This document shows positions 1 to 64,000 of a stretch of DNA of 64,000 nt, in pieces. Source of the DNA: an uncultured Verrucomicrobiales bacterium (lineage in GTDB: Bacteria; Verrucomicrobiota; Verrucomicrobiia; Verrucomicrobiales; Akkermansiaceae); the NCBI GenBank assembly GCA_937928735.1, contig CALFVF010000029.1, forward strand, positions 34,352-98,351, written 5' to 3'. Positions within the stretch are counted from its first letter, which is position 1. Each line of letters opens with the position of its first letter. A program made the translations under genes and the position numbers. The notes under the pieces were generated by a model. That model made no database searches, was not told the origin of the DNA, and saw nothing but the letters and a program-made list of their open reading frames with translations.

Positions 1-317
1 TGATGTTTTGTGGTGCTAGACGCTGGGGGCTTAGGTCGATAAATGTCAATTTTTGAAAAATTTGGCGAGTCTAAAGAAGACTTCAAAAACCGATCTAGTA
101 GAATTCAGCGGATCTCGGATCTATAAGGGAGAACCATAGTTGTCACCCATTTCCACTTGCTGATAGTGGCGCCGTTCGAGAAGCTTCTGTTTGGTTTTTA
201 GCCTAATTTTTTGCATTTTCTTCACTGGTGTAAGTAGAGAGCTTGTGAAGATTTGGCTTTTCTGGTTGGCAAAGTAAACAGGGCGACGTATTTCTTTGTG
301 GAGCCCTTAGAACTCTA
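1..317. other. Non-coding stretch before the first gene
   Basis: I see no convincing coding region here. The stretch is AT-rich towards its right end. It contains a near-perfect palindrome (AATTTTT, one G, AAAAATT) around position 50-64. The 300 bases before the TTG start at 318 probably hold the promoter of the downstream secreted phosphatase/nuclease gene, but no clear -35/-10 pair stood out. Confidence 0.4.
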
Positions 318-2015
318 TTGAAACTTTCTGTGAAACACCTAGTTCATTGTATTTTAGTCAGCGTGGTTACGAACTTCTGGATGTTCTCTAGCACGAGCTG
401 TCGATTTTCTGCAGGATCACCTGATCCAGTTTATGATTCCCCTTCAAGAATTATAGAATCGGGAAAAGATCCAGCTGAGGTCAGACTGGAGCGGAAACAG
501 GCGCCAAAGCTGACCAACTACCAAGAACTAAAACAACTCTCCTTGGATCCATTCAGCGTGGATAAGACGTTAAAAAGAAAGCTCGATTTACTCTTCGGTA
601 CGGCATTTATAGAGAATTACTCAAGTAAAATACCAGCGTATCATGCAGCGCCAGAACTTGGTAAATACCTGCGCGTAACGACGTGGAATACCGAACAATC
701 ACGCCGTGTTGCTTCTTTGCTGAGAGATTTAGAGAGTACAGAGCACTATTTAGAGACTAAAGGAGCATCCGCTGAGTCCGCTGCATTAGCACTGCATCAG
801 CGTGAATTAATGAAGCATTCAGATCTCTTGGTACTTCAGGAAATGGACATTGGCCACCCTCGTTCTCATTATTTGCACACAGCTCAGGCCATGGCGAAGC
901 AATTGGGAATGAATTACGCCTATGGAGTTCAATATCTCGAGGTAGATCCCTTTTATCTGGGTATAGAGGATACACATATTACGAATCGAGATAGAGCAAA
1001 ATCAGGAGCTGTTGTGAAACCTGAGGACAGGCACCGTTACCACGGATTGTTTGGGAATGCTGTGCTTTCGCGCTTCCCTATCAAGCGCGCTGAAATCGTG
1101 CCACTACGTACCGTGAACTATGATTGGTATAGAGAGGAGGCGCGCTCCTTTGACTTTGTAGAGACTACGCGCCGCTCTGCATCGGGGTTTTTATTCCACC
1201 AGCGTCCCCACCGAGAACTGAAGCTTGGTAGCAGAGCCTTTTTAAGAGTAGATTTACATATTCCAGAACTACCGCTAGAGACTCTAACAGTGATTAATGT
1301 TCACTTAGAGATTAAGCTTCCTGTGGATAAGCGCAGAAAGCAGTTAGAGGAAATCCTTGAACAAATAAAGGATATTAAAAACCCTGTTGTATTGGCTGGA
1401 GATTTTAACTCCAGTGCATTTAGTGTGGCCCCGACTTCACTCTCTAAGGAGGTAACGAGGAATGTTGGGACAATTCAGGGGTTAACAAATTTGATCCTAA
1501 GTCTCAGCGAAGTCACTCCAGTCGTTCAGTTTAGAGGGGTTCTTAATTTCTTTAAGAATCACCAAAATCCACTGGCTCTACACGTCCCGATTTTGTTGGA
1601 GAATCGACAGCGCAAGACATTCAAGAAGCTGCGAGACTTTCGGTTTGATGATGGAGGGGCCTTTGATTTCCGTGGAGACAAGGCCTACTCGAGAGGGCCT
1701 TCGGGAATTCTCTCAAATTCTAACCAGCGCTGTCCAAAGGGCTTTACCTCGACCTTTGTCGTGAATCGCCCCATTGGCCCCGTGGGGCATGAAAAGCTAG
1801 ATTGGATATTTGTAAAGTCCTTCATGCGCTCTCCATTTGATTCAGCAGGGAGTCGTAGGCTCGCACCGCAGCAAGCTCAGACCTTAAAAGAGTTTAATCG
1901 CTTGGGCGCTGAACGCTATTCTGACCACGATCCGATCACTCTGGTGCTACCACTCGGAGAGGCACCAGAGACTCTGGCACTTTCTGGGGGGATTTCTGAG
2001 AAAACTTCAAAATAA
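318..2015 (+). CDS. Secreted endonuclease/exonuclease/phosphatase family protein
   Basis: This is a metal-dependent phosphoesterase of the DNase I/sphingomyelinase fold. The family motifs appear in order: TTWNTE with Asn124, LQEMD with Glu175, GNAVLSRFPI near 246-255, INVHLE with His329, GDFNS at 361-365, LDWIFV, and SDHDP near the C-terminus. The N-terminus has a hydrophobic segment (about residues 8-24) followed by SSTSC, so export, possibly as a lipoprotein, is likely. At 565 residues it is longer than the roughly 300-residue core; the extra length is an N-terminal extension and insertions between the core motifs. The start is a TTG. It is monocistronic, converging with the next operon. 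The substrate (nucleic acid, phosphoinositide or sphingolipid) cannot be told from sequence. Confidence 0.8.
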   Translation: MKLSVKHLVHCILVSVVTNFWMFSSTSCRFSAGSPDPVYDSPSRIIESGKDPAEVRLERKQAPKLTNYQELKQLSLDPFSVDKTLKRKLDLLFGTAFIENYSSKIPAYHAAPELGKYLRVTTWNTEQSRRVASLLRDLESTEHYLETKGASAESAALALHQRELMKHSDLLVLQEMDIGHPRSHYLHTAQAMAKQLGMNYAYGVQYLEVDPFYLGIEDTHITNRDRAKSGAVVKPEDRHRYHGLFGNAVLSRFPIKRAEIVPLRTVNYDWYREEARSFDFVETTRRSASGFLFHQRPHRELKLGSRAFLRVDLHIPELPLETLTVINVHLEIKLPVDKRRKQLEEILEQIKDIKNPVVLAGDFNSSAFSVAPTSLSKEVTRNVGTIQGLTNLILSLSEVTPVVQFRGVLNFFKNHQNPLALHVPILLENRQRKTFKKLRDFRFDDGGAFDFRGDKAYSRGPSGILSNSNQRCPKGFTSTFVVNRPIGPVGHEKLDWIFVKSFMRSPFDSAGSRRLAPQQAQTLKEFNRLGAERYSDHDPITLVLPLGEAPETLALSGGISEKTSK

Positions 2016-2115
2016 AGAAATTGTGTATGCCTTGGTCGGAAATAATCTGAAGGCCGTTTTATTGGCATTATTTTGAATCAAGCGTGGATGCTTGGTTGTT
2101 TTTCTCTCTCTTTAT

Positions 2116-3009
2116 TCAAGAGTTCTCTTGTTGTAGAATTCTCTCTAGATGTTTTCCGTATTGGATATAGCTATCGTAGCATTGCTGCCAGTCGACGTCC
2201 TCAGCCTTTGCGTGGAAGACAGTGGCGACGTGGGGCTCAATAGCGACGATGCCTTGGTAGTTGGTCTCCAAGAGTCTCGCCATAATTTCGGGCACTCGGC
2301 TTAGGCCTTCCCCTGGCATCGTGTAGTTAGGTTCTTCCCCTTCGGCTTTCGGGTGAGTGCAGTCTTTTACGTGAATATGAATGATGTGCTCGCGTAGTGC
2401 TTCAAAGACCTCAAGGGAGTCTTGCCACGGAAAAGAACCGTCTGCATTGGGGCGCGCGCGGTCTTTCTGGAAAGTAGGATTACCGGTGTCAAAAATGAGC
2501 TTCATCCCGGGTACTTCCTCGAGGAGTCGAAGTGTGTGCTCACTGGAGAATCCTCCCCAGTTCATGCAGTTCTCATGCGCTACTGTGAGGCCTGCATCCG
2601 CGAAGCGAGCGAACACCTCTCTGAGTCGGCGAAACCGCTCTTGCTCGAACTGTTCTTCACCCCACGGTTGCTGGGCGTAGGACATGACTCGTACAATGGG
2701 GACATTCAGCTGCTGCATCCTTGGGATACAGCGATCAATTTCTTCGAGAGTGAGCTTGAAGTCGGAGTGAATCGTCTTTGCCCATGAGCCAATCATGGAG
2801 CCAATCTCGGCAATCTGGATTTGATGTTGCTCAAGTAGCTCGACTGCTGACTGGAATTCAGACTCGCTGAGATCGTGAATGTTTTTGCCGTTGATCCCAC
2901 GCGCAGAGATATGGCGCCAGCCGAGTTCTTTAGTAGCTTGGATCTGTTTGCTGAGTTCGGGACTCGCCTCGTCTGCGAAACCAGAGAGTTGAATGTGAGT
3001 GAGAGACAT
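2116..3009 (-). CDS. Sugar phosphate isomerase/epimerase family TIM-barrel protein
   Basis: A 297-residue protein of the xylose-isomerase-like TIM barrel (AP endonuclease 2) family. Visible features include an opening strand (IQLSGFADEASPEL), AHENCMNWGG with the conserved His-Glu pair, LIFDTGNP, HIHVKDC and VAIEPHV, which supply the usual Glu/Asp/His metal ligands. Members epimerise or isomerise free or phosphorylated sugars, or hydroxypyruvate and inosose-type substrates. It is the last gene of a minus-strand run and follows a Gfo/Idh/MocA oxidoreductase by 29 bp, a very common pairing in this phylum that often works on oxidised sugars. No signal peptide is seen, so it is cytoplasmic. Exact substrate is unknown. 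Confidence 0.8.
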   Translation of the reverse strand: MSLTHIQLSGFADEASPELSKQIQATKELGWRHISARGINGKNIHDLSESEFQSAVELLEQHQIQIAEIGSMIGSWAKTIHSDFKLTLEEIDRCIPRMQQLNVPIVRVMSYAQQPWGEEQFEQERFRRLREVFARFADAGLTVAHENCMNWGGFSSEHTLRLLEEVPGMKLIFDTGNPTFQKDRARPNADGSFPWQDSLEVFEALREHIIHIHVKDCTHPKAEGEEPNYTMPGEGLSRVPEIMARLLETNYQGIVAIEPHVATVFHAKAEDVDWQQCYDSYIQYGKHLERILQQENS

Positions 3010-3038
3010 GGAGTGAGATGATTAAAATAGTAAAAATG

Positions 3039-4082
3039 TTAGAGAGTGATCCGCTGAGAATGATTCTGAGCGGATTGGTAAATAGCGCCTATTAGGGCGA
3101 CAGCTCGGCGTGCTTCCTTGCCACTTGTGAGAGGCTCTCTACCTTCCTGTATAGCAGAGACGACGTCTTCGAAGTTTCTCTGATGACCATAGTAATCAAT
3201 GGCGTTGGGGTCATTGGCTCCCATGCCTTTGGTCGCTTGTGTCATGAGTTCTTTCTTAATACGAGTATCTGCTTCGGTCGTTTCTTGGAAATCCCAGCAG
3301 CGGAAATGAGTGTCTGCCATAAAGACGGAGCCCTTTTCTCCACAGACATGCACCTCAGCAGGGTGGCCATCACTTGACCAGCAGGCTGTGGAGCCATGAA
3401 TTACGCCGAGCGCTCCATTCTCGAATTCGAGGGTGGCGACAGCGGTGTCTTCGACCTCGATATTCTCATGAATCTGGCAGCTCATGGAGGCGGTAACAGC
3501 TTTCACTGGGCCACAGAGATAGAGGAGCTGGTCAATGGTGTGGATTGACTGATTCATTAGAGCTCCTCCACCATCAAGCTCCCATGTGCCGCGCCATGCT
3601 CCTGAGTCATAGTAGGCTTGGTCGCGGTACCACTTGATAGCAGCCTCAACCATGGTGATCTTTCCGAAACGTTTTTGTTCAACGGCTTGCTTAAACTCCT
3701 GAATAGCGGGGTAGAAGCGGCGGTTAAAAATCCCGGCGATTGTGACATTCTGTGCCTCACACTCGGCGAGGATTTGATCGATTTTCTCAAGGTTCACCTC
3801 GAGAGGTTTTTCACAAATGATGTGTTTACCAGCCTTTGCTGCTGCTAGTGCAGGCTCGAGATGTGCCCCAGATACTGTGGCAATGGTCACGATTTCGATC
3901 TGAGGATCAGCGAGGAGTTCCTCCACTGTGGCGTAGGCCTGGCACTGGAATTCTTCAGCGAGTGCACTGGATTTTTCAGGTGTTCTGCCAGCAATCGCGT
4001 GGAGAGACCCGTTTGACATGGCGCGAATCGCTTCTGCGTGAAAGCGTGCGATCATTCCTGATCCTATGATTCCAAATTTCAT
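3039..4082 (-). CDS. Gfo/Idh/MocA family NAD(P)-dependent oxidoreductase
   Basis: The N-terminal Rossmann domain opens with FGIIGSGMIARFHAEAI (GxGxxA/xxH form), and the hallmark ICEKPLEVN motif with its catalytic-type Lys lies near residues 91-99. The C-terminal alpha/beta domain carries the GGGALMNQSIHTIDQLLYL segment, in which the His/Asp of the family catalytic site occur. At 347 residues it has the usual length and no export signal. These enzymes oxidise or reduce sugars, inositols or sugar acids at a hydroxyl/keto group. The gene lies between a sulfatase and a TIM-barrel isomerase in the sugar-acid operon, so a role in processing an unusual desulfated sugar is inferred. Confidence 0.87.
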   Translation of the reverse strand: MKFGIIGSGMIARFHAEAIRAMSNGSLHAIAGRTPEKSSALAEEFQCQAYATVEELLADPQIEIVTIATVSGAHLEPALAAAKAGKHIICEKPLEVNLEKIDQILAECEAQNVTIAGIFNRRFYPAIQEFKQAVEQKRFGKITMVEAAIKWYRDQAYYDSGAWRGTWELDGGGALMNQSIHTIDQLLYLCGPVKAVTASMSCQIHENIEVEDTAVATLEFENGALGVIHGSTACWSSDGHPAEVHVCGEKGSVFMADTHFRCWDFQETTEADTRIKKELMTQATKGMGANDPNAIDYYGHQRNFEDVVSAIQEGREPLTSGKEARRAVALIGAIYQSAQNHSQRITL

Positions 4083-4130
4083 TGTGAATGTGAGATAGCG
4101 AGAGAGATTATTGAGTGTTTTTCACCTGTT

Positions 4131-5582
4131 TCACCTTTTTCTGTTTCTTTTTTTATCCTTGGCGCGGTGTTTGAGGAAGTGCTGGTGTAGCTCCTTGAGC
4201 TTCTCTGGATGCTGCTTGGCGAGGTCTTGGGATTCCTTAGGGTCATTCTCTAGGTGATAGAGCTGCCACTCTTCTAACTTAGGGTCACCATTCCCATATT
4301 TCACGATTTTCCACGGATGCTGAGTGATGGCCCATCGGCGAGGTTTTTTTCCCCAGATCTGATAGAGCGCGCGCTCTGGGAGAGTCTGCGCCTGATCTAA
4401 GAGTAGTGGGCTCAGGTCGAGACCATCGAGCTCAGGTTGTCCCTCTGGGAGTTCAATAGCTTGCTTGGAAAACTGAGAGATAGTAGGGAACCAGTCAACA
4501 ATGTGAACGGGCTCTTGAATGGTTTTTGCGGAAATGGTGCCAGGCCAGTGAATAAAGGCTGGCACGAGAATACCACCTTCGTAGGCATGGGTCTTATTGC
4601 CTCGGAAAGGAATGGGCTGATTGAAGTTTGTGAGCTTCAGGTCATCGGGGTAAGCATTTCCTCCCCAGCTGCCTTGGGGGCCATTGTCTGAAGAGAAGAA
4701 GATGATGGTGTCTTCACTCTGTCCTGTGGCCTTGAGTGTGTCCACAACTTCGCCAATACCAGAGTCTAGATGGTGGAGAACGGCGAGGAGTAGGCGCTTC
4801 TCTGGGTCTTTTTCTGATTGGATCAGGCCTTTTTCATCGTGGAACCAGGGAATCTTATCTTCATTGAGCCAGCGATCTGGGTTCTCAGGGTCGAGTTGTG
4901 TCGGGGTGTCGACGAATTCACCACGCTCATCGAGTGGGGTGTGTGGCGCATGGTAGGCGAGGTAGAGAAAGAAGGGCTGCTCAGTGTCCTTATGAGCATG
5001 AATGACTCGCTGGGCTTCTCTCGTCATGAGGTCTGTGACGTGCTCGCCATTCTCATAGTTTTCGATGATTTTATGATCACGGTGCCAGGTGATTTCATAC
5101 TTATGCCCTGGTCGATAGCGGTGATCGTAAAATCCGACAGCACCTGCGAGAGAACCGTAGGAAGAGTCAAAGCCGAAGTTAGAGGGGCCGTAGGTAGGAT
5201 CCACACCCATATGCCACTTACCAGCAGTGTAGGTCTTGTAGCCAGCTGACTTTAAGTGATTGGCGAGATTCAGGGTACCAAGGGGAAAGACAGGCTCAGT
5301 GGAAGCTTGTAGACCCTCATTGCCAAAGCGGCCAGGATAGCGCCCAGTGAAGGCAGCGATACGGGTGGGTGTGCACTGTGGCATGACGTAGTGCTGGGTG
5401 AATAGAGCACTGTTGGCAGCTAGAGCGTCGAGGTTGGGTGTGTAGACCTTTGGGTTATTGTAGCCGATGTCTCCCCAGCCTTGGTCATCTGTAATGAGAA
5501 CGATGATGTTAGGCTGTTTCGCATGGAGTGCAGCACTACTCACTAAGAGCAGTGAGCAGAGAAGTAGTTTGAGAATTTTCAT
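4131..5582 (-). CDS. Secreted sulfatase, cysteine type (CTPTR)
   Basis: A type I arylsulfatase-fold enzyme that hydrolyses sulfate esters. It has a signal peptide (residues 1-21, ending in AALHA). The N-terminal metal motif is LITDDQGWGD with Asp32/Asp33, and the formylglycine site is CTPTR at 70-74 (C-x-P-x-R), followed by FTGRYPGR. A second metal site, SSDNGPQG, lies around residue 305. Length (483) is normal. The very basic C-terminus (KKRNRKR) is unusual. It sits between the Nramp-like transporter and the Gfo/Idh gene in the sugar-acid operon, so a periplasmic or surface role in removing sulfate from an incoming polysaccharide is likely. Activity requires formylglycine maturation; no active FGE is visible in this window. 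Confidence 0.92.
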   Translation of the reverse strand: MKILKLLLCSLLLVSSAALHAKQPNIIVLITDDQGWGDIGYNNPKVYTPNLDALAANSALFTQHYVMPQCTPTRIAAFTGRYPGRFGNEGLQASTEPVFPLGTLNLANHLKSAGYKTYTAGKWHMGVDPTYGPSNFGFDSSYGSLAGAVGFYDHRYRPGHKYEITWHRDHKIIENYENGEHVTDLMTREAQRVIHAHKDTEQPFFLYLAYHAPHTPLDERGEFVDTPTQLDPENPDRWLNEDKIPWFHDEKGLIQSEKDPEKRLLLAVLHHLDSGIGEVVDTLKATGQSEDTIIFFSSDNGPQGSWGGNAYPDDLKLTNFNQPIPFRGNKTHAYEGGILVPAFIHWPGTISAKTIQEPVHIVDWFPTISQFSKQAIELPEGQPELDGLDLSPLLLDQAQTLPERALYQIWGKKPRRWAITQHPWKIVKYGNGDPKLEEWQLYHLENDPKESQDLAKQHPEKLKELHQHFLKHRAKDKKRNRKR

Positions 5583-5649
5583 GGATTTTTGAACAAGGAG
5601 AAATTATTGAGGAGTTTAACATTCTCTGGATCGTAGACTAGAAGGTATT

Positions 5650-7236
5650 TTAGGTCGTCGTTGTGGATTTGTTTTTAGAAATGAAACTCACAATGCCGAG
5701 AGTAATCAACACACCGAGTACGATCATGCCGATGATGCCTGGTGTTCCCTTTGCCTTGAGCGCCCAGATTGAGGCGAAGCCTGAGACTCCGATGCCCAGT
5801 AGCATGAGAGTGTTGACAACCTGTAGCTTCCCACCGGTGAGCTTTTCTTCGCCGAGGACTTTCTTAGAGTTCATGAGGAGCAGGAAAGTGAGGTAGGCGA
5901 TGGGGAGAAGGGTGGTGGCGATGACAGAGGCGGGGATTTGCATGTGGGTTTTATTGTCTCCTTCCCAGAGGAAGGGGGCAAGGGCTGCGGTGACTGCAGG
6001 TATCGCGGCTCCAAGGAGAAAGTGCTTTGTGCTACCTACTTTGCCAAAGGCCTGAGAAATCGCAAATCCGTTCATCAGCATGTGGACAATCATTGTGGAA
6101 ATCGCCATAGCTAAGACACCAATACCAAAAATCATCTGAGCTGGTTTTTCACCGACTAAAGGAGCGAGGGCTGTGGCTAACTGACCAGCATCACGTTTAG
6201 TGAGTGCGGCAGCTAGATGGCGATCTGCGAGTGGTAAAGCGTCAGCAGCAGCATGTAATTCTGCTTTGTCTGTTGGTACTGGACCATTTTGTTCGAGACG
6301 TTTGGAGAGAAGTTTGTAATAACCTTCCTGAAGGGCGATTGGTTTTCCGTCTTTGCCTAGGACATCATCAGACTTATCATGGAACTGGGCGGATGAGGTG
6401 ATGACGAGGAAAGAAGCAGCAATGGTAAATGGGACTGCGAGACCTAGGGCGAGGTCATAGCGAGAGAGTTCACGGTCTTTCTTCCCCCAGCCTTTTTTCT
6501 TCAGCGTGTAGGGTAGGAGGAAAGTCATGTTAATGGCGACAGCTGTGCCAAAGGCAGCGATAATGACATCTCTCTGAGTGTTACCAATGTGACCTCTCCA
6601 CCAGCTAGAGGCTTCGCCAGTCGCGGCGATAGAATTCTCAAGAGAATCTGCTGGCTTAAAGAGGGTGGTGAAATCAGGAATTAGGCCTGAGCCAATATCA
6701 GCCCAGCTGACGTTGCCCTGATTGATATGAGTGATTGCCGCACCAAAGAAGCAGAGAATCACCACAGCTACCATGACTTTGAGCACGTTCTCAAAAGTAG
6801 CGACTCCCTTTGCACCTTTTGAGTAGAGGACAACCACAGCAAAGGCGATGATAGCCATCACAGAGGTAATGACGTATTTATTGACATTACCCAACCCAAA
6901 GTTCTGCTGCACTACCCCCAGGCCTAATGAGGCCTGAGCCGGGCAGAAGACACAGTCGGCTACGACAGTTCCAATTAACCACGCCCAGGCGAGTACTGGT
7001 GAAATATGCTTACACACACTCACAAAAGGCGTGTCCTCTGTACTCAGAGTGACATAGGCAAGACTCGCAAGCATCACTACGCCAAAGAACATCGCTAGGG
7101 GCTGGAGCCAGAGTAGACCTGTACCACCAGCGACACCAAGGAAGAGCGCGCCCGCAAGAGAGCCTCCACCGAGGGTGACAGCTGCCTGGAGCCAGCCTGG
7201 GCCAGTTTGTTTCGCGTATTTAAAAAATTTAGACAT
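5650..7236 (-). CDS. Nramp-related polytopic membrane transporter
   Basis: This 528-residue protein has about eleven or twelve hydrophobic segments. It begins with the Nramp-like TGPGWLQAAVTLGGGSLAG. In true Nramp metal transporters TM1 has DPGN and TM6 has MPH; here the corresponding positions read GGGS and LLPY, so the canonical metal ligands are absent. A hydrophilic loop of roughly 80 residues (about 290-370) interrupts the membrane region, and the C-terminus ends in a Thr run. It lies inside the sugar-acid operon between an SDR and a sulfatase. Family membership (APC/LeuT fold, Nramp-like) is moderately sure; the substrate is open, and a sugar-acid or other organic substrate is conceivable from context. 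Confidence 0.65.
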   Translation of the reverse strand: MSKFFKYAKQTGPGWLQAAVTLGGGSLAGALFLGVAGGTGLLWLQPLAMFFGVVMLASLAYVTLSTEDTPFVSVCKHISPVLAWAWLIGTVVADCVFCPAQASLGLGVVQQNFGLGNVNKYVITSVMAIIAFAVVVLYSKGAKGVATFENVLKVMVAVVILCFFGAAITHINQGNVSWADIGSGLIPDFTTLFKPADSLENSIAATGEASSWWRGHIGNTQRDVIIAAFGTAVAINMTFLLPYTLKKKGWGKKDRELSRYDLALGLAVPFTIAASFLVITSSAQFHDKSDDVLGKDGKPIALQEGYYKLLSKRLEQNGPVPTDKAELHAAADALPLADRHLAAALTKRDAGQLATALAPLVGEKPAQMIFGIGVLAMAISTMIVHMLMNGFAISQAFGKVGSTKHFLLGAAIPAVTAALAPFLWEGDNKTHMQIPASVIATTLLPIAYLTFLLLMNSKKVLGEEKLTGGKLQVVNTLMLLGIGVSGFASIWALKAKGTPGIIGMIVLGVLITLGIVSFISKNKSTTTT

Positions 7237-7279
7237 AGTGGAATTTGTTAGATTGAGTGAGGTGCGTTGTGTGTGGAAG

Positions 7280-8059
7280 TTAGATGCTCATGGCATGGAA
7301 ACCACCATCCACGACCATTTCGTGGCCAGTGATAAAGCCACCTGCTTTCTGCGAAGCTAAGAGAATAGTAGCACCAATAAGCTCGTCTGGTGTGCCAAAG
7401 CGCTTGGCAGGTGTGTGATTCATAATGGAGGCGACGCGCGTTTCATCCAGTACAGCTTTATTCTGCTCCGCGGGGAAGAAGCCAGGGACCAGTGTGTTCA
7501 CTCGCACGCCCTGATTGGCCCATTCTCTAGCTAAGTTTTTGCTGAGGTTATGCACAGCAGCCTTTGTAGCTGAGTAAGTGAAGACTCGTGAGAGGGGATT
7601 GAGCCCAGAGATAGATCCCAAATTAATAATGCTACCAGCAATCTTGTTCTCAATAAAATAGCGGCCAAAGATCTGGCAGGCGCGCATCGTGGCTGTGAGA
7701 TTGATATCAAAGATACGCTGCCATTCTTCTTCCTCGATCTCTAAGAATGGAGTTGGAGAATTCACACCGGCGCCATTGATAAGAATATCGACCTGACCAG
7801 AGCGCTCGATCACAGTACTTAGGAGTGATTCGAGAGAGCTAGAGTCTGAGACATCCGCAGGGACAAAGTAGCCCTTAGCACCTAGATTTTCGATTTTCTT
7901 GAGCAGTTGGTTGGCCTTTGTTTCGCTGCGGCCAACGAGGACGACTTCAGCACCTGCTTGTGCGAGTCCCAGAGCCATGTGGCCGCAGAGCTCTCCGGTG
8001 CCGCCGATGATGACGGCAGTTTGAGACTGTAGTGAGAAAAGAGTGTTGAGGTAGGACAT
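7280..8059 (-). CDS. SDR family oxidoreductase, likely fructuronate/mannonate-type
   Basis: A 259-residue classical short-chain dehydrogenase. The NAD(P) motif is GGTGELCG (residues 19-26), followed by an NGAGVN segment, the catalytic Ser in NLGSISG, and a YSATK catalytic Tyr-Lys pair. The C-terminal VVDGGFHAM is typical. It begins 88 bp after uxaC, whose product makes fructuronate from glucuronate, and some bacteria use an SDR rather than a long-chain enzyme for the next step (fructuronate to mannonate). That assignment is inferred from adjacency; sequence alone supports only a sugar-acid SDR. Cytoplasmic. Confidence 0.75.
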
Positions 8060-8101
8060 AAGCGTGTGTGCGTGAAAAGTAGTGAAAGAGAATAAAGGCT
8101 A

Positions 8102-8152
8102 TTAAGTTCGTTAGATTTGTTAGATTTGTTATATTTGTTAGATTTGTTAGAT
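8102..8152. repeat. 9-bp tandem repeat (TTAGATTTG) spanning the uxaC stop
   Basis: About 5.7 copies of a 9-bp unit, TTAGATTTG on the plus strand: exact copies at 8111, 8120 and 8138, one variant at 8129 (TTATATTTG), a degenerate copy at 8102 and a partial one at 8147. Read on the minus strand the unit is ATC TAA CAA, in frame with uxaC, so TAA recurs in frame at 8149, 8140, 8131, 8122, 8113 and 8104 (first base, minus strand). The repeat fills much of the 87-bp gap before the SDR gene. Confidence 0.93.
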
Positions 8153-9589
8153 GAGCGAAGAGCTCTCTGCCCAGCCGAAGTAATCGCGAGGATTTGTGTA
8201 GCAAATATTTGTGATGAGCTCATGGAGACTCTCTGGATCATTAGGGATCTCACCACGCTCTGCAGCGTCACCGAGGTACTGGCAGAGTAGGCGTCTGTAG
8301 TACTCGTGGCGTACATAGCTGGTGAAGGAGCGCGAGTCAGTGAGCATTCCCACGGTAGTGCCGATCGCTCCCAGTGAGCTGAGAATATCTATTTGCGCAC
8401 GAATACCACGTGCATGATCTAGGTGCCACCAAGCGGGGCCGTACTGGATGAGACCAGCTTTCTGATCGGACTGGAAATTCTGCAGAGCGCAGCAGATCGG
8501 CTCTGATTCGACAGAGTTGAGATTATATACAATGGTCTTTCCGAGCACTTCCGCTTCAGAGAAGGCATTGAGAGCAGAGATAAGAGCCTCTGTCTGCGGG
8601 GTGGAGCCCATGGTGTCAAAGCCTGAGTCAGCACCACACTGCTTCGCCATCCGAGTGTTCACACCTCGCTGAGGGCCTAGGTGCAGCTGCATCGTCCAGC
8701 CTTTTTGTTGATTCCACTTGGCGTTATGAAGGAGAATGTCAAAGGCGAATGTTTGCCAATCTGTGTCACAAACAGGTTTGTTAGAAAGTCTGTCTTGGAA
8801 GATTTCTTCGAGTGGGCGAGCTGATTCACTCTTTAGTGGCATGGCATTGAGCCCATGGTCAGAGAGGCGGCAGCCATGTTCGTGGAAGCTATCATGGCGT
8901 GACTCAAGAGCACGGAGAAGCTCGCTGTAGTTAGAGATTTTTTGTTTAGAATTTAATTCTAACTGTTTGATCCAGTTGGAGAAATCAAAGCCCTCCTTAC
9001 GCGTGGTGAGGGCATCTGGGCGAAATGTCGGGTAGACCTGTATCGCGAGGTTTTTCTCAGCAATCGTTCGGTGAGTGAGTAAGTCATCTGTGGGATCATC
9101 TGTGGTGCAGACGAGTTCGACTTTGAAGTGCTTGAGTAGACCTTGGACACTGAGCTTAGGGTCACTGGCGAGCTGGGCGTTTGTCTCATCCCAGACAGCT
9201 TTTGCACTGCCTTTATTGAGAACAGTCGTGATGCCAAAGACGCGCCTGAGCTCAAGGTGTGCCCAGTGGTGGACAGGATTACCGATAGCAAGCGGGAGAA
9301 TGGAAGCGAAGGCCTCGAATTTCTCCCAGGGGCTGGCATCTCCTGTGATGTAGCGCTCACTCACACCACAAGCACGCATCAGGCGCCACTTGTAGTGGTC
9401 GAATTCTAACCAGAGTTCCGAGAGATTCTCAAAGCGCTGATCCTCAAGAATCGCGTCTTGGGGAAGGTGGGTGTGAAAGTCGATGATGGGAAGCTCTTTG
9501 GCGACATTATGGTAGAGCGCACGTGCTGTCGATGTGGTGAGAAACACATCATCGTGGAGGTACTCTGGAGCTGGACTGGCGGAAGGCAT
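8147..9589 (-). CDS. uxaC: Glucuronate isomerase (uronate isomerase)
   Basis: Interconverts D-glucuronate with D-fructuronate and D-galacturonate with D-tagaturonate, the entry step of uronate catabolism. The 480-residue length, the opening metal motif IIDFHTHLPQD with His39 and His41, and a long run of family landmarks (ELWLEFDHYKWRLMRACG, then IGNPVHHWAHLELRR, LHLGPQRG, VGMLTDSRSF and the closing NPRDYFGW) make the assignment firm. Cytoplasmic. It lies between the Ldh-family dehydrogenase (11 bp upstream) and an SDR probably acting on its product. The ATG start gives the normal length. The 3' end runs straight into a 9-bp tandem repeat that duplicates the stop codon in frame. Confidence 0.96.
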   Translation of the reverse strand: MPSASPAPEYLHDDVFLTTSTARALYHNVAKELPIIDFHTHLPQDAILEDQRFENLSELWLEFDHYKWRLMRACGVSERYITGDASPWEKFEAFASILPLAIGNPVHHWAHLELRRVFGITTVLNKGSAKAVWDETNAQLASDPKLSVQGLLKHFKVELVCTTDDPTDDLLTHRTIAEKNLAIQVYPTFRPDALTTRKEGFDFSNWIKQLELNSKQKISNYSELLRALESRHDSFHEHGCRLSDHGLNAMPLKSESARPLEEIFQDRLSNKPVCDTDWQTFAFDILLHNAKWNQQKGWTMQLHLGPQRGVNTRMAKQCGADSGFDTMGSTPQTEALISALNAFSEAEVLGKTIVYNLNSVESEPICCALQNFQSDQKAGLIQYGPAWWHLDHARGIRAQIDILSSLGAIGTTVGMLTDSRSFTSYVRHEYYRRLLCQYLGDAAERGEIPNDPESLHELITNICYTNPRDYFGWAESSSLI

Positions 9590-9600
9590 AAAGTTGGCTG

Positions 9601-10680
9601 TTAGGTGAGTGGAGTTAAAGCTGAGCGTTTGAGCTCTGTGGCGATTTTATTGAGTTCTTCGAGCTCTGCTGTGCTAAAGAGTAGGCCTCCAGCAGCCTCT
9701 GAGCGCTTCGCCGCCTCCGCTTCTAACTGACCCGGTAAGATGCATTTCTCATTTCCTGTAGTGAGAATGTTCTCCATCACAGCTTTAATGTTTTCACCCT
9801 GATTTCTTCCGCAGGCGAAGTCATGGCCAGAGAGTGCCTCTGGGTGGATGATCTGGAAGAAGAATGAAGTTGTGGATTTCTCATCCGCCGTGGGGCTTGC
9901 GAGACCCCGGTGAAGTGGTAGAGAGCCACCGATGTAGGCCGCCATGAGTTCATTAATCAAAGAGAGTCCATAGCCCTTATGTTGGCCGAAGGGCACTAGA
10001 GCGGCGACTTTAGTCGGGTCTGTGGTGAGCTGGCCTTCACTATCGACAGCGGCATTTGGTGGGAGTTCTTTCCCCTCGCGCAAGAGCTGCTGGACTCTGC
10101 CCATAGCCACTGTGGAAGTCGCCCAGTCAATGGCGATGGGAAAGCCAAGTGTGTCTGTGGTGGGGAATCCCCAGCTGTGAGGGTTCGTCCCAAGTGTCGG
10201 GGTCTTCCCCATAAATGGGACGACCTCGGCAAGGGTGGAGGTGCAGTTTGTGTAGGCGAGGTAGCCGCGCTTGGCGGCTTCGATCACATAGCCACCACCC
10301 CAGAGATAGTGAAAGGCATTATCCACAGAGATCATGCCAATACCGTGCGTGTCTGCGAGCTCAATGGCGCGATCAAAAGCACGCTTAGCGACAGATTGGC
10401 CGAGTTTCTTATTCGCATTCCAGACCTCAGCGGCAGAGAAGCGTGAGGAGAGTACCTCGATTTCAGCTCCTGGCTGGCAGCCTCCAGTGGCTGAGCCGAA
10501 GAGCTCATCAAGGTGGAGTGCCTTGAGGGCATTGTGGGTGCGATTTCCGTGCCAAGTGGCCGCGGCTGCCATTTCAGCCGCTTCGCGCGATTCGTCCGCC
10601 TTGTAGCCACGGGCTTGGTAGGCCGCAGTGACGAGGTCATTGTGAGCGTCTTTATCGACGGTGTGCATTGTGTCAGACAT
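9601..10680 (-). CDS. Ldh family NAD(P)-dependent 2-oxoacid/sugar-acid dehydrogenase
   Basis: This 359-residue protein belongs to the malate/L-lactate/ureidoglycolate dehydrogenase (type 2, Ldh/YlbC) family, which has a fold unlike Rossmann LDHs. Typical segments are visible: HGNRTHNALKAL, THGIGMISVDNA, GTNPHSWGFP, the DWATSTVAMGRV nucleotide-site stretch, and FGQHKGYGLSLINELMAAYIGG. Family members reduce 2-oxoacids, including 2,3-diketo-L-gulonate. The gene starts 2 bp after gluconokinase and is followed 11 bp later by uxaC, so a sugar-acid 2-keto substrate is the best guess. Cytoplasmic; no signal peptide. Confidence 0.85.
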   Translation of the reverse strand: MSDTMHTVDKDAHNDLVTAAYQARGYKADESREAAEMAAAATWHGNRTHNALKALHLDELFGSATGGCQPGAEIEVLSSRFSAAEVWNANKKLGQSVAKRAFDRAIELADTHGIGMISVDNAFHYLWGGGYVIEAAKRGYLAYTNCTSTLAEVVPFMGKTPTLGTNPHSWGFPTTDTLGFPIAIDWATSTVAMGRVQQLLREGKELPPNAAVDSEGQLTTDPTKVAALVPFGQHKGYGLSLINELMAAYIGGSLPLHRGLASPTADEKSTTSFFFQIIHPEALSGHDFACGRNQGENIKAVMENILTTGNEKCILPGQLEAEAAKRSEAAGGLLFSTAELEELNKIATELKRSALTPLT

Positions 10681-10682
10681 GT

Positions 10683-11213
10683 TTATGTAAATGAAGAAAT
10701 AGAGGATTGGGTGAGCTCTTTATGGAGTGAATCGACGATGGAGTCGATGGATTGGTCGATATTGATGGTGATGGTGTGGATTTCTCCACTGGGGTCTTGG
10801 AGGGTCTCGAGCTGACTGGTGAGGAGCTGGCTTGGCATGAAGTGATCACTTTCTTGAGCGCGGTGATTGAGGCGCTGGGTGAGGACTTCTTTAGTGCCGT
10901 GTAAATGAATGATGGTGATAGGCCCTCGGCTCCTTAGAATCTCTCGGTAGCTGAGCTTGAGCGCTGAGCAGGCGATGATAACGCCATGTTCTGGTTCGTG
11001 GAGTTCCCTCACAATACGCTCAAGCCAGGGCTTGCGATCCTGGTCATTGAGCGGGGTGCCGCTTTTCATTTTTTCAATATTGGCAGCAGGGTGAAAGTCA
11101 TCTCCATCATAGAAGGGGAGGCCGAGTTTTTGAGCTAGTTGCACTCCTATGGTGGACTTGCCACAGCCACAAACCCCCATAATGATGATTTGAGATGGAA
11201 AAGATCTATTCAT
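10683..11213 (-). CDS. gntK: Gluconokinase, GntK type
   Basis: Phosphorylates D-gluconate to 6-phosphogluconate with ATP. The P-loop GVCGCGKST is followed by DGDDFHPAANIEKM, GTPLNDQDRKPWL and ACSALKLSYREILR, all signatures of the small gluconokinase family; the product is about 176 residues. An upstream TTG at 11249 would add 12 residues and overlap the preceding gene more deeply; I prefer ATG at 11213, which overlaps the upstream stop by 8 bp (ATGAATAG), a translational-coupling arrangement. A related sugar acid could be the true substrate. Its presence together with a GntP permease gene about 4 kb away supports an aldonate branch in this locus. Confidence 0.9.
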   Translation of the reverse strand: MNRSFPSQIIIMGVCGCGKSTIGVQLAQKLGLPFYDGDDFHPAANIEKMKSGTPLNDQDRKPWLERIVRELHEPEHGVIIACSALKLSYREILRSRGPITIIHLHGTKEVLTQRLNHRAQESDHFMPSQLLTSQLETLQDPSGEIHTITINIDQSIDSIVDSLHKELTQSSISSFT

Positions 11214-12213
11214 GAACAATGTTTTGGCATGCCTCGGCACCGTTCTCAAGAATAGTTATGATGTTACGCACCGCTGTGGTGGCCATCGCGGCATTAGACT
11301 CTTCGGTATTGGATCCCACGTGAGGTGTGAGTAGAATGTTGGAGAGTGTGCGTAGGTCTTTTTGGCTGTCCTGTGGCTGGTAGGGCTCGACCTCAAATAC
11401 ATCGAGGGCGGCGCCAGCAATAGTACCTGCCTGAAGCGCATCATAGAGATCATTTTCCTTTACTAGCGCCCCTCTGGCTGAGTTTACCAGAATCGCACTG
11501 GGCTTCATGGACTGGAAGAATGCCTTGTCAGCGATATGAGTAGTCGCGGGGTTTACTGGGAGCAGAAGGACGACGTAATCGGCCTGGTTGAGTGCTTCCG
11601 CACGATCTTGGGTGTAGTGTGCGTAGCCAGTACTTTGCTGGAGTGCTGTCTCTGTGGTGTTTTGTTGCTGAGAGAGAGTTTCGAGAGGGCGATTATCAAG
11701 GGCTGTGACTTTCATGCCAAATCCAAACGCTAGCTTGGCTGCGAGCGTCTGACCGATTCTACCAAAGCCGACAATGGTGACTGCGCGGCCGCGTAGCTCG
11801 ACCCCGCCTTGAGGGGCCCATTCTCCAGCGTGAGTGCTCTGGTGCGCGGTGTGAAGATGGCGAGCAGAGGAGCCAATCATCCAGCAGGCGTGCTCGGCCA
11901 CCGCATTGTCCAGTACACCGGGTGTATTGGCGACATGGATGCCGTTTGCTTTCGCTTTGGTCTTATCCACGCTGTCGTGTCCGACGCCATAGCGGGCGAT
12001 GACGCCACCTGCGGGAATCGCCTCGTAGAGAGCCCCTGTGTAGGGATAGATATCGGCGACGAAGGCGCGAACGCCATTGGACTGGATTTGTGCTGCGAGT
12101 TTGTCCTCAGTTTCCTCGACGGGGAGAATGGTGTAGCCCGTGTCTTTTTCGAGTTGTTGGAAGGTGTGAGGTGTCTTGTTGTAAGAAATCGATGAAACGT
12201 AAATGGTTTCCAT
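11206..12213 (-). CDS. D-2-hydroxyacid dehydrogenase (NAD-binding)
   Basis: A 335-residue member of the D-isomer-specific 2-hydroxyacid dehydrogenase family. The Rossmann motif VGFGRIGQTLA lies near residues 149-159, the substrate Arg is in NSARGALVKENDL, and the ALDVFEVEP stretch plus LLTPHVGSNT supply the conserved Glu and His. It is related to phosphoglycerate and glyoxylate/2-ketogluconate reductases. First gene of the minus-strand arm, transcribed away from the AraC/XylR-type regulator with 74 bp between their starts; its stop overlaps gntK. A 2-ketoaldonate such as 2-keto-gluconate is a plausible substrate from context only. Confidence 0.87.
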   Translation of the reverse strand: METIYVSSISYNKTPHTFQQLEKDTGYTILPVEETEDKLAAQIQSNGVRAFVADIYPYTGALYEAIPAGGVIARYGVGHDSVDKTKAKANGIHVANTPGVLDNAVAEHACWMIGSSARHLHTAHQSTHAGEWAPQGGVELRGRAVTIVGFGRIGQTLAAKLAFGFGMKVTALDNRPLETLSQQQNTTETALQQSTGYAHYTQDRAEALNQADYVVLLLPVNPATTHIADKAFFQSMKPSAILVNSARGALVKENDLYDALQAGTIAGAALDVFEVEPYQPQDSQKDLRTLSNILLTPHVGSNTEESNAAMATTAVRNIITILENGAEACQNIVHE

Positions 12214-12250
12214 AGGAAGAAATTAGAAAAAAATGAGAAAAAAAACTAGA

Positions 12251-12279
12251 TTGACTCCCGCATCCTTTATTTATAGAAT
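12251..12279 (+). promoter_or_regulatory. Sigma-70-type promoter of the regulator gene
   Basis: A TTGACT -35 box (12251-12256) and TAGAAT -10 box (12274-12279) are separated by exactly 17 bp. The predicted transcription start, about 7 bases beyond the -10, falls at 12285-12288, on or just before the ATG at 12288. The mRNA would therefore be leaderless or nearly so. Read from sequence; no experimental support. Confidence 0.65.
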
Positions 12280-12282
12280 GCG
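12259..12282. promoter_or_regulatory. Inverted repeat over the -10 box, possible operator
   Basis: CGCAT at 12259-12263 and ATGCG at 12278-12282 form a perfect 5-bp inverted repeat with 14 bases between, overlapping the spacer and -10 element of the regulator promoter. Its position in the 74-bp divergent region would allow a bound regulator to control its own gene and perhaps the opposite arm. A 5-bp arm can occur by chance. Confidence 0.35.
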
Positions 12283-12287
12283 ACAAG

Positions 12288-13445
12288 ATGCCCACATTGA
12301 ATCAACCCAAAAAAAATCGAAATATTTTGATTCTGATGGAGAGAAATAGCTTTTTCTCGAGGGAGTTTTTGCGCGGTGCGTTGGCCGTAAGAGTTGATGA
12401 TTGGGAGTTTTTATGTATGCCACACACTCTCAATGTGGGTGAGCTTAGGCAGTTTTTAGCCAATCATTTAGTCGATGGTGTGATTGCTAGAGGTTTGGGG
12501 GATGATGTGTCGCAATGTGTAAGTTCTCTGGGATTGCCTGCGGTACTCATACGTGGCTCTGAGGGTCAATCTATCGAGTATATTAATGGCCCTCAAGTGG
12601 ATGATGGTGCGATAGGCCGCTTAGCTGGAGAGGAGTTCCAAGTGCTCAATCTAGGTTATTGGGGATTTGTACACTGGGAGGGGATTGGTTGGTCAGAGGC
12701 GAGGCGTGCTTCTTTCCACTCTTATGCGACAGCACATGGGATGAGTAATGATACGCTCTCGCTGCCAGCTTCCAGTCGAGCAAGCTGGGAGGGGATTAGT
12801 CGAATAGCGAACTGGTTAGCGAAGCTGCCCAAGCCCTGTGGGATACTGGCCTGTAATGACGAAGCGGGGCTAGATGTTCTGCACGCCTGCCGGATTAAAA
12901 ATTACGACGTGCCTGGTGAAATCGCGGTGATCGGTGTGGACAATGACCGTCTACTCTGTGAATCAAGTTCTCCCGCTCTCACAAGTATTGATCTCAAAGC
13001 GGGGGAAATTGGGCGCTCCGCTGTAATACAGTTAGCAAAAATGTTAGGTGGTGTAGGTGCAGAGCTAGAGCACGGGCCAGGAGCTGCGCGCTTGGTGGTG
13101 CGCTCCTCCAGTCATGAGGTCGATCGCTACCGACTAGTGTATCAAAAGGCGATGGACTACATCGAGAGTCGTCCCCTAGAGAATACAGGTGTGGATGAGT
13201 TAGCTCGTTTCTCGGGAGTATCAAGGCGTGGCCTGGAGCGCGCCTTCGAGAAGTACAATAGTCGAAGTCCCGCTCTTGTGATGCGAGAGCGTAGAATGGA
13301 AGAAATTATGCAGCTCCTAAAGAACTCGTCCTCCTCTCTGGAGAGTCTCGCTGCCCAAACGGGATTCTCAGATACAGCAGGATTTTCTAATTTTGTGAAA
13401 CGAATGACAGGCTCCTCTCCCGGGGCGCTGCGAAATAGCCAGTGA
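12288..13445 (+). CDS. XylR-type AraC family transcriptional regulator
   Basis: This 385-residue regulator has a LacI/periplasmic-binding-like sensor domain at its N-terminus (NILILMERNSFFSREFLRGA, then HLVDGVIARG, GILACNDEAG and VIGVDNDRLLCE) and an AraC-type double helix-turn-helix at its C-terminus (about 285-385), with VDELARFSGVSRRGLERAF and LAAQTGFSDTAGFSNFVKRM as the two helices. Members sense a sugar and activate catabolic genes. The start at 12288 is needed for the first strand of the sensor domain. It stands between the divergent arms of the sugar-acid locus and is the obvious local regulator; the inducer is probably a uronate or aldonate. Confidence 0.9.
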   Translation: MPTLNQPKKNRNILILMERNSFFSREFLRGALAVRVDDWEFLCMPHTLNVGELRQFLANHLVDGVIARGLGDDVSQCVSSLGLPAVLIRGSEGQSIEYINGPQVDDGAIGRLAGEEFQVLNLGYWGFVHWEGIGWSEARRASFHSYATAHGMSNDTLSLPASSRASWEGISRIANWLAKLPKPCGILACNDEAGLDVLHACRIKNYDVPGEIAVIGVDNDRLLCESSSPALTSIDLKAGEIGRSAVIQLAKMLGGVGAELEHGPGAARLVVRSSSHEVDRYRLVYQKAMDYIESRPLENTGVDELARFSGVSRRGLERAFEKYNSRSPALVMRERRMEEIMQLLKNSSSSLESLAAQTGFSDTAGFSNFVKRMTGSSPGALRNSQ

Positions 13446-13605
13446 AATAGATGGGTGAGAATGCTAGAAGTCTCCTTTAGATAGAGTATCCTAGATGAAG
13501 AAGGGATTGACTCGGAGAAAGGACTTGCGAAGGAAGTAAGGAAATCTCATCTTGCCGAGGTGACGAATCGACACGTAGAGGGGTGTCTTCTTACGAATAT
13601 AGATT

Positions 13606-14610
13606 ATGAAAGTTTTAGAATTAATAGCGGCTTCTGAGTTGGCAGTCAAAGAGAGAGAAGCACCAGAGGTGCAAGCTGGACAAGTACGCATCGCTGTGCG
13701 CTCCTGCGGTATCTGTGGAAGTGATTTGCACGGTATGGATGGGAGTTCTGGGCGTAGAATTCCCCCTGTCGTGATGGGTCATGAGGCGAGTGGCGTGATC
13801 GAGGCGCTCGGCGAGGGAGTGACTCAGTGGAGCGTGGGACAGCGCGTGACCTTTGACTCCACTGTCTGGTGTGGGGAGTGTGATTACTGTCAGGAAGGTC
13901 GCGAGAATTTATGTGATTCTCGCCAGGTGGTTGGTGTTTCGTGTGAGGAATTCCATCGTGATGGGGCCTTTGCGGAATATGTGGTGGTGCCTGAGCGCAT
14001 TTTACATGCACTACCTGATGGCTTGTCCTTTGATGAAGCTGCCTTTGCGGAGCCCGTGGGCGTGGCCTTGCACGCTGTGAATCGTGCTGGTGATCTCACC
14101 GGTAAGAAGGCACTCGTGGTCGGTGCAGGTTTAATCGGCCTGCTTATTCTCCAAGGGCTAAAGAAGGCGGGAGCGGCAGAAGTAGTCGTCGTTGATCTCG
14201 ATCCAGTGAGACTTAAGCTCGCTCTTGAACTAGGAGCGAGTGAGGCCTACGCACCCAGCGAGCTAGCTCGTGCAGACTTTGATATAGCGATGGAGGTTGT
14301 GGGAATCGCACCCACTGTGAAGCAGGCAGTGCACTCAGTGGTCAAGGGCGGGCGCCTTGTCCTTGTGGGGAACCTCTCAGCAGAAGTACCTCTCCCTCTG
14401 CAGGCTGTGGTCACGCGTGAGTTAGATGTACTAGGATCTTGTGCGATCGCTGGAGAATACCCTGAGGCTCTCGCCGCGATAGCGAGTGGAGATATACGAG
14501 TGAAGCCTCTGATTAGTGCGAGCTTGCCGATCGAGGAGGGTGTAGAGGCATTTGAGAAGGCAGCGGAGCGCGGAGCACTAAAAGTTTTAATTACAGCAAA
14601 TAATGAGTGA
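13606..14610 (+). CDS. Zinc-dependent alcohol dehydrogenase (idonate/sorbitol dehydrogenase-like)
   Basis: A 334-residue medium-chain dehydrogenase. The catalytic zinc region shows CGICGSDLHGMDG and MGHEASGVIEALG; the structural zinc site has the four-Cys pattern in CGECDYCQEGRENLC (about residues 90-104). The cofactor motif is VVGAGLIGLLILQGLKKAGA. The family includes L-idonate 5-dehydrogenase, sorbitol and threonine dehydrogenases. Its last 8 bases overlap the next gene, an SDR similar to gluconate 5-dehydrogenases, so the pair may carry out sequential oxidation and reduction at adjacent carbons of a hexonate, as in idonate to 5-ketogluconate to gluconate. That pathway assignment is inferred. 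Confidence 0.88.
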   Translation: MKVLELIAASELAVKEREAPEVQAGQVRIAVRSCGICGSDLHGMDGSSGRRIPPVVMGHEASGVIEALGEGVTQWSVGQRVTFDSTVWCGECDYCQEGRENLCDSRQVVGVSCEEFHRDGAFAEYVVVPERILHALPDGLSFDEAAFAEPVGVALHAVNRAGDLTGKKALVVGAGLIGLLILQGLKKAGAAEVVVVDLDPVRLKLALELGASEAYAPSELARADFDIAMEVVGIAPTVKQAVHSVVKGGRLVLVGNLSAEVPLPLQAVVTRELDVLGSCAIAGEYPEALAAIASGDIRVKPLISASLPIEEGVEAFEKAAERGALKVLITANNE

Positions 14611-15388
14611 ATTTGATTTAACTGGGAAGACAGCCTTGATCACTGGTGGTAGCCGTGGTCTGGGGAAAGGATTTGCCACAGCTCTGGCAAAAGCTGGTGC
14701 AGATGTGGTGGTCACTAGTCGCAATAGTGCCGACCTCGCAGAGACTGTCACGGCCGTAGAGGCGCTCGGGCGCAAGGCCTGGGCCGTGGAACTCGATGTG
14801 CGTGAGCAAGACAGTATCGAGAATGCTGTGGCTAAGGCCTGGGAGCTCGCAGGCCAGATCGATATTCTTGTCAATAATGCTGGCTGTAATGTTCGCAAGC
14901 CAGCTCTTGAGGTCACTTGGGATGACTGGAATTTGATTCTGGAAACAAATCTCCGTGGAGTCTTCTTTGTGGCACAGGCATGCGCGCGCCGCATGATCGA
15001 GCGCAAGCAAGGTAAGATCATCAATATCGGCTCTGTTACCTGTGTGAATGGTTACGCTGGTCTTGCCCCGTATGGTGCAAGTCGAGGTGGTACCAAGCAG
15101 ATGACGCAGAGCCTAGCGGATGACTGGGGTCCATATGGAATTAATGTGAACTGCTTGGCTCCAGGATGGTTTAAAACAGCCCAGAATCGCGTGATGTATG
15201 AGGATGAAGGCTGGGTGGACTATCTCACAGATAAGATCCCACTTAAGCGCCCAGGGGCTGAGGGTGATCTAGATGGTATGCTCGTATTCTTAGCGAGTGA
15301 TGCCAGCCGCTATGTCACTGGTCAGACGATGCTTGTGGATGGTGGGATCTCAGTGGGGGCTGTACGTGCTGTTCCCAAGAAATCTTAA
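14603..15388 (+). CDS. SDR family oxidoreductase, gluconate 5-dehydrogenase-like
   Basis: A 261-residue classical SDR with ITGGSRGLGKG (TGxxxGxG, residues 13-23), NNAGCN, the catalytic Ser in NIGSVTCVNG, a YGASRGG stretch and the terminal MLVDGGIS. The usual YxxxK Tyr-Lys pair reads YGASR here (Y, then four residues on R rather than K), a substitution that should be confirmed by alignment. It overlaps the alcohol dehydrogenase gene by 8 bp and precedes a structured intergenic region and the GntP permease. Family resemblance and context point to reduction of 5-keto-gluconate or a related keto-acid in the cytoplasm. Confidence 0.83.
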   Translation: MSEFDLTGKTALITGGSRGLGKGFATALAKAGADVVVTSRNSADLAETVTAVEALGRKAWAVELDVREQDSIENAVAKAWELAGQIDILVNNAGCNVRKPALEVTWDDWNLILETNLRGVFFVAQACARRMIERKQGKIINIGSVTCVNGYAGLAPYGASRGGTKQMTQSLADDWGPYGINVNCLAPGWFKTAQNRVMYEDEGWVDYLTDKIPLKRPGAEGDLDGMLVFLASDASRYVTGQTMLVDGGISVGAVRAVPKKS

Positions 15389-15406
15389 GACCATCTCAAA
15401 AAAAGG

Positions 15407-15586
15407 CTCTAGAAGCTAGAGATCTGATAAAAAGCATTAGCGAACAAGCACTTTGCTTCTCCTTACCTAGTTTTTACTCTGCTGGTAAAAAAAGGCTGGG
15501 TGAGGAGAATTCGCTAGAGTAAGCGTAGGAGATCCAGACGATTTATCTTCTGACTTCAGTGAAGGCACAAGCATGTGCTTTACGCT
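15407..15586 (+). other. Multi-hairpin structured region upstream of gntP
   Basis: The 262-bp gap between the SDR and the permease contains a dense set of inverted repeats: CTCTAG-AAG-CTAGAG (15407-15421); a long branched stem joining TTAGCGAA (15437-15444) plus TTCTCCTTACC (15457-15466 region) to GGTGAGGAGAATTCGCTAG (15499-15517), with an internal AAGCA-CTT-TGCTT mini-hairpin; then AGCGTA (15522) pairing with TACGCT (15581) around CTTC-AGT-GAAG and GCACA-AGCA-TGTGC. Wobble pairs are allowed. It could be a leader RNA, an attenuator or an mRNA-stability element. I recognise no known riboswitch. Confidence 0.55.
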
Positions 15587-15650
15587 CAGTGAGTTCGTGT
15601 GGTTGACTCTAGATCTTCACCATTATTATTGATTTACTGATACACTACCT

Positions 15651-16994
15651 ATGCTCGCAGATCATCCTTTTTTAGCTGTTCTTGTCGGTGTGGCCTTTCT
15701 CTTAACCATGATTCTTTGGTTGAGAATGCAGGCCTTCATTGCCCTATTGCTCTCAGCCATTGTCTTCGCGCTGGTTGTTGGGATGCCGCTGGGTGGTATT
15801 ACAGATACTGTGGTGAGTGGGATGGGGTCGAGTCTAGGACTAGTGTCGATACTGATAGGACTCGGGGCGATTTTTGGCATTATGTTAGAGCACTCAGGCG
15901 GTGCTCAGACAATGGCCAAGAAAATGGTAAGTCTCTTCGGGGCGAAGCGGGCCCCCTACGCGCTGGTTGTGGCTGGTTTCTTGATTTCGATTCCAGTGTT
16001 TCTTGATGTTGCACTGGTGATCTTGGCACCTTTGCTCATGGCCTTGGCGAGAGAGCAGAAGAAGCCTCTTTTGGCCTTTGGTCTACCGCTGCTCGCAGGT
16101 ATGGCGGTGACGCACGCCTTTGTGCCACCGACTCCTGGGCCTATTATTGTGGCGGAGAATCTAGGTGTGGATCTGGGTTGGGTGATTTTATTTGGAGCGA
16201 TCGTGGGACTGCCTTCGGCTATTTTAGCGGGCCCCATCTGGGCGAAGTTTATTGTGCCACGGATGAATCTGGCGATTCCTGAGCCCATTGAGCTGGAAGA
16301 GAAAGAAGATGAAAATCCTGTGGCATTTTCTACAGTGGCTGGTCTGATTGGTCTGCCCATTGTATTGATTCTTGCAGCAGCTGTGGCCAAAACTTTGATC
16401 AAAGAAGACCCACCAGCGTGGTTTCCGATTGTCACATTCTTTGGCCACCCTATTGTCGCCCTGATTCTTGCGACATTGCTTGCGATGGTTCTTCTCGGTG
16501 TGAAGCGTGGTGTGGGGAAGGAAGAATTACAAGAACTAGCGACCAAGTCTCTTGGCCCTGCGGGCGTCATCATTCTTGTGACGGGGGCAGGTGGGGTGTT
16601 TAAACAAGTTCTTGTGGATAGTGGTGCTGGTAAGCAAATTGCTGAAAGCATGGCAGAATGGGCAGTGGGGCCAATCACTCTCGCATGGCTACTGTCCACA
16701 GCTGTGCGGGTGACTCAGGGATCCGCCACTGTGGCCATGATTGCAGCTTCTGCCCTTATGGCACCACTCGTCGCTGAGATGGGTCTGAGTCAGCAGATGT
16801 TAGCACTTGTGACCATTGCGATTGCTGCAGGGGCGACGACATTGTCGCACGTCAATGACAGTGGCTTCTGGCTGATTAGTCGTTACCTACAAATTACAGA
16901 GAAGCAGACACTACGCTCTTGGACTGTGGCCTCGACTATTATTTCTGTTGTTGGCTGGCTCGGTGCTGTTCTCATAGGCCTCGCAATTGCCTAA
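15651..16994 (+). CDS. GntP family gluconate:H+ symporter
   Basis: A 447-residue inner-membrane permease with about twelve or more hydrophobic segments. GntP family landmarks include GIMLEHSGGAQTMAKKM, FVPPTPGPIIVAENLG and the terminal TTLSHVNDSGFWLISRY. Members import gluconate, related hexonates, glycerate or similar acids with protons. Together with gluconokinase and the keto-acid dehydrogenases it supports an aldonate uptake branch in this locus. The start follows a highly structured 262-bp intergenic region. The gene ends in ATT GCC TAA, which is tandemly repeated three times, giving three in-frame stops. Confidence 0.93.
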   Translation: MLADHPFLAVLVGVAFLLTMILWLRMQAFIALLLSAIVFALVVGMPLGGITDTVVSGMGSSLGLVSILIGLGAIFGIMLEHSGGAQTMAKKMVSLFGAKRAPYALVVAGFLISIPVFLDVALVILAPLLMALAREQKKPLLAFGLPLLAGMAVTHAFVPPTPGPIIVAENLGVDLGWVILFGAIVGLPSAILAGPIWAKFIVPRMNLAIPEPIELEEKEDENPVAFSTVAGLIGLPIVLILAAAVAKTLIKEDPPAWFPIVTFFGHPIVALILATLLAMVLLGVKRGVGKEELQELATKSLGPAGVIILVTGAGGVFKQVLVDSGAGKQIAESMAEWAVGPITLAWLLSTAVRVTQGSATVAMIAASALMAPLVAEMGLSQQMLALVTIAIAAGATTLSHVNDSGFWLISRYLQITEKQTLRSWTVASTIISVVGWLGAVLIGLAIA

Positions 16995-17012
16995 ATTGCC
17001 TAAATTGCCTAA
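16986..17012. repeat. 9-bp tandem repeat (ATTGCCTAA) at the gntP stop
   Basis: Three exact copies of ATTGCCTAA at 16986, 16995 and 17004. The first copy is the last two codons (Ile, Ala) plus the stop of the permease gene, so the repeat restates the stop codon in frame at 16992, 17001 and 17010. The arrangement mirrors that at the uxaC 3' end. Confidence 0.95.
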
Positions 17013-17054
17013 ATCTATTTTAACCTAATCTATTTTCTTCATTTCTAAAAACCT

Positions 17055-18551
17055 ATGAAATTTCCTTGGATCAAAGCCATCGTTTGTGGTGTTTCACTCT
17101 TCTCGAGTGCAGCACTTGCAGAGCCGCCTAATATCGTTCTCATTATTGCCGATGATCAAGCTTGGGATGATAGTTCCCCCTACGGTCATCCGTCTTTACC
17201 AACGCCGAATTTAGCCAGAATGGCAGATGGAGGTATGAAGTTTGAGCAGGGCTTTGTGACCATTAGTTCCTGTAGTCCGAGTCGAGCGAGTATCATCACT
17301 GGTCAGTACCCGACAACGACAGACGCGGATGAGCTCCACTGGGCAGTTCCTAAAGAAAAAATCACCTTTGTGGAAAAACTCAAGGAACACGGTTACTGGA
17401 CAGGTGCTGCTGGTAAGTGGCACTTAGGAGATGCGATGAAAGATCGCTTCAATAAGGTAGTGGAGGTTGATACCTCAGGTTTTCAGCTTCCCAGTGGTGA
17501 GGCTGCGAAGGCTGGCAAATTCACCGAAACCCTCAGTGGTGAGGCACAGAGTGGCTGTGCAGACTGGATTGATCTCATGCAGGCACGTGATGAGGAGAAG
17601 CCATTTTTCCTATGGTTAGCCGCTCTCGATCCGCATAGACCCTATCACCCTGGTATTGTGCCAAATCCCTCCACTAAGGAGATGGTGCAGCTACCACCCT
17701 ATCACCCCAATGACCCAGAGGTGATCAAAGACTACCAACTCTACTATGATGAAATTATCCGGTTGGATAAATACGTCGGACTGGTGATGGATGAGCTTGA
17801 GAAGCAAGGCGTGGCTGAGAATACTCTGATTATCTACATTAGTGACAATGGTCGCCCATTCCCACGTGATAAAACAACTCTCTATGATAGTGGCATGCGA
17901 ACACCCTTTCTTGTCCACTGGCCAAAGCAGGTGAAGGCCGGGAGTGTCTGCAAGGAGGTGGTTTCGACTGTCGATATTGCACGTACCTGTCTGGATGTGG
18001 CAGGGGTGAAAACCATTGGTGAGAATTTTAAAGGGCAGAGCTTTTACCCACAGCTTAAGAACCCAGCAACTCCGGGGCGCAAGTACGCCTTTGCGGAGAA
18101 GAATTGGCACGACTATGAAGATCACACCCGCGCTGTCCGTGGAAAGCGCTATAAGTACATTCGTAACTACTACAATGACTTACCCCTCACGCCATCGGCA
18201 GACTCCGTACGCGGCCTAACATACAATGCTCTCAAGGCACTGCGTAAGGAGGGGAAACTCACCAAGCCTCAGGAAGCGTGCTTCATTGCTCCTCGCCCCG
18301 CAGAAGAGCTCTACGACACGAAGGTCGACCCCTTTGAGACCAATAACCTCATAGCGGATAGCAAGCTAGCTGAAGAACTTACAAAAATGCGTGCGGCACT
18401 CAAGCAGTGGGAGTTAGAGAATGATGATGCTCCCTCAGAGCTGCGCACGGCAGATGAGTTTACCAGAGACACAGGCCTCCCCACAGACGCACGCGTGCGC
18501 CCTCGCCGCAGTAAAGCAGAAATGGTAGAGAATGGGCTAACTGCGCCTTAG
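17055..18551 (+). CDS. Secreted sulfatase, heparan N-sulfatase-like (CSPSR)
   Basis: A 498-residue arylsulfatase-fold enzyme with a signal peptide (1-22, ending ALA). Metal ligands Asp33/Asp34 are in IIADDQAWDD; the formylglycine site is CSPSR at 73-77 in a SSCSPSRASIITGQYP setting; a later ISDNGRPFPRDK supplies the second metal site. The overall pattern (SDNGxPFPxxKxxxYDxGxxxP) is like sulfamidase/heparan N-sulfatase members. It lies 60 bp after gntP and is followed by another sulfatase. Likely acts in the periplasm or outside the cell on a sulfated glycan. The bond cleaved (N- or O-sulfate) cannot be decided here. Confidence 0.92.
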   Translation: MKFPWIKAIVCGVSLFSSAALAEPPNIVLIIADDQAWDDSSPYGHPSLPTPNLARMADGGMKFEQGFVTISSCSPSRASIITGQYPTTTDADELHWAVPKEKITFVEKLKEHGYWTGAAGKWHLGDAMKDRFNKVVEVDTSGFQLPSGEAAKAGKFTETLSGEAQSGCADWIDLMQARDEEKPFFLWLAALDPHRPYHPGIVPNPSTKEMVQLPPYHPNDPEVIKDYQLYYDEIIRLDKYVGLVMDELEKQGVAENTLIIYISDNGRPFPRDKTTLYDSGMRTPFLVHWPKQVKAGSVCKEVVSTVDIARTCLDVAGVKTIGENFKGQSFYPQLKNPATPGRKYAFAEKNWHDYEDHTRAVRGKRYKYIRNYYNDLPLTPSADSVRGLTYNALKALRKEGKLTKPQEACFIAPRPAEELYDTKVDPFETNNLIADSKLAEELTKMRAALKQWELENDDAPSELRTADEFTRDTGLPTDARVRPRRSKAEMVENGLTAP

Positions 18552-18644
18552 TTTTTCTGTGTGCCCTGTGAGCAGATGCACACGGAGGCTCACGGAGGCA
18601 GATGCAAGATATATTATTTATAGAAAATTTGAATTGATGACCCA

Positions 18645-20036
18645 ATGATGATGAAACGACTCACTCTATTGTCCAAAGCAGCTACTGCACTCGCCATGTG
18701 CTCTCTTCTCCATGCAGAGGAGGGTAAGCCCAATATTATTCTCATTATGGCGGATGATATCGGAATTGAATGCTTCGGGAGCTACGGTGGCGAAGCCTAT
18801 AAAACTCCCAATATCGATCAATTGGCTAAGGAGGGTATTCGCTTCTCCCATGCCTATGCCCAGCCGCTGTGTACACCCACGCGCTTAGAGATCATGACAG
18901 GGCAGGATAACCACAGAAACTGGAAGTACTTCGGCATTCTCAGACCAGAGTCAAAGACCTTTGGCCACATGATGCAGGAGCGCGGCTATGAGACCTGCAT
19001 GGTTGGTAAGTGGCAACTCCAGTCCTATGATCCACCAGAATTTCCGAATGCAGCACAGCGCAGAGGAACGGGAATGCACCCCAGTGGGGCGGGTTTTGAT
19101 GAGTACCTCACCTACCACTCCGCCCACACCGAAGACAAGGGCTCGCGCTACGCAGACCCGACTTATGAGAAAAATGGGGTGGTGCATAAAGAAATTAAGG
19201 GAGCCTATGGAGAAGATCACTCAGTAGAGTATTTGTTAGATTTCTTGAAGCGTCATAAAGATAAGGCGACTTTCTCCTATTTTCCGATGGCTCTTCCTCA
19301 TTGGCCGATGAACCCTACTCCGATTTCAGAAGACTGGAAAGACCCCGCTAAGCGCTTGTTAGAGGACACTAAGTACTTCCCGGATATGGTGGAGTATATG
19401 GATATTCTTGTGGGGAAAATTGTGGATGGGGTGGAGCAACTCGGTATCAGGGATAACACCATTATTATCTTCTACTCTGATAATGGCACCGATGGCCGTA
19501 TTGTGACGCAGTATCAAGGTGAAGCTATTCAGGGAGGAAAGAATCAAACCATCCAGAGTGGTATTCGAGTGCCTTTGATTATTAATTGTCCAAAGAAAAT
19601 TGCACCAAAAGTCGTCGATGATCTCATTGAGTCTTCTGATTTCCTCCCGACTCTAGCAGATCTCTCTGGGGAGCCGCTTAATCCTGGTTGGTACACAGAT
19701 GGTGTGAGTTTTGCTCCAGTGATAGAGGGAAAGACAAATCCACAGGCGCGCGACTCCGCCTTCTTCTGGTATGATCCGAGACCGGGCTGGGACAAGGAGA
19801 AGTTCTCTCGCTCTGTATTTTCACTCGACCATAAGTACAAATTATTTCGTGATGGCCGCTTCTATCATATTGAGGGACTCGGTCTGAAAGAAGAACAGCT
19901 CGACACCAATGCACTGAGTGCTGAGGCGAAACAAGCTCACACCAAGCTCAAAGGCGTGATTGAGGCGATGATGCAGTCTCCCATATCACCAGAGGCGCAG
20001 ATCGAGGTCGATTCCTTTGGCAATTTGGTGAAGTAG
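18645..20036 (+). CDS. Secreted sulfatase, cysteine type (CTPTR)
   Basis: A 463-residue sulfatase with an N-terminal signal (hydrophobic residues 7-22). Asp37/Asp38 in IIMADDIGIE bind the metal and CTPTR at 76-80 holds the Cys to be converted to formylglycine; FYSDNGTDGR follows later. The start has three consecutive ATG codons (18645, 18648, 18651), so the exact initiation codon is uncertain by two residues. Last member of the plus-strand arm. The 93-bp gap before it contains short repeats (GCAGATGCA twice; CACGGAGGC twice) and a GTGAGC/GCTCAC inverted repeat. Three different sulfatases in one locus imply a polymer with several sulfate positions. Confidence 0.92.
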   Translation: MMMKRLTLLSKAATALAMCSLLHAEEGKPNIILIMADDIGIECFGSYGGEAYKTPNIDQLAKEGIRFSHAYAQPLCTPTRLEIMTGQDNHRNWKYFGILRPESKTFGHMMQERGYETCMVGKWQLQSYDPPEFPNAAQRRGTGMHPSGAGFDEYLTYHSAHTEDKGSRYADPTYEKNGVVHKEIKGAYGEDHSVEYLLDFLKRHKDKATFSYFPMALPHWPMNPTPISEDWKDPAKRLLEDTKYFPDMVEYMDILVGKIVDGVEQLGIRDNTIIIFYSDNGTDGRIVTQYQGEAIQGGKNQTIQSGIRVPLIINCPKKIAPKVVDDLIESSDFLPTLADLSGEPLNPGWYTDGVSFAPVIEGKTNPQARDSAFFWYDPRPGWDKEKFSRSVFSLDHKYKLFRDGRFYHIEGLGLKEEQLDTNALSAEAKQAHTKLKGVIEAMMQSPISPEAQIEVDSFGNLVK

Positions 20037-20135
20037 AATCCGTATTCGTGTAAATTCTCGGGCTGCTTTCGCGGATGATAGATTCCATCACTAATAACGA
20101 TTGTCACAGACAGCTAGCAGGAGGTTTTTTTTCTC

Positions 20136-20170
20136 ACCCTTCATAGAGATCATCGATTTCCATGAAGGGT
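20136..20170. repeat. 9-bp inverted repeat, hairpin
   Basis: ACCCTTCAT (20136-20144) and ATGAAGGGT (20162-20170) are perfectly complementary around a 17-base loop. A run of eight T lies just before the left arm rather than after the right one, so it is not a normal rho-independent terminator for the sulfatase. Purpose unknown. Confidence 0.6.
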
Positions 20171-20291
20171 AGCAGGCGCGTGTAATTTTTCATGCTATGG
20201 CTTTACATTGTTGGAGGCTTCATGCATCTCGTCGCTACTGCACACCGAGCTGGTGGTGGTGTGGTGGATAATCATAAATGAGAGCAAGAGT

Positions 20292-20690
20292 ATGACATTG
20301 ATACGAGAGATAGAATTCAGTGATGACATCGTGATCCTAGTGGATGAGTTGGAGACTGCGTCGAGTGAGCGCACTCTGAGTCGAGATGAGCGGGCGATAC
20401 TTGATGTCGTAGATACGATAGAGCTAGTCGGGAGAGAGGGCTTACATGAATTTTGGCACAGTTCTCTGAGTCATGAGCAAGTGATTAACTCATTTGATCT
20501 TATTGGAGCTTCTCAGATGGTTGATCTCTTTAATGGTTCACAGTGGTGCTGCAGCTGTGCCTCAGACCGCGGTCAACTCACGGAGGTAGAGACGAATCAC
20601 CTTTCTGAAATCGAAGAAGACTTGGATGGAGAACTCTCAGAGGCAGTCGAGCTTCTTGAAGAATTTTTGGAAGATTTTGAGGGTGTATAA
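20292..20690 (+). CDS. Acidic hypothetical protein, weakly DUF4375/DMP19-like
   Basis: About 132 residues from the ATG at 20292; the frame is open from 20208, but the upstream extension has an unlikely hydrophobic composition. The protein is strongly acidic, ending in a Glu/Asp-rich helix (EEDLDGELSEAVELLEEF). The stretch GREGLHEFWHSS followed by INSFDLIGASQMVDLFN recalls the DUF4375 family, whose DMP19 member mimics DNA; this resemblance is by eye and weak. Two Cys residues (WCCSC) and no membrane segment. It precedes a small membrane-protein gene and recR by 48 bp. Function unknown. Confidence 0.6.
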   Translation: MTLIREIEFSDDIVILVDELETASSERTLSRDERAILDVVDTIELVGREGLHEFWHSSLSHEQVINSFDLIGASQMVDLFNGSQWCCSCASDRGQLTEVETNHLSEIEEDLDGELSEAVELLEEFLEDFEGV

Positions 20691-20738
20691 GTCTTTCTTT
20701 TTTCAGTAGTTATTGTATAAATCACCCAACCATTATTC

Positions 20739-21371
20739 ATGAAAAATCTATCTAGTCTGGCGGAAGGGAAACGAGCTCTACCCGGAGTGCTCTGTGGACT
20801 TGCAGGTGGGCTTATCGTGGCTGGATTATGGGTGTTAGAATATACAGTGGGTGTGGATCTATTGCTCAAAGAGTGGTATCAAGCTCGTGAGCCCCAGCTG
20901 ACCATTGAGCATGTGTGCCCACATGTAGTGGTGCTGGCAGCTAGTGTGGTCTTGGCTTTCATAGTGAGTTGGGTGGTGTTAGATTGCAGAGGGTTTTTGC
21001 GCCAGAGCTTTGTGATCCTACTTGTACTCATTGTATTCATAGGTACTTCACTATCAGCGGCTCTTTTTGGGTGGTTATTGAATCCACTCTTACCCCTTGT
21101 TGCGGTTAGTTCTAGTGGACTCTTAGCGATGCTGTATGCCCTGCAACACAATATGCCCTGTGATAGAGGAATTTCTGAGCAGAGTGAGGGGGGGGAGTCT
21201 CTCACAGAAGTGAAATCAAAAACTACACCTACCAGACATATGTCAGTGGAAGTACCTAGTGAGTCTGCGGAACACGCTAAGAATGACGCACTCTCTCAGT
21301 CTGTGGAAAAGGTGATGATGCCTTTCCCTGCAATCACAGCAAAGGTAGGAGAAGAGCATGGCAAAGATTGA
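20739..21371 (+). CDS. Four-TM membrane protein of unknown function
   Basis: A 210-residue protein with hydrophobic segments near residues 15-35, 55-75, 88-108 and 112-132, then a hydrophilic, Ser/Glu/Lys-rich tail of about 70 residues likely in the cytoplasm. The last two membrane segments (FGWLLNPLLPLVAVSSSG) loosely resemble the membrane end of CHASE2 sensor proteins, but no sensor or output domain is present. Its end overlaps the recR start by 14 bp, so the two are probably co-transcribed and coupled. I do not recognise the family. Confidence 0.7.
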   Translation: MKNLSSLAEGKRALPGVLCGLAGGLIVAGLWVLEYTVGVDLLLKEWYQAREPQLTIEHVCPHVVVLAASVVLAFIVSWVVLDCRGFLRQSFVILLVLIVFIGTSLSAALFGWLLNPLLPLVAVSSSGLLAMLYALQHNMPCDRGISEQSEGGESLTEVKSKTTPTRHMSVEVPSESAEHAKNDALSQSVEKVMMPFPAITAKVGEEHGKD

Positions 21372-21969
21372 GTTTCCCAAGCCCATGCTCGACTTGATCG
21401 CAGAGCTAAAGCGCTTGCCTGGTATTGGCCCACGAAGTGCGGAGAGAGTGGCTGTCTGGATGATCCAGAGTAAGAAATCCAATGCGCGAGAACTTGGAGT
21501 CGCCATCGAGCAAGCGCAGGATGCTGTGACTCTCTGTGAGCAATGTGGTTTTTTTGCGACGGAGGCGATTTGCCCAGTGTGTCAGGATGAGCTTCGCCAA
21601 AAAGACGTATTCTGTGTGGTGGAGCAGCCGACAGATGTCTTACCCCTAGAGCGCTCAGGAGCATTTAAGGGGATGTATCATTGCTTGGGCGGGAAGTTAT
21701 CTCCTCTCGATGGTGTGGCACCGGAGCATCTGCGTATTTCGGGATTACTCCAGCGCCTATCTCAGGTGGAGGTGTCAGAGGTCATTCTCGCCCTGAGTTC
21801 AGATGTTGAGGGAGAAGCGACGGCGAACTATCTAGCAGAAATTATGGAGAAACGCGAAATCCGTGTGACACGAATCGCTCAGGGTTTACCCGCTGGAGGG
21901 GGGCTAGAGCACGCAGATGAGCTCACTCTGCTGAGAGCTCTACAAGGTCGCCGCGACATCGGCAGTTAG
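21358..21969 (+). CDS. recR: Recombination mediator protein RecR
   Basis: RecR (with RecO/RecF) helps load RecA at gaps and repairs stalled forks. The 203-residue length is standard. Visible features: the N-terminal helix-hairpin-helix in LKRLPGIGPRSAERVA, the four-Cys zinc finger CEQCGFFATEAICPVC (about residues 60-75), the Toprim start VFCVVEQPTDVLPLERS, GMYHCLGGKLSPLDGV, and a C-terminal Walker-like RIAQGLPAGGGLEHADE. The start overlaps the preceding membrane-protein gene; the stop faces the folate gene on the other strand with a 4-bp overlap. Confidence 0.97.
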   Translation: MAKIEFPKPMLDLIAELKRLPGIGPRSAERVAVWMIQSKKSNARELGVAIEQAQDAVTLCEQCGFFATEAICPVCQDELRQKDVFCVVEQPTDVLPLERSGAFKGMYHCLGGKLSPLDGVAPEHLRISGLLQRLSQVEVSEVILALSSDVEGEATANYLAEIMEKREIRVTRIAQGLPAGGGLEHADELTLLRALQGRRDIGS

Positions 21970-22568
21970 TGCTGGTAAGCACGCTCAGGAGTGATGACTC
22001 GCTGCATGGTTTGATCATGCGCTTCACAGGGGACTTCAGAGACTATTTGCTGCTCAAAGGCGACTCCCCAGAGAGCTGTGCGTTTTAGAATCTGAGCTAG
22101 AAGAGTGTCATAAAACCCTCCCCCTTTTCCTAGTCTTCTGCCAGAGCTATCATACGCATAGGCAGGGCAGAGTATCAGGTTAATCTGATCGAGAGGAAAC
22201 TCAGCGAGATCTTTATTTGGCTCAAGAATTCCATAATGGCCGACTTGAAGTGAGTCTAGGTCATCCACTTGGTGAAAGACCATAGTGTGCGAGGAAATGA
22301 CTCTAGGGTAGAGAAAGGTGGCGGATGGGAGAGAATGATGAAGCTGGGCTAGGTTAGGTTCTGAAGGTAGAGCGCAGAAACTCGCAATACATAATGGAGC
22401 TGCCAGGTCGGCGGAGAGCTGTAGTCTCGTGGACTGGATTTCCTGATGCAGCCTCTCACAGAGCTGTTGAGAGAGAATTGTCCTTTGTGAAGAGCTCATA
22501 CCTGCTAGGGTAGAGCGCATGGAGTTCCGTAAAGATTGTTTTTGCTCAATAAGACTATGATTTACCAC
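21966..22568 (-). CDS. 5-formyltetrahydrofolate cyclo-ligase
   Basis: Converts 5-formyl-THF to 5,10-methenyl-THF using ATP. The 200-residue protein has the N-terminal KQSLRNSMRSTLAGM helix with basic residues, FYPRV-type middle region (FLYPRV) and the signature PAYAYDSSGRRLGKGGGFYDTLL. The usual DP[GA]LAFD-like motif reads LCPAYAYD. The start is GTG. It is convergent with recR. Cytoplasmic one-carbon housekeeping; it has no operon partner on this strand. Confidence 0.92.
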   Translation of the reverse strand: MVNHSLIEQKQSLRNSMRSTLAGMSSSQRTILSQQLCERLHQEIQSTRLQLSADLAAPLCIASFCALPSEPNLAQLHHSLPSATFLYPRVISSHTMVFHQVDDLDSLQVGHYGILEPNKDLAEFPLDQINLILCPAYAYDSSGRRLGKGGGFYDTLLAQILKRTALWGVAFEQQIVSEVPCEAHDQTMQRVITPERAYQH

Positions 22569-22603
22569 TTGCCAGAGATTTTGCTTTCGGGCAATGATGA
22601 CCT

Positions 22604-23158
22604 ATGAAATTCCTTCTTCAAGGTTTCATTCTGTATAGCGGATTGATCGTGTTTAGTTGGGCACAGAGTTCTCTTGGTGATGACCAGGAGCGTTACAAGG
22701 CGCCCAAAGTCGCTGATGCTGTGTTTCTTCACGGAGTGACCATGTTAGATAGCGAAAAAGACGAATACGCAGGCAATCTAAGTGCCTACGGAGTAAAAAC
22801 AATTTTAGACAAGCCTCAGTCCCCAGTCGCGCTGGAGCACGGTCGCAGGGTGCTCGCTCTCGCTCTGCATCTTTCGCCAAGAAACCGAAAAGCCGTGGTA
22901 GCGAACTTCCAGCTCTCCCGTGGGCTCTTACCGAAGCCACAAATCAGTGATTATAGCGCCAAGGTCTTTTCGAGACTCCTCGTGACACGTGGCGAGCTAC
23001 TTTATGAAGAAGGTGGTGAAAAAAACGTGCTCTTAGCGAGAGCGTTTGTCTCACTGGCTGCGGAAATGGATCCTCTCAATGAAGATGCAGTCTACAAGGC
23101 TGAGATGCAGAAAATTGATTACGAACCATTCAACTGGAAGCTATTTACAGGAGAGTGA
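22604..23158 (+). CDS. Secreted hypothetical protein
   Basis: A 184-residue protein with a signal peptide (hydrophobic residues 4-19, then WAQSS). The rest is predicted helical with TPR-like spacing (SPVALEHGRRVLALALHLSP, then SLAAEMDPLNEDAV), which suggests a short alpha-solenoid, but no family is recognised. Its stop overlaps the GTG start of the DUF3820 gene by 4 bp (GTGA), so the two are translated as a coupled pair. Confidence 0.7.
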   Translation: MKFLLQGFILYSGLIVFSWAQSSLGDDQERYKAPKVADAVFLHGVTMLDSEKDEYAGNLSAYGVKTILDKPQSPVALEHGRRVLALALHLSPRNRKAVVANFQLSRGLLPKPQISDYSAKVFSRLLVTRGELLYEEGGEKNVLLARAFVSLAAEMDPLNEDAVYKAEMQKIDYEPFNWKLFTGE

Positions 23159-23487
23159 AAGAACTTCATCTGACAGAGATCGACCGAGATGACTTTCTTC
23201 GTCTACTCCATGAGATTGCTCAAGTCTCGATGCCTTTTGGTCAATTTGGGCCGAAAGAATATCCTCCCGGGGGCATTCCCATTATGGATTTACCAGCGGA
23301 GTATCTCGGCTGGTTTCGTGAGAGGAGCTATCCGAAGGGACGACTTGGAGAGCTAATGGAAATGGTCTGTGTGATTAAGGAAGCGGGGATGGACTCGGTC
23401 TTTGAGCCATTGCGCCGGCAGCGGAATGGGGGAAGAGTCTCTGTGCGTAAAAAACGCTCGGGAGGTACTGACTTCGGTGGTTTCTAG
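23155..23487 (+). CDS. DUF3820 family protein
   Basis: A 110-residue cytoplasmic protein starting with GTG. The central region (MPFGQFG, then PIMDLPAEYLGWF, YPKGRLGELMEMVCVI) matches the DUF3820 pattern of small proteins annotated as putative quorum-sensing-regulated virulence factors; the pattern is MPFGK-(Y)-G...LPxxYLxWF...FPKGxLG. The function of this family is not established. It ends in a basic, Gly-rich tail (RVSVRKKRSGG). Coupled by a 4-bp overlap to the preceding secreted protein gene. Confidence 0.75.
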   Translation: MKELHLTEIDRDDFLRLLHEIAQVSMPFGQFGPKEYPPGGIPIMDLPAEYLGWFRERSYPKGRLGELMEMVCVIKEAGMDSVFEPLRRQRNGGRVSVRKKRSGGTDFGGF

Positions 23488-23719
23488 TCTATAGAGGTTC
23501 TTAGGGTATGTTTTTTACCCTGGAGGTGTTGTTTTTGGAAACCCCATCGCAATACGATTCTTTTTAAGAAACCTTAATTTTCTTGAGCTAGTAGTTCTCT
23601 GTGAGATAGTCTCGAAAAGGTATTCTTAGTCACTGAAATTCAGAGAGAACAACGAGAGTCATCTACTGAGACTCTGCCCATAACATTCAGTGTTAAAGGA
23701 ACCTCTAGAAAAAGAAATC

Positions 23720-24388
23720 ATGGCAGAAGAGCAAAACACCCAAGCAGAGAGCAAAGACGATGCCATACTCAAGCAGGCATATGCTGCCACGCGCAAAAGT
23801 CTAATTGCGCGCCTGGATAATTGGGAAGATCAGCGCACATGGGATGAATTCTACCAGACCTATTGGAGATTAATATACGCTGTCGCGATCAAGTCGGGGC
23901 TGCGCTCTGAGGAAGCCTTTGATTGTGTGCAAGAAACAATTTTGTCGATTGCGAAGCAGAGTAAGAAAAAGCTCTATGACCCCTCACAGGGATCTTTTAA
24001 AGCCTGGCTGATGAACATGACACGCTGGCGGATCAATGATCAGTTCAGAAAGCGAAAGAAGGACACCGCAATGGCTGCGAATTTTGAGGACGATGGTCGA
24101 AAGACCGCTGTGATTGATCGTGTGGAGGATCCGAATGGCGAAGTTCTGGATCGTCTCTGGGAAGTGGAGTGGAAAAAGAATCTAGCAGATGCGGCTCTCT
24201 CTAAGGTGAAAACGCAAGTTTCGCCGAAGCAATACCAGATTTTTGACTATTATGTCATTAAGGGATGGGACGCAAAAAAAGTACAAGAACATCTCAGTGT
24301 GAGTATGGCGCAAGTGTATCTTGCGAAGCATCGAGTAGGGAGTGTTCTCAAGCGTGAGCTCGCGAAGCTCGATGGTGATGACGACTAA
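23720..24388 (+). CDS. ECF RNA polymerase sigma factor linked to a kinase
   Basis: A sigma-70 family regulator of about 222 residues. Region 2 is seen in WDEFYQTYWRLIYAVAIKSG, then EEAFDCVQETILSI and the FKAWLMNMTRWRINDQFRKR promoter-melting helix; region 4 is VSPKQYQIFDYYVIKGWDAKKVQ followed by VSMAQVYLAKHRV. I chose ATG at 23720; a GTG at 23690 is the other option. The kinase gene begins inside its last codons. Sigma factors paired with Ser/Thr kinases (ECF-STK groups) are known in Planctomycetes and relatives, where the kinase is thought to control the sigma factor. Confidence 0.88.
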   Translation: MAEEQNTQAESKDDAILKQAYAATRKSLIARLDNWEDQRTWDEFYQTYWRLIYAVAIKSGLRSEEAFDCVQETILSIAKQSKKKLYDPSQGSFKAWLMNMTRWRINDQFRKRKKDTAMAANFEDDGRKTAVIDRVEDPNGEVLDRLWEVEWKKNLADAALSKVKTQVSPKQYQIFDYYVIKGWDAKKVQEHLSVSMAQVYLAKHRVGSVLKRELAKLDGDDD

Positions 24389-26981
24389 AACAATACGGCC
24401 AGAGCCAGAAATTACGGATCATCAAGTTTTCCGAAAAATTGGTGAAGGTGCGTATGGCGAGGTGTGGCTCGCCCAAGCAGTGACGGGGGCGATGCGCGCG
24501 GTCAAAGTGGTGTACCGTGAGGACTTCGATGATGAAGTGGGCTTTGAGCGCGAGTTTGAGGGGATTTTACGCTATGAGCCGATTTCTCGTGATCACCCGA
24601 GCTTGATGAATATCTTGCACGTGGGGCGTAATGAAAAGAAAGGGTTTTATTACTATGTGATGGAGTTAGGGGATGATGTGCACTCTGGCTCAGAGATTCA
24701 CCCCATAGAGTATGAAGCGCGAACTTTGCGCTCCGATATGAAGTCTGCTAAGGGAGAGGTGTTAGATGTTCATTTCTGTCTAGAAACCGGAGAGCGACTC
24801 GCTCTGGCATTAGAGCACTTGCATGAAGGCGGGCTCGCACACCGTGATGTAAAGCCATCTAACATAATCTTTGTCGAAGGGAAAGCGAAGCTCGCTGATA
24901 TAGGTCTCGTGGCAGCAAGAGGGCAGCGCACCTTTGTAGGGACAGAAGGCTTTGTCCCACCAGAGGGGCCCGGTTCTGCGCAAGCAGATGTCTATAGTCT
25001 GGGGAAGGTGCTCTATGAAATGGCGACAGGGAAAGATCGCTTGGAATTTCCAGAGCTACCAGATGAGCTGCCTAGTGGCACAGATCGGAAGCTCTGGTTG
25101 GCACTGAATCAAGTCATCTGTGATATTTGTGACCCGAAGGTCTCACAGCGAACCATTGTCAGTGCCGCTCAGCTAGCGGATGCGATGCAGAGGCTACAAG
25201 AAGGAAAGCGCCTTCACAGAAGACGCAGTGCTCATGCGAAGAAAATGATAACCTATGTGGCTATGGTGACTTGTTTATTGGCGGCTGTCTTTCTCTGGAA
25301 ACCATGGAGTCAAGATTTTGTTAGAAATGAGGAGACAAATAGCCGTGAAGCTGGGAGCACCCAGACGATAGTGGCTCTACCTAGTGAGCCAAAGACGAGT
25401 GTTGTGACGATCAATACCTTTCCCAGTGGCGCTGGAGTGTATGACTTAGAAGGCGAGTTCCAAGGTTACACCCCCTTGGTGGAGGAGATGCAGGTGGGCA
25501 GTGAGTTCACCTATCGATTTGAGAAAGAGGGCTATCGATCCAGTGTCGAGGGCTTCCGAGTGAATAATGTCGAGTACTTTGATCGTATGATTGAGCTCGA
25601 CATCTACCGCCCGCCTGTGGATGGACTTCCATGGTCTGACTCCCTTAATCAAGTCTATCAACCACGTGATGACCACCATATTTCAAACTTCATGGGTGGC
25701 TGGAGGTGGCTGCAGTTCCAGGAGCGTTCAGGGGTCAAGACGGGGCCGAGTAAGTCGATCCAGTATAGCTTATTTGGCAAAGAGCGGGAAATTATTCTAA
25801 CCAGTCAGGCAGACGCGGCGGCCTATTGTCAGTGGCTAACAGATCTAGGTCGCGAGTCAGGGCATCTGAGTGAAGATCACTATATTATAGCGCGTAGGGA
25901 ATTAGAATTCTCAGCGGATCAGTACAGCCAAAGAGATAAGAAAGCGGGCCTGAGACCGTTTCGCTGTGTGGTGAAGCTCATTCCCTATGCGCGCATAGAG
26001 GTGGTCACAGATCCACCAGGGGCAGATGTTTTTATTGAAGGGGAAGCGCGTGGTGTGAGTCCTTGTATTATTGAGAAGCTCAAGCCCGGCTGGGTTGATA
26101 TTACAGTTTCACTTGAGGGCTATGAGCGCTATGAAGAGGGATTTGTGATTAAAAATAACGACTATAAAAATGTTTCTGTTAGTCTGAATCCTAACCACGG
26201 CGTTGTCTTTGGCCGATCCTGGAAAAATGGGCTTGGTCAGACACTGGTGCCGGTGGGTGATATTATGGTCACAGAGCACGAAGTGACAGTGAAGAGCTAT
26301 CGGCGCTTTATTAATCAGAGAAAATACACGCGGCCACGTTCGGCTGATTTTACACAAGAAGATGATCATCCAGTGGTGGGCGTGACTCGCGAGGATGCAG
26401 AGCAGTTCTGTGCATGGTTGACCAGAAAAGAACGCAGAGAGCAGCGTATCGCGACTAATCATAGTTACCGTCTACCAACAGATGATGAATGGAGCACGAT
26501 GGCTGGTATAGAAGAAGAGCGGCTAGCCTCACCGGCGGATCAAGTGAGAGAGTCGTTACTAAATCCCGTGCTTATGAATACATTTAGCTGGGGGAGTCAG
26601 TGGCCAATTGATGAGACGATTGATCCATTCGGTAATGTAGGAGATCTCGCAGCAGCTCAATCAAGTGAAGTCAGCATCACAGAAACACTGCTCAACTATG
26701 ATGATGGATTTATGAATACCTCACCAGTGAAGGCGTTCCGTGCCAATGAGTTTGATCTGTATGGTATGGGCGGAAATGTCCAAGAGTGGGTGCAGGATAA
26801 CTATAACACCACGGGGAGCTACGAGGTGGCTCGGGGAGCTGGCTGGAAGACATATTTAGAGTCGCACTTACGTTTGATTTATCGGGAGGTTTTACCTAAG
26901 GGGCATGCGGATAATCATATTGGGTTCCGTATTGTCCTCATTCGAGAACCTGTGGGCGAGGAAGACATTGGGAATGAGTGA
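24372..26981 (+). CDS. Membrane Ser/Thr kinase with PEGA repeats and FGE-like domain
   Basis: About 869 residues. A cytoplasmic Hanks-type kinase (residues 20-280) has the loop IGEGAYGEV, Lys45 in AVK, HRDVKPSN at 157-164 and DIG (176-178) in place of DFG. One membrane segment follows (about 290-308). Outside are a PEGA domain (VVTINTFPSGAGVY), a partial FGE-like segment ending LRPFRCVV, a second PEGA (IEVVTDPPGADVFIEG) and a C-terminal SUMF1/FGE-sulfatase domain (MGGNVQEWV, RGAGW, HIGFRIV). The FGE active-site cysteines are missing, so it should bind rather than oxidise. It overlaps the ECF sigma gene by about 17 bp, implying the sigma factor is its partner. ATG at 24378 is an equal start candidate. 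Confidence 0.88.
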   Translation: MVMTTKTIRPEPEITDHQVFRKIGEGAYGEVWLAQAVTGAMRAVKVVYREDFDDEVGFEREFEGILRYEPISRDHPSLMNILHVGRNEKKGFYYYVMELGDDVHSGSEIHPIEYEARTLRSDMKSAKGEVLDVHFCLETGERLALALEHLHEGGLAHRDVKPSNIIFVEGKAKLADIGLVAARGQRTFVGTEGFVPPEGPGSAQADVYSLGKVLYEMATGKDRLEFPELPDELPSGTDRKLWLALNQVICDICDPKVSQRTIVSAAQLADAMQRLQEGKRLHRRRSAHAKKMITYVAMVTCLLAAVFLWKPWSQDFVRNEETNSREAGSTQTIVALPSEPKTSVVTINTFPSGAGVYDLEGEFQGYTPLVEEMQVGSEFTYRFEKEGYRSSVEGFRVNNVEYFDRMIELDIYRPPVDGLPWSDSLNQVYQPRDDHHISNFMGGWRWLQFQERSGVKTGPSKSIQYSLFGKEREIILTSQADAAAYCQWLTDLGRESGHLSEDHYIIARRELEFSADQYSQRDKKAGLRPFRCVVKLIPYARIEVVTDPPGADVFIEGEARGVSPCIIEKLKPGWVDITVSLEGYERYEEGFVIKNNDYKNVSVSLNPNHGVVFGRSWKNGLGQTLVPVGDIMVTEHEVTVKSYRRFINQRKYTRPRSADFTQEDDHPVVGVTREDAEQFCAWLTRKERREQRIATNHSYRLPTDDEWSTMAGIEEERLASPADQVRESLLNPVLMNTFSWGSQWPIDETIDPFGNVGDLAAAQSSEVSITETLLNYDDGFMNTSPVKAFRANEFDLYGMGGNVQEWVQDNYNTTGSYEVARGAGWKTYLESHLRLIYREVLPKGHADNHIGFRIVLIREPVGEEDIGNE

Positions 26982-27090
26982 TGGCACGAATTTCACGTTT
27001 CCGCGAGGATGTCGGTAGGTGCTTTTAAAAACAAACATTCAGTATGATTCCACTCGATAGAATGAGGAGTTAGCACTAGAGTGAGACATT

Positions 27091-27495
27091 ATGGTGAATA
27101 TCGATATCCAATATAACGGTCAGCTTCGCTGTCGAGTAGAGCATGCGCCCTCAGCCTCTCAGATCTTTACGGATGCTCCTGTAGATAATCATGGGAAAGG
27201 GGAGAACTTTTCCCCCACAGACTTAATGGCCTCCGCACTGGGGACTTGTATGGCGACTATTATGGGAATTGTGGCAGAGAGGAAACAAATTGACCTCACA
27301 GGCCTGCAGCTCAGTGTGGAAAAATCGATGTCAGCTGATCTACCAAGAAGGATTAGCCGATTAAAAGTAGAGATTCGAGTGCCTAGAACAGTGAAGCAAG
27401 AAGATCGCCAGATTCTCAAGAATGCCGCCCTGACTTGTCCAGTTCATCAGAGCTTGCACGAAGATATTGAAGTGCCCATAGACTGGGTTTACTAA
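27091..27495 (+). CDS. OsmC family peroxiredoxin-like protein
   Basis: A 134-residue protein of the OsmC/Ohr superfamily, thiol peroxidases acting on organic or hydrogen peroxides. The two family cysteines are present, in ALGTCMATIMG and LTCPVHQSL. The PTDLMASALGTC segment is the usual start of the central helix. Cytoplasmic. It stands alone, 109 bp after the kinase gene, and converges with the Mini-III-like gene. Whether it is Ohr, OsmC or the YhfA type cannot be decided by eye; the short length favours YhfA-like. Confidence 0.88.
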   Translation: MVNIDIQYNGQLRCRVEHAPSASQIFTDAPVDNHGKGENFSPTDLMASALGTCMATIMGIVAERKQIDLTGLQLSVEKSMSADLPRRISRLKVEIRVPRTVKQEDRQILKNAALTCPVHQSLHEDIEVPIDWVY

Positions 27496-27522
27496 ATGAT
27501 GATTGTTAGATGTAGGTGGTCT

Positions 27523-27864
27523 CTACTTCTTGCGTGACTTTCGGCTCACGCGAGTGGCTAGCATACGCTGGTAGTTTTTCTCCTGGACTAAGAATTTAGG
27601 GAGTAGATGTGTCTCGATCCACTGAAATGCGGCCTCGAGCCCTTCTGCACTGTAGGTGCGGCCGATTTCTGCTTCCACGGATGTGGGATTTCCATGACAG
27701 CGTAAAAAATCATTGGAGGTGAAGCGGATAAACATTTCGCCATCGAGCACCCCGAATTTATCGAGAATGTATTCACGCACATAGATGTTGAGAACAGCGT
27801 CACCAATCCAGGCTTCTTCTCGTTCTTTGATGATGTCTGCGTCTTTCTTTTTTGGAGCGGCCAT
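27523..27864 (-). CDS. RNase III-like domain protein, Mini-III (MrnC) type
   Basis: About 113 residues from ATG at 27864; the frame is open to 27945, but that would overlap the upstream gene. EEAWIGDAVLNIYVREYIL matches the RNase III core helix (GDAVL with the catalytic Asp), and VEAEIGRTYSAEGLEAAFQWIE matches the second metal-binding helix (EALIGA...GLEAA). Residues equal to E. coli Glu38, Glu41 and Asp114 are not conserved, and there is no dsRNA-binding domain, as in Mini-III, which trims 23S rRNA precursors. End of the kdsB-pyrG-ridA run, 7 bp after the lipoprotein gene. Activity is inferred. Confidence 0.6.
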   Translation of the reverse strand: MAAPKKKDADIIKEREEAWIGDAVLNIYVREYILDKFGVLDGEMFIRFTSNDFLRCHGNPTSVEAEIGRTYSAEGLEAAFQWIETHLLPKFLVQEKNYQRMLATRVSRKSRKK

Positions 27865-27871
27865 GGGAAAA

Positions 27872-28423
27872 TTAGTAGTGAGTTTGGCGGAGTTGTGTTT
27901 CTGAGTCACCATCCCAGTACCCGCTGTCGAGTTCGATGAATACACTGGAGTAGGGAAGAGTGGTTGGAGTCTTGAGGAGGAGAATTTTGTAGTGATTCTG
28001 AGCTTCTCTGAGACTCAGAGTGAGAGCATTGTTTGGGAGTTCAATGATATCTCGGCTCTCAATCACCTCTTTGAGTTGTTCTCGGTGCTGTATGATTCCT
28101 GGAGCATAGTCTTCGGTGAGTTGAGAGACTTCACGGGTGAGGTGGATGCGTGGAGTGACGTGTCCTAGCTCTTCCATAGTGAGAAGGACTTCGTGGAGTA
28201 CCTCAGGTATCGACCCCTCAACGACCATGGACTGAACATGCTGACCACTCGAGTGCGGGTAAGCGGGTTCAGCAATGATGATCCAGTTTTGTGAACCAAG
28301 GAGTGAGAGTTCTCTCTTAAGGTCTTTTTTCCATGGTTCACTGGGTGCAGTGGCGACACATCCTACACTAAGTAGAGCCAATAAATAGGCTATACTGAGG
28401 TAGACTGTGCCGTATCGTTTCAT
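27872..28423 (-). CDS. Putative lipoprotein with RbsD/FucU-like domain
   Basis: About 183 residues from the ATG at 28423 (MKRYGTVYL); a longer frame to 28459 would overlap ridA. A lipoprotein signal is clear: a hydrophobic stretch and LLSVGC lipobox at about residues 18-23. The body reads NWIIIAEPAYPHSSG, then VEGSIPEVLHEVL and a C-terminal LLLKTPTTLPYSSVFIELDSGYW. This order recalls RbsD/FucU sugar mutarotases (IADAxxP, then PGxPxVLxVL, then RTGExxPYANxIL), though here in an exported form. The similarity is by eye. Located between ridA and a Mini-III-like gene. Function unknown. Confidence 0.6.
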   Translation of the reverse strand: MKRYGTVYLSIAYLLALLSVGCVATAPSEPWKKDLKRELSLLGSQNWIIIAEPAYPHSSGQHVQSMVVEGSIPEVLHEVLLTMEELGHVTPRIHLTREVSQLTEDYAPGIIQHREQLKEVIESRDIIELPNNALTLSLREAQNHYKILLLKTPTTLPYSSVFIELDSGYWDGDSETQLRQTHY

Positions 28424-28451
28424 TGTTGAGAGTCCATGTGTTAGAGCTGAG

Positions 28452-28907
28452 TTAATCACTCACCTCAACAACCATATTAATCTCGACAGAGACATTGAGA
28501 GGGAGAGCTGCCGCCCCCATGGCGGTGCGTGAGTGGATTCCTTTATCGCCAAAGATTTCGACTAGTAGATCAGAACAGCCATTGATCACTGAGGGATGGC
28601 CATAAAAGTCAGGTTCTGAGTTCACAAAGCCGTTTACAGTCACGATTTGGACGACTTTCTCAAGGCTTCCGACAGCTTCTTTTATGACGGCTAAGCGATT
28701 CAGTGTGACGAGGCGAGCCGCTTCTTGCGCTGTTTCGATACTAGTGTGTGTGGGGACTTTTCCTTGGTAGTTGTCTTCTAGAGGTGGGATGCCGCCAGCG
28801 AGGAAGAGTAAGTTTCCAGAACGAGTGTAGTTGACGTAGGAGCCAGCTGGAGCGGGAGCTTCTGGTAGTGTGTAGCCGAGTTCTTTGATTTTAGATTCGA
28901 TAGACAT
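28452..28907 (-). CDS. ridA: RidA family protein (YjgF/YER057c/UK114)
   Basis: RidA hydrolyses reactive enamine/imine intermediates made by PLP enzymes. The 151-residue protein has LFLAGGIPP, the NRLAVIKEAVGSLEKVVQIVTVNGFV helix-strand and HSRTAMGAAALPLNVSVEI, where the conserved Arg of the active site falls. It belongs to the longer RidA subgroup (about 150 residues) rather than the 128-residue archetype. Cytoplasmic. It follows pyrG by 46 bp in the same orientation. Confidence 0.9.
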   Translation of the reverse strand: MSIESKIKELGYTLPEAPAPAGSYVNYTRSGNLLFLAGGIPPLEDNYQGKVPTHTSIETAQEAARLVTLNRLAVIKEAVGSLEKVVQIVTVNGFVNSEPDFYGHPSVINGCSDLLVEIFGDKGIHSRTAMGAAALPLNVSVEINMVVEVSD

Positions 28908-28953
28908 AAGAAAATAGGATGAAGGTCAGAGAGTGCTTATAGGGTAGTGTGAA

Positions 28954-30564
28954 TTAGCCTTGTTTTAAAGACGCTTTCACAAAGCCTGAGAAGAGTGGGT
29001 GGGGATGATTTGGGCGGGACTGGAACTCCGGGTGGAACTGGGCACCGATATAGAATGGGTGATCTGATATTTCGACAATTTCCACGAGACCAGTGGTGGC
29101 AGATACGGAGCTGATCGTGAGTCCTGCCGCTTCCATCTGCTCACGGTAATTGGGATTAAATTCGTAGCGGTGGCGGTGGCGCTCAGTGATTACTTCAGAG
29201 CCGTAGAGCTCATGGGCCTTGGTGCCTGGAAGTACTGTAGAGTCACTGGCTCCTAGGCGCATGGTCGCTCCCATGTCCTCGAGACCTTCTTGCTCCGCCT
29301 GAAGAGAGATGACGGGGTGCTGTGTGGCTTGGTCAAACTCTGTGGAATTCGCTTTTTTGAGTTCGCAGACGTGGCGTGCAAATTCGATCGTTGCAATCTG
29401 CATGCCTAGACAAATGCCGAAGTAAGGAATATTGTTTTCACGAGCGAATTTGGCCGCGGTGATTTTCCCCTCAATACCACGGTCACCAAAGCCACCGGGG
29501 ATGAGGATGCCATCAATGTCTCTGAGCAGAGTGGCAGGGCCTTCTTCGGCGAGTTGGGAGGCGTCAATGCGCTTCACGTTGATGCGAGCGTCGTGCGCTG
29601 CTCCTGCGTGGACGAGGGATTCGTAGATCGACTTGTAGGCGTCTTGGAGCTCAGTGTACTTGCCGACCACGGCAATGGTGAGCTCAAAGGTAGGGTTAAT
29701 GACTCGATCGACAAAGTGGCGCCATTGTTCGAGGTCGGGGGTTTCGGATTCAAGGCCGAGGCGGTCACTCACTAGGCGGTCTAGCTTGTCACGGCGAAGG
29801 TCAAGTGGACACTCATAGATTGTGTGCGCGACGTCTCGAAATGCGACGACATTCTTCGCCTCAACATTGCAGAACATCGCGATCTTGGCGCGGTTATCCT
29901 CATCGAGGTCATGTTCTGTACGACAAACAATGATATCTGGCTGTACTCCGATTTCGCGCAGTTTAGCGACAGATTGCTGAGTTGGCTTCGTCTTGATTTC
30001 ACCAGCAGCAGCAATATAGGGCAATAAAGTCACATGGATAAAGCAGACATTGTCTCTGCCGACTTCCAGAGAAAATTGGCGCAGAGCTTCGAGAAAGAGA
30101 TGTCCCTCAATGTCTCCTGTGGTGCCACCTATTTCTGTGATGATGACATCTCCCTTGGTGCGCTCTGTGACTTCTTTGATGCGCTCTTTAATCTCGTCGG
30201 TACAATGCGGGATAAATTGTACGGTTTTACCAAGGTAGTCGCCACGGCGTTCTTTCTTAATGACAGATTCAAAGACTTGACCAGATGTGAGGTTATTAAG
30301 TTTAGAGCATTCACACTGGGTGAAGCGTTCATAGTGACCGAGATCTAGGTCTGTCTCAGCGCCATCAGCGAGCACGTAGACCTCTCCGTGCTGGTAGGGC
30401 GACATAGTACCTGGGTCGACATTCAGATAGGGGTCGAATTTCTGAATGACAACATCCAGACCCCTATGCTCTAGGAGTGTGCCCAGAGAGGCCGCTGCGA
30501 GGCCTTTCCCCAGTGAGGAAACAACACCGCCGGTGACGAAAATATATTTAGTAGGATGAGACAT
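28954..30564 (-). CDS. pyrG: CTP synthase
   Basis: Makes CTP from UTP, ATP and glutamine. The 536-residue protein has the N-terminal synthetase domain ([41 protein letters not shown]) and a C-terminal class I glutamine amidotransferase domain with [12 protein letters not shown], the Cys nucleophile in YFGICLGMQ and the His-Glu of QFHPEF. Length and order are standard. It starts 1 bp after the kdsB stop, a pairing found in many Gram-negative bacteria. Confidence 0.98.
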
Positions 30565-30565
30565 G

Positions 30566-31330
30566 TTATTGTGGTGAATGTGATGATTGGTTGAGAAGGG
30601 CTTCGAGTTCGAGAGCTTGTTCTAAGGTGTCGATTCCACCTGAGGTGTCATCGGTGATGAGGACGCGGATTTGTGCTCCGTGTTCGAGAGCACGAAGCTG
30701 CTCTAGACTCTCTGCGACTTCGAGAGAGGAGGGTGGCCAAGTGACGAATTGCTCAAGAAAACCCCGTTGATAGGCATAGATTCCCTTGTGCCTATAGTAG
30801 GTGTGCTCGAGGGAGGCTTGTCGCTGGTATGGCAGGGGACTGCGCGAAAAATAGAGTGCATTGCCATCGGCACGGAGGACAACTTTGACGACGTTGGGGT
30901 CATCAAGTAAAGCTGGTTGGGAAAAGGGATTGGCAGCTGTGGCTAGAGAAATCTCGGGCTCAGTGATGAGGGTTTCTGCGAGCTTGTCAATGAGGGAGGG
31001 CTCAATAAGAGGCTCGTCTCCCTGAATATTGAGAATCTGAGTGGCCTGGGGGTAGGACTGGAGTGCTTCAGCGATTCTATCTGTACCCGTGTGGTGTGAC
31101 GGAGATGTCATGACTGCCTCACCGCCAAAGGCTAATACGGCATCATAGATCCTCTGGTCATCCGTGGCGACAACACAAGCATCAAGAGACTGGCAGGCCT
31201 GGACACGCTGCCAAACTCGCTCAATCAGAGAGACTCCTGCAATCATGTGCAGGGGTTTTCCTGGAAATCTAGTTGAGGCCCAGCGCGCTGGAATAACGCC
31301 CAAGGTGAATGTACTGTTAATGGGATCCAC
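30566..31330 (-). CDS. kdsB: 3-deoxy-manno-octulosonate cytidylyltransferase
   Basis: Activates KDO as CMP-KDO for lipopolysaccharide synthesis, showing the cell makes an LPS-type outer membrane. The 254-residue protein has the signature [16 protein letters not shown], the [13 protein letters not shown] and [10 protein letters not shown] segments, and NIQGDEPLI. Start is GTG at 31330. It shares an operon with pyrG, which supplies the CTP. The 523-bp region upstream has a long nested inverted repeat. Confidence 0.96.
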
Positions 31331-31856
31331 TTCGGGGCTTTAAAGTAGGTAGAAGTCACGGTTTGTTTCAAGAACCAATTGGAAAAGATGTGAAATACTC
31401 TCAAATCTTCATTCCTTCTCAATACCGAGGCTCTCTTCTCGAGAGATCATCGAGAAGAGAGCCCTACGAGTGGTTCTTGTGTTTGGTGGATCAGTAGAGG
31501 GGGGTAGATGGGGGATGGCTGAAGGTTTTGATCAAAGAGTCTCGTGATGGAAGACTTGGTGGGTAGTTTGATTTCTAACAGTTTTGTGTAAATTGAGTCG
31601 ATTGCGAGTACGAAAAGTAATATTTTTTATTCGCTGAGATTTTTAGAAAGTTTTGAATCTATGAAATCAATCTCAGTAGAGAAAACCGAGTTGAATCGCC
31701 TCTAGCCTCCTAGATTTGCGCCCTGAGAGTTCTTTGGAGAAGATTCACAAACTGTGTAATGAGTGAAAGATGCATTGAGAGAGGTGCTAAAGAGCGTGAT
31801 GTGTAGAGTGTTTTAATCAGGGGTTTAAAGAATGGTCTTGTTGAAGTGGATCATTG
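31331..31856. other. Long non-coding divergent region with nested hairpins
   Basis: No credible gene lies between kdsB (minus) and the pseudokinase gene (plus). The stretch contains a large nested inverted repeat (31369-31479) and a second perfect 8-bp pair, CTGAGATT (31634-31641) with AATCTCAG (31669-31676). Promoters for both flanking genes must lie here; none was obvious by eye. Confidence 0.5.
31369..31479. repeat. Nested inverted repeat with perfect 14-bp inner stem
   Basis: Inner arms GGCTCTCTTCTCGA (31429-31442) and TCGAGAAGAGAGCC (31450-31463) are exactly complementary with a 7-base loop. Outer arms CAAGAACCA (31369-31377) and TGGTTCTTG (31471-31479) are also exact. The right side continues into GTTTGGTGGA (31481-31490), a 10-mer also found right after the hairpin at 41409-41501. 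No T-tract follows either strand's stem. Confidence 0.75.
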
Positions 31857-33044
31857 ATGTTAGTCTTGATGTTCCTAACAATGCTGGCACAGGACTTACC
31901 TATATCATCAAAAATATCGACACTTGAGGAGCTCTCAACCAGTCTGCCTGGCTATAGCTTTAAAGAGTTGATAGCGCAGTATGATGTCGGGGCGCTCTAT
32001 CATGCTGTCCAGCTCTCACTAGATCGCGATGTCGCGATAAAGATTTTACCAGCAGATCATCAGTCTGATCCCAGTAAACGACGTGGGTTTTATGAAGAGG
32101 CTCTCGCGATGGGGCAGCTCAGTCACCGTAATCTAGTTTCAGTCTACGACTTCGGTCTACAAGGTGAGTATTACTTCATGATCATGGAGTTTGTGAATGG
32201 TTGCTCACTCTATGATGCTGTGGCAGGAAGTGCCCTAGAGGACACACAGGCTGTAGAGATCATGAGTGCACTCTGTGAAGGTCTAGAGTACGCGCACAAA
32301 TCAGGTGTTTTACACAGAGACATCGAGCCTGCTCATGTGCTGTTGACTATGGAATGTATTCCGAAGTTAACGAACTTCAGCCTAGAAAATGGTTATCACG
32401 CACCATTTTTAAAGAATGCAGAGGGAATGGGTAAAATCAAAAGCTATAAAGCTCCAGAGGTCTTAAGGTCTCTCGCACTACCAGATGAGCGCAGTGATAT
32501 ATACTCACTAGGGGCAGTTTTGTATTTTCTTCTAACATCGGCTGATCCCCAGCCGCAGCGTGTGCCAGCGTCGCATTATACACAGTCTGCTAGAGAGCTC
32601 GATCACATTATTGACAGGGCGATGCACCCAGATGTCTCTATGCGCTATGGGTCTTGTGCTGAGTTAAAACAAGATTTAGAGGCGTTTTTAGAATATCGCG
32701 CAGAGCTTGATGAGTATTACCATAATGGTGGTCATGAGCGAAATGTGGAGAACGCTGGTTTTGGCGCGCCTGAGGCTCCTCAAGTCGGAATTGCTGGAGC
32801 ACAGTTTGTTCATTCGCACCTTCTTCCGATCACCAATGTGGTGAACCCAGCTCCAGCGCTAGGCTCTCATTCTTCATTGAGAACGGAGGATCATCCTCCT
32901 AAAGTTAGTGGAGAACCCTTGATTAAGACACCTCAAAATACGAGCCGCTCGATGGTGATTCCTAGTCAAGAAAGCAAATGGCCAGTTCTATGCTTTAGTG
33001 TACTGCTCCTCGCTGTTGCTACTTTATTAATAGTAGCACTCTAG
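31857..33044 (+). CDS. Membrane-anchored Ser/Thr pseudokinase
   Basis: A 395-residue Hanks-type kinase fold (about 30-285) with one C-terminal membrane segment (about 375-393). The Lys of VAIK (Lys62) and HRD (153-155) survive, as does APE (199-201). But the Gly-rich loop reads YDVGALYHAV, the HRDxKPxN loop is HRDIEPAH (Lys to Glu, Asn to His) and the DFG motif is TNF (172-174), so Mg-ATP chemistry should be lost. The linker (285-370) is Pro/Ser-rich. TTG at 31854 or ATG at 31884 are other starts. It converges on an ECF sigma gene with a 39-bp gap. A scaffold or sensor role is inferred. Confidence 0.8.
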   Translation: MLVLMFLTMLAQDLPISSKISTLEELSTSLPGYSFKELIAQYDVGALYHAVQLSLDRDVAIKILPADHQSDPSKRRGFYEEALAMGQLSHRNLVSVYDFGLQGEYYFMIMEFVNGCSLYDAVAGSALEDTQAVEIMSALCEGLEYAHKSGVLHRDIEPAHVLLTMECIPKLTNFSLENGYHAPFLKNAEGMGKIKSYKAPEVLRSLALPDERSDIYSLGAVLYFLLTSADPQPQRVPASHYTQSARELDHIIDRAMHPDVSMRYGSCAELKQDLEAFLEYRAELDEYYHNGGHERNVENAGFGAPEAPQVGIAGAQFVHSHLLPITNVVNPAPALGSHSSLRTEDHPPKVSGEPLIKTPQNTSRSMVIPSQESKWPVLCFSVLLLAVATLLIVAL

Positions 33045-33083
33045 GGTGTCTGTAGTGGAGTATCGTGATAAGTGGATGTGATC

Positions 33084-33698
33084 TCATTGCTCTGAGAGAT
33101 AGTTGGATAGTTGTTCTCTGAGATTGGTTCGCGCACGAAATAAATGGCTTTTGACCGCAGAAATGGAAAGATCCAAGATGGAGGCGATTTCTTCATAAGA
33201 GAGGTTTTCGTACCTTCTAAGAATGACTGCGAGGCGTTGTGTTTCAGGTAGACTTTCAATGGCGTGTTCAATGGAGTCCTTGAGCTCTTGATAGAGCGCT
33301 TCTTTGTTTGGAGTGAGTGATGGGTCAACAGCGAGTGAGAGGTGGTTATCTTCTTCTTGTTGTTCGACAGACTGGGCTCTGTGTTTGGCTCTACGCCGAC
33401 TTTCATTAAATACAAGGTGCCGAGTGATGGTGTAGAGAAATGTCGTGAATTTCGCTTTGACTTGGTAATTAGGAGCTGCCTTCCAGAGTCGAATAAAGAC
33501 TTGTTGTGCGATGTCTTCTGATTCTGAGTGATTTCCTAACATCTTTGTGACAGTGCCAATGACCGCGTTTTGATGTCTTTCTAGTAGCTGCTGAAAGGCC
33601 TCGTGATTACCCACTTTCACCTGTAGCATGAGAGCGATGTCTTTCTCATCCTCAGAGGGTGAATGAGAAAGATCAGGAGCGTCTGAGGGGCGGATCAT
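33084..33698 (-). CDS. ECF RNA polymerase sigma factor
   Basis: About 204 residues from ATG at 33698 (a TTG at 33734 would add 12). Region 2: NHEAFQQLLERHQNAVIGTV, then SEDIAQQVFIRLWKAAPNY and FTTFLYTITRHLVFNESRRR. Region 4: IESLPETQRLAVILRRYENLSYEEIASILDLS with SAVKSHLFRARTNLREQL, a standard helix-turn-helix. It resembles RpoE-like group factors. No anti-sigma gene follows on the same strand; the gene is tail-to-tail with the pseudokinase and divergent from a DUF1080 gene with about 210 bp between starts, so its anti-sigma is not obvious. Confidence 0.93.
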   Translation of the reverse strand: MIRPSDAPDLSHSPSEDEKDIALMLQVKVGNHEAFQQLLERHQNAVIGTVTKMLGNHSESEDIAQQVFIRLWKAAPNYQVKAKFTTFLYTITRHLVFNESRRRAKHRAQSVEQQEEDNHLSLAVDPSLTPNKEALYQELKDSIEHAIESLPETQRLAVILRRYENLSYEEIASILDLSISAVKSHLFRARTNLREQLSNYLSEQ

Positions 33699-33910
33699 AG
33701 TGGGCTGGTTTGAAGACAGAGCGGAGTATTTCAAGCTGTGATAGATTCAACTAAGTAGCAATGGGGAAGTTGCAGAGTTTTTATCTAAAAACAAGGCGAG
33801 TGAGCAGATGAAACACCACCAAGTGTTTATGATGAGCGAGTGGAGGTGGTCAGAGTAAAGAATTATTGCTTTGTCAAAAAAAGACGAATCCTATAGCACA
33901 TGGGTATTCT

Positions 33911-34678
33911 ATGAAACTGACTCAATCATTACTCATCGGTGTTTTATGTATCGGAGCTAGCCCAGTCTATGCCCAAGAAGAAAAGAAGGATCACACCGGA
34001 GTGAAGCAGCCGTGGAGTGCCTACAAGGTGCATGATGTGAATCGACCACACCCACCGAAGGTGAGTGCTCCAGGGTGTGTGAGAACCAAGGCTCCCGAAG
34101 GAGCTGTCGTGTTATTTGATGGGCAGGATTTTTCAGCCTTCAAAGGAGGGTGGGAGGTCAAGGATGGCGTGGTGAGAGCTAATGCAAGTGGAGGTGTACG
34201 CACGAAGGAGGCCTTTGGTTCTTGTCATTTGCACATAGAGTGGCGTGTGCCCTCGCCACATGAAGTGAATGGCCAGAAGGGCGGGAATAGTGGTGTGTTT
34301 TTGATGGGTCGCTACGAGCTGCAGATTCAGGAGAGCCACACGAATGTGACATATGCGGATGGGCAGGCTGCGGCGATTTATGGGCAGACTCCACCACAGG
34401 TGAATGCCTCCTTGCCGCAAGGTGAGTGGAATAGCTACGATATTCTATTTGAAGCGCCAGAATACGGAGAGAAGGGACTCATTAAAAAAGCTTACATGAC
34501 AGTGGTTCACAATGGTGTAGTTGTTCATAGCCGCCAGCTCGTCTATGGGCCGACATTACACAAGAAAGTCGCAACATACCCCGAAACTCATCCAAAAACA
34601 GCACCACTGCGCCTACAGTGGCATAACGATCCTGTCGAATTCCGAAACATTTGGATTCAACCACTATCTGAAGAATAA
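33911..34678 (+). CDS. DUF1080 (3-keto-disaccharide hydrolase-like) secreted protein
   Basis: About 255 residues from ATG at 33911 (an upstream extension to 33866 lacks a sensible signal). Signal peptide about 1-21 (ending VYA). The body has the DUF1080 concanavalin-like fold pattern: VLFDGQDFSAFKGGWEVKDGVV, then HLHIEWRVPS, GNSGVFLMGRYELQIQES, GEWNSYDILFEAP and a final PLRLQWHNDPVEFRNIWIQPL. Members occur in large numbers in Planctomycetes and Verrucomicrobiota and some cleave 3-keto-glycosides. Periplasmic or surface carbohydrate role inferred. Confidence 0.9.
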   Translation: MKLTQSLLIGVLCIGASPVYAQEEKKDHTGVKQPWSAYKVHDVNRPHPPKVSAPGCVRTKAPEGAVVLFDGQDFSAFKGGWEVKDGVVRANASGGVRTKEAFGSCHLHIEWRVPSPHEVNGQKGGNSGVFLMGRYELQIQESHTNVTYADGQAAAIYGQTPPQVNASLPQGEWNSYDILFEAPEYGEKGLIKKAYMTVVHNGVVVHSRQLVYGPTLHKKVATYPETHPKTAPLRLQWHNDPVEFRNIWIQPLSEE

Positions 34679-34761
34679 AATAGAGTGTCGCTAAAAAGTT
34701 ACATTTAAAACGTGAGGTTTTCCGCTTAGAGGCAGTTATTGGGTAGATAATCGTAAAATTT

Positions 34762-35301
34762 ATGAATGAAAACGAGTACACGCGCTTTGTTCGTCTCTAC
34801 ACAAAAGTAGAAAGAGACTTGCGCCAATTTATCCGCTCATTACTCCCGAGCTGGCATGATGCTGATGAAGTGCTCCAATTAGCCGCACTTGTACTCTGGA
34901 AGAAATTTGATCAATTTGAGTCCAAGGGTGAGGACGAGGAGGTGGACTTCATACGCTGGGCGTGTGTAGTCTCTCGATTTGAGGCCCTAGCGTATCGTAA
35001 GAAATTGGCTCGAGATAAGCTAGTCTTTCGGGAGGAAGTCTTTGAACTCATGGCGCTAGAAGCAATCGAGGAGGTGGATGATAGACAATCAGAGCGCAAG
35101 GCTCTCGAGCACTGCCTCAAGCAGCTTAGTTCCGCGCAGAATGAGTTTATCCGCCTAGCCTACACTCCAGGAGTAAAAGTGAAAGAACTAGCCCTAAAGG
35201 CAGGAGTGAAACCTGAGGCATTTTACATGAGATTAAATCGACTCAGGAAGAAACTTCAGAGCTGTGTTCAGCGATCAGTGCAATCCCAACAAGGTGTATG
35301 A
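34762..35301 (+). CDS. ECF sigma factor, Rhodopirellula/Verrucomicrobium type
   Basis: A 179-residue sigma factor. Region 2: YTKVERDLRQFIRSLLPSWHDADEVLQ and FDQFES...FIRWACVVSRFEALAYRKK. Region 4: LKQLSSAQNEFIRLAYTPGVKVKELA followed by KPEAFYMRLNRLRKKLQ. The pattern (sigma factor followed by a FecR/LamG membrane protein) is that of an ECF group particular to this superphylum. Its stop overlaps the FecR gene start by 4 bp (ATGA). It probably drives the whole 34762-41400 operon or a linked regulon. Confidence 0.9.
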   Translation: MNENEYTRFVRLYTKVERDLRQFIRSLLPSWHDADEVLQLAALVLWKKFDQFESKGEDEEVDFIRWACVVSRFEALAYRKKLARDKLVFREEVFELMALEAIEEVDDRQSERKALEHCLKQLSSAQNEFIRLAYTPGVKVKELALKAGVKPEAFYMRLNRLRKKLQSCVQRSVQSQQGV

Positions 35302-37013
35302 TGAATAGGACTAGTCAGAGTGAGCAGCAAGAGAGCTTGATTGATGACTATATCAATGGAGTGATATCTGAGGCTGAGTTTGAGGTCTTCGAGCAGCAGC
35401 TAAAAGAAGACCCCGAGCTGAGAGCGAGGCTGCGCCAGGCGATTGCCATTGATGAGTATCTGCGGGAGGATTTTGCGTCCCAATGTGAAGTCACAGCCAC
35501 TTGGGGGGATGCGTTAAAAGGGAATGATCTAGCAGAAGGTGAGCATCAAACTAAGCTGGTAGCAGAGAAAAAAGTAGCTTGGTGGCCAATGGCCGTTGCC
35601 GCGACGCTAGCAATAGGATGTCTTGTCTATGGATTGAGTTTTTTTTCTACCACTGAGTATGCTAAGGAGTATGCGAAGAAAGGCACCGAGAGTGATGTGG
35701 CTCAACAGCAGCTGGATGGTGAGCCTCCTGAAGAAGATTCATCGAAAGGATTTGCTGAGGGATTTGCCGAAGGTTTCGCTGTTCTTCATGAACTCAATGG
35801 GAACCACGAGAAATATCAAGTGGGCAAGACCCTAGGGGCGGGAGCCTTCAAGATTGAAGAAGGGGCTGCTGAGCTGCATTTCTTTTGTGGCGCGCGCGTG
35901 GTGCTAGAAGCTCCCGCTGAGATACGAATCATCTCAGCCTGGGAGGCGAAGTGCATAGAAGGCAGGCTGCGTGCAGAGGTGCCGCCCGCTGCGCGTGGAT
36001 TTAAGCTAGTGACAGAGTCCTCAGAGATTATTGATTTAGGCACAGAGTTTGCCTTAGAAATCTCTGATGGTGATGCCACAGTGGAGGTGATTGATGGTGA
36101 GGTGGCGGTGCTGCACCGCTCGGAGCTAGAGACACGCTTAAGGACAGGTGAGGCGAGATACTTGCCCAAGATCGGAGATTCGGAAGCGAGAGCCTACAGC
36201 TCGATTTCACCCACAAAGAATTTCCTGGAAGTGGAATCAAAGCGCAAAGAATCCTTTGGCGTGTGGCTGCGTGAAAGCGAGAGTCTAGCGCGTGATGAGC
36301 GCCTGCTAGCCTACTATAATTTCCAAGACATAGATCATGTCGTGCCCAACATAGCGAATCAGGGAGATGAGTTCTCGGATGCATCCATTGTGATGGCAAC
36401 AAAGGAGGATGGCCGCTGGCCGGGCTATAAGACAGCGCTTGATTTCCGCCGCGCAGGGGCGCGCGCCAGAGTGAATATTCCCGGGGAATTTGAGGCGTTA
36501 ACTCTGATGGCTTGGGTGAGAATTGACTCCCTAGATCGCTCCTACAGTGCCTTATTTATGGGGGATGGCTACGAGAATGGAGAACCTCACTGGCAGATTA
36601 AGGAAGACGGGAGACTCATGTTTTCAGTGATGATTGATGACAGTCGCCAGCCACCGGGCAATCCACTCTCAGGGGGGATTCACCGAGTGTACTTCTCACC
36701 CGTCATCTGGGATTTCTCAAAGAGTGGTGAATGGCTGCATCTCGCCTCAACGTATGACCCTGAGCAGAGAGAGGTGCGTCATTTTGTCAACGGAGAATGC
36801 GTGCATGAAGACACGATTATAGATAAGTACTACACGGATACACTGCGTATAGGAGCTGGTGAAATTGGCAACTGGGGTCAGCCATTTCGGCGTGTACCCA
36901 CCTTTGCGATTCGCAATCTCAACGGCCGTATTGATGAATTAGGTATCTACGGCGCGGCACTGGGAAAAGACGAAGTCAAGGAGCACTATCTGCGCACAAA
37001 AGTGCAGTTCTAG
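35298..37013 (+). CDS. FecR-like membrane protein with LamG domain (putative anti-sigma)
   Basis: 571 residues. The N-terminus (1-90) is cytoplasmic, with an anti-sigma-like start (LIDDYINGVISEAEFEVFEQQLKEDP); one membrane segment lies at about 95-113 (WWPMAVAATLAIGCLVYGLSF). Beyond it is a FecR domain (FCGARVVLEAPAEIRI, then GFKLVTESSEIIDLGTEFAL, VEVIDGEVAVL) and a C-terminal LamG/concanavalin-like domain (LMAWVRIDSLDRSYSALFMGDG, then EWLHLASTYD, GRIDELGIYGAAL). It is translationally coupled to the ECF sigma gene, so it most likely restrains that factor until an extracytoplasmic glycan-like ligand binds LamG. The signal is inferred. Confidence 0.88.
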   Translation: MMNRTSQSEQQESLIDDYINGVISEAEFEVFEQQLKEDPELRARLRQAIAIDEYLREDFASQCEVTATWGDALKGNDLAEGEHQTKLVAEKKVAWWPMAVAATLAIGCLVYGLSFFSTTEYAKEYAKKGTESDVAQQQLDGEPPEEDSSKGFAEGFAEGFAVLHELNGNHEKYQVGKTLGAGAFKIEEGAAELHFFCGARVVLEAPAEIRIISAWEAKCIEGRLRAEVPPAARGFKLVTESSEIIDLGTEFALEISDGDATVEVIDGEVAVLHRSELETRLRTGEARYLPKIGDSEARAYSSISPTKNFLEVESKRKESFGVWLRESESLARDERLLAYYNFQDIDHVVPNIANQGDEFSDASIVMATKEDGRWPGYKTALDFRRAGARARVNIPGEFEALTLMAWVRIDSLDRSYSALFMGDGYENGEPHWQIKEDGRLMFSVMIDDSRQPPGNPLSGGIHRVYFSPVIWDFSKSGEWLHLASTYDPEQREVRHFVNGECVHEDTIIDKYYTDTLRIGAGEIGNWGQPFRRVPTFAIRNLNGRIDELGIYGAALGKDEVKEHYLRTKVQF

Positions 37014-37165
37014 AATGTTCCGTGCTAATTTTCCCGTGCTAGGCTTACAGCTTATCACTCAGGTAAGTGTCTCAAATAGTTTGCAGGAGCTAGCGAAAAA
37101 GCGTAAGAATAAAAAAATGTGTGAAAAGCACGTTAGGTTTTTTTAAAAATAGAAGTATTTAAGTA

Positions 37166-39910
37166 ATGAAGTTTGGTTCTACATTTTCAATCATTCCGCT
37201 ACTCATTGGAGGCTTTTCCCAAAGCCTAGTAGCAGAAATCGACTACGAAACTCAAATTAAACCTATTTTTGAAGAGTACTGTATTGATTGCCATAGTGGC
37301 TCAGATCGAGAGGCGAATTTGCGCCTAGACTACAGACCTTCACTACTGCTGGGTGGTGATTCTGGTATCAAAGCAGCCGTGCCCGGGCATCCTGAAAAAA
37401 GCTACCTGATGGAGCTCATACAGCACAAGGAGCCCGATCTAGAAATGCCGCCTAAGGAAGATAAACTCAGTGATGAGAATATCGCACTCATCTCTCAGTG
37501 GATAAAAGAAGGAGTGAATATCCCCGGGCAGATGGATCTCAAAGTGGAGAAAACAACAGATCTATGGTCTTTCCAAGCAGTCGAGCGCCCAGAGCTACCA
37601 GCAGGGGCGGATCATAAAAGCGCGATAGATGCCTACTTGCTAGAAGCTCTTGATGAGAAAGGCTTGAGCTTTAATTCGCCAGCCTCCGCTGAGGTGCTTA
37701 TGCGCCGTGTTTCTGTCATCTTAACGGGTCTACCGCCGACACCAGAGCAGCTACAGAGCTTTTCGGCAGCGTATGCCGCCCAACCAGAGCAAGCCTACAC
37801 AGAGCTCGTGGATCGTCTATTGGCATCAAAACATTTTGGAGAGCGCTGGGCTCAGCATTGGCTAGACGTGATTCGCTGGGCAGAAACCAATGGATCAGAG
37901 TCGAATCTCTACAGAAAAAACGCATGGATCTATCGTGACTATGTGGTGAATGCCTTCAATGAAGACTTGTCCTATGCTCAGTTTCTGAAAGATCAGGTTG
38001 CAGGCGACCAAACAGGGGCGGAAGCAGCCACAGGATTCCTAGTCTCAGGCCCCCATGTGCCAGCAGCCTCTGTTGGCCGTGAGGCCATTGCAATTCGCCA
38101 GGCCCGCGCGGATAGAGTGGATGAGATCGTGCAGACAGTAGGAGCTTCTGTACTGGGAATGACCGTGAGTTGTGCGCGCTGTCACAACCATAAATTTGAT
38201 CCCATTTCCATTAAAGATTATTACTCACTGGCCGCCTTTTTCCAAGGTGTCGAATTCGGTGGAAGATACCCAAAGTATGAAGAAGGCCACCCCATTGAGG
38301 AGTTAGAAACAGCACTTCGTACAGAGCTAGATAGCGTGCGTCACCAATTAGGATTTGGCCAAATCCCTCTCTGGGAAGACTGGAAAGGCTACAATGAAGT
38401 ACACTTACCGGTCGTGGAGACAAAAGCTCTTCGATTCACATCAGTGAAGCCTAACTTTGTGGTGGACGAGCTAGAAGTGTTTGGTCCTGATGAAGCGGAG
38501 AGAAATCTCGCTCACAAGAGAGAATCCGTAGAAATCAAGGTAGAAGAGAAAGACTTCGCACTACTCAAAAATCCTGAATTTGTAAATAATGGGGAATTTG
38601 GAACAATGAGCTTCCGAGGGAAAGCCAAGAAAGGTGCTTCACCCAGCTTTGAAATGCACTTTAAAGAACCAGTCGCCATCAATCGCCTAAAGGTTAGCAC
38701 GAATCGCGAATTTTTCTTTGAGACAGACTATCTAGACCGCGGTTCTAGTCTGCCTAACTTCGATGTCGAAGCCCTAGGAGAAGATGGTGTCTGGGTGTCT
38801 ATTGCCAATTATAAAAAGGCAAAGGCAAGGGTGAATGGCGAGTCTCATCTAAAGACACTAGCTCGGCGCCGAGATCAGCTTATTGAGAGAATCATGAAGG
38901 AAGGCTCACAGGTAAGTTTTATTGGCCGATTCTCAAAGCCCGAACCAGCCTTCATCTTCCACAGAGGAAGTCCTGAGAACAAGCGCGAGGAAGTCGCACC
39001 AGCTGGATTTGAACTCCTAGAAGGCGATCTGGAGTTAACTTCTGAAACAAGTGACAAGGAGCGCCGCATGAAGTTTGCGGAGTGGGTCATAGACCCCAAA
39101 CACCCACTGACCGCCCGAGTGATGGTCAATCGTCTATGGTATCATATTTTTGGACAGGGCATTGTACCAACCACCGCTGACTTCGGAGTCGCTGGAGCAA
39201 AACCAACAAATCAAGCTCTACTGGACTACTTAGCCTCAGAATTTGTGTCACCTTCTCAGCCAGAGGCCAAAGCTTGGTCAGTTAAGGCGATGATTCGCAG
39301 CATGGTGCTCTCAAAAGCATTCCGCCAGTCCAGTGCTCCGCAGGCAGCTGGACTTGAGAAAGACGCGGCAGCAGCACTACTCTGGCGCTATCCTCCACGC
39401 CGTATGGAGGCTGAGGTGATTCGAGATTCCATTCTTAGTGCTTCCGGTAAGCTCGATCTCGCCCTTGGCGGAGAGAGCTATAGAATTCACAATGTGAAAA
39501 AGACCTACGCACAGTGGGAGGTGGATAAGAACTATGACGAAAAAACGTGGAGACGAATGCTCTATCAAGAGCGTATGCGCCGCGTGGATGATAAGATCTT
39601 CACAGCGTTTGACTTCCCAGACTGTGGGCAAGTGAGAGCGAAACGACCTGTTTCCACAACGCCACTACAGGCACTTAACTTAATGAATAGCCCCTTCGCC
39701 ATGAGTCAGTCCGCACTCATCGCGGAGCGAGCACTCGCTGAGAGTGGTGGAGATTACAAGAAGTCCATCCAGCGTATATTTGAAGTCATCCTAGGCCGTT
39801 TACCAGACACCGATGAGCTAGAGGCATGTCTCGAGCTTGATAGAGAGAAAGGTCTCTCTCTGGTTAGTCGCTCACTTATTAACTCAAACGAATTTGTATT
39901 TTTACCATGA
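37166..39910 (+). CDS. Planctomycete-type cytochrome c protein with DUF1549 and DUF1553
   Basis: 914 residues with a signal peptide (1-23). A PSCyt1 heme-binding domain has CIDCH at 39-43; then come DUF1549 (ERWAQHWLDVIRWAETNGSE; a second CARCH motif), an inserted beta-rich segment (about 405-560) resembling an F5/8-type C (discoidin) domain (VVDELEVFGPDE; INRLKVSTN), and DUF1553 (HPLTARVMVNRLWYHIFGQGIV; YPPRRMEAEVIRDSIL; FDFPDCGQVRAKRPVSTTPLQALNLMN). Such proteins always travel with DUF1501 proteins; the biochemical role is not settled. The stop overlaps the DUF1501 gene by 4 bp. Confidence 0.92.
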   Translation: MKFGSTFSIIPLLIGGFSQSLVAEIDYETQIKPIFEEYCIDCHSGSDREANLRLDYRPSLLLGGDSGIKAAVPGHPEKSYLMELIQHKEPDLEMPPKEDKLSDENIALISQWIKEGVNIPGQMDLKVEKTTDLWSFQAVERPELPAGADHKSAIDAYLLEALDEKGLSFNSPASAEVLMRRVSVILTGLPPTPEQLQSFSAAYAAQPEQAYTELVDRLLASKHFGERWAQHWLDVIRWAETNGSESNLYRKNAWIYRDYVVNAFNEDLSYAQFLKDQVAGDQTGAEAATGFLVSGPHVPAASVGREAIAIRQARADRVDEIVQTVGASVLGMTVSCARCHNHKFDPISIKDYYSLAAFFQGVEFGGRYPKYEEGHPIEELETALRTELDSVRHQLGFGQIPLWEDWKGYNEVHLPVVETKALRFTSVKPNFVVDELEVFGPDEAERNLAHKRESVEIKVEEKDFALLKNPEFVNNGEFGTMSFRGKAKKGASPSFEMHFKEPVAINRLKVSTNREFFFETDYLDRGSSLPNFDVEALGEDGVWVSIANYKKAKARVNGESHLKTLARRRDQLIERIMKEGSQVSFIGRFSKPEPAFIFHRGSPENKREEVAPAGFELLEGDLELTSETSDKERRMKFAEWVIDPKHPLTARVMVNRLWYHIFGQGIVPTTADFGVAGAKPTNQALLDYLASEFVSPSQPEAKAWSVKAMIRSMVLSKAFRQSSAPQAAGLEKDAAAALLWRYPPRRMEAEVIRDSILSASGKLDLALGGESYRIHNVKKTYAQWEVDKNYDEKTWRRMLYQERMRRVDDKIFTAFDFPDCGQVRAKRPVSTTPLQALNLMNSPFAMSQSALIAERALAESGGDYKKSIQRIFEVILGRLPDTDELEACLELDREKGLSLVSRSLINSNEFVFLP

Positions 39911-41400
39911 TCAATCAGGAAGAAAAAGTATCGCTCTTTGGGAGTCAACTCATGAGTCGCCGTGGCTTTCTGGGCCGTGCGGGTCTCACCATGGGTGGAT
40001 TATCACTCGCTCAGCTACTAGCGAAAGACGGTGACCCCAGTGCCTTCTCAGGAAAAGCGCCAATACGCCCAGACATTCTCTCAAAAGAACCTTATGCTCC
40101 GAGGGGAACACACTTCGAGACACCGGCAAAACAAGTGCTCATCGTGTACTGTCCAGGAGCCGTGAGCCACGTAGACACCTTTGACTACAAGCCAGATCTC
40201 TTTAAATACCATGGGCAAAAACCCCCGGGGCTGCCTGCGGTGACTTTTGAAGGGCCGACAGGGAATATTGCGCAGCCGTTCTGGGAATTTAAACCACGCG
40301 GTGAATCCGGTAAGATGATCTCAGAACTCGTGCCGCATCTCGCAGAGCATGCAGATGATTTCTGCTTCATGCACTCGCTGACCACCCAGACCAGTGCGCA
40401 TCCACAGGGTGAGAACTTCATGAACACAGGCTTTACAATGGAAGGTTTCCCTTCATTTGGAGCTTGGGTGACCTATGCACTTGGTACAGATAATCAGGAG
40501 CTACCCTCCTTTGTGGCAATTAATGACCCACGAGGCACGGCACGCTCAGGAAAGAACAATTTTGGCAACGGCTTCTTGCCAGCAGCATTCCAAGGAACCG
40601 ACTTCAATGCAAAAAACCCTCCAGCGAACCTAGTGCGCCCAGGCCACCTCACCGCAGGAGATGATAAGTCCACAGTCGAGTTGCTAGCGCGTTTTAATGC
40701 GAAGCATTTACAGCAGTTCCCGGATGACGCTGACCTAGCGGCAAGAATCGCCAGCTACGAGCTAGCAGGGAAGATGCAAACATCTGTGCCAGATATCATG
40801 AGCATTGATGGAGAACCTGAGTCAATTCATAAAGAATACGGGACAGACCAAGGCTCCGACTTAAAGCGCGAGTACGCAAAGAACTGTATCCTAGCGCGCC
40901 GACTCCTTGAGAAAGGTGTGCGTGTGGTGCAGCTCTTTAATGGCTCAGACCCTTCGGGTGGAAATGGAATTACCAATTGGGATTCCCATTCGAATATTAA
41001 GAACACCCACGCCATGCAAGCAGAGATCATGGATCAGCCCACAGCGGCTCTGATTCATGACCTAAAGAGGCGTGGTATGCTAGAGCACACCCTTGTTGTC
41101 TGGTGTACAGAGTTCGGGCGTATGCCTTTCCTTCAGGCAAATGGCAGTGGCCGCGATCATAACCCTGAGGCCTTTACTTGCTTCTTAGCAGGTGCTGGTG
41201 TGAAGAAAGGTTTCTCCTATGGAGAGAGTGATAACTTTGGCTTTAAAGGGGCCAAGGACATAGCGACTGTCTACGACTTTAATGCCACGCTGCTACACTT
41301 AATGGGCTTAGACCACGAGCGCCTCTCCTACTATCACAATGGCATTGAGCGCAGGCTCACGAATGTCCACGGCCATGTGATTAAAGACGTCCTGGCATAG
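39907..41400 (+). CDS. DUF1501 domain-containing secreted protein
   Basis: 497 residues in the DUF1501 family, distantly related to sulfatase/alkaline-phosphatase folds. A twin-arginine-like signal is near the N-terminus (MSRRGFLGRAGLTMGGLSLAQLL, shown in part as SRRGFLGRAG), suggesting folded export. Landmarks include IVYCPGAVSHVDTFDYKP, HPQGENFMNTG, NWDSHSNIKNTHAMQ, VWCTEFGRMPF and GRDHNPEAFTCFLAGAGVK. It is coupled by an ATGA overlap to the DUF1553 cytochrome, its usual partner. Function of the pair is unknown; oxidative attack on a polymer or sugar is one idea. Confidence 0.93.
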   Translation: MINQEEKVSLFGSQLMSRRGFLGRAGLTMGGLSLAQLLAKDGDPSAFSGKAPIRPDILSKEPYAPRGTHFETPAKQVLIVYCPGAVSHVDTFDYKPDLFKYHGQKPPGLPAVTFEGPTGNIAQPFWEFKPRGESGKMISELVPHLAEHADDFCFMHSLTTQTSAHPQGENFMNTGFTMEGFPSFGAWVTYALGTDNQELPSFVAINDPRGTARSGKNNFGNGFLPAAFQGTDFNAKNPPANLVRPGHLTAGDDKSTVELLARFNAKHLQQFPDDADLAARIASYELAGKMQTSVPDIMSIDGEPESIHKEYGTDQGSDLKREYAKNCILARRLLEKGVRVVQLFNGSDPSGGNGITNWDSHSNIKNTHAMQAEIMDQPTAALIHDLKRRGMLEHTLVVWCTEFGRMPFLQANGSGRDHNPEAFTCFLAGAGVKKGFSYGESDNFGFKGAKDIATVYDFNATLLHLMGLDHERLSYYHNGIERRLTNVHGHVIKDVLA

Positions 41401-41408
41401 AGTTCTGG

Positions 41409-41501
41409 CCAAACCATATCCAACCTCCCAAAAAGAGGGCAGAAATGCTCTCTCCTAGTCCCTTACTACGCATGCCTGTAGTAAGGGACTAATTGGTTTG
41501 G
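41409..41501. repeat. Nested inverted repeat with perfect 14-bp inner stem
   Basis: Inner arms TAGTCCCTTACTAC (41456-41469) and GTAGTAAGGGACTA (41478-41491) pair exactly around an 8-base loop; outer arms CCAAACCA (41409-41416) and TGGTTTGG (41494-41501) also pair. It follows the DUF1501 stop by 9 bp, but no T-run follows, so it may act as an mRNA 3' stabiliser rather than a simple terminator. The sequence just after, GTTTGGTGGA (41496-41505), also ends the 31369-31479 hairpin. Confidence 0.75.
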
Positions 41502-41649
41502 TGGAAAATAGGGTTTTATCCACGACTACTTATACCAATGAGGAATTCGACAAGGTAGTTTTTTGAGTTGGTATTAGGTCCATTTCCCTGATCATTCGCT
41601 TTTGTGGAATTTTACAGACAGAATAGTGATAAGCAGGCATTATGTTGGT

Positions 41650-42183
41650 ATGAATCATAGTGCGCGAATGTTATCAGACTCTTGGAAGGTCTGGTTGAGC
41701 GAACACGGTAAAAAGCTGCTGCTTTATGCCCGTTCGCGCTGTGAGTCTATGGAAGACGCAGAAGATATCATGCAGGAGTCCATAGCGCGCCTTTGGCGTT
41801 ATCAGGAAGAGCGCGCTCATGTGCCACCGGATGTGCCTTTGGCCTTTGCGACGATGCGCCATATTATACTCGATTACGGGAGAAAAGTCGGCCGTCGGCA
41901 TAAGAATAATCAAAAAATCATCAATTTCACAGCCCAAGACGATGTTTGGACAGACCCTGCCCTAGAAGATGATGAAGATGCAGCTGCCTTGAGAAAAGAG
42001 CTCTCTGGACTGAGTGAAAAGTTAAGAGAAGTTGTCACTTTGAAGATATGGGGTGAGCTGACATTTGCCGAAATCGGCAAGGCGCTCAATATTTCACAAA
42101 ACACGGCAGCATCACGCTACCGATACGGCCTTGAGGCTCTCAGTCAGGCCATGAAAGCAAAAAAATTACAGAGAAATGGATAA
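41650..42183 (+). CDS. ECF RNA polymerase sigma factor
   Basis: About 177 residues from ATG at 41650; a TTG-initiated extension to 41602 is less likely. Region 2: WKVWLSEHGKKLLLYARSRC, then MEDAEDIMQESIARLWRY and a PLAFATMRHIILDYGRK helix. Region 4: GLSEKLREVVTLKIWGELTFAEIGKAL with ISQNTAASRYRYGLEAL. It overlaps the next gene by 8 bp, and that gene encodes a single-pass membrane protein of anti-sigma design. Upstream, ATACCAA and TTGGTAT (around 41533 and 41567) form another inverted repeat. Confidence 0.92.
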   Translation: MNHSARMLSDSWKVWLSEHGKKLLLYARSRCESMEDAEDIMQESIARLWRYQEERAHVPPDVPLAFATMRHIILDYGRKVGRRHKNNQKIINFTAQDDVWTDPALEDDEDAAALRKELSGLSEKLREVVTLKIWGELTFAEIGKALNISQNTAASRYRYGLEALSQAMKAKKLQRNG

Positions 42184-42796
42184 TTCCTTACTCGATATCG
42201 AAAAAAGCCTCAAGAAGCTAAAGATGCCAGAAGCATCTGACACAGCTCTATGGCGGCTAGAAGATCTAGTGGATGAGCTAGCCAGCGATGGAGTGGTTGC
42301 TGAGCAGTCTCCTCAAACTGGAGAGCATCGTTCAGGAGAATGGTTCAACAAGCTCCAGCGACAGCCTAGACTACTCTTCTACTCTGTAGCAGCCTGCTTT
42401 CTTGCCTGCATGGGAGCAGGGTTTTATGGATTTGATCAAGCCGCACAGCGTACAAATGCAGGGACAGAGGTGGCTAAGGCCAGTGAATTACGCATGCAAG
42501 CTGACGATAAACTGATAAGCAGTGTGTCTGCACCTGAGGATGTGGTGCAGATAAATAGAGAGGACTCTGCCAGTGTGAATGCCTCTACGATGTCGATGGA
42601 GTTTGTCAGATCAGATACGGTAGTGGAGATGCTCGCCGTGGAAGAAGGGTTTTCAGAAGATAGAAATGCTTTTTTTCGCGTAGAGCGCTATTCTGTACTC
42701 GATTCTGATATTTATAAAGACCCCACTTCTGGTCATACGGTTACACTCCAGCAGACAAGTAATGAGGAGCGAAGAGCTCCGGTAACATTCTTTTAG
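42176..42796 (+). CDS. Single-pass membrane protein, putative anti-sigma factor
   Basis: 206 residues. An N-terminal cytoplasmic part (1-62) begins with a helix DIEKSLKKLKMPEASDTALWRLEDLVDE (short part: LEKSL-like amphipathic start), then one membrane segment at about 64-83 (LLFYSVAACFLACMGAGFYG) and a periplasmic tail with no recognised domain. The 8-bp overlap with the ECF sigma gene, the topology and small size fit an anti-sigma factor, although no zinc-binding HxxxCxxC motif is seen. Upstream of a PDZ protein by 2 bp. Function inferred from context. Confidence 0.72.
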   Translation: MDNSLLDIEKSLKKLKMPEASDTALWRLEDLVDELASDGVVAEQSPQTGEHRSGEWFNKLQRQPRLLFYSVAACFLACMGAGFYGFDQAAQRTNAGTEVAKASELRMQADDKLISSVSAPEDVVQINREDSASVNASTMSMEFVRSDTVVEMLAVEEGFSEDRNAFFRVERYSVLDSDIYKDPTSGHTVTLQQTSNEERRAPVTFF

Positions 42797-42798
42797 TT

Positions 42799-43515
42799 AT
42801 GAAAGTATTCACATCTGTTCTCTTTTTTTACCTGTTAGTGACAGGGGCTACCTATGCCGATAAGGTGAATTCACCTGTATTTATGGGAGTAGGAGTCGCG
42901 AAGCCCTCCGAAATCATTCGCGCACAATTGCCAGAGCTGCCAAAAGGGGCGGGCTTTGTCCTCGAATCCGTGAAACTCAGCGGGCCCGCAGAGAGAGCAG
43001 GGCTTGAGGTACACGATGTCATCTATATGTTAGAGGATCAACTCCTTATTAATGAAGGGCAATTAATGACACTGCTAGGCCTCAGGCATGATGGAGAAAC
43101 AGTGACAATTCGCTATTTCCGTGGTGGAGAGGAACAAGAGACGGATCTCACACTCGAATCAAGAGAAGAAGTGCTAAGACCATCTCTACCTGATCAAATC
43201 GGCCTTCCTCCTATACCGGGCTTGCCACTGCATACGATTGATCGCCAAGAGAGAACAGCGACGATATCTGACGATAAAGGTATCTACACAATGATGAAGC
43301 AGGGTGAAGAAGTCTGGCTCAGAGTCGAGAGTCTCGGTGGTGAACTCGTCTTTGATGGTGCTGTGATGAACTCAGCCCAGCTCGAAACCGTTCCTGAGCA
43401 CTGCAAAGATAAGCTCCCGATTCTTCGGAGAGCTCTGGATGAGTTTACAAGAGATAAAGTAAAGCGTAGAACACGGGTGCGCTACGTGCCACCTAAACCA
43501 AATCAGAAAAGATAG
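42799..43515 (+). CDS. Secreted PDZ domain protein
   Basis: 238 residues with a signal peptide (1-20, ending TYA). A PDZ domain covers about 28-115: FMGVGVAKPSEIIRAQL, then LSGPAERAGLEVHDVIYML, LLINEGQLMTLLGL and GETVTIRYFRGGEEQ. No protease domain is attached. The C-terminus is basic and proline-rich (VRYVPPKPNQKR). It lies 2 bp after the putative anti-sigma gene, and a membrane protease gene follows, so it may be the peptide-sensing part of a proteolytic signalling chain. This role is inferred. Confidence 0.82.
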   Translation: MKVFTSVLFFYLLVTGATYADKVNSPVFMGVGVAKPSEIIRAQLPELPKGAGFVLESVKLSGPAERAGLEVHDVIYMLEDQLLINEGQLMTLLGLRHDGETVTIRYFRGGEEQETDLTLESREEVLRPSLPDQIGLPPIPGLPLHTIDRQERTATISDDKGIYTMMKQGEEVWLRVESLGGELVFDGAVMNSAQLETVPEHCKDKLPILRRALDEFTRDKVKRRTRVRYVPPKPNQKR

Positions 43516-43539
43516 AGAACGTCGTGTTTTTGGTTCTAC

Positions 43540-44268
43540 ATGGAGTCTAGTTCTCTGATGCCTACAGCTAGTGCTTTTTGTCGAAATGTAGTGGTGCAGA
43601 TTATCGCTGCATATGGGCTGTTTTTTCTCGTTGCAGCAGCTAGTTCTTTGCTTACGGATACAGTTTTGATCCGTAAGCTGCTGATGTCTGTTCCTGGAGC
43701 TGTACTGTGCCTCTACGCAGTGAAGTCACAGATGTGGCAAAAGGTGGAAAAGAAGGGGCGGGGGTTTCGTATTTGTGCGATTTTGATCTTACTGTGCTAC
43801 TTTGCTGTGAATTTCATTGGTAAGCCTACTTCCTCTGTTCCGGAGTTCATGGAGTTACTAGCAGTTGTGTCAGTTTGTGTGTTGATTGGTATCAGTGAAG
43901 AACTGATGTTTCGTGGGTACTTATTTCAGCTTTGTAGGCGCTGGAGTCCAGCTGCAGCTGTTCTCATCACATCTATACTATTTGGTATCTTACATTATCC
44001 ACAAGGGGTAGTTGGTGTGATCATTACATGTATTTGTGGATTGGTGTTTGCAATAGCACGGTCGAGAGGAGTCCCTCTATGGAGCTTGATTGCTCTTCAC
44101 GCCCTTATAGATTTACCGGCTAGGTTACCACATAGTGTGACGAGTTACTATAGCGCTCTGGGGCTGCTGGTGTCAGTGAGTGCTTTAGTTTTTGGAGTGT
44201 GTTATTTTATCCGTCCTTCTCATTGGGTGAAAGAAAAGAGCCAGCCTTTTGGTAAAAAGCTGGCTTGA
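43540..44268 (+). CDS. CPBP family intramembrane glutamic endopeptidase
   Basis: A 242-residue polytopic membrane protein (about seven hydrophobic segments) of the CAAX protease/Abi (CPBP, Rce1-like) family. All three motifs are present: EExxxR as ISEELMFRGYLF (Glu120, Glu121, Arg125), FGILHYPQG with His152, and IALHALIDLP with His187. It lies 24 bp after the PDZ gene and is probably the last gene of the sigma/anti-sigma/PDZ cluster. Rce1-like enzymes cleave within membranes; cleaving the linked single-pass protein is a testable idea. ATG at 43558 is a second start option. Confidence 0.87.
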   Translation: MESSSLMPTASAFCRNVVVQIIAAYGLFFLVAAASSLLTDTVLIRKLLMSVPGAVLCLYAVKSQMWQKVEKKGRGFRICAILILLCYFAVNFIGKPTSSVPEFMELLAVVSVCVLIGISEELMFRGYLFQLCRRWSPAAAVLITSILFGILHYPQGVVGVIITCICGLVFAIARSRGVPLWSLIALHALIDLPARLPHSVTSYYSALGLLVSVSALVFGVCYFIRPSHWVKEKSQPFGKKLA

Positions 44269-44307
44269 GAAAAAAAGGATCAAGTCAATGATCAATTAAG
44301 ATGAGTT

Positions 44308-44346
44308 GAGCTAAGAGAGACTGAGCTTAGCTCTTCTTTTCTTTTT
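44308..44346 (+). terminator. Rho-independent terminator candidate
   Basis: GAGCTAAG (44308-44315) and CTTAGCTC (44326-44333) form an 8-bp stem with a 10-base loop, followed by TTCTTTTCTTTTTT. It lies 40 bp after the CPBP gene and overlaps the last codons of yajC on the opposite strand, so it probably ends the plus-strand sigma/protease operon. Confidence 0.6.
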
Positions 44347-44641
44347 TCTCAGCGTTGACTGAGGCGACTGCTGTCTTATCGAATTTCATAGTGACATTCT
44401 CTGCAATGCGCATGGAGAATGTTTTTTCTCCGACGTGAGTGACTGTGCCGTGAATGCCGCCAATGGTGATGACCTGATCGTTTTTCTTGAGTGCCTTGAT
44501 TTTATTCGCGACTTCTTTTTGGCGTTTTTGTTGGGGGCGGATAAGAACGACCCAAAAGACGACTACCATGACGATTGGAAGTACGATTTGAGAAGGGTTA
44601 AACGCCTGGGCAGCGAGGAGTGTTGTCTGTAGTGTCATCAT
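44327..44641 (-). CDS. yajC: Preprotein translocase subunit YajC
   Basis: A 104-residue single-pass membrane protein, the small accessory subunit of the Sec/SecDF-YajC translocase. The pattern is typical: hydrophobic helix IVLPIVMVVVFWVVLIRPQQKRQKE (short part: VVFWVVLIRPQQKR), then IKALKKNDQVITIGGIHGTV and a basic tail (EKKEKKS). It follows tgt by 33 bp on the same strand, the usual tgt-yajC order. secD/secF would be expected next but are not found downstream on this strand. Confidence 0.95.
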   Translation of the reverse strand: MMTLQTTLLAAQAFNPSQIVLPIVMVVVFWVVLIRPQQKRQKEVANKIKALKKNDQVITIGGIHGTVTHVGEKTFSMRIAENVTMKFDKTAVASVNAEKKEKKS

Positions 44642-44674
44642 AGCTATTAGTTGTTAGAATGGCTGAGGAGTGAT

Positions 44675-45886
<1,212 letters not shown>

Positions 45887-45939
45887 TTAAGGGAGGAGTG
45901 ATTTCCTAGTACTGCGAGCTGGATGAGTGGCTAGTGATA

Positions 45940-48333
45940 CTAGGGAGCGAGTGCGTACTTTAGGGCTTTGAGAGCTTGGCTCGGTGTGATGGCTTCTTCG
46001 AGCAAGACAGCTGGTCGATCAGGGTTCGCTGGGTAGATGAGGTTGACGGGGATAGTCTGGCGGTTTGCGCGGGCGAGATCTTCCTTTTTCACTGGGTCAT
46101 TGAGAGTCATGTCGACTTTGATGAGTTCGATATCATGCTCTTTGACGAAGTCGATGACTTCTTGGTTGGAGAAGATGATGAGTTTATTGGTCTGGCAGGT
46201 GCTGCACCATGCGGCTGTGTAGTCGAGCCAGAGAGGCTGGTTTTTCTGCTTGGCGTGTTCGACTTTCCCTGGTTTCCATGGCTTCCATTTGAGCCCACCT
46301 TTTCCGATGCTCAGTGTGTCACTAGTGGGGGGCTCGGAATTCACAGAAGTTTTTACCATAAGAACAGCACCTACCACTAAGAGGGCACTGAGGCCGTAGC
46401 CGAGGATGAGGCGCTGCTTCAGCTTAATGAAGGGTGTACCCCAGTGACCATAGGTAAAGGCGGCGAAAGCGAAGGCGACAAGCGCCATGCAGAACCACCA
46501 GAGACCATCTGTGCCGGTCTGCTGGCCAAGTGTTCTCATAAAGAACGCTGCTGTAAAGATCATGGGGAAGGCCATGATTTTCTTAAAGGTCACCATCCAG
46601 GCTCCGGGGCGGGGTAACTTATTAATCAAGTCAGGGAAGAAGGAGAGAATGGCATAGGGGAAGGCAATACCCAGAGCGAAGACGGTGAAGATGAGCATCG
46701 CCATGACGGGTGGCTGAGAGAGTGCTATTCCCAAGGTCGCTCCTAAGAATGGGCCACTGCATGGAGTTGCAATCAGTGTGGTGAGGGCACCGCTGAAGAA
46801 GGAGCCTGAGTATCCCTTTTTATTCTGCAAATTACCACCAGCACCTGTGAGGGAGGTGCCGATTTCAAAGAGGCCGTATAAATTAAGGCCAAAGAGAACT
46901 AGGAAGATGATAATGATGGCAACAAAGATGGGGTTGCCCATTTGCTCACCCCAAGTGGCTGTTGAGCCCGTGGAGGCCTGTATGGCGAGAATGATTCCCG
47001 CAAGAATCCACATGGCAACAACGAGTCCTAGTGTGAAGACTAGGCCGTGTTTTTTAATTTTCTTCGGGTCATTTCCTGAGAGTTGGACGAAGCCTAAGAC
47101 TTTCACCCCTAGTACAGGGAAGACACAGGGCATGAGATTAAGAATCATACCGCCGAGAAAGACGAATGCGAGAACGCTTAGAATTCCTCTGTTTTTTGTT
47201 TTATTAGCGGAGTCAGTTGCTGCCGACTCTAGTGAGGAGAGGTCACTGAGGTCATCGGGAATCTTATCGACAGTGATGAATTTGATTTTTTTGCTAGGGT
47301 CATAGAGCTCGGCCATAGCTGCGACTTCTGCAGGTGTGTCTAGGCGTACATTATGGCCACTATCAGCCACTATGGCATCCGCCTTCTGGACTTTGATCTC
47401 TGAGGCGTCTGCTTGGAGAGCTGTACTGATCAAGACAGCTTTGAAGTTTGAGCTGATAGGAGCATTTGTGGAAGTGAGAATACCGCGCAGAGGGTCTGGT
47501 AAGGCTTCTCCTTCATCCAACTCTAGATCTACACTGAGCTGGTAGCCGTTCGTTGTTTTTTCGATCGTGTGCTCACTCTCGAAGTTAATGATCTTGGTGT
47601 CGGGAGCGAAGATAAGACCATCTATGTTCGTCAGGTCAAGTGGTGCCTCTATGTCGAGTATGAGCTGGTTATTCTTAACAGAGGCCTTTGTGCTCCACTC
47701 GTCTGATGTGTGTGGCAGTGTGTCTTTAGCTTTGGTAATTAGTGAGGCATTGGTAGTATTTTCTACGGCACTAGAACCTACTGCTAGAGAGAGAGTTGCA
47801 CTGTGTTTGGTCTGTGGCAAGCAGGCGCTTTCTTTACAGAGCTGAACCGCGACATTGACGCTGAGTTCAACGTTACTGCTAGAGAGTGTGCTCGGTGGGG
47901 TGATTGTTGTTAGGAAGTACTGAGTGTTCTCATAGTAGAGGGTTAGTGCATTGTAATTATGGCCTGACTTGGGGGAGGGCCAGAGAATCTCACTGTGGGT
48001 GAATCCCTCTGGAAGCTGGAGCTTGAACTCGAGTGGGAGATTGTAGGCATCCACTTTATAGTAAGAGTGGTAATGCTCAGGATGGCGAATTTCCACCGCG
48101 ATCTCAAATGGTTGGCCCGCCTGTATGGTGGAGACAGAGGAGATAAGTGCGACGTCTACCTCTGTCTTCTTTTTCGTTGTGAAGGCAGCTGGCTTGTTGA
48201 ATGCATCAGGTGCAAAAGGATCTACCTTCGCGGGCTCGCTCTTGAGGGGATCCGCAGCACTGAGTGGAGTCGAGACTGAGGAGGCCGCCAGAAAGAGAAG
48301 CAGGTAAAAGAATTTCGCAATTTTAGGATTCAT
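45940..48333 (-). CDS. dsbD: Thiol:disulfide interchange protein, DsbD type
   Basis: Carries electrons from cytoplasmic thioredoxin to the periplasm. 797 residues: signal peptide (1-27), an N-terminal periplasmic DsbC-like domain (55-290) with SACLPQ, a membrane domain of about eight segments with the paired-Cys motifs NLMPCVFPVLGVKVLG and ATPCSGPFLGATLG, and a C-terminal thioredoxin domain with WCSTCQTNK. This is the full three-domain arrangement. It lies upstream of tgt and yajC in the same orientation. It may keep cytochrome c or other secreted-protein thiols reduced; the DUF1553 cytochrome nearby would need such support. Confidence 0.92.
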   Translation of the reverse strand: MNPKIAKFFYLLLFLAASSVSTPLSAADPLKSEPAKVDPFAPDAFNKPAAFTTKKKTEVDVALISSVSTIQAGQPFEIAVEIRHPEHYHSYYKVDAYNLPLEFKLQLPEGFTHSEILWPSPKSGHNYNALTLYYENTQYFLTTITPPSTLSSSNVELSVNVAVQLCKESACLPQTKHSATLSLAVGSSAVENTTNASLITKAKDTLPHTSDEWSTKASVKNNQLILDIEAPLDLTNIDGLIFAPDTKIINFESEHTIEKTTNGYQLSVDLELDEGEALPDPLRGILTSTNAPISSNFKAVLISTALQADASEIKVQKADAIVADSGHNVRLDTPAEVAAMAELYDPSKKIKFITVDKIPDDLSDLSSLESAATDSANKTKNRGILSVLAFVFLGGMILNLMPCVFPVLGVKVLGFVQLSGNDPKKIKKHGLVFTLGLVVAMWILAGIILAIQASTGSTATWGEQMGNPIFVAIIIIFLVLFGLNLYGLFEIGTSLTGAGGNLQNKKGYSGSFFSGALTTLIATPCSGPFLGATLGIALSQPPVMAMLIFTVFALGIAFPYAILSFFPDLINKLPRPGAWMVTFKKIMAFPMIFTAAFFMRTLGQQTGTDGLWWFCMALVAFAFAAFTYGHWGTPFIKLKQRLILGYGLSALLVVGAVLMVKTSVNSEPPTSDTLSIGKGGLKWKPWKPGKVEHAKQKNQPLWLDYTAAWCSTCQTNKLIIFSNQEVIDFVKEHDIELIKVDMTLNDPVKKEDLARANRQTIPVNLIYPANPDRPAVLLEEAITPSQALKALKYALAP

Positions 48334-48637
48334 TGGGCAACTTGGTTGTTCTATTAAGGGAGTTATTTGAGCTAGGTTATTCCCGTTTTTATAGAAAACT
48401 CGTGAAGAGTAAAGCTAGCTAAGAGCGGGATACACCCAGAAGTCAGCCAGCTCAAGAAAGGAAAAATAAATAGACTTAGTGAGGCGAGCTACTGCGAGAT
48501 TCGTTCCGCGTTTTTTTAAGGAGTATTTGCGTGAAAACTGCGAATTTTAGCACTGATTTCATTTTTAATGAGCACGGGTCGATTCTTTTTATTTCGTGTT
48601 TGCATGAACACGCTAGCAGGTTAGATTCTCTAACTGT
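48334..48637. other. Divergent gap between dsbD and yifB with two small hairpins
   Basis: No gene is seen. Near the right end are two perfect 6-bp hairpins: CGTGTT/AACACG (48595-48612) and GTTAGA-TTC-TCTAAC (48620-48634). The second ends 3 bases before the yifB ATG, so it would cover the ribosome-binding region if formed in the mRNA. Promoters for both genes should lie in the AT-rich middle, but none is clear by eye. Confidence 0.45.
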
Positions 48638-50176
48638 ATGGTCACAAAGGTATATTCGGCGGCTCTGCAGGGTGTAGATGCGAAAGAAGTTGAGGTGGAA
48701 GTCAATAGCCACAACAGTGAGAAATTCGGTATCAATATTGTCGGGCTACCAGATGCCGCAGTGCGAGAGAGCTCACAGCGAGTTCTAGCGGCTATTTCTA
48801 ACAGCGCTCTGAAGATTGGAAATGGAATCCACACAGTCAACCTAGCGCCTGCCGATATCCGCAAGGAAGGGCCGAGCTTTGACTTGCCCATTGCCATAGC
48901 ACTTGCCGCCGCTGGAATGGAGGAGGATATACCAGAAGCGGATCAATTCATGATTGTCGGAGAACTCGCACTGGATGGAACGATTCGCCCAGTGAAGGGG
49001 GTTCTCGCCATTGCTCTAGAAGCGCGCAATCAAGGACGTAGAGAGTTGATTGTGCCTGAGCAGAATGCCAAGGAGGCGGCAATGGTGGAGGGGGTGACTG
49101 TGTATGGGATGAGTCATCTGCACGCGGCATGGCGTCTGATCACAGGACAGGAGGCGTTTTTACCGTTTCAGTATGATAGAAAGGCTTTATTTGAGAAACA
49201 GCGCAGCTACAGCATCGATCTTGCCGATGTGAAGGGTCAAGGTCAGGTGAAGCGCGCGCTAGAAGTTGCTGCAGCTGGGAATCATAACATGCTCTTTGTA
49301 GGGCCTCCAGGTACTGGGAAGTCGATGATGGCGAAGCGCTTGCCCACCATTTTACCCCCGCTGAGTGAAAATGAGGCGATCGAGACGACTAAGATCCATT
49401 CTGTCGCAGGGCGCCTAGAGGATAAAGAGTCCCTACTGGTGACGCGGCCATTTCGAGCACCGCATCACACGATCTCAGATGCTGGTTTACTAGGTGGGGG
49501 GTCTCACCCAGGCCCTGGTGAGGTCTCCTTGTCGCACAATGGGGTGCTATTTTTAGATGAATTACCCGAATTTCGACGCCAGACACTCGAAGTGCTTCGC
49601 CAGCCAATTGAGGATAAATCTGTGACGATTTCACGTGCTGCGGGGAGCCTGTCATTTCCGAGTCATTTTATGCTGATTGCGGCGATGAATCCATGTCCGT
49701 GTGGGTATTATGGCGATGCTAAGCGGGAGTGCCGCTGCTCTCCCCACCAGATTGAAAATTACCGCCGAAGAATTAGCGGGCCACTTCTAGATCGAATTGA
49801 TCTCCACGTCGAAGTCCCACTCATTGAGTATAAAGACCTGAAGTCGAAACAAAAAGGCGAGAGCTCCCAGATCGTGAGAGAACGTGTGCTCGCAGCGAGA
49901 GCTCGCCAGAAAGAGCGCTTTGCGGGACACAGTGATGTCTACTCGAATTCAGCCATTCCCAGTGGGCTGATGGATGACTACTGCCGAGTGGATACAGCAT
50001 CATCACAAATACTCGAGCAGGCGATGAATACACTGAATTTCTCAGCACGCGCCCATGATCGTATTCTCAAGGTCGCTCGCACCCTAGCTGACTTAGTGGA
50101 TCAAGAATGGATCCAGAGTGAGCATGTGCTCGAAGCGATCCAATATCGTACACTAGATCGCAAGCTGCTGATGTGA
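48638..50176 (+). CDS. yifB: YifB/ComM family Mg-chelatase-like ATPase
   Basis: A 512-residue AAA+ helicase-type protein; ComM members promote branch migration in natural transformation. The N-terminal Lon-like S5 domain has FGINIVGLPDAAVRESSQRV; Walker A is GPPGTGKS at 222-229; Walker B LFLDELPEF follows; then a Cys-rich NPCPCGYYGDAKRECRCSP segment, an SGPLLDRIDLHVEVP sensor region and a C-terminal helical part (NFSARAHDRILKVARTLADL). Standard length. The upstream hairpin at 48620-48634 may affect initiation. It precedes a cysteine desulfurase by 78 bp. Confidence 0.95.
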   Translation: MVTKVYSAALQGVDAKEVEVEVNSHNSEKFGINIVGLPDAAVRESSQRVLAAISNSALKIGNGIHTVNLAPADIRKEGPSFDLPIAIALAAAGMEEDIPEADQFMIVGELALDGTIRPVKGVLAIALEARNQGRRELIVPEQNAKEAAMVEGVTVYGMSHLHAAWRLITGQEAFLPFQYDRKALFEKQRSYSIDLADVKGQGQVKRALEVAAAGNHNMLFVGPPGTGKSMMAKRLPTILPPLSENEAIETTKIHSVAGRLEDKESLLVTRPFRAPHHTISDAGLLGGGSHPGPGEVSLSHNGVLFLDELPEFRRQTLEVLRQPIEDKSVTISRAAGSLSFPSHFMLIAAMNPCPCGYYGDAKRECRCSPHQIENYRRRISGPLLDRIDLHVEVPLIEYKDLKSKQKGESSQIVRERVLAARARQKERFAGHSDVYSNSAIPSGLMDDYCRVDTASSQILEQAMNTLNFSARAHDRILKVARTLADLVDQEWIQSEHVLEAIQYRTLDRKLLM

Positions 50177-50254
50177 AAAGGTGCGAGCAAGAGTGGGAGA
50201 AAGAGCGAGAGAAAACTCTTTGACCGTCATTTCACCCAGCACTAAGCTTCAGCT

Positions 50255-51430
50255 GTGATCTATCTTGACTCGAATGCCACAACACAGGTTCAACCAGCAG
50301 TTCTAGAGGCGATGCTGCCATACTTGCAGGATCAGTGTTATAATCCCTCCAGTGGCTACCGAGCGGCTAAGGGAGTGAAAGAGGCACTCAGTCAAGCCAG
50401 AGAGCAAGTCGCCGCACTGATCTCAGCACAGCCAGAGGAAATCGTCTTTACTGGGTGTGGTACAGAATCTAACAATGCCGCTATTCTATCATTAGCGCAC
50501 TCTGTGTCACCAGAGAAGAGAGTGATTGTGACTAGTGCCATTGAGCACAGTGCAGTACTGAGAGTGTGCGAACATCTCGAGGGCTTCCAAGTGCACTTGG
50601 TGGGAGTGGATGAAGGTGGGCGACTGGATCTAGAAGCCTGGGAGCGTGCGGTTTCATCTGAGGGAGTCGCCTTTGCGACTCTGATGTGGGCGAATAATGA
50701 AACAGGAGTGATTCAGCCTCTCAAAGAAGCTTGTGCTCTAGCTCATAAGTACAACGTGCCATTTCACACAGACGCGATACAAGCGATCGGAAAAACGGTG
50801 GTAGATGCCAGAGAGAGTGATGTCGATTATCTCTCTATTTCTGGACACAAATTCCATGCCCCGAAGGGAGTCGGAGCGCTCTACATTAAGAAAGGCTTAC
50901 CCTTTGAACCACTACTGCTAGGTGGTGGCCAAGAAGGAGGAAGGAGGAGTGGCACAGAAAATGTGGCCTCCATCATCGGCATGGGAAAAGCCGCAGAACT
51001 TGTGATGGAGCAGTGTGGTGAGAAACTTAAGAACATCCAATCTCTCAGAGATCTCTTTGAAAACACCGTACTCAATGGCCTAGAGGGAGTGCATGTGAAT
51101 GGAGATCCCGAGCATCGAGCTGGTAATACCTCGCATCTCTCTTTTGATGACTGTGAGGCAGCAGGACTACTTGTGCTACTCGATGAATATGGAGTGGCCT
51201 GTTCAGCAGGTTCTGCCTGCATGACCGGCAAACAGCGACCATCCCATGTCCAGAAGGCCATGGGCTTTAGTGATCGCTATGCAAGAAGTAGTCTGCGTAT
51301 TTCCTTCTCGATTTTAAACACAAAGCAAGAAGCCCTAAAAGGAGCCCAGCAGCTCATTAAGGCTGTCAAAAAACTACGTAAAGTCCAGGGTAGTGGAGGT
51401 GTCGGCTCTGTCATGGTTTATACGTCATGA
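50255..51430 (+). CDS. Cysteine desulfurase, NifS/IscS type
   Basis: A PLP enzyme that removes sulfur from cysteine for Fe-S clusters or thio-tRNA. 391 residues; start GTG. The opening MIYLDSNATT is typical. The PLP Lys is in SISGHKFHAPKG (Lys199), with TDAIQAIGK and HSAVLR nearby; the catalytic Cys lies in CSAGSACMTGKQRPS (Cys322). The RSGTEN motif is also conserved. No IscU, IscA or mnmA gene is adjacent, so whether it serves Fe-S clusters or tRNA thiolation is open. Confidence 0.95.
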   Translation: MIYLDSNATTQVQPAVLEAMLPYLQDQCYNPSSGYRAAKGVKEALSQAREQVAALISAQPEEIVFTGCGTESNNAAILSLAHSVSPEKRVIVTSAIEHSAVLRVCEHLEGFQVHLVGVDEGGRLDLEAWERAVSSEGVAFATLMWANNETGVIQPLKEACALAHKYNVPFHTDAIQAIGKTVVDARESDVDYLSISGHKFHAPKGVGALYIKKGLPFEPLLLGGGQEGGRRSGTENVASIIGMGKAAELVMEQCGEKLKNIQSLRDLFENTVLNGLEGVHVNGDPEHRAGNTSHLSFDDCEAAGLLVLLDEYGVACSAGSACMTGKQRPSHVQKAMGFSDRYARSSLRISFSILNTKQEALKGAQQLIKAVKKLRKVQGSGGVGSVMVYTS

Positions 51431-51728
51431 TCATGTGTTTTTTCTCAATGGGTCTATTCAATACTCCCTCAAAACAATCTAGAATAAGCATTAGAGGTAG
51501 AGTGTCTGAAAACCAGCCTTGATCTCCCACTAAATCTCTTCGTGCTTTCAACCAGTTAGTCTTTCTTACTGGTATAAGTTTGAGTTAAATTGTAACAATA
51601 AGGTAAAAATGAAGCTTATTGCTAAGTTTTTAACGCTTATTGGTGTCCATTGTATTAAGTAGTCGCTTTTATCTTTTCTAAGTTTAGTCGTCGAGTTAAT
51701 CTTGTAACTCAATGACTGTTAATAAATA

Positions 51729-52556
51729 ATGAAATTGAAAAAAATCTACTTACTCAGCCTTCTAGCAACTAGTGTTAGTACTGCCCAAGCGACAATAAGT
51801 CTCATCACAGGAATTACGACGACTCCAGTAGCAGGGACCGCACCTGGAGGTGCTGATCCGAGCGCATTCACAAATGGTACAGCAGCTGCCAATGATAATG
51901 ATGGTGGCCACATACTGACATCTGTTTCCACAGCTGCTGCGACTTCGACTTCAATTACTTTTGCCTCAGAGTTCGGAGGAACCCCGACTGGCACAAATAG
52001 TAACATTACTTTTGGGAATGGCTCAGAAGATTTGACGACTACTGTTGTAGATAGTCAAACGGATAACCGAGTGGATACAGGGGCGCTTAATGTTGGAGAT
52101 GGAGATACTTATTTTTGGCGAGGAGCGGCGATCACAGCGGATGACGCTGTATTTGTGATTTATAATGCTGCTGTAGGTGCAAATTTCGGAGCACCTGATT
52201 TTGTGCAATTAGTGGATACAACAGGTACTTTAATTGGTAATCAAGTAGCCTTGTTAAACGCTGCAGGTACAACTTTTGATGGTGATACGAATAATGCTTT
52301 TGGCCGAATTGATTTATCGCGGCAGACGAATGGACCTTTGTCTGATCGCCTGTTAGCTGGTTTAGCAATTGATGTTTCTGCTTTTGGGGTAACTGATTTA
52401 ACAACGATACAAGGAGTCCAGTTCGGAGATAATGCTGCGAATAATAATGATTTTCAAGTTGTTGGTTTTGCCAATGTAGCTACAGCTATTCCGGAGCCTT
52501 CTTCTTTTGTCCTTCTCGGATTAGGTGCGATTGGTTTCATGCGCCGCCGCCGATAG
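51729..52556 (+). CDS. PEP-CTERM sorting domain protein
   Basis: 275 residues. A signal peptide covers 1-20. The middle is low in charge and rich in Thr/Ala/Asn (repeat-like beta structure), as in surface or exopolysaccharide-associated proteins. The C-terminus has PEPSS, a hydrophobic helix (FVLLGLGAIGFM) and an RRRR end: the PEP-CTERM sorting signal processed by an exosortase. No exosortase gene is in this window. Upstream, GAGTTA/TAACTC (51693-51710) forms a small hairpin. A strong bidirectional terminator follows. Confidence 0.9.
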   Translation: MKLKKIYLLSLLATSVSTAQATISLITGITTTPVAGTAPGGADPSAFTNGTAAANDNDGGHILTSVSTAAATSTSITFASEFGGTPTGTNSNITFGNGSEDLTTTVVDSQTDNRVDTGALNVGDGDTYFWRGAAITADDAVFVIYNAAVGANFGAPDFVQLVDTTGTLIGNQVALLNAAGTTFDGDTNNAFGRIDLSRQTNGPLSDRLLAGLAIDVSAFGVTDLTTIQGVQFGDNAANNNDFQVVGFANVATAIPEPSSFVLLGLGAIGFMRRRR

Positions 52557-52577
52557 TTGTTTTTTAAAGATTATGAT

Positions 52578-52613
52578 AAAAAGGCGTGCTCATAACTGAG
52601 TGTGCCTTTTTTT
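52578..52613. terminator. Bidirectional rho-independent terminator
   Basis: The hairpin AAAGGCGTGCTCA - TAAC - TGAGTGTGCCTTT has a stem of 13 pairs including three wobbles and is flanked by A-run and T-run (TTTTTTT to 52613). It lies between the PEP-CTERM gene and the convergent UbiA gene and can end transcription from both sides. Confidence 0.85.
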
Positions 52614-52627
52614 ATTACAATAAAGCC

Positions 52628-53608
52628 CTAAGTCGCTGAGGCGATTTTCTGCAAGCCATTTGCGGCGAGGAAGAGTGTAATGGCTATGAGCACGGCACCG
52701 AGTCCTTCTGTGGAGAGAAAGCAGGCGTCGAGCAGGCAAAATCCAGCTAAGCACTGGGAGACAAACTGACCTTTCGAGTGTGGGAGCGCACGAAAGGCTT
52801 GGTAGATCCAGCTGGCATAAAGAAAGAAACAAATCAAGCTCAGCCATGGTGTGTCCTGAGTCGGTGGAGCTTGTAGGTAAAATCTGACTAGATAGGGTAA
52901 GGGGAGAATGAGCATGCCGATTTCAAGTAATGTTGCCCACGAGATACCTTGGGAGGTGTGCTCAAGGCGCGCCACAGAGGCGAAACACACTGTGTAGAGC
53001 GCTACTGTGGAAGCAATCCACAAGACACTGCCCTCACGTAAGAAATACAACCAGTCTCCAGATAAGGCGTTTTTAGAAATCGTGACCAGAAATGTGCTCG
53101 AGAAGAGAATAAGAGCGAAGCGACACAGCGCAATCAGACTGAGTGAGAACCACGCTGAGCGCTTGTGGAGCCACGAGTAGAGCGTGATGATGAAAACGAG
53201 GGTAGTCGCTGCATAAGTCGAGGTCGTCGGGGGGAAAACTCGAGCATAGTCGGTAGAGTTAATAGAGAAATTTGTTAGAAATGTGAGCCCGATACCAGCG
53301 ACTAACAAGACCATGGAGGCCAAGAGAACACTTTTATGAGCTAGGATACCACTTGGGATCGGGCGCTGCGGGTTGTGCTTTCGATCAAATTTGACATCGA
53401 AGGCATCTCCTTGGAAGCAGCCTCCGATGTAGATATAAGTCGCCGCTAGCAGGAGTATGCCTATCGTGCCATTTCCAAGGTAGGCTTCGGAGAATGTAAT
53501 ATGATCGGAGAGAAACAGATAGAGTATGACCAGGCAGTTACACCAAACTGTCGGTATGTTAGATACACGGCCAGTGGATAGCCAAGCTTGAAACTTAGAG
53601 TGCATCAT
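52628..53608 (-). CDS. UbiA family prenyltransferase
   Basis: A 326-residue membrane protein with eight or nine hydrophobic segments. The first Asp-rich motif reads GDAFDVKFDRKHNPQRPIPSG, matching the UbiA signature (NDxxDxxxDxxNxRxRPxxxG) well enough to place it. The family attaches isoprenoid chains to aromatic or other acceptors in quinone, heme or tetraether synthesis. Its acceptor cannot be read here. It follows the dead-HtrA gene by 6 bp on the same strand, so it is probably in that operon. Confidence 0.85.
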   Translation of the reverse strand: MMHSKFQAWLSTGRVSNIPTVWCNCLVILYLFLSDHITFSEAYLGNGTIGILLLAATYIYIGGCFQGDAFDVKFDRKHNPQRPIPSGILAHKSVLLASMVLLVAGIGLTFLTNFSINSTDYARVFPPTTSTYAATTLVFIITLYSWLHKRSAWFSLSLIALCRFALILFSSTFLVTISKNALSGDWLYFLREGSVLWIASTVALYTVCFASVARLEHTSQGISWATLLEIGMLILPLPYLVRFYLQAPPTQDTPWLSLICFFLYASWIYQAFRALPHSKGQFVSQCLAGFCLLDACFLSTEGLGAVLIAITLFLAANGLQKIASAT

Positions 53609-53614
53609 GGGGAC

Positions 53615-55066
53615 TTACTCTCTACTGAGTGCTGGTAGGCCGCGCTGGCGTAGCTGTGTATCGACTGTGTCTGAGAGTTTCGCGTCGAGATAGATTTTAT
53701 GCGGAGCACTGTCTAATTCGATACTATGGATGGTGTCGAGTTCGGCTTTCTGGAAGGCTTTGATGAGTGAGGGGATATCACGGATGGGCTGTCCATTGAC
53801 CTTCTCGATAATAGCGCTGTTGAGGAATTCGTAGCCAACTGTCGCTGGTGTAGGGATGACGGAACTTAGGAAGACGATACGGTCTGTGTCTTGTTCGTAG
53901 TCCTCTGGGTGAGCGAAGGCGTCTAGGAGATTCAGCGGGACTTTACTCTCCCAGTCTTCCCCATAGGCCTGGAGATAGCTTTTGGTGAGCTCTTGGAAAA
54001 CTAGACCTCCTTTAATCAGGTAGCGAGGTGCAGAGCCTATGGTATCTGTAGGCACAAGTCCATCAATAGGGCGCTGGAGTTTGATCTCGTAGGAGAGGGT
54101 TTCTTCACCACGTCTCAGAGAGACGTCGATAGCTTTATTGACTGCCCCCTCTCCACGAACGAGGTGGCTCCAGTAGACTTGGCGATAGAGCTCAGAGGTG
54201 TAATAGCCACGGCGAGAGAGTGCGTTTCCATTGATGGATAAAATCACATCACCGAGCTGGAGGCCTGCTTTGGCAGCAGCACCATCAGGGGCGAGTTTTG
54301 TGATGTAGACACCTCCTTCATCATTGTTGAGCTTCAGCCATGCGCGGAGATGAGGATCTGAGGTATTAGCGGCTCCTACACCGAGAGAGGGAAAGCCGAT
54401 ATAATTCCCATCTTCTGTATCTCTGAGGAAGTTATCAATGATTTCAGGGGAGATGACATCAAGAATCTGATCATCAGAGTCATAGGATGTGAGTAGACCT
54501 AGTAGTTTCCCTTCATTGAGGACAGGGATGCTATAGCTACTAGAGGCACTTTGCATCGAGGCCTTGATCTCATAGGTGAGGAAATAATGACCATCGAGGA
54601 AGCTAGAAATAATATCTGTGCTCTGTAATGTGCCTTTGGTGAGAAGGGGGAGGCCTGTGTCTTCGACCTGCCAGATATCGACCTCAGAGCCTAGCGGGAC
54701 TGGTTGGCTCAGACTCAGTGGTACGAGACCTTTTAAAATACTAGCTTGGTCTACGGGCTCAAGCAGGGCTAGATTAGTCTCATTATCCGTGTAGAGAACG
54801 CGTGCAATAGCTCGCTGTTCTCTATCGAGTGTTTCAAATTCAATATAAGTGGCATTGGCGACAACTTCCGCTGTAGTAAGAACCCGCTGTCCCTCCAGTA
54901 CCGCACCGAGAGCTCGGCGTTTGTAGGGGGCTGTCTTTTCCCAAGGCTGGGTGACATTGTAGTTCTGTTTGGTCGAATTGATACGAATAAAAGACTGTGG
55001 GGCATCAGCGAGAACGGAGAGTGAGCCAATGAAGGAGCTCAGTAAGAATGAGAGAAGTAGTTTCAA
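53615..55066 (-). CDS. HtrA-like PDZ pseudoprotease
   Basis: 483 residues; TTG start; signal peptide 1-20. The trypsin-like domain is present (RRALGAVLEGQRVLTTAEVV, NETNLALLEP) but all three catalytic residues are replaced: the His position (TNAHVV) reads TTAEVV (Glu67), the Asp in DLALLE is Asn98, and the GNSGGPV region is SSYSIPV (Tyr178 in place of Ser). A PDZ domain follows (about 245-325: GGVYITKLAPDGAAAKAGLQLGDVI, in part) and a second PDZ-like region lies near 395-460. It follows the active HtrA gene by 24 bp. Likely a regulatory partner or chaperone rather than a protease. Confidence 0.85.
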   Translation of the reverse strand: MKLLLSFLLSSFIGSLSVLADAPQSFIRINSTKQNYNVTQPWEKTAPYKRRALGAVLEGQRVLTTAEVVANATYIEFETLDREQRAIARVLYTDNETNLALLEPVDQASILKGLVPLSLSQPVPLGSEVDIWQVEDTGLPLLTKGTLQSTDIISSFLDGHYFLTYEIKASMQSASSSYSIPVLNEGKLLGLLTSYDSDDQILDVISPEIIDNFLRDTEDGNYIGFPSLGVGAANTSDPHLRAWLKLNNDEGGVYITKLAPDGAAAKAGLQLGDVILSINGNALSRRGYYTSELYRQVYWSHLVRGEGAVNKAIDVSLRRGEETLSYEIKLQRPIDGLVPTDTIGSAPRYLIKGGLVFQELTKSYLQAYGEDWESKVPLNLLDAFAHPEDYEQDTDRIVFLSSVIPTPATVGYEFLNSAIIEKVNGQPIRDIPSLIKAFQKAELDTIHSIELDSAPHKIYLDAKLSDTVDTQLRQRGLPALSRE

Positions 55067-55090
55067 AACGGAAAATGGAAAAAAGTTAGA

Positions 55091-56626
55091 TTATTTCTCT
55101 AGGTAAAATGGAGAAGGAACACTGTAGTTTTCAGCGATACGTTTATTCGCGCTCTCCAACTCTGTGGTCTGTAGAATCAGTGGGCGCTGAATGCCATCAA
55201 AGCGAATTTCGAAGAACTCAGGCAATGTCTCAGGGTGGAGCATCTCGTGGAGGTGGTTGAGATCAATCACATCAACTCCATTGACCGATGCCACAGCATT
55301 CCCTGCGAAGGCATTTAACTGGGCATTGATAGGATCGTCGAGCACACGGGTGAGAATAACGATGTCTTTTCTGGTCTCGTGGAGGTTTTCCTCCAGATAG
55401 TTATTAAAAATCCTACGAACTCTCGGGTTATTGAGGCGGTGGCTGGCGTAGAGATTACGGTCAAGTGGCTGAAAGACGAAGCCCCCCTGTATACTATAGC
55501 GAGGCTTCTGGTCATATTTGACAGCATAGACCCTGGCTGGTGGGAAAGCTCGTAGCGTGATCGTAGCCTCTCTGGGGGATCCTTGGCGCAGAAAGTTCAG
55601 CTCTACAGTGTCTCCTGCGAACTTGCGCTCCACAATCTCGTGCATTTTCACACGCTCGCCAGCGATGACGACATTCCCTTCACTGTCAATCTGGTGACCG
55701 TCAATGGAGGTGAGGATGTCACCAGATTCGAGAACCCCATCACAGGCATCTCCAGCAGTGACAGCACCGACCAGCACTCCGGGAGCGTCTGGGGCGAGGT
55801 TGTGTATAGCGCGCATCGCTGGATTATGCAGTGGGAATTCTGCCACACCGAGATCCACGTAGTGATCATAGCGCCCATCTTCAATGTCCTGAAGAAACCG
55901 CCTTACCACGGGTGTGGGTATCATGTAGCCAGTATTGTCTGCTGAGCGCAGACCCTGGAATGCCACGCCGATGACCTTGCCATCCTGGAGGACGGGGCCA
56001 CCAGAATTACCGGGGTTAATGGCAGCATCGATCTGAATCACGAGGTGGGAGTCAATACGACTATGAGAGTATGGACGGAAGTCGATGCGTGAGACCACCC
56101 CGCGAGTCACAGAGATGCGGTCACCACCCACTGGGTAGCCAATCACGCGCACTTCACTCTCTAGCTGCGGCACCTCACCTATCGGTAAGTAGCTGAGGTC
56201 TTCAAATGGAGTGTAATCCTCCACCTCTAGGAGTGCGAGGTCACAGTCATGGGCCACATGGACAACACGCGCTGTGTGCTTACGGGAAGAGCCGCGCATA
56301 GTGATGATGACACGTTTTTGGTTAGAGACAACGTGGGCATTTGTCAGAAAACGGTTCTTACCAATCAGAAATCCTGTACCACTGCCGCCACTAAAGCGCC
56401 CTGAGTTCCACGGTGTCTTGTAGTCAGGGTTTTGAGAGGCGACTTCAATACGGAAGATAGATTTATAATGTGTCGCATTCTTCTCCTCATTGAGAGAAGC
56501 TAGAGGTGATTGGCTTTGCTGGCTATTGGCTGAGACAAGAGCCTGAGCAGAGTGGTCGGAGGCAGTATCCTGCCCAGAGCACATGAGAGTACCAGCGAGA
56601 AGGAGGCCAGTGAGTCGGAAAATCAT
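55091..56626 (-). CDS. HtrA/DegP-type serine endopeptidase
   Basis: 511 residues with a signal peptide (1-17). The trypsin-like domain carries the full triad: His98 in LTNAHVV, Asp129 in DCDLALLEVE and Ser208 in NPGNSGGPV. A PDZ domain follows (about 285-370: GVLVGAVTAGDACDGVLESG, IDGHQIDSEG). The N-terminal linker is Ser/Gln-rich. HtrA proteases degrade misfolded periplasmic proteins. It heads an operon of HtrA, dead HtrA and UbiA. It has one clear PDZ domain and a degenerate C-terminal PDZ-like part, with an uncommon C-terminal extension. Confidence 0.93.
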   Translation of the reverse strand: MIFRLTGLLLAGTLMCSGQDTASDHSAQALVSANSQQSQSPLASLNEEKNATHYKSIFRIEVASQNPDYKTPWNSGRFSGGSGTGFLIGKNRFLTNAHVVSNQKRVIITMRGSSRKHTARVVHVAHDCDLALLEVEDYTPFEDLSYLPIGEVPQLESEVRVIGYPVGGDRISVTRGVVSRIDFRPYSHSRIDSHLVIQIDAAINPGNSGGPVLQDGKVIGVAFQGLRSADNTGYMIPTPVVRRFLQDIEDGRYDHYVDLGVAEFPLHNPAMRAIHNLAPDAPGVLVGAVTAGDACDGVLESGDILTSIDGHQIDSEGNVVIAGERVKMHEIVERKFAGDTVELNFLRQGSPREATITLRAFPPARVYAVKYDQKPRYSIQGGFVFQPLDRNLYASHRLNNPRVRRIFNNYLEENLHETRKDIVILTRVLDDPINAQLNAFAGNAVASVNGVDVIDLNHLHEMLHPETLPEFFEIRFDGIQRPLILQTTELESANKRIAENYSVPSPFYLEK

Positions 56627-56891
56627 AGGAAAAACTTAAGTGTATTTATCTTCTAGGAAAGCAAAAAGGAATGGAATGGTGTCAGTAGGCTAGATGGTAC
56701 GCGATTATTTGCCCGCTGTGAGTTCCTAGGTGGCATAGATTTGATGCCACATCAGAAATCGATCTGGTATCAGAAGAGGTAGAATGGATCGTTGAAATCT
56801 GTCTAGGCAATAGCAGCGGTTAAGGTGTTAATTATCAGTGGACAATAAATTCATTGACTTTGACATATAGAGATACAACATTGTATTTCTT

Positions 56892-57701
56892 ATGAAGTGG
56901 TTATTACGAATTAATTTTAATGCAGTTATAATAGCTATCCTTAGTGGTTTAAATGCAGACGCAGTGACACTAAGTGCCACAGTAGATGGTGGAGTTGCGG
57001 CGACAGTGAGCAATGGAGCCACTATAGATAATGGAGTCTTAACAGGGGTCTCAGAGGTTGATTCAACCATTACGATTTTGTACACAGTTTCTAATGTCGA
57101 TCTTTCATCGGTAGAAGCTGGAGCGAATGCCGCTAGTTTTCAGTTTGATGTTGCATTAAGTGGATTTACAATTTCTGATCCGAGCATGCCTGTAGCAGCC
57201 CCCGTGGGGATTACAGCTGGCGGTAATATTGGCGTGGGTATGAGCGTGATGCCAGACACATTGCAGATCACGTTTAATGAATTACTTTCTGTGTCGATAG
57301 GGACTGTAAGCAATATTATGGGATTTAATGGGTTGATTAACTTTGATGGTATTTCAGGCATTCAATTTGGAAATTTTCAGAATTCTGGAGAAACCGCCTT
57401 ATTGAGCTTTCCTGGTAGTACCTTTGCTGACCTCTCTCTTTCTGACACAATGATTGCTGCACCGAGTGCTGTTAACACGAGTACAAATCCGAATCGTATG
57501 TTTGCTCTCTCTGAATTTGGCGTGACAGAGCCAGTGAGTGAGTTTGAATTAACAAGGCCAGGGAGCGCATCTAACTCGCAATCAAACAGTAGTGTTGCGA
57601 GTTTTACAAATCAGTTTAGTGCAACAGCAGTGCCGGAGCCCTCGTCGGTTGTTCTTTTCGCATTGGGAGGTCTCCTTTTTTCTTCCCGGCGTCGCCGCTA
57701 A
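56892..57701 (+). CDS. PEP-CTERM sorting domain protein
   Basis: 269 residues. The N-terminal hydrophobic segment (WLLRINFNAVIIAILSGLNADA) is a signal peptide of modest quality. The body is a low-charge beta-rich domain with many Val/Thr/Ala/Gly repeats of unknown function. The C-terminus ends VPEPSSVVLFALGGLLF then SSRRRR: PEP motif, hydrophobic helix, Arg cluster. Exported and anchored or processed by exosortase. It is flanked by AT-rich, structured intergenic DNA and is likely monocistronic. Confidence 0.88.
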   Translation: MKWLLRINFNAVIIAILSGLNADAVTLSATVDGGVAATVSNGATIDNGVLTGVSEVDSTITILYTVSNVDLSSVEAGANAASFQFDVALSGFTISDPSMPVAAPVGITAGGNIGVGMSVMPDTLQITFNELLSVSIGTVSNIMGFNGLINFDGISGIQFGNFQNSGETALLSFPGSTFADLSLSDTMIAAPSAVNTSTNPNRMFALSEFGVTEPVSEFELTRPGSASNSQSNSSVASFTNQFSATAVPEPSSVVLFALGGLLFSSRRRR

Positions 57702-58125
57702 ACTACTGGTTACTAGAAGCGCAATAACGGGGCCCTCGACGGGTATCTGACCCGTATCTGGCGCAGTTTTTGCATTCTGATGGTTAGGGGTAGTTTTTAT
57801 AACGCAGTGATATATCAGAGTGAATATACTAACAAATCACAGGTTTGTTAGATAGTGTTGATAAAGAAAACTATCTGGTATAAAACTCATTATCTGAAAG
57901 TCTAAGTTTGAACCCTGACTATGCATTGGATTTTGGAAGAAATACTGTCAGGTCAAAAACACAAGACCTCAACGTTTATTTTTCGATAAAAGTGAAGTCA
58001 CCCCATTGGTGGATGGAATAATCAGCCAACGGACTTGTGTTTAGAGAGATGGCGGCATTTCTCGAAATCTAAATGTATAATCTGGGCTTAAGATTGATCT
58101 TTTTGAAGACTCTCAATGGTATAGA
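57702..58125. other. 424-bp non-coding region with several hairpins
   Basis: No gene is seen. Inverted repeats: ACGGGT-ATCTG-ACCCGT (57739-57755), which with a nearby T-run may terminate the PEP-CTERM gene; TAACAAA/TTTGTTA (about 57833-57853); AGATAGT/ACTATCT close by; CCTGAC/GTCAGG around 57914-57952; and AAACACAAGACC (57957-57968) with GGACTTGTGTTT (58031-58042), 11 of 12 paired. The series of stems suggests a structured RNA or a decayed repeat element. No known family is recognised. Confidence 0.5.
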
Positions 58126-58446
58126 ATGAGCCTTATGAAGGAGGTTTTTAGAGACAGAGACTACACCTTAGTGGGACTCTGTAAGTCAGCACTGATCGAG
58201 GCTGGAATTCCCATAGTGATGAGAAATGAGAATTTATCGTCTCTGGAAGTGCCCATCCCTGCATTCCATCCAGCAGTGTGCGTAGCTAATAATAAGGACT
58301 ATGAGCGAGCACGAGAGATCATACTCAGTCTTGTAGCGCCAGCAAAAGTAAACACCCCTGACTGGCAGTGTGAGAGCTGTGAGGAGGAGAATCCCGGGAA
58401 CTTCGAGCTATGCTATAGCTGCCAGAGTACACGCCCTACAAAGTAG
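58126..58446 (+). CDS. DUF2007-type protein with C-terminal zinc ribbon
   Basis: 106 residues. The first 75 residues (VFRDRDYTLVGLCKSALIEAGIPIVMRNENL, in part) match the DUF2007 pattern, a small alpha/beta fold of unknown function found in signal-transduction-like contexts. The C-terminus has a four-Cys zinc finger (CESCEEENPGNFELCYSC, residues about 84-101), similar to RanBP2/zinc-ribbon types. Cytoplasmic. The start is ATG at 58126, or 58135 as an alternative. It converges with purA. Function unknown; protein or RNA binding by the zinc finger is possible. Confidence 0.78.
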   Translation: MSLMKEVFRDRDYTLVGLCKSALIEAGIPIVMRNENLSSLEVPIPAFHPAVCVANNKDYERAREIILSLVAPAKVNTPDWQCESCEEENPGNFELCYSCQSTRPTK

Positions 58447-58513
58447 AGGCCAATTTGTTCTATGGGAGCTAAGATGTGAGACTCTTGTGTCGCTCACCAC
58501 TGTAAGGAGAGCA

Positions 58514-59842
<1,329 letters not shown>

Positions 59843-59884
59843 TCATAAAAAGGAGGAGAAAGCTCAGAGAGTCTTAGATGAGGG

Positions 59885-61030
59885 CTAGGCCTTATTTTCT
59901 TCGATAAGGGCGGCGAATTCTTCAAAGAAGTACTTCGCGTCATTGGGGCCGGGGGCTGCCTCTGGATGGTACTGCACAGAGAAGGCAGGGTAGACCTTGT
60001 GGCGGAAGCCCTCCACTGTACCGTCGTTGAGGTTCACGTGGGTGATTTCGACATCATCGGGCAGAGAGTCTGGATCTGTCGCAAAGCCGTGGTTCTGCGC
60101 AGTAATAGAGACCTTGTCGTTTCTGAGGTCTTTCACAGGCTGGTTGCCTCCACGGTGGCCGAACTTGAGTTTAAAAGTTTTTCCACCAAAGGCGTGAGTG
60201 AGGATCTGATGACCTAGGCAGATACCAAACATAGGTTTCTTTCCGAGGAGCTTTTTCACTTCCTCATGGATATATCCTAGAGCCGCAGGGTCTCCTGGGC
60301 CATTGGAGAGGAAAATAGCGTCTGGATTGAGATCGAGCACCTCCTGAGCAGATGTTCTGGAGTTGACAAGAGTGATGTCGAAGCCCGCCTGGCGCATCGA
60401 GCGCAGGATGTTGTATTTAATGCCAAAATCAAAGGCGACGATCTTGTATTTGACCTCAGGGAGAGGTTCATAGTAGCCCTCGCGCCCTTGTGAAGGGGAA
60501 GGGATATTCCAGAGTCTAGACTCACCGTCCCAGTGCTGTGTTTTTTCCGTGGAGACTTCTTTGACAAAGTCAGAACCCTCCATAGGGGCTGAGTCTTTCG
60601 CCGCCTGGATGGCGTCTTCAGCACTTAGTTCTGTGCTAATACAGCAGCGCATCGCACCTGCTGTACGTAGGTGCTTCGTGAGCGCTCTGGTATCAATACT
60701 CTGGATTCCTAGAATCTTATGCTCGCTAAAGTAGTCTGCCAGAGTCTGGCGTGAGCGGAAATTAGAGGCAATTGGTGAGAGTTCCTCAATCACAAGACCT
60801 CGAATATGAGGCTGTGAAGACTCTGCATCCTCTGGATTCACACCATAGTTACCAATCAGGGGATATGTCATAGTGACAATCTGTCCACGGTAGGATGGAT
60901 CAGTGATAATTTCCTGATAACCAGTCATGGAGGTATTAAAGCAGATTTCGCCAGTGGTTGTACCATCGTGGCCAAATGCTTCACCTTGAAAGGTGCGTCC
61001 GTCTTCTAGTGCAAGTATTGCTGCTTTCAT
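59885..61030 (-). CDS. carA: Carbamoyl-phosphate synthase small subunit
   Basis: Glutaminase subunit of carbamoyl-phosphate synthase, feeding pyrimidine and arginine synthesis. 381 residues: an N-terminal domain starting with AILALEDGRTFQGEAFG and FNTSMTGYQEIITDPSYRGQ (in part), and a class I amidotransferase with the Cys in MFGICLGHQ and the His-Glu of QYHPEA. A typical length. carB is not adjacent in this window: purA is the next gene on this strand. Confidence 0.97.
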   Translation of the reverse strand: MKAAILALEDGRTFQGEAFGHDGTTTGEICFNTSMTGYQEIITDPSYRGQIVTMTYPLIGNYGVNPEDAESSQPHIRGLVIEELSPIASNFRSRQTLADYFSEHKILGIQSIDTRALTKHLRTAGAMRCCISTELSAEDAIQAAKDSAPMEGSDFVKEVSTEKTQHWDGESRLWNIPSPSQGREGYYEPLPEVKYKIVAFDFGIKYNILRSMRQAGFDITLVNSRTSAQEVLDLNPDAIFLSNGPGDPAALGYIHEEVKKLLGKKPMFGICLGHQILTHAFGGKTFKLKFGHRGGNQPVKDLRNDKVSITAQNHGFATDPDSLPDDVEITHVNLNDGTVEGFRHKVYPAFSVQYHPEAAPGPNDAKYFFEEFAALIEENKA

Positions 61031-61250
61031 AATCAGGCTGCCGAAGCCGGCGCAGAGTAGAGGGGCTCCATCTGGGGTGCAAGTACGAACTTGTCGTGCC
61101 GTTACCTTTCTTCATGAATTTAGAAATGATCCAAAGAGGGGTGTTTACAAAGGGAATGAAATTGGAAAAGAAAGCCTAATTTGAGAAAAAATTTAGGCAG
61201 CTGTATTTTAAAATTGTTTATTTGCGTAAAAGTACTATATTCATTGCGTT

Positions 61251-61952
61251 ATGAAAAAACCCCTAGTTCCCCTCGCTACCCTTGCGCTCACTGCGCTGAC
61301 AATGCCCCTCGCGACAGCCGCCTCATTAGCTGTCAGCCCTGATTTAACTGTAACAACAACTGGGAGTGATCCCGGAGAGATACTAAACTCAGGAGCCATA
61401 GCTGATGTGATCAATGATTTTCCAGAGTTAGCGGATCCAACGATTCGATTCCAGAACGTTACGGCACAAGGTGTAGAAGATATTACTTTTACTGTCGACT
61501 CTGGTTCTGCCGTCACTTCCATTAATCAATTCATTATTTTTGGACTACAGTCTAATTTAGTGCTTACCGCAGCGACAGCCGCAGACGGAGCGACTCCTGT
61601 CACCTTTTCTATTTTGAGCTCTCCAGCGCCTTCAGAGCTAAGTATTGTCGGCTCTGGCGCTGTAGGGGATACGATAGCAGGCTCTGAGGGTACGGCGGGT
61701 CCAACTCGCTTTACTGGTTCTGGTGGGAATAACCAGCAAGGTATTGGAATTGTCCAGTTCAACACAGAGGTGACTTCTTTTACCCTGCAAGATGTACAGC
61801 CTCTACCTGGAGCTGCTGCAACTTCTAACGTGTTTGATAATGTTTTCGTCACATTTGCTGTGCCTACTGCTCCCGTACCTGAGCCTTCCTCAGCACTGCT
61901 CCTAGGTCTTTCTGGTCTTGTACTCTGTACGCGCAGGAAGCGTAACCGCTAA
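61251..61952 (+). CDS. PEP-CTERM sorting domain protein
   Basis: 233 residues. Signal peptide (about 1-22: VPLATLALTALTMPLATA). The body is low-charge, Ala/Thr/Gly/Ser-rich and probably beta-stranded. The C-terminal VPEPSSALLLGLSGLVLC followed by TRRKRNR is the PEP-CTERM signal. A strong terminator follows 45 bp downstream. The function of the exported domain is unknown. Confidence 0.9.
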   Translation: MKKPLVPLATLALTALTMPLATAASLAVSPDLTVTTTGSDPGEILNSGAIADVINDFPELADPTIRFQNVTAQGVEDITFTVDSGSAVTSINQFIIFGLQSNLVLTAATAADGATPVTFSILSSPAPSELSIVGSGAVGDTIAGSEGTAGPTRFTGSGGNNQQGIGIVQFNTEVTSFTLQDVQPLPGAAATSNVFDNVFVTFAVPTAPVPEPSSALLLGLSGLVLCTRRKRNR

Positions 61953-61997
61953 GAGTAATCGCTAAGCGTGCTCATTGAATTCAGTGAAGCAGATCTC

Positions 61998-62035
61998 CGC
62001 CTTGTGTTAGAATTAGCACAAGGCGTTTTTTATTT
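61998..62035 (+). terminator. Rho-independent terminator after PEP-CTERM gene
   Basis: CGCCTTGTGTTA - GAAT - TAGCACAAGGCG forms a 12-pair stem (61998-62025, one wobble) followed by TTTTTTATTTTATT. A textbook terminator for the upstream PEP-CTERM gene. Confidence 0.92.
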
Positions 62036-62182
62036 TATTCATCATATTATATTAAGTAGGGTTTATGCACCTATAGCTGAGCCTTCATACGAGTTACTAA
62101 ACTGTCACGGTAGCTAGATTGCGAATCGTCCAGCAGAGTGCTTTCTTCATGTCATTGCAGCAAACCTATTTGCGATTTGATC

Positions 62183-63799
62183 ATGAAGACATACACCAAA
62201 ACAGCACTTCTCTCCACTCTGCTTGCTCTTCCTTCACTGTCTGCCCAAGAAGCAGTAGAAACCACTCTGACACTGAACCCTCTCACTAGTATCCGAACGG
62301 GGATTTTTGATGAATCTGCGGCTGAAATTGTGGCCTTTGATCGAGACAGTAATCGTCTGTTTATTGTCAATGGTGCGAGTAACACCATTGATATTGCCGA
62401 CATTTCAGATCCAGAGGATGTCATCGTTCTCGACTCGATTCTCATTACTGGCTCAGGTAGTATCAACAGCCTAGCTGTGAAGAATGGACTAGTCGCCGCA
62501 GCGATTGAGGGCGAGAGTGCCTATGAGCGTGGTGTCGTGAGAACCTTCACCACAGAGGGTGAATTTGTCCGCGAGTATCGCGTGGGTTTTCAGCCAGATA
62601 TGGTGACATTTACGCCAGATGGGCAGAAACTTCTCGTGGCTAATGAGGGGGAAATCGCTGACTCGGGTGATCCTAGTTCATTTGATCCAGAGGGCTCTAT
62701 TTCGGTGATAGATCTACGTGTTCCAGTTAGAAAAAGAGGGTATTACTTCTGGAGTGCTTATCGTGCGCAGAGAGCGGTGACAGAGATCTTCTTTCGCAAA
62801 TTCGATACTCCTCGGCGCCGTGCAAGACTTGACCCCTCTATCAGAGCTTCGATCACTCCAGGTTCGCGAGTCTCACAGGATCTAGAGCCAGAGTTTATCG
62901 CAGTTTCGGCAGATAGCCAGACAGCGTGGGTGAGTCTGCAGGAGAATAATGCCTTAGCGATTCTCAATCTACGAAAGAACACCGTCGAGTCCCTAGTGGG
63001 GCTGGGGTTTAAGAATCATTCCCAAAATGGCAATGGCCTGGATGCCAGCAATGAAGACGAAGAGATTAATATACAGCCTTGGCCAGTACTAGGTCTCTAT
63101 CAGCCAGATACTATAGCCACATATCAGGCGCAGGGAGAAACCTTTGTTGTCACTGCCAATGAAGGTGACGCGAGAGACTTCGAGGAGGCTCGGGTAAGAG
63201 ACTTGGAGCTCGATCCAGTGGCATTTCCTGATAGAGAATTTCTCCAGTTAGATGAGAACCTCGGACGGCTACGCACGACCACAGCCAATGGTCAAATTGA
63301 TGGCAATGAGACCTTTGATCGGATCTTTAGCTTTGGTGGGCGCTCCTTCTCGATTCATAATGCGCGGGGGCAGCGTATTTACGATAGTGGCGATGAGTTT
63401 GAGCAAGTTCTCGCCGAAGAACTCCCCGAGGCATTTAATGCCAATAATGATGATAATGATAGTTTTGATAATCGCAGTGATGATCGCGGCCCCGAACCAG
63501 AAGCTCTGGCAGTAGGGGAAGTGGAGGGGCGCAATTATGCGTTTATTGGACTAGAGCGTGTAGGAGGTATTATGATCTATGATATTACCAATCCATTTTC
63601 ACCTTTCTTTGTCTCTTACCAGACACAGCGCGATTTCTCAGGAGACCCCGAAGAAGACACAGCAGGCGACCTAGGGCCTGAAGGCATGACCTTTATTCCA
63701 CGCTCACAGAGTCCAAATGGTAAGCCACTACTGGTTGTTGCTTATGAAGTGAGTGGGTCAACCACAGTCTTTGAGGTGGATTTGACAACGTTACCTTAA
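62183..63799 (+). CDS. Secreted choice-of-anchor I domain protein
   Basis: 538 residues from ATG at 62183; an upstream 15-residue extension lacks a signal-like start. Signal peptide 1-22 (ending SLSA). The sequence runs as beta-propeller-like repeats: FDRDSNRLFIVNGASNTIDIADI (in part), FTPDGQKLLVANEGEIADSGD, PEFIAVSADSQTAWVSLQENNALAIL (in part), VVTANEGDARDFEEAR and EGMTFIPRSQSPNGKPLLVVAYE (in part). These match choice-of-anchor I domains found in secreted alkaline-phosphatase-related and adhesin-like proteins. No PEP-CTERM or other anchor is at its C-terminus, so it is probably released or held by other means. Confidence 0.85.
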   Translation: MKTYTKTALLSTLLALPSLSAQEAVETTLTLNPLTSIRTGIFDESAAEIVAFDRDSNRLFIVNGASNTIDIADISDPEDVIVLDSILITGSGSINSLAVKNGLVAAAIEGESAYERGVVRTFTTEGEFVREYRVGFQPDMVTFTPDGQKLLVANEGEIADSGDPSSFDPEGSISVIDLRVPVRKRGYYFWSAYRAQRAVTEIFFRKFDTPRRRARLDPSIRASITPGSRVSQDLEPEFIAVSADSQTAWVSLQENNALAILNLRKNTVESLVGLGFKNHSQNGNGLDASNEDEEINIQPWPVLGLYQPDTIATYQAQGETFVVTANEGDARDFEEARVRDLELDPVAFPDREFLQLDENLGRLRTTTANGQIDGNETFDRIFSFGGRSFSIHNARGQRIYDSGDEFEQVLAEELPEAFNANNDDNDSFDNRSDDRGPEPEALAVGEVEGRNYAFIGLERVGGIMIYDITNPFSPFFVSYQTQRDFSGDPEEDTAGDLGPEGMTFIPRSQSPNGKPLLVVAYEVSGSTTVFEVDLTTLP

Positions 63800-63837
63800 G
63801 TTTTTTCACCGTTCTTTTGTCGTTAGCATAGTACCAA

Positions 63838-63872
63838 GGAAGGTCTACTTTTCATAGAGAAGTAGAGCTTCC
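63838..63872 (+). repeat. Imperfect hairpin after the last gene
   Basis: GGAAG-G-TCTACTT (63838-63850) pairs with AAGTAGA-G-CTTCC (to 63872) with one mismatch. No T-tract follows, so its role as terminator for the choice-of-anchor gene is uncertain. Confidence 0.45.
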
Positions 63873-64000
63873 TGAAAAACTATCCCATCATGCTGCTTGG
63901 CCAATAATCTGATGAGTGAAATGGTTATAATTGGCTGGTTTGAGTACATTTCGGTAATTTCTGTAAGCTTGCAGTAGGCAACAAAGTACCTCGCGGAGGT

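What the first reader, a model, noticed from the sequence alone, without database searches (positions are those of the whole stretch)
41650..44268. Candidate sigma/anti-sigma/PDZ/CPBP intramembrane proteolysis cascade
Four tightly packed genes encode an ECF sigma, a single-pass membrane protein overlapping it by 8 bp, a secreted PDZ protein with no protease domain, and an intact Rce1-like intramembrane protease. By analogy with RpoE/RseA/DegS/RseP, the PDZ protein could sense unfolded peptides and the CPBP protease could cut the anti-sigma. I know of no described pathway using a CPBP protease this way, so it could be a new system.
Basis: inference. Interest (0 to 1): 0.7.

Follow-up and report, generated by a model that had tools for sequence, protein, structure and literature searches.

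The report
Anti-sigma tail docked by PDZ partner
A conserved set of three bacterial genes pairs a sigma factor (a gene-expression switch) and its likely membrane anti-sigma with a predicted secreted PDZ protein that probably grips the anti-sigma's last residues, a link that relatives seem to have replaced about five times by fusing the two proteins, while the protease gene next door is in none of the relatives' sets examined.

Summary
The four genes are real and correctly described, but the four-part proteolysis cascade is not supported: no CPBP gene was found in 148 fetched stretches around related sigma genes, and a search of 5.8 billion proteins found only the CPBP's own near-copy and two distant hits. 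What is conserved is ECF sigma / anti-sigma / PDZ protein, separate and in this order in 96 of 106 close orthologous loci, window included. New here: the anti-sigma ends in a PDZ-ligand-like tail, [S/T]-x-F-COOH. Its last residue is hydrophobic in 96 of 96 (F in 87), against 0 of 87 for the sigma and 1 of 87 for the PDZ protein. Six further loci (about five events) fuse anti-sigma and PDZ protein; three of them lost all or most of the PDZ domain, all keep the C-terminal domain. One clade without the PDZ gene also lost the F. Best reading: the PDZ tethers an RseB-like co-regulator to the anti-sigma's free C-terminus; binding and its effect on proteolysis are untested. Against a general rule: in 31 paralogous or more distant sets only 7 tails end hydrophobic.

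The parts
41650..42183 (+). ECF sigma factor (cassette A), 177 aa
   Evidence: Sigma70_r2 and r4 above Pfam cut-off; TIGR02937 above cut-off; 107 hits above 255 bits in 106 of the 195 family genomes searched, own included (my count of its list)
42176..42796 (+). anti-sigma factor (inferred), 206 aa: two cytoplasmic helices (3-14, 22-37), one hydrophobic segment about 65-86, modelled three-stranded periplasmic sheet 142-202, free C-terminal tail
   Evidence: 8-bp overlap with sigma; AF2 model, mean pLDDT 70, sheet 93-98; orthologues at the same place
42776..42793 (+). last six codons of the anti-sigma, APVTFF: PDZ-ligand-like [S/T]-x-F-COOH
   Evidence: terminal residue F/L/I/Y in 96 of 96 cassette A loci, [S/T]-x-hydrophobic in 83 of 96
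42799..43515 (+). secreted (predicted) PDZ protein: signal-peptide-like start about 1-20, HtrA-type PDZ about 25-127, C-terminal domain about 144-222
43540..44268 (+). CPBP (Rce1-like) intramembrane protease, lineage-specific neighbour, not part of the conserved cassette
   Evidence: PF02517 1.9e-20; no linked copy found in relatives; only its near-copy and two distant hits in the protein search
41456..41491 (+). 15-pair stem-loop between the DUF1501 gene and the sigma gene; may separate two transcription units (inferred)
   Evidence: consensus match only

Best explanation
The locus carries a conserved three-gene cassette (ECF sigma, predicted single-pass anti-sigma, predicted secreted PDZ protein) in which the free C-terminus of the anti-sigma, ending [S/T]-x-F, most likely docks in the groove of the PDZ protein, which would make that protein a detachable RseB-like periplasmic co-regulator, while the CPBP protease is probably a lineage-specific neighbour outside the system. 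Shown by the sequences: the gene order, the tail and its near-constant end point, the recurrent fusions, and the shared lack of PDZ gene and F tail in one clade. Inferred: that the first two proteins bind each other as sigma and anti-sigma, the membrane topology, the docking itself, and its outcome. Proposed working: the anti-sigma's cytoplasmic helices hold the sigma at the membrane; its periplasmic sheet presents the tail; the PDZ clamps the tail and so brings the PDZ protein's C-terminal domain, kept in all six fused loci, onto the anti-sigma, where it controls access of a site-1 protease encoded elsewhere (HtrA-type and M50-type proteases exist in the genome). When the PDZ protein is changed or titrated away, the anti-sigma is cut and the sigma freed.
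For: Order: 96 of 106 loci read have the three separate genes. Tail: last residue hydrophobic in 96 of 96 (87 F, 7 L, 1 I, 1 Y), S or T at -2 in 83; controls: sigma 0 of 87, PDZ protein 1 of 87, greA-like 16 of 71, enolase 7 of 58 hydrophobic; 2 of 25 membrane-type neighbours of ECF sigmas without PDZ, one fitting the motif. In the alignment of 63 anti-sigmas the last residue is the fifth most conserved column although rows beyond the three nearest are 13-28% identical to the window's. PDZ: AlgW/DegS type; loop W in 83 and G in 91 of 91 rows; in AlgW W281, L282 and V284 make the hydrophobic contact with the ligand's C-terminus (PMC8545111 passages). Q88, by my inference the helix position that reads ligand residue -2, is Gln in 91 of 91 cassette A rows and 11 of 31 others. 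Fusions: six loci, 5 changes on the sigma tree, at least 4 forced by well-supported branches; no signal-peptide-like stretch remains between the fused parts (by eye), which fits a periplasmic anti-sigma C-terminus. Co-loss: two sister loci without PDZ gene end EAQ and SAK (clade 100/98). The modelled last strand ends at 202, before the tail.
Against: Binding was not tested; only monomer models could be made. In 31 parsed loci with sigma below 255 bits (paralogue B and more distant sets) the order is the same and 25 keep Pro at -4, yet only 7 end in a hydrophobic residue and none fits [S/T]-x-hydrophobic; two further such loci, L203 and L204, have no detectable PDZ downstream but keep the Pro and end LSSD and VEAD. 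So docking is absent there or of another specificity. The co-loss is one clade of two incomplete genomes (86% and 77%). Three fused forms have lost all or most of the PDZ, so the PDZ is dispensable once the parts are joined: this fits a tether, not a PDZ that must sense unfolded proteins. The anti-sigma has no known family. The contrast at Q88 could be ancestry alone.
Confidence: 0.6

Rival explanations
1. The hydrophobic tail is read not by the cassette's PDZ protein but by the PDZ of a protease (HtrA or another) elsewhere, as an entry tag for degradation of the anti-sigma.
For: The genome has eight Trypsin_2 matches and two M50 matches; protease PDZ domains of DegS and AlgW bind C-terminal residues (PMC8103513 and PMC8545111, passages).
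Against: The F tail is gone in the clade where the cassette's PDZ gene is gone; about five fusions join exactly these two proteins; only 2 of 25 membrane-type ECF neighbours without PDZ have a hydrophobic end.
Confidence: 0.16
2. One reading: the PDZ protein senses unfolded peptides and the CPBP protease cuts the anti-sigma in this organism.
For: Adjacent genes 24 bp apart with intact catalytic motifs; PrsW, a structural relative of CAAX proteases, cuts RsiW (PMC4602095 passages).
Against: No linked CPBP found in 136 + 12 fetched stretches; relatives of the anti-sigma (66%) and of the PDZ protein (89%, 72%, 71%) exist without a matching CPBP in the protein search; four further CPBP genes lie elsewhere in the genome, as does an M50 protease.
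Confidence: 0.06
3. The tail is only the end of the periplasmic sheet; its conservation is structural and the PDZ protein has another partner.
For: In the paralogous and distant sets the Pro at -4 is kept (25 of 31) with mostly polar last residues, also in two loci without a detectable PDZ.
Against: The modelled last strand stops at 202; the end residue survives where the residues before it have diverged (..NISEF..TNQF..NQQIF); fusions and co-loss.
Confidence: 0.16

Closest known systems
RpoE-RseA-RseB (and AlgU-MucA-MucB)
   Same: Sigma, membrane anti-sigma and a periplasmic co-regulator without protease domain (RseB binds RseA's periplasmic part: PMC8103513 legend and PMC10202637 passages).
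   Different: The window's anti-sigma and third protein match no RseA or RseB family; the third protein is a PDZ protein and the anti-sigma has a PDZ-ligand-like tail.
DegS / AlgW site-1 proteases
   Different: No trypsin-like protease domain; here the proposed ligand is the anti-sigma itself instead of an outer membrane protein or MucE.
PrsW-RsiW-sigmaW
   Same: A protease structurally like type II CAAX enzymes cuts an anti-sigma (PMC4602095, passages).
   Different: The window's CPBP matches only PF02517 and is not linked to the cassette in relatives.
ECF sigma plus FecR/LamG pair in the same window (34762-37013)
   Same: ECF sigma followed by an overlapping gene for a regulator-like protein.
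   Different: Sig-70_gvs1 sigma and FecR/LamG protein; the next genes are PSCyt1/PSD1 and DUF1501, no PDZ.

Membership tests
ECF sigma factors | sigma-70 regions 2 and 4 | tested here: met
   both over cut-off; TIGR02937 63.8 against 42.9
RseA/RseB-type system | anti-sigma homologous to RseA | tested here: not met
   0 Pfam and 0 NCBIfam families for the 206-aa protein
RseA/RseB-type system | third protein homologous to RseB | tested here: not met
   only PDZ families in Pfam
RseA/RseB-type system | sigma, anti-sigma, periplasmic protein in that order | tested here: met
   96 of 106 loci; periplasmic location predicted
HtrA/DegS proteases | trypsin-like protease domain | tested here: not met
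   no protease domain in the PDZ protein
HtrA-type PDZ | fold and ligand-binding loop | tested here: met
   loop G30 in 91 of 91 rows
PDZ ligand of class I (class name recalled) | [S/T]-x-hydrophobic at the free C-terminus | tested here: met
   window VTFF; 83 of 96 loci
PDZ ligand of class I (class name recalled) | binding to the PDZ protein | not testable with these tools
   no complex prediction or assay available
CPBP / Rce1-like | PF02517 with EExxxR, FxxxH, HxxxD/N | tested here: met
PrsW anti-sigma protease | match to a PrsW family | tested here: not met
   only PF02517 in Pfam at E 0.1

The most novel reading that the evidence does not exclude
A split anti-sigma factor: its periplasmic regulatory half is a separate secreted protein clipped onto the membrane half by a PDZ-to-C-terminus bond, a bond that evolution has about five times replaced by a covalent one. 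Because outer membrane proteins also end in F (the one read here ends ..RANF), unfolded ones could compete for the groove and unclip the regulator, so stress would be read by displacement, without any protease in the cassette.
Probability: 0.3. Interest if true: 0.82.

Novelty: new variant of a known kind. Interest (0 to 1): 0.62.

Why it matters
Known envelope-stress systems use PDZ domains inside proteases. Here a protease-free PDZ protein seems to be the regulator, with the anti-sigma as its ligand. That gives a directly testable handle (one terminal residue) on a sigma system found in 106 of the 195 family genomes searched, and the repeated fusions are a natural experiment on what PDZ docking is for. 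The literature searches found no paper on such a pairing, in a library without most subscription journals.

Tried and rejected
CPBP as cassette member: sought in relatives and in 136 + 12 cassette stretches; rejected. These 148 include one stretch of the window's own genome (L194, the paralogous cassette) and one genome twice (L078, L098), and some end soon after the sigma gene; of 87 cassette A loci parsed, 85 have at least 3 kb after the sigma. The CPBP model was built from 18 sequences, about half of the control loci; it found 33 of 34 controls and missed one own CPBP (L005), so distant CPBPs could be missed.

Anti-sigma as bait in genomes: only the window's own copy and chance hits; the sigma profile worked instead.

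Fold of the anti-sigma: best Foldseek E 0.068 on a model of mean pLDDT 70.

Foreign origin of the CPBP by composition: GC 0.449 against 0.473-0.481 for the other three genes; too small to conclude.

rows for loci whose match lies on the minus strand (L276, L277, L280, L285) were read on the wrong strand and are not used. The greedy gene picker mislaid genes in some loci; searches replaced it. The group counts of the tree compare grouped rows only and are not used; one search is. Left out of the 106-locus count: L098 (same genome as L078), L099 and L112 (named contigs outside the list), and G209 (not fetched, contig ends about 290 bases beyond the sigma). Inside the 106, L271 and L287 are cut by contig ends. 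Left out of the 31: L091 and L092 (sigma under 100 bits), L101-L104 and L106 (no PDZ found, or contig end), L203 and L204 (no PDZ found).

Literature: searches (eight of ten); searches returned no paper. Seen as passages only: PMC10202637, PMC4602095, PMC8103513, PMC8545111; the other listed papers only as listings.

Full report
What was claimed and what is there. The finding describes four packed genes at 41650-44268. All four are present and intact: an ECF sigma factor, a 206-aa protein overlapping it by 8 bp with one hydrophobic segment, a PDZ protein with a signal-peptide-like start and no protease domain, and a CPBP (Rce1-like) protein with its catalytic motifs. The window is part of a 2.65-Mb genome in 40 contigs; the best named matches of its sigma are Verrucomicrobia, Akkermansiaceae among them.

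The CPBP gene is not part of the unit. Among the 58 genomes, the full-length PDZ hits of relatives and their CPBP matches lie at different places (compared by eye). I then fetched stretches around the sigma gene: none of the 136 loci nor of the 12 has a CPBP match; the model recognised 33 of 34 control loci. In the protein search the window's CPBP has one near-copy (99%) and two distant hits (30%, 32%), while the anti-sigma has relatives at 66% and 45% and the PDZ protein at 89%, 72% and 71%. A sister lineage, whose 66% anti-sigma and 89% PDZ protein both lie on a contig of 34,746 bases, thus shows no recognisable copy of this CPBP. The window's genome has four further CPBP genes elsewhere.

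The conserved unit is sigma, anti-sigma, PDZ. A profile of the sigma (A1) finds a match in 181 of 195 genomes of the family. By my count of its list, 107 hits above 255 bits lie in 106 genomes, the window's included: cassette A. Weaker hits near 160 bits mark a paralogous cassette B, also in the window's genome on contig C3 (L194). I read 106 of the 107 A hits: 96 have three separate genes in the order of the window, 6 have anti-sigma and PDZ protein fused, 2 lack the PDZ gene, 2 are cut by contig ends. Of 87 of them, 71 also carry a complete greA-like gene and 58 a complete enolase gene in the fetched stretch. In the window's genome greA-like and enolase are on another contig, next to a thioredoxin gene, so here the cassette sits in a different neighbourhood.

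The tail. In all 96 separate cassettes the anti-sigma's last residue is hydrophobic: F 87, L 7, I 1, Y 1; the third residue from the end is S or T in 83, and P stands at -4 in 75. Controls: last residue hydrophobic in 0 of 87 sigmas, 1 of 87 PDZ proteins, 16 of 71 greA-like, 7 of 58 enolases, and 7 of 46 window frames of 200 codons or more (the anti-sigma is one of these). Of 30 ECF loci without PDZ examined, 25 have a membrane-type neighbour; 2 of these end hydrophobic, none in F, one fits [S/T]-x-hydrophobic. In the alignment of 63 anti-sigmas (one row in three displayed) the displayed rows end at one column, though two more columns show that at least one other row runs on; the last residue ranks fifth in conservation, while rows beyond the three nearest are 13-28% identical to the window's. 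The window's tail is VTFF; two relatives end VTFF and VTYF. This is the form of a C-terminal PDZ ligand ('class I', a recalled label).

Natural experiments. Six cassette A loci have one open frame for anti-sigma plus PDZ protein: L176, L295 and L296 keep the PDZ; L184, L220 and L297 have lost it wholly or mostly; all six keep the PDZ protein's C-terminal domain, and by eye none keeps its signal peptide. L295 and L296 come from two genomes, which argues against an assembly error. On a sigma tree the fused state needs 5 changes, at least 4 forced by well-supported branches. Two sister loci (L254, L257; clade 100/98) lack the PDZ gene, and their anti-sigmas end EAQ and SAK; a search of these two genomes with a PDZ protein of the same genus found none in one and only weak hits in the other. 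One of those weak hits belongs to a further sigma/anti-sigma/PDZ set whose anti-sigma ends VNSF (L307). Together these suggest that anti-sigma and PDZ protein act as one unit, that PDZ and tail can be dispensed with once the parts are joined, and that the C-terminal domain is the part to be delivered.

Mechanism. I commit to a docking model: the PDZ clamps the anti-sigma's terminal residues and delivers a periplasmic regulatory domain, as RseB acts on RseA by other means. Cutting would be done by proteases elsewhere: the genome has eight Trypsin_2 matches (seven over cut-off, two of them in this window) and two M50 matches, one in a 495-aa frame that could be RseP-like, not checked further. 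Whether binding protects or primes the anti-sigma is open; protection is favoured by analogy with RseB only (PMC8103513 legend and PMC10202637 passages). Competition by outer membrane protein ends is possible, since the one such protein read here ends ..RANF, but the fused forms without PDZ speak against it as the only input.

Limits. No binding, no complex model, no expression data. In the 31 parsed loci with sigma below 255 bits (cassette B and more distant sets) the tails mostly end in polar residues (D 9, H 6, Y 4, Q 3, others; hydrophobic 7; [S/T]-x-hydrophobic 0), with the same order and Pro at -4 in 25; L203 and L204, without a detectable PDZ, also keep that Pro. The ligand rule thus holds for cassette A only. 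Counts are of related loci, not of independent events. Loci were found through the sigma or the PDZ, not blindly.

Novelty. Searches found no paper holding these terms together; that is weak evidence, as most subscription journals are missing. I rate it a new variant of a known kind.

Noticed in passing
34762-37013: A second ECF sigma (Sig-70_gvs1) overlapping a FecR/LamG protein gene, directly upstream of a PSCyt1/PSD1 plus DUF1501 pair (37166-41400).
   Followed up: partly
53615-56626 (minus strand): Two neighbouring genes with Trypsin_2 (HtrA-type) matches about 9-12 kb from the cassette; on contig C3 two such matches also lie roughly 9-12 kb from cassette B.
   Followed up: no
L194 (G000:C3:14500-27500): Paralogous sigma/anti-sigma/PDZ cassette B in the same genome; its anti-sigma ends ..IPIEEN, not hydrophobic.
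   Followed up: partly
L307 (G136, contig C115): A distant sigma/anti-sigma/PDZ set whose anti-sigma ends VNSF, in a genome whose cassette A lacks PDZ and F tail.
   Followed up: partly
L297 and L190 (G148): One genome holds two cassette A copies, one with separate genes and one fused with most of the PDZ gone.
   Followed up: partly
L091, L092 (same-genus genomes): Another variant set with a divergent sigma, anti-sigmas ending VTIF and AAIF, and in L092 two PDZ genes in a row.
   Followed up: no
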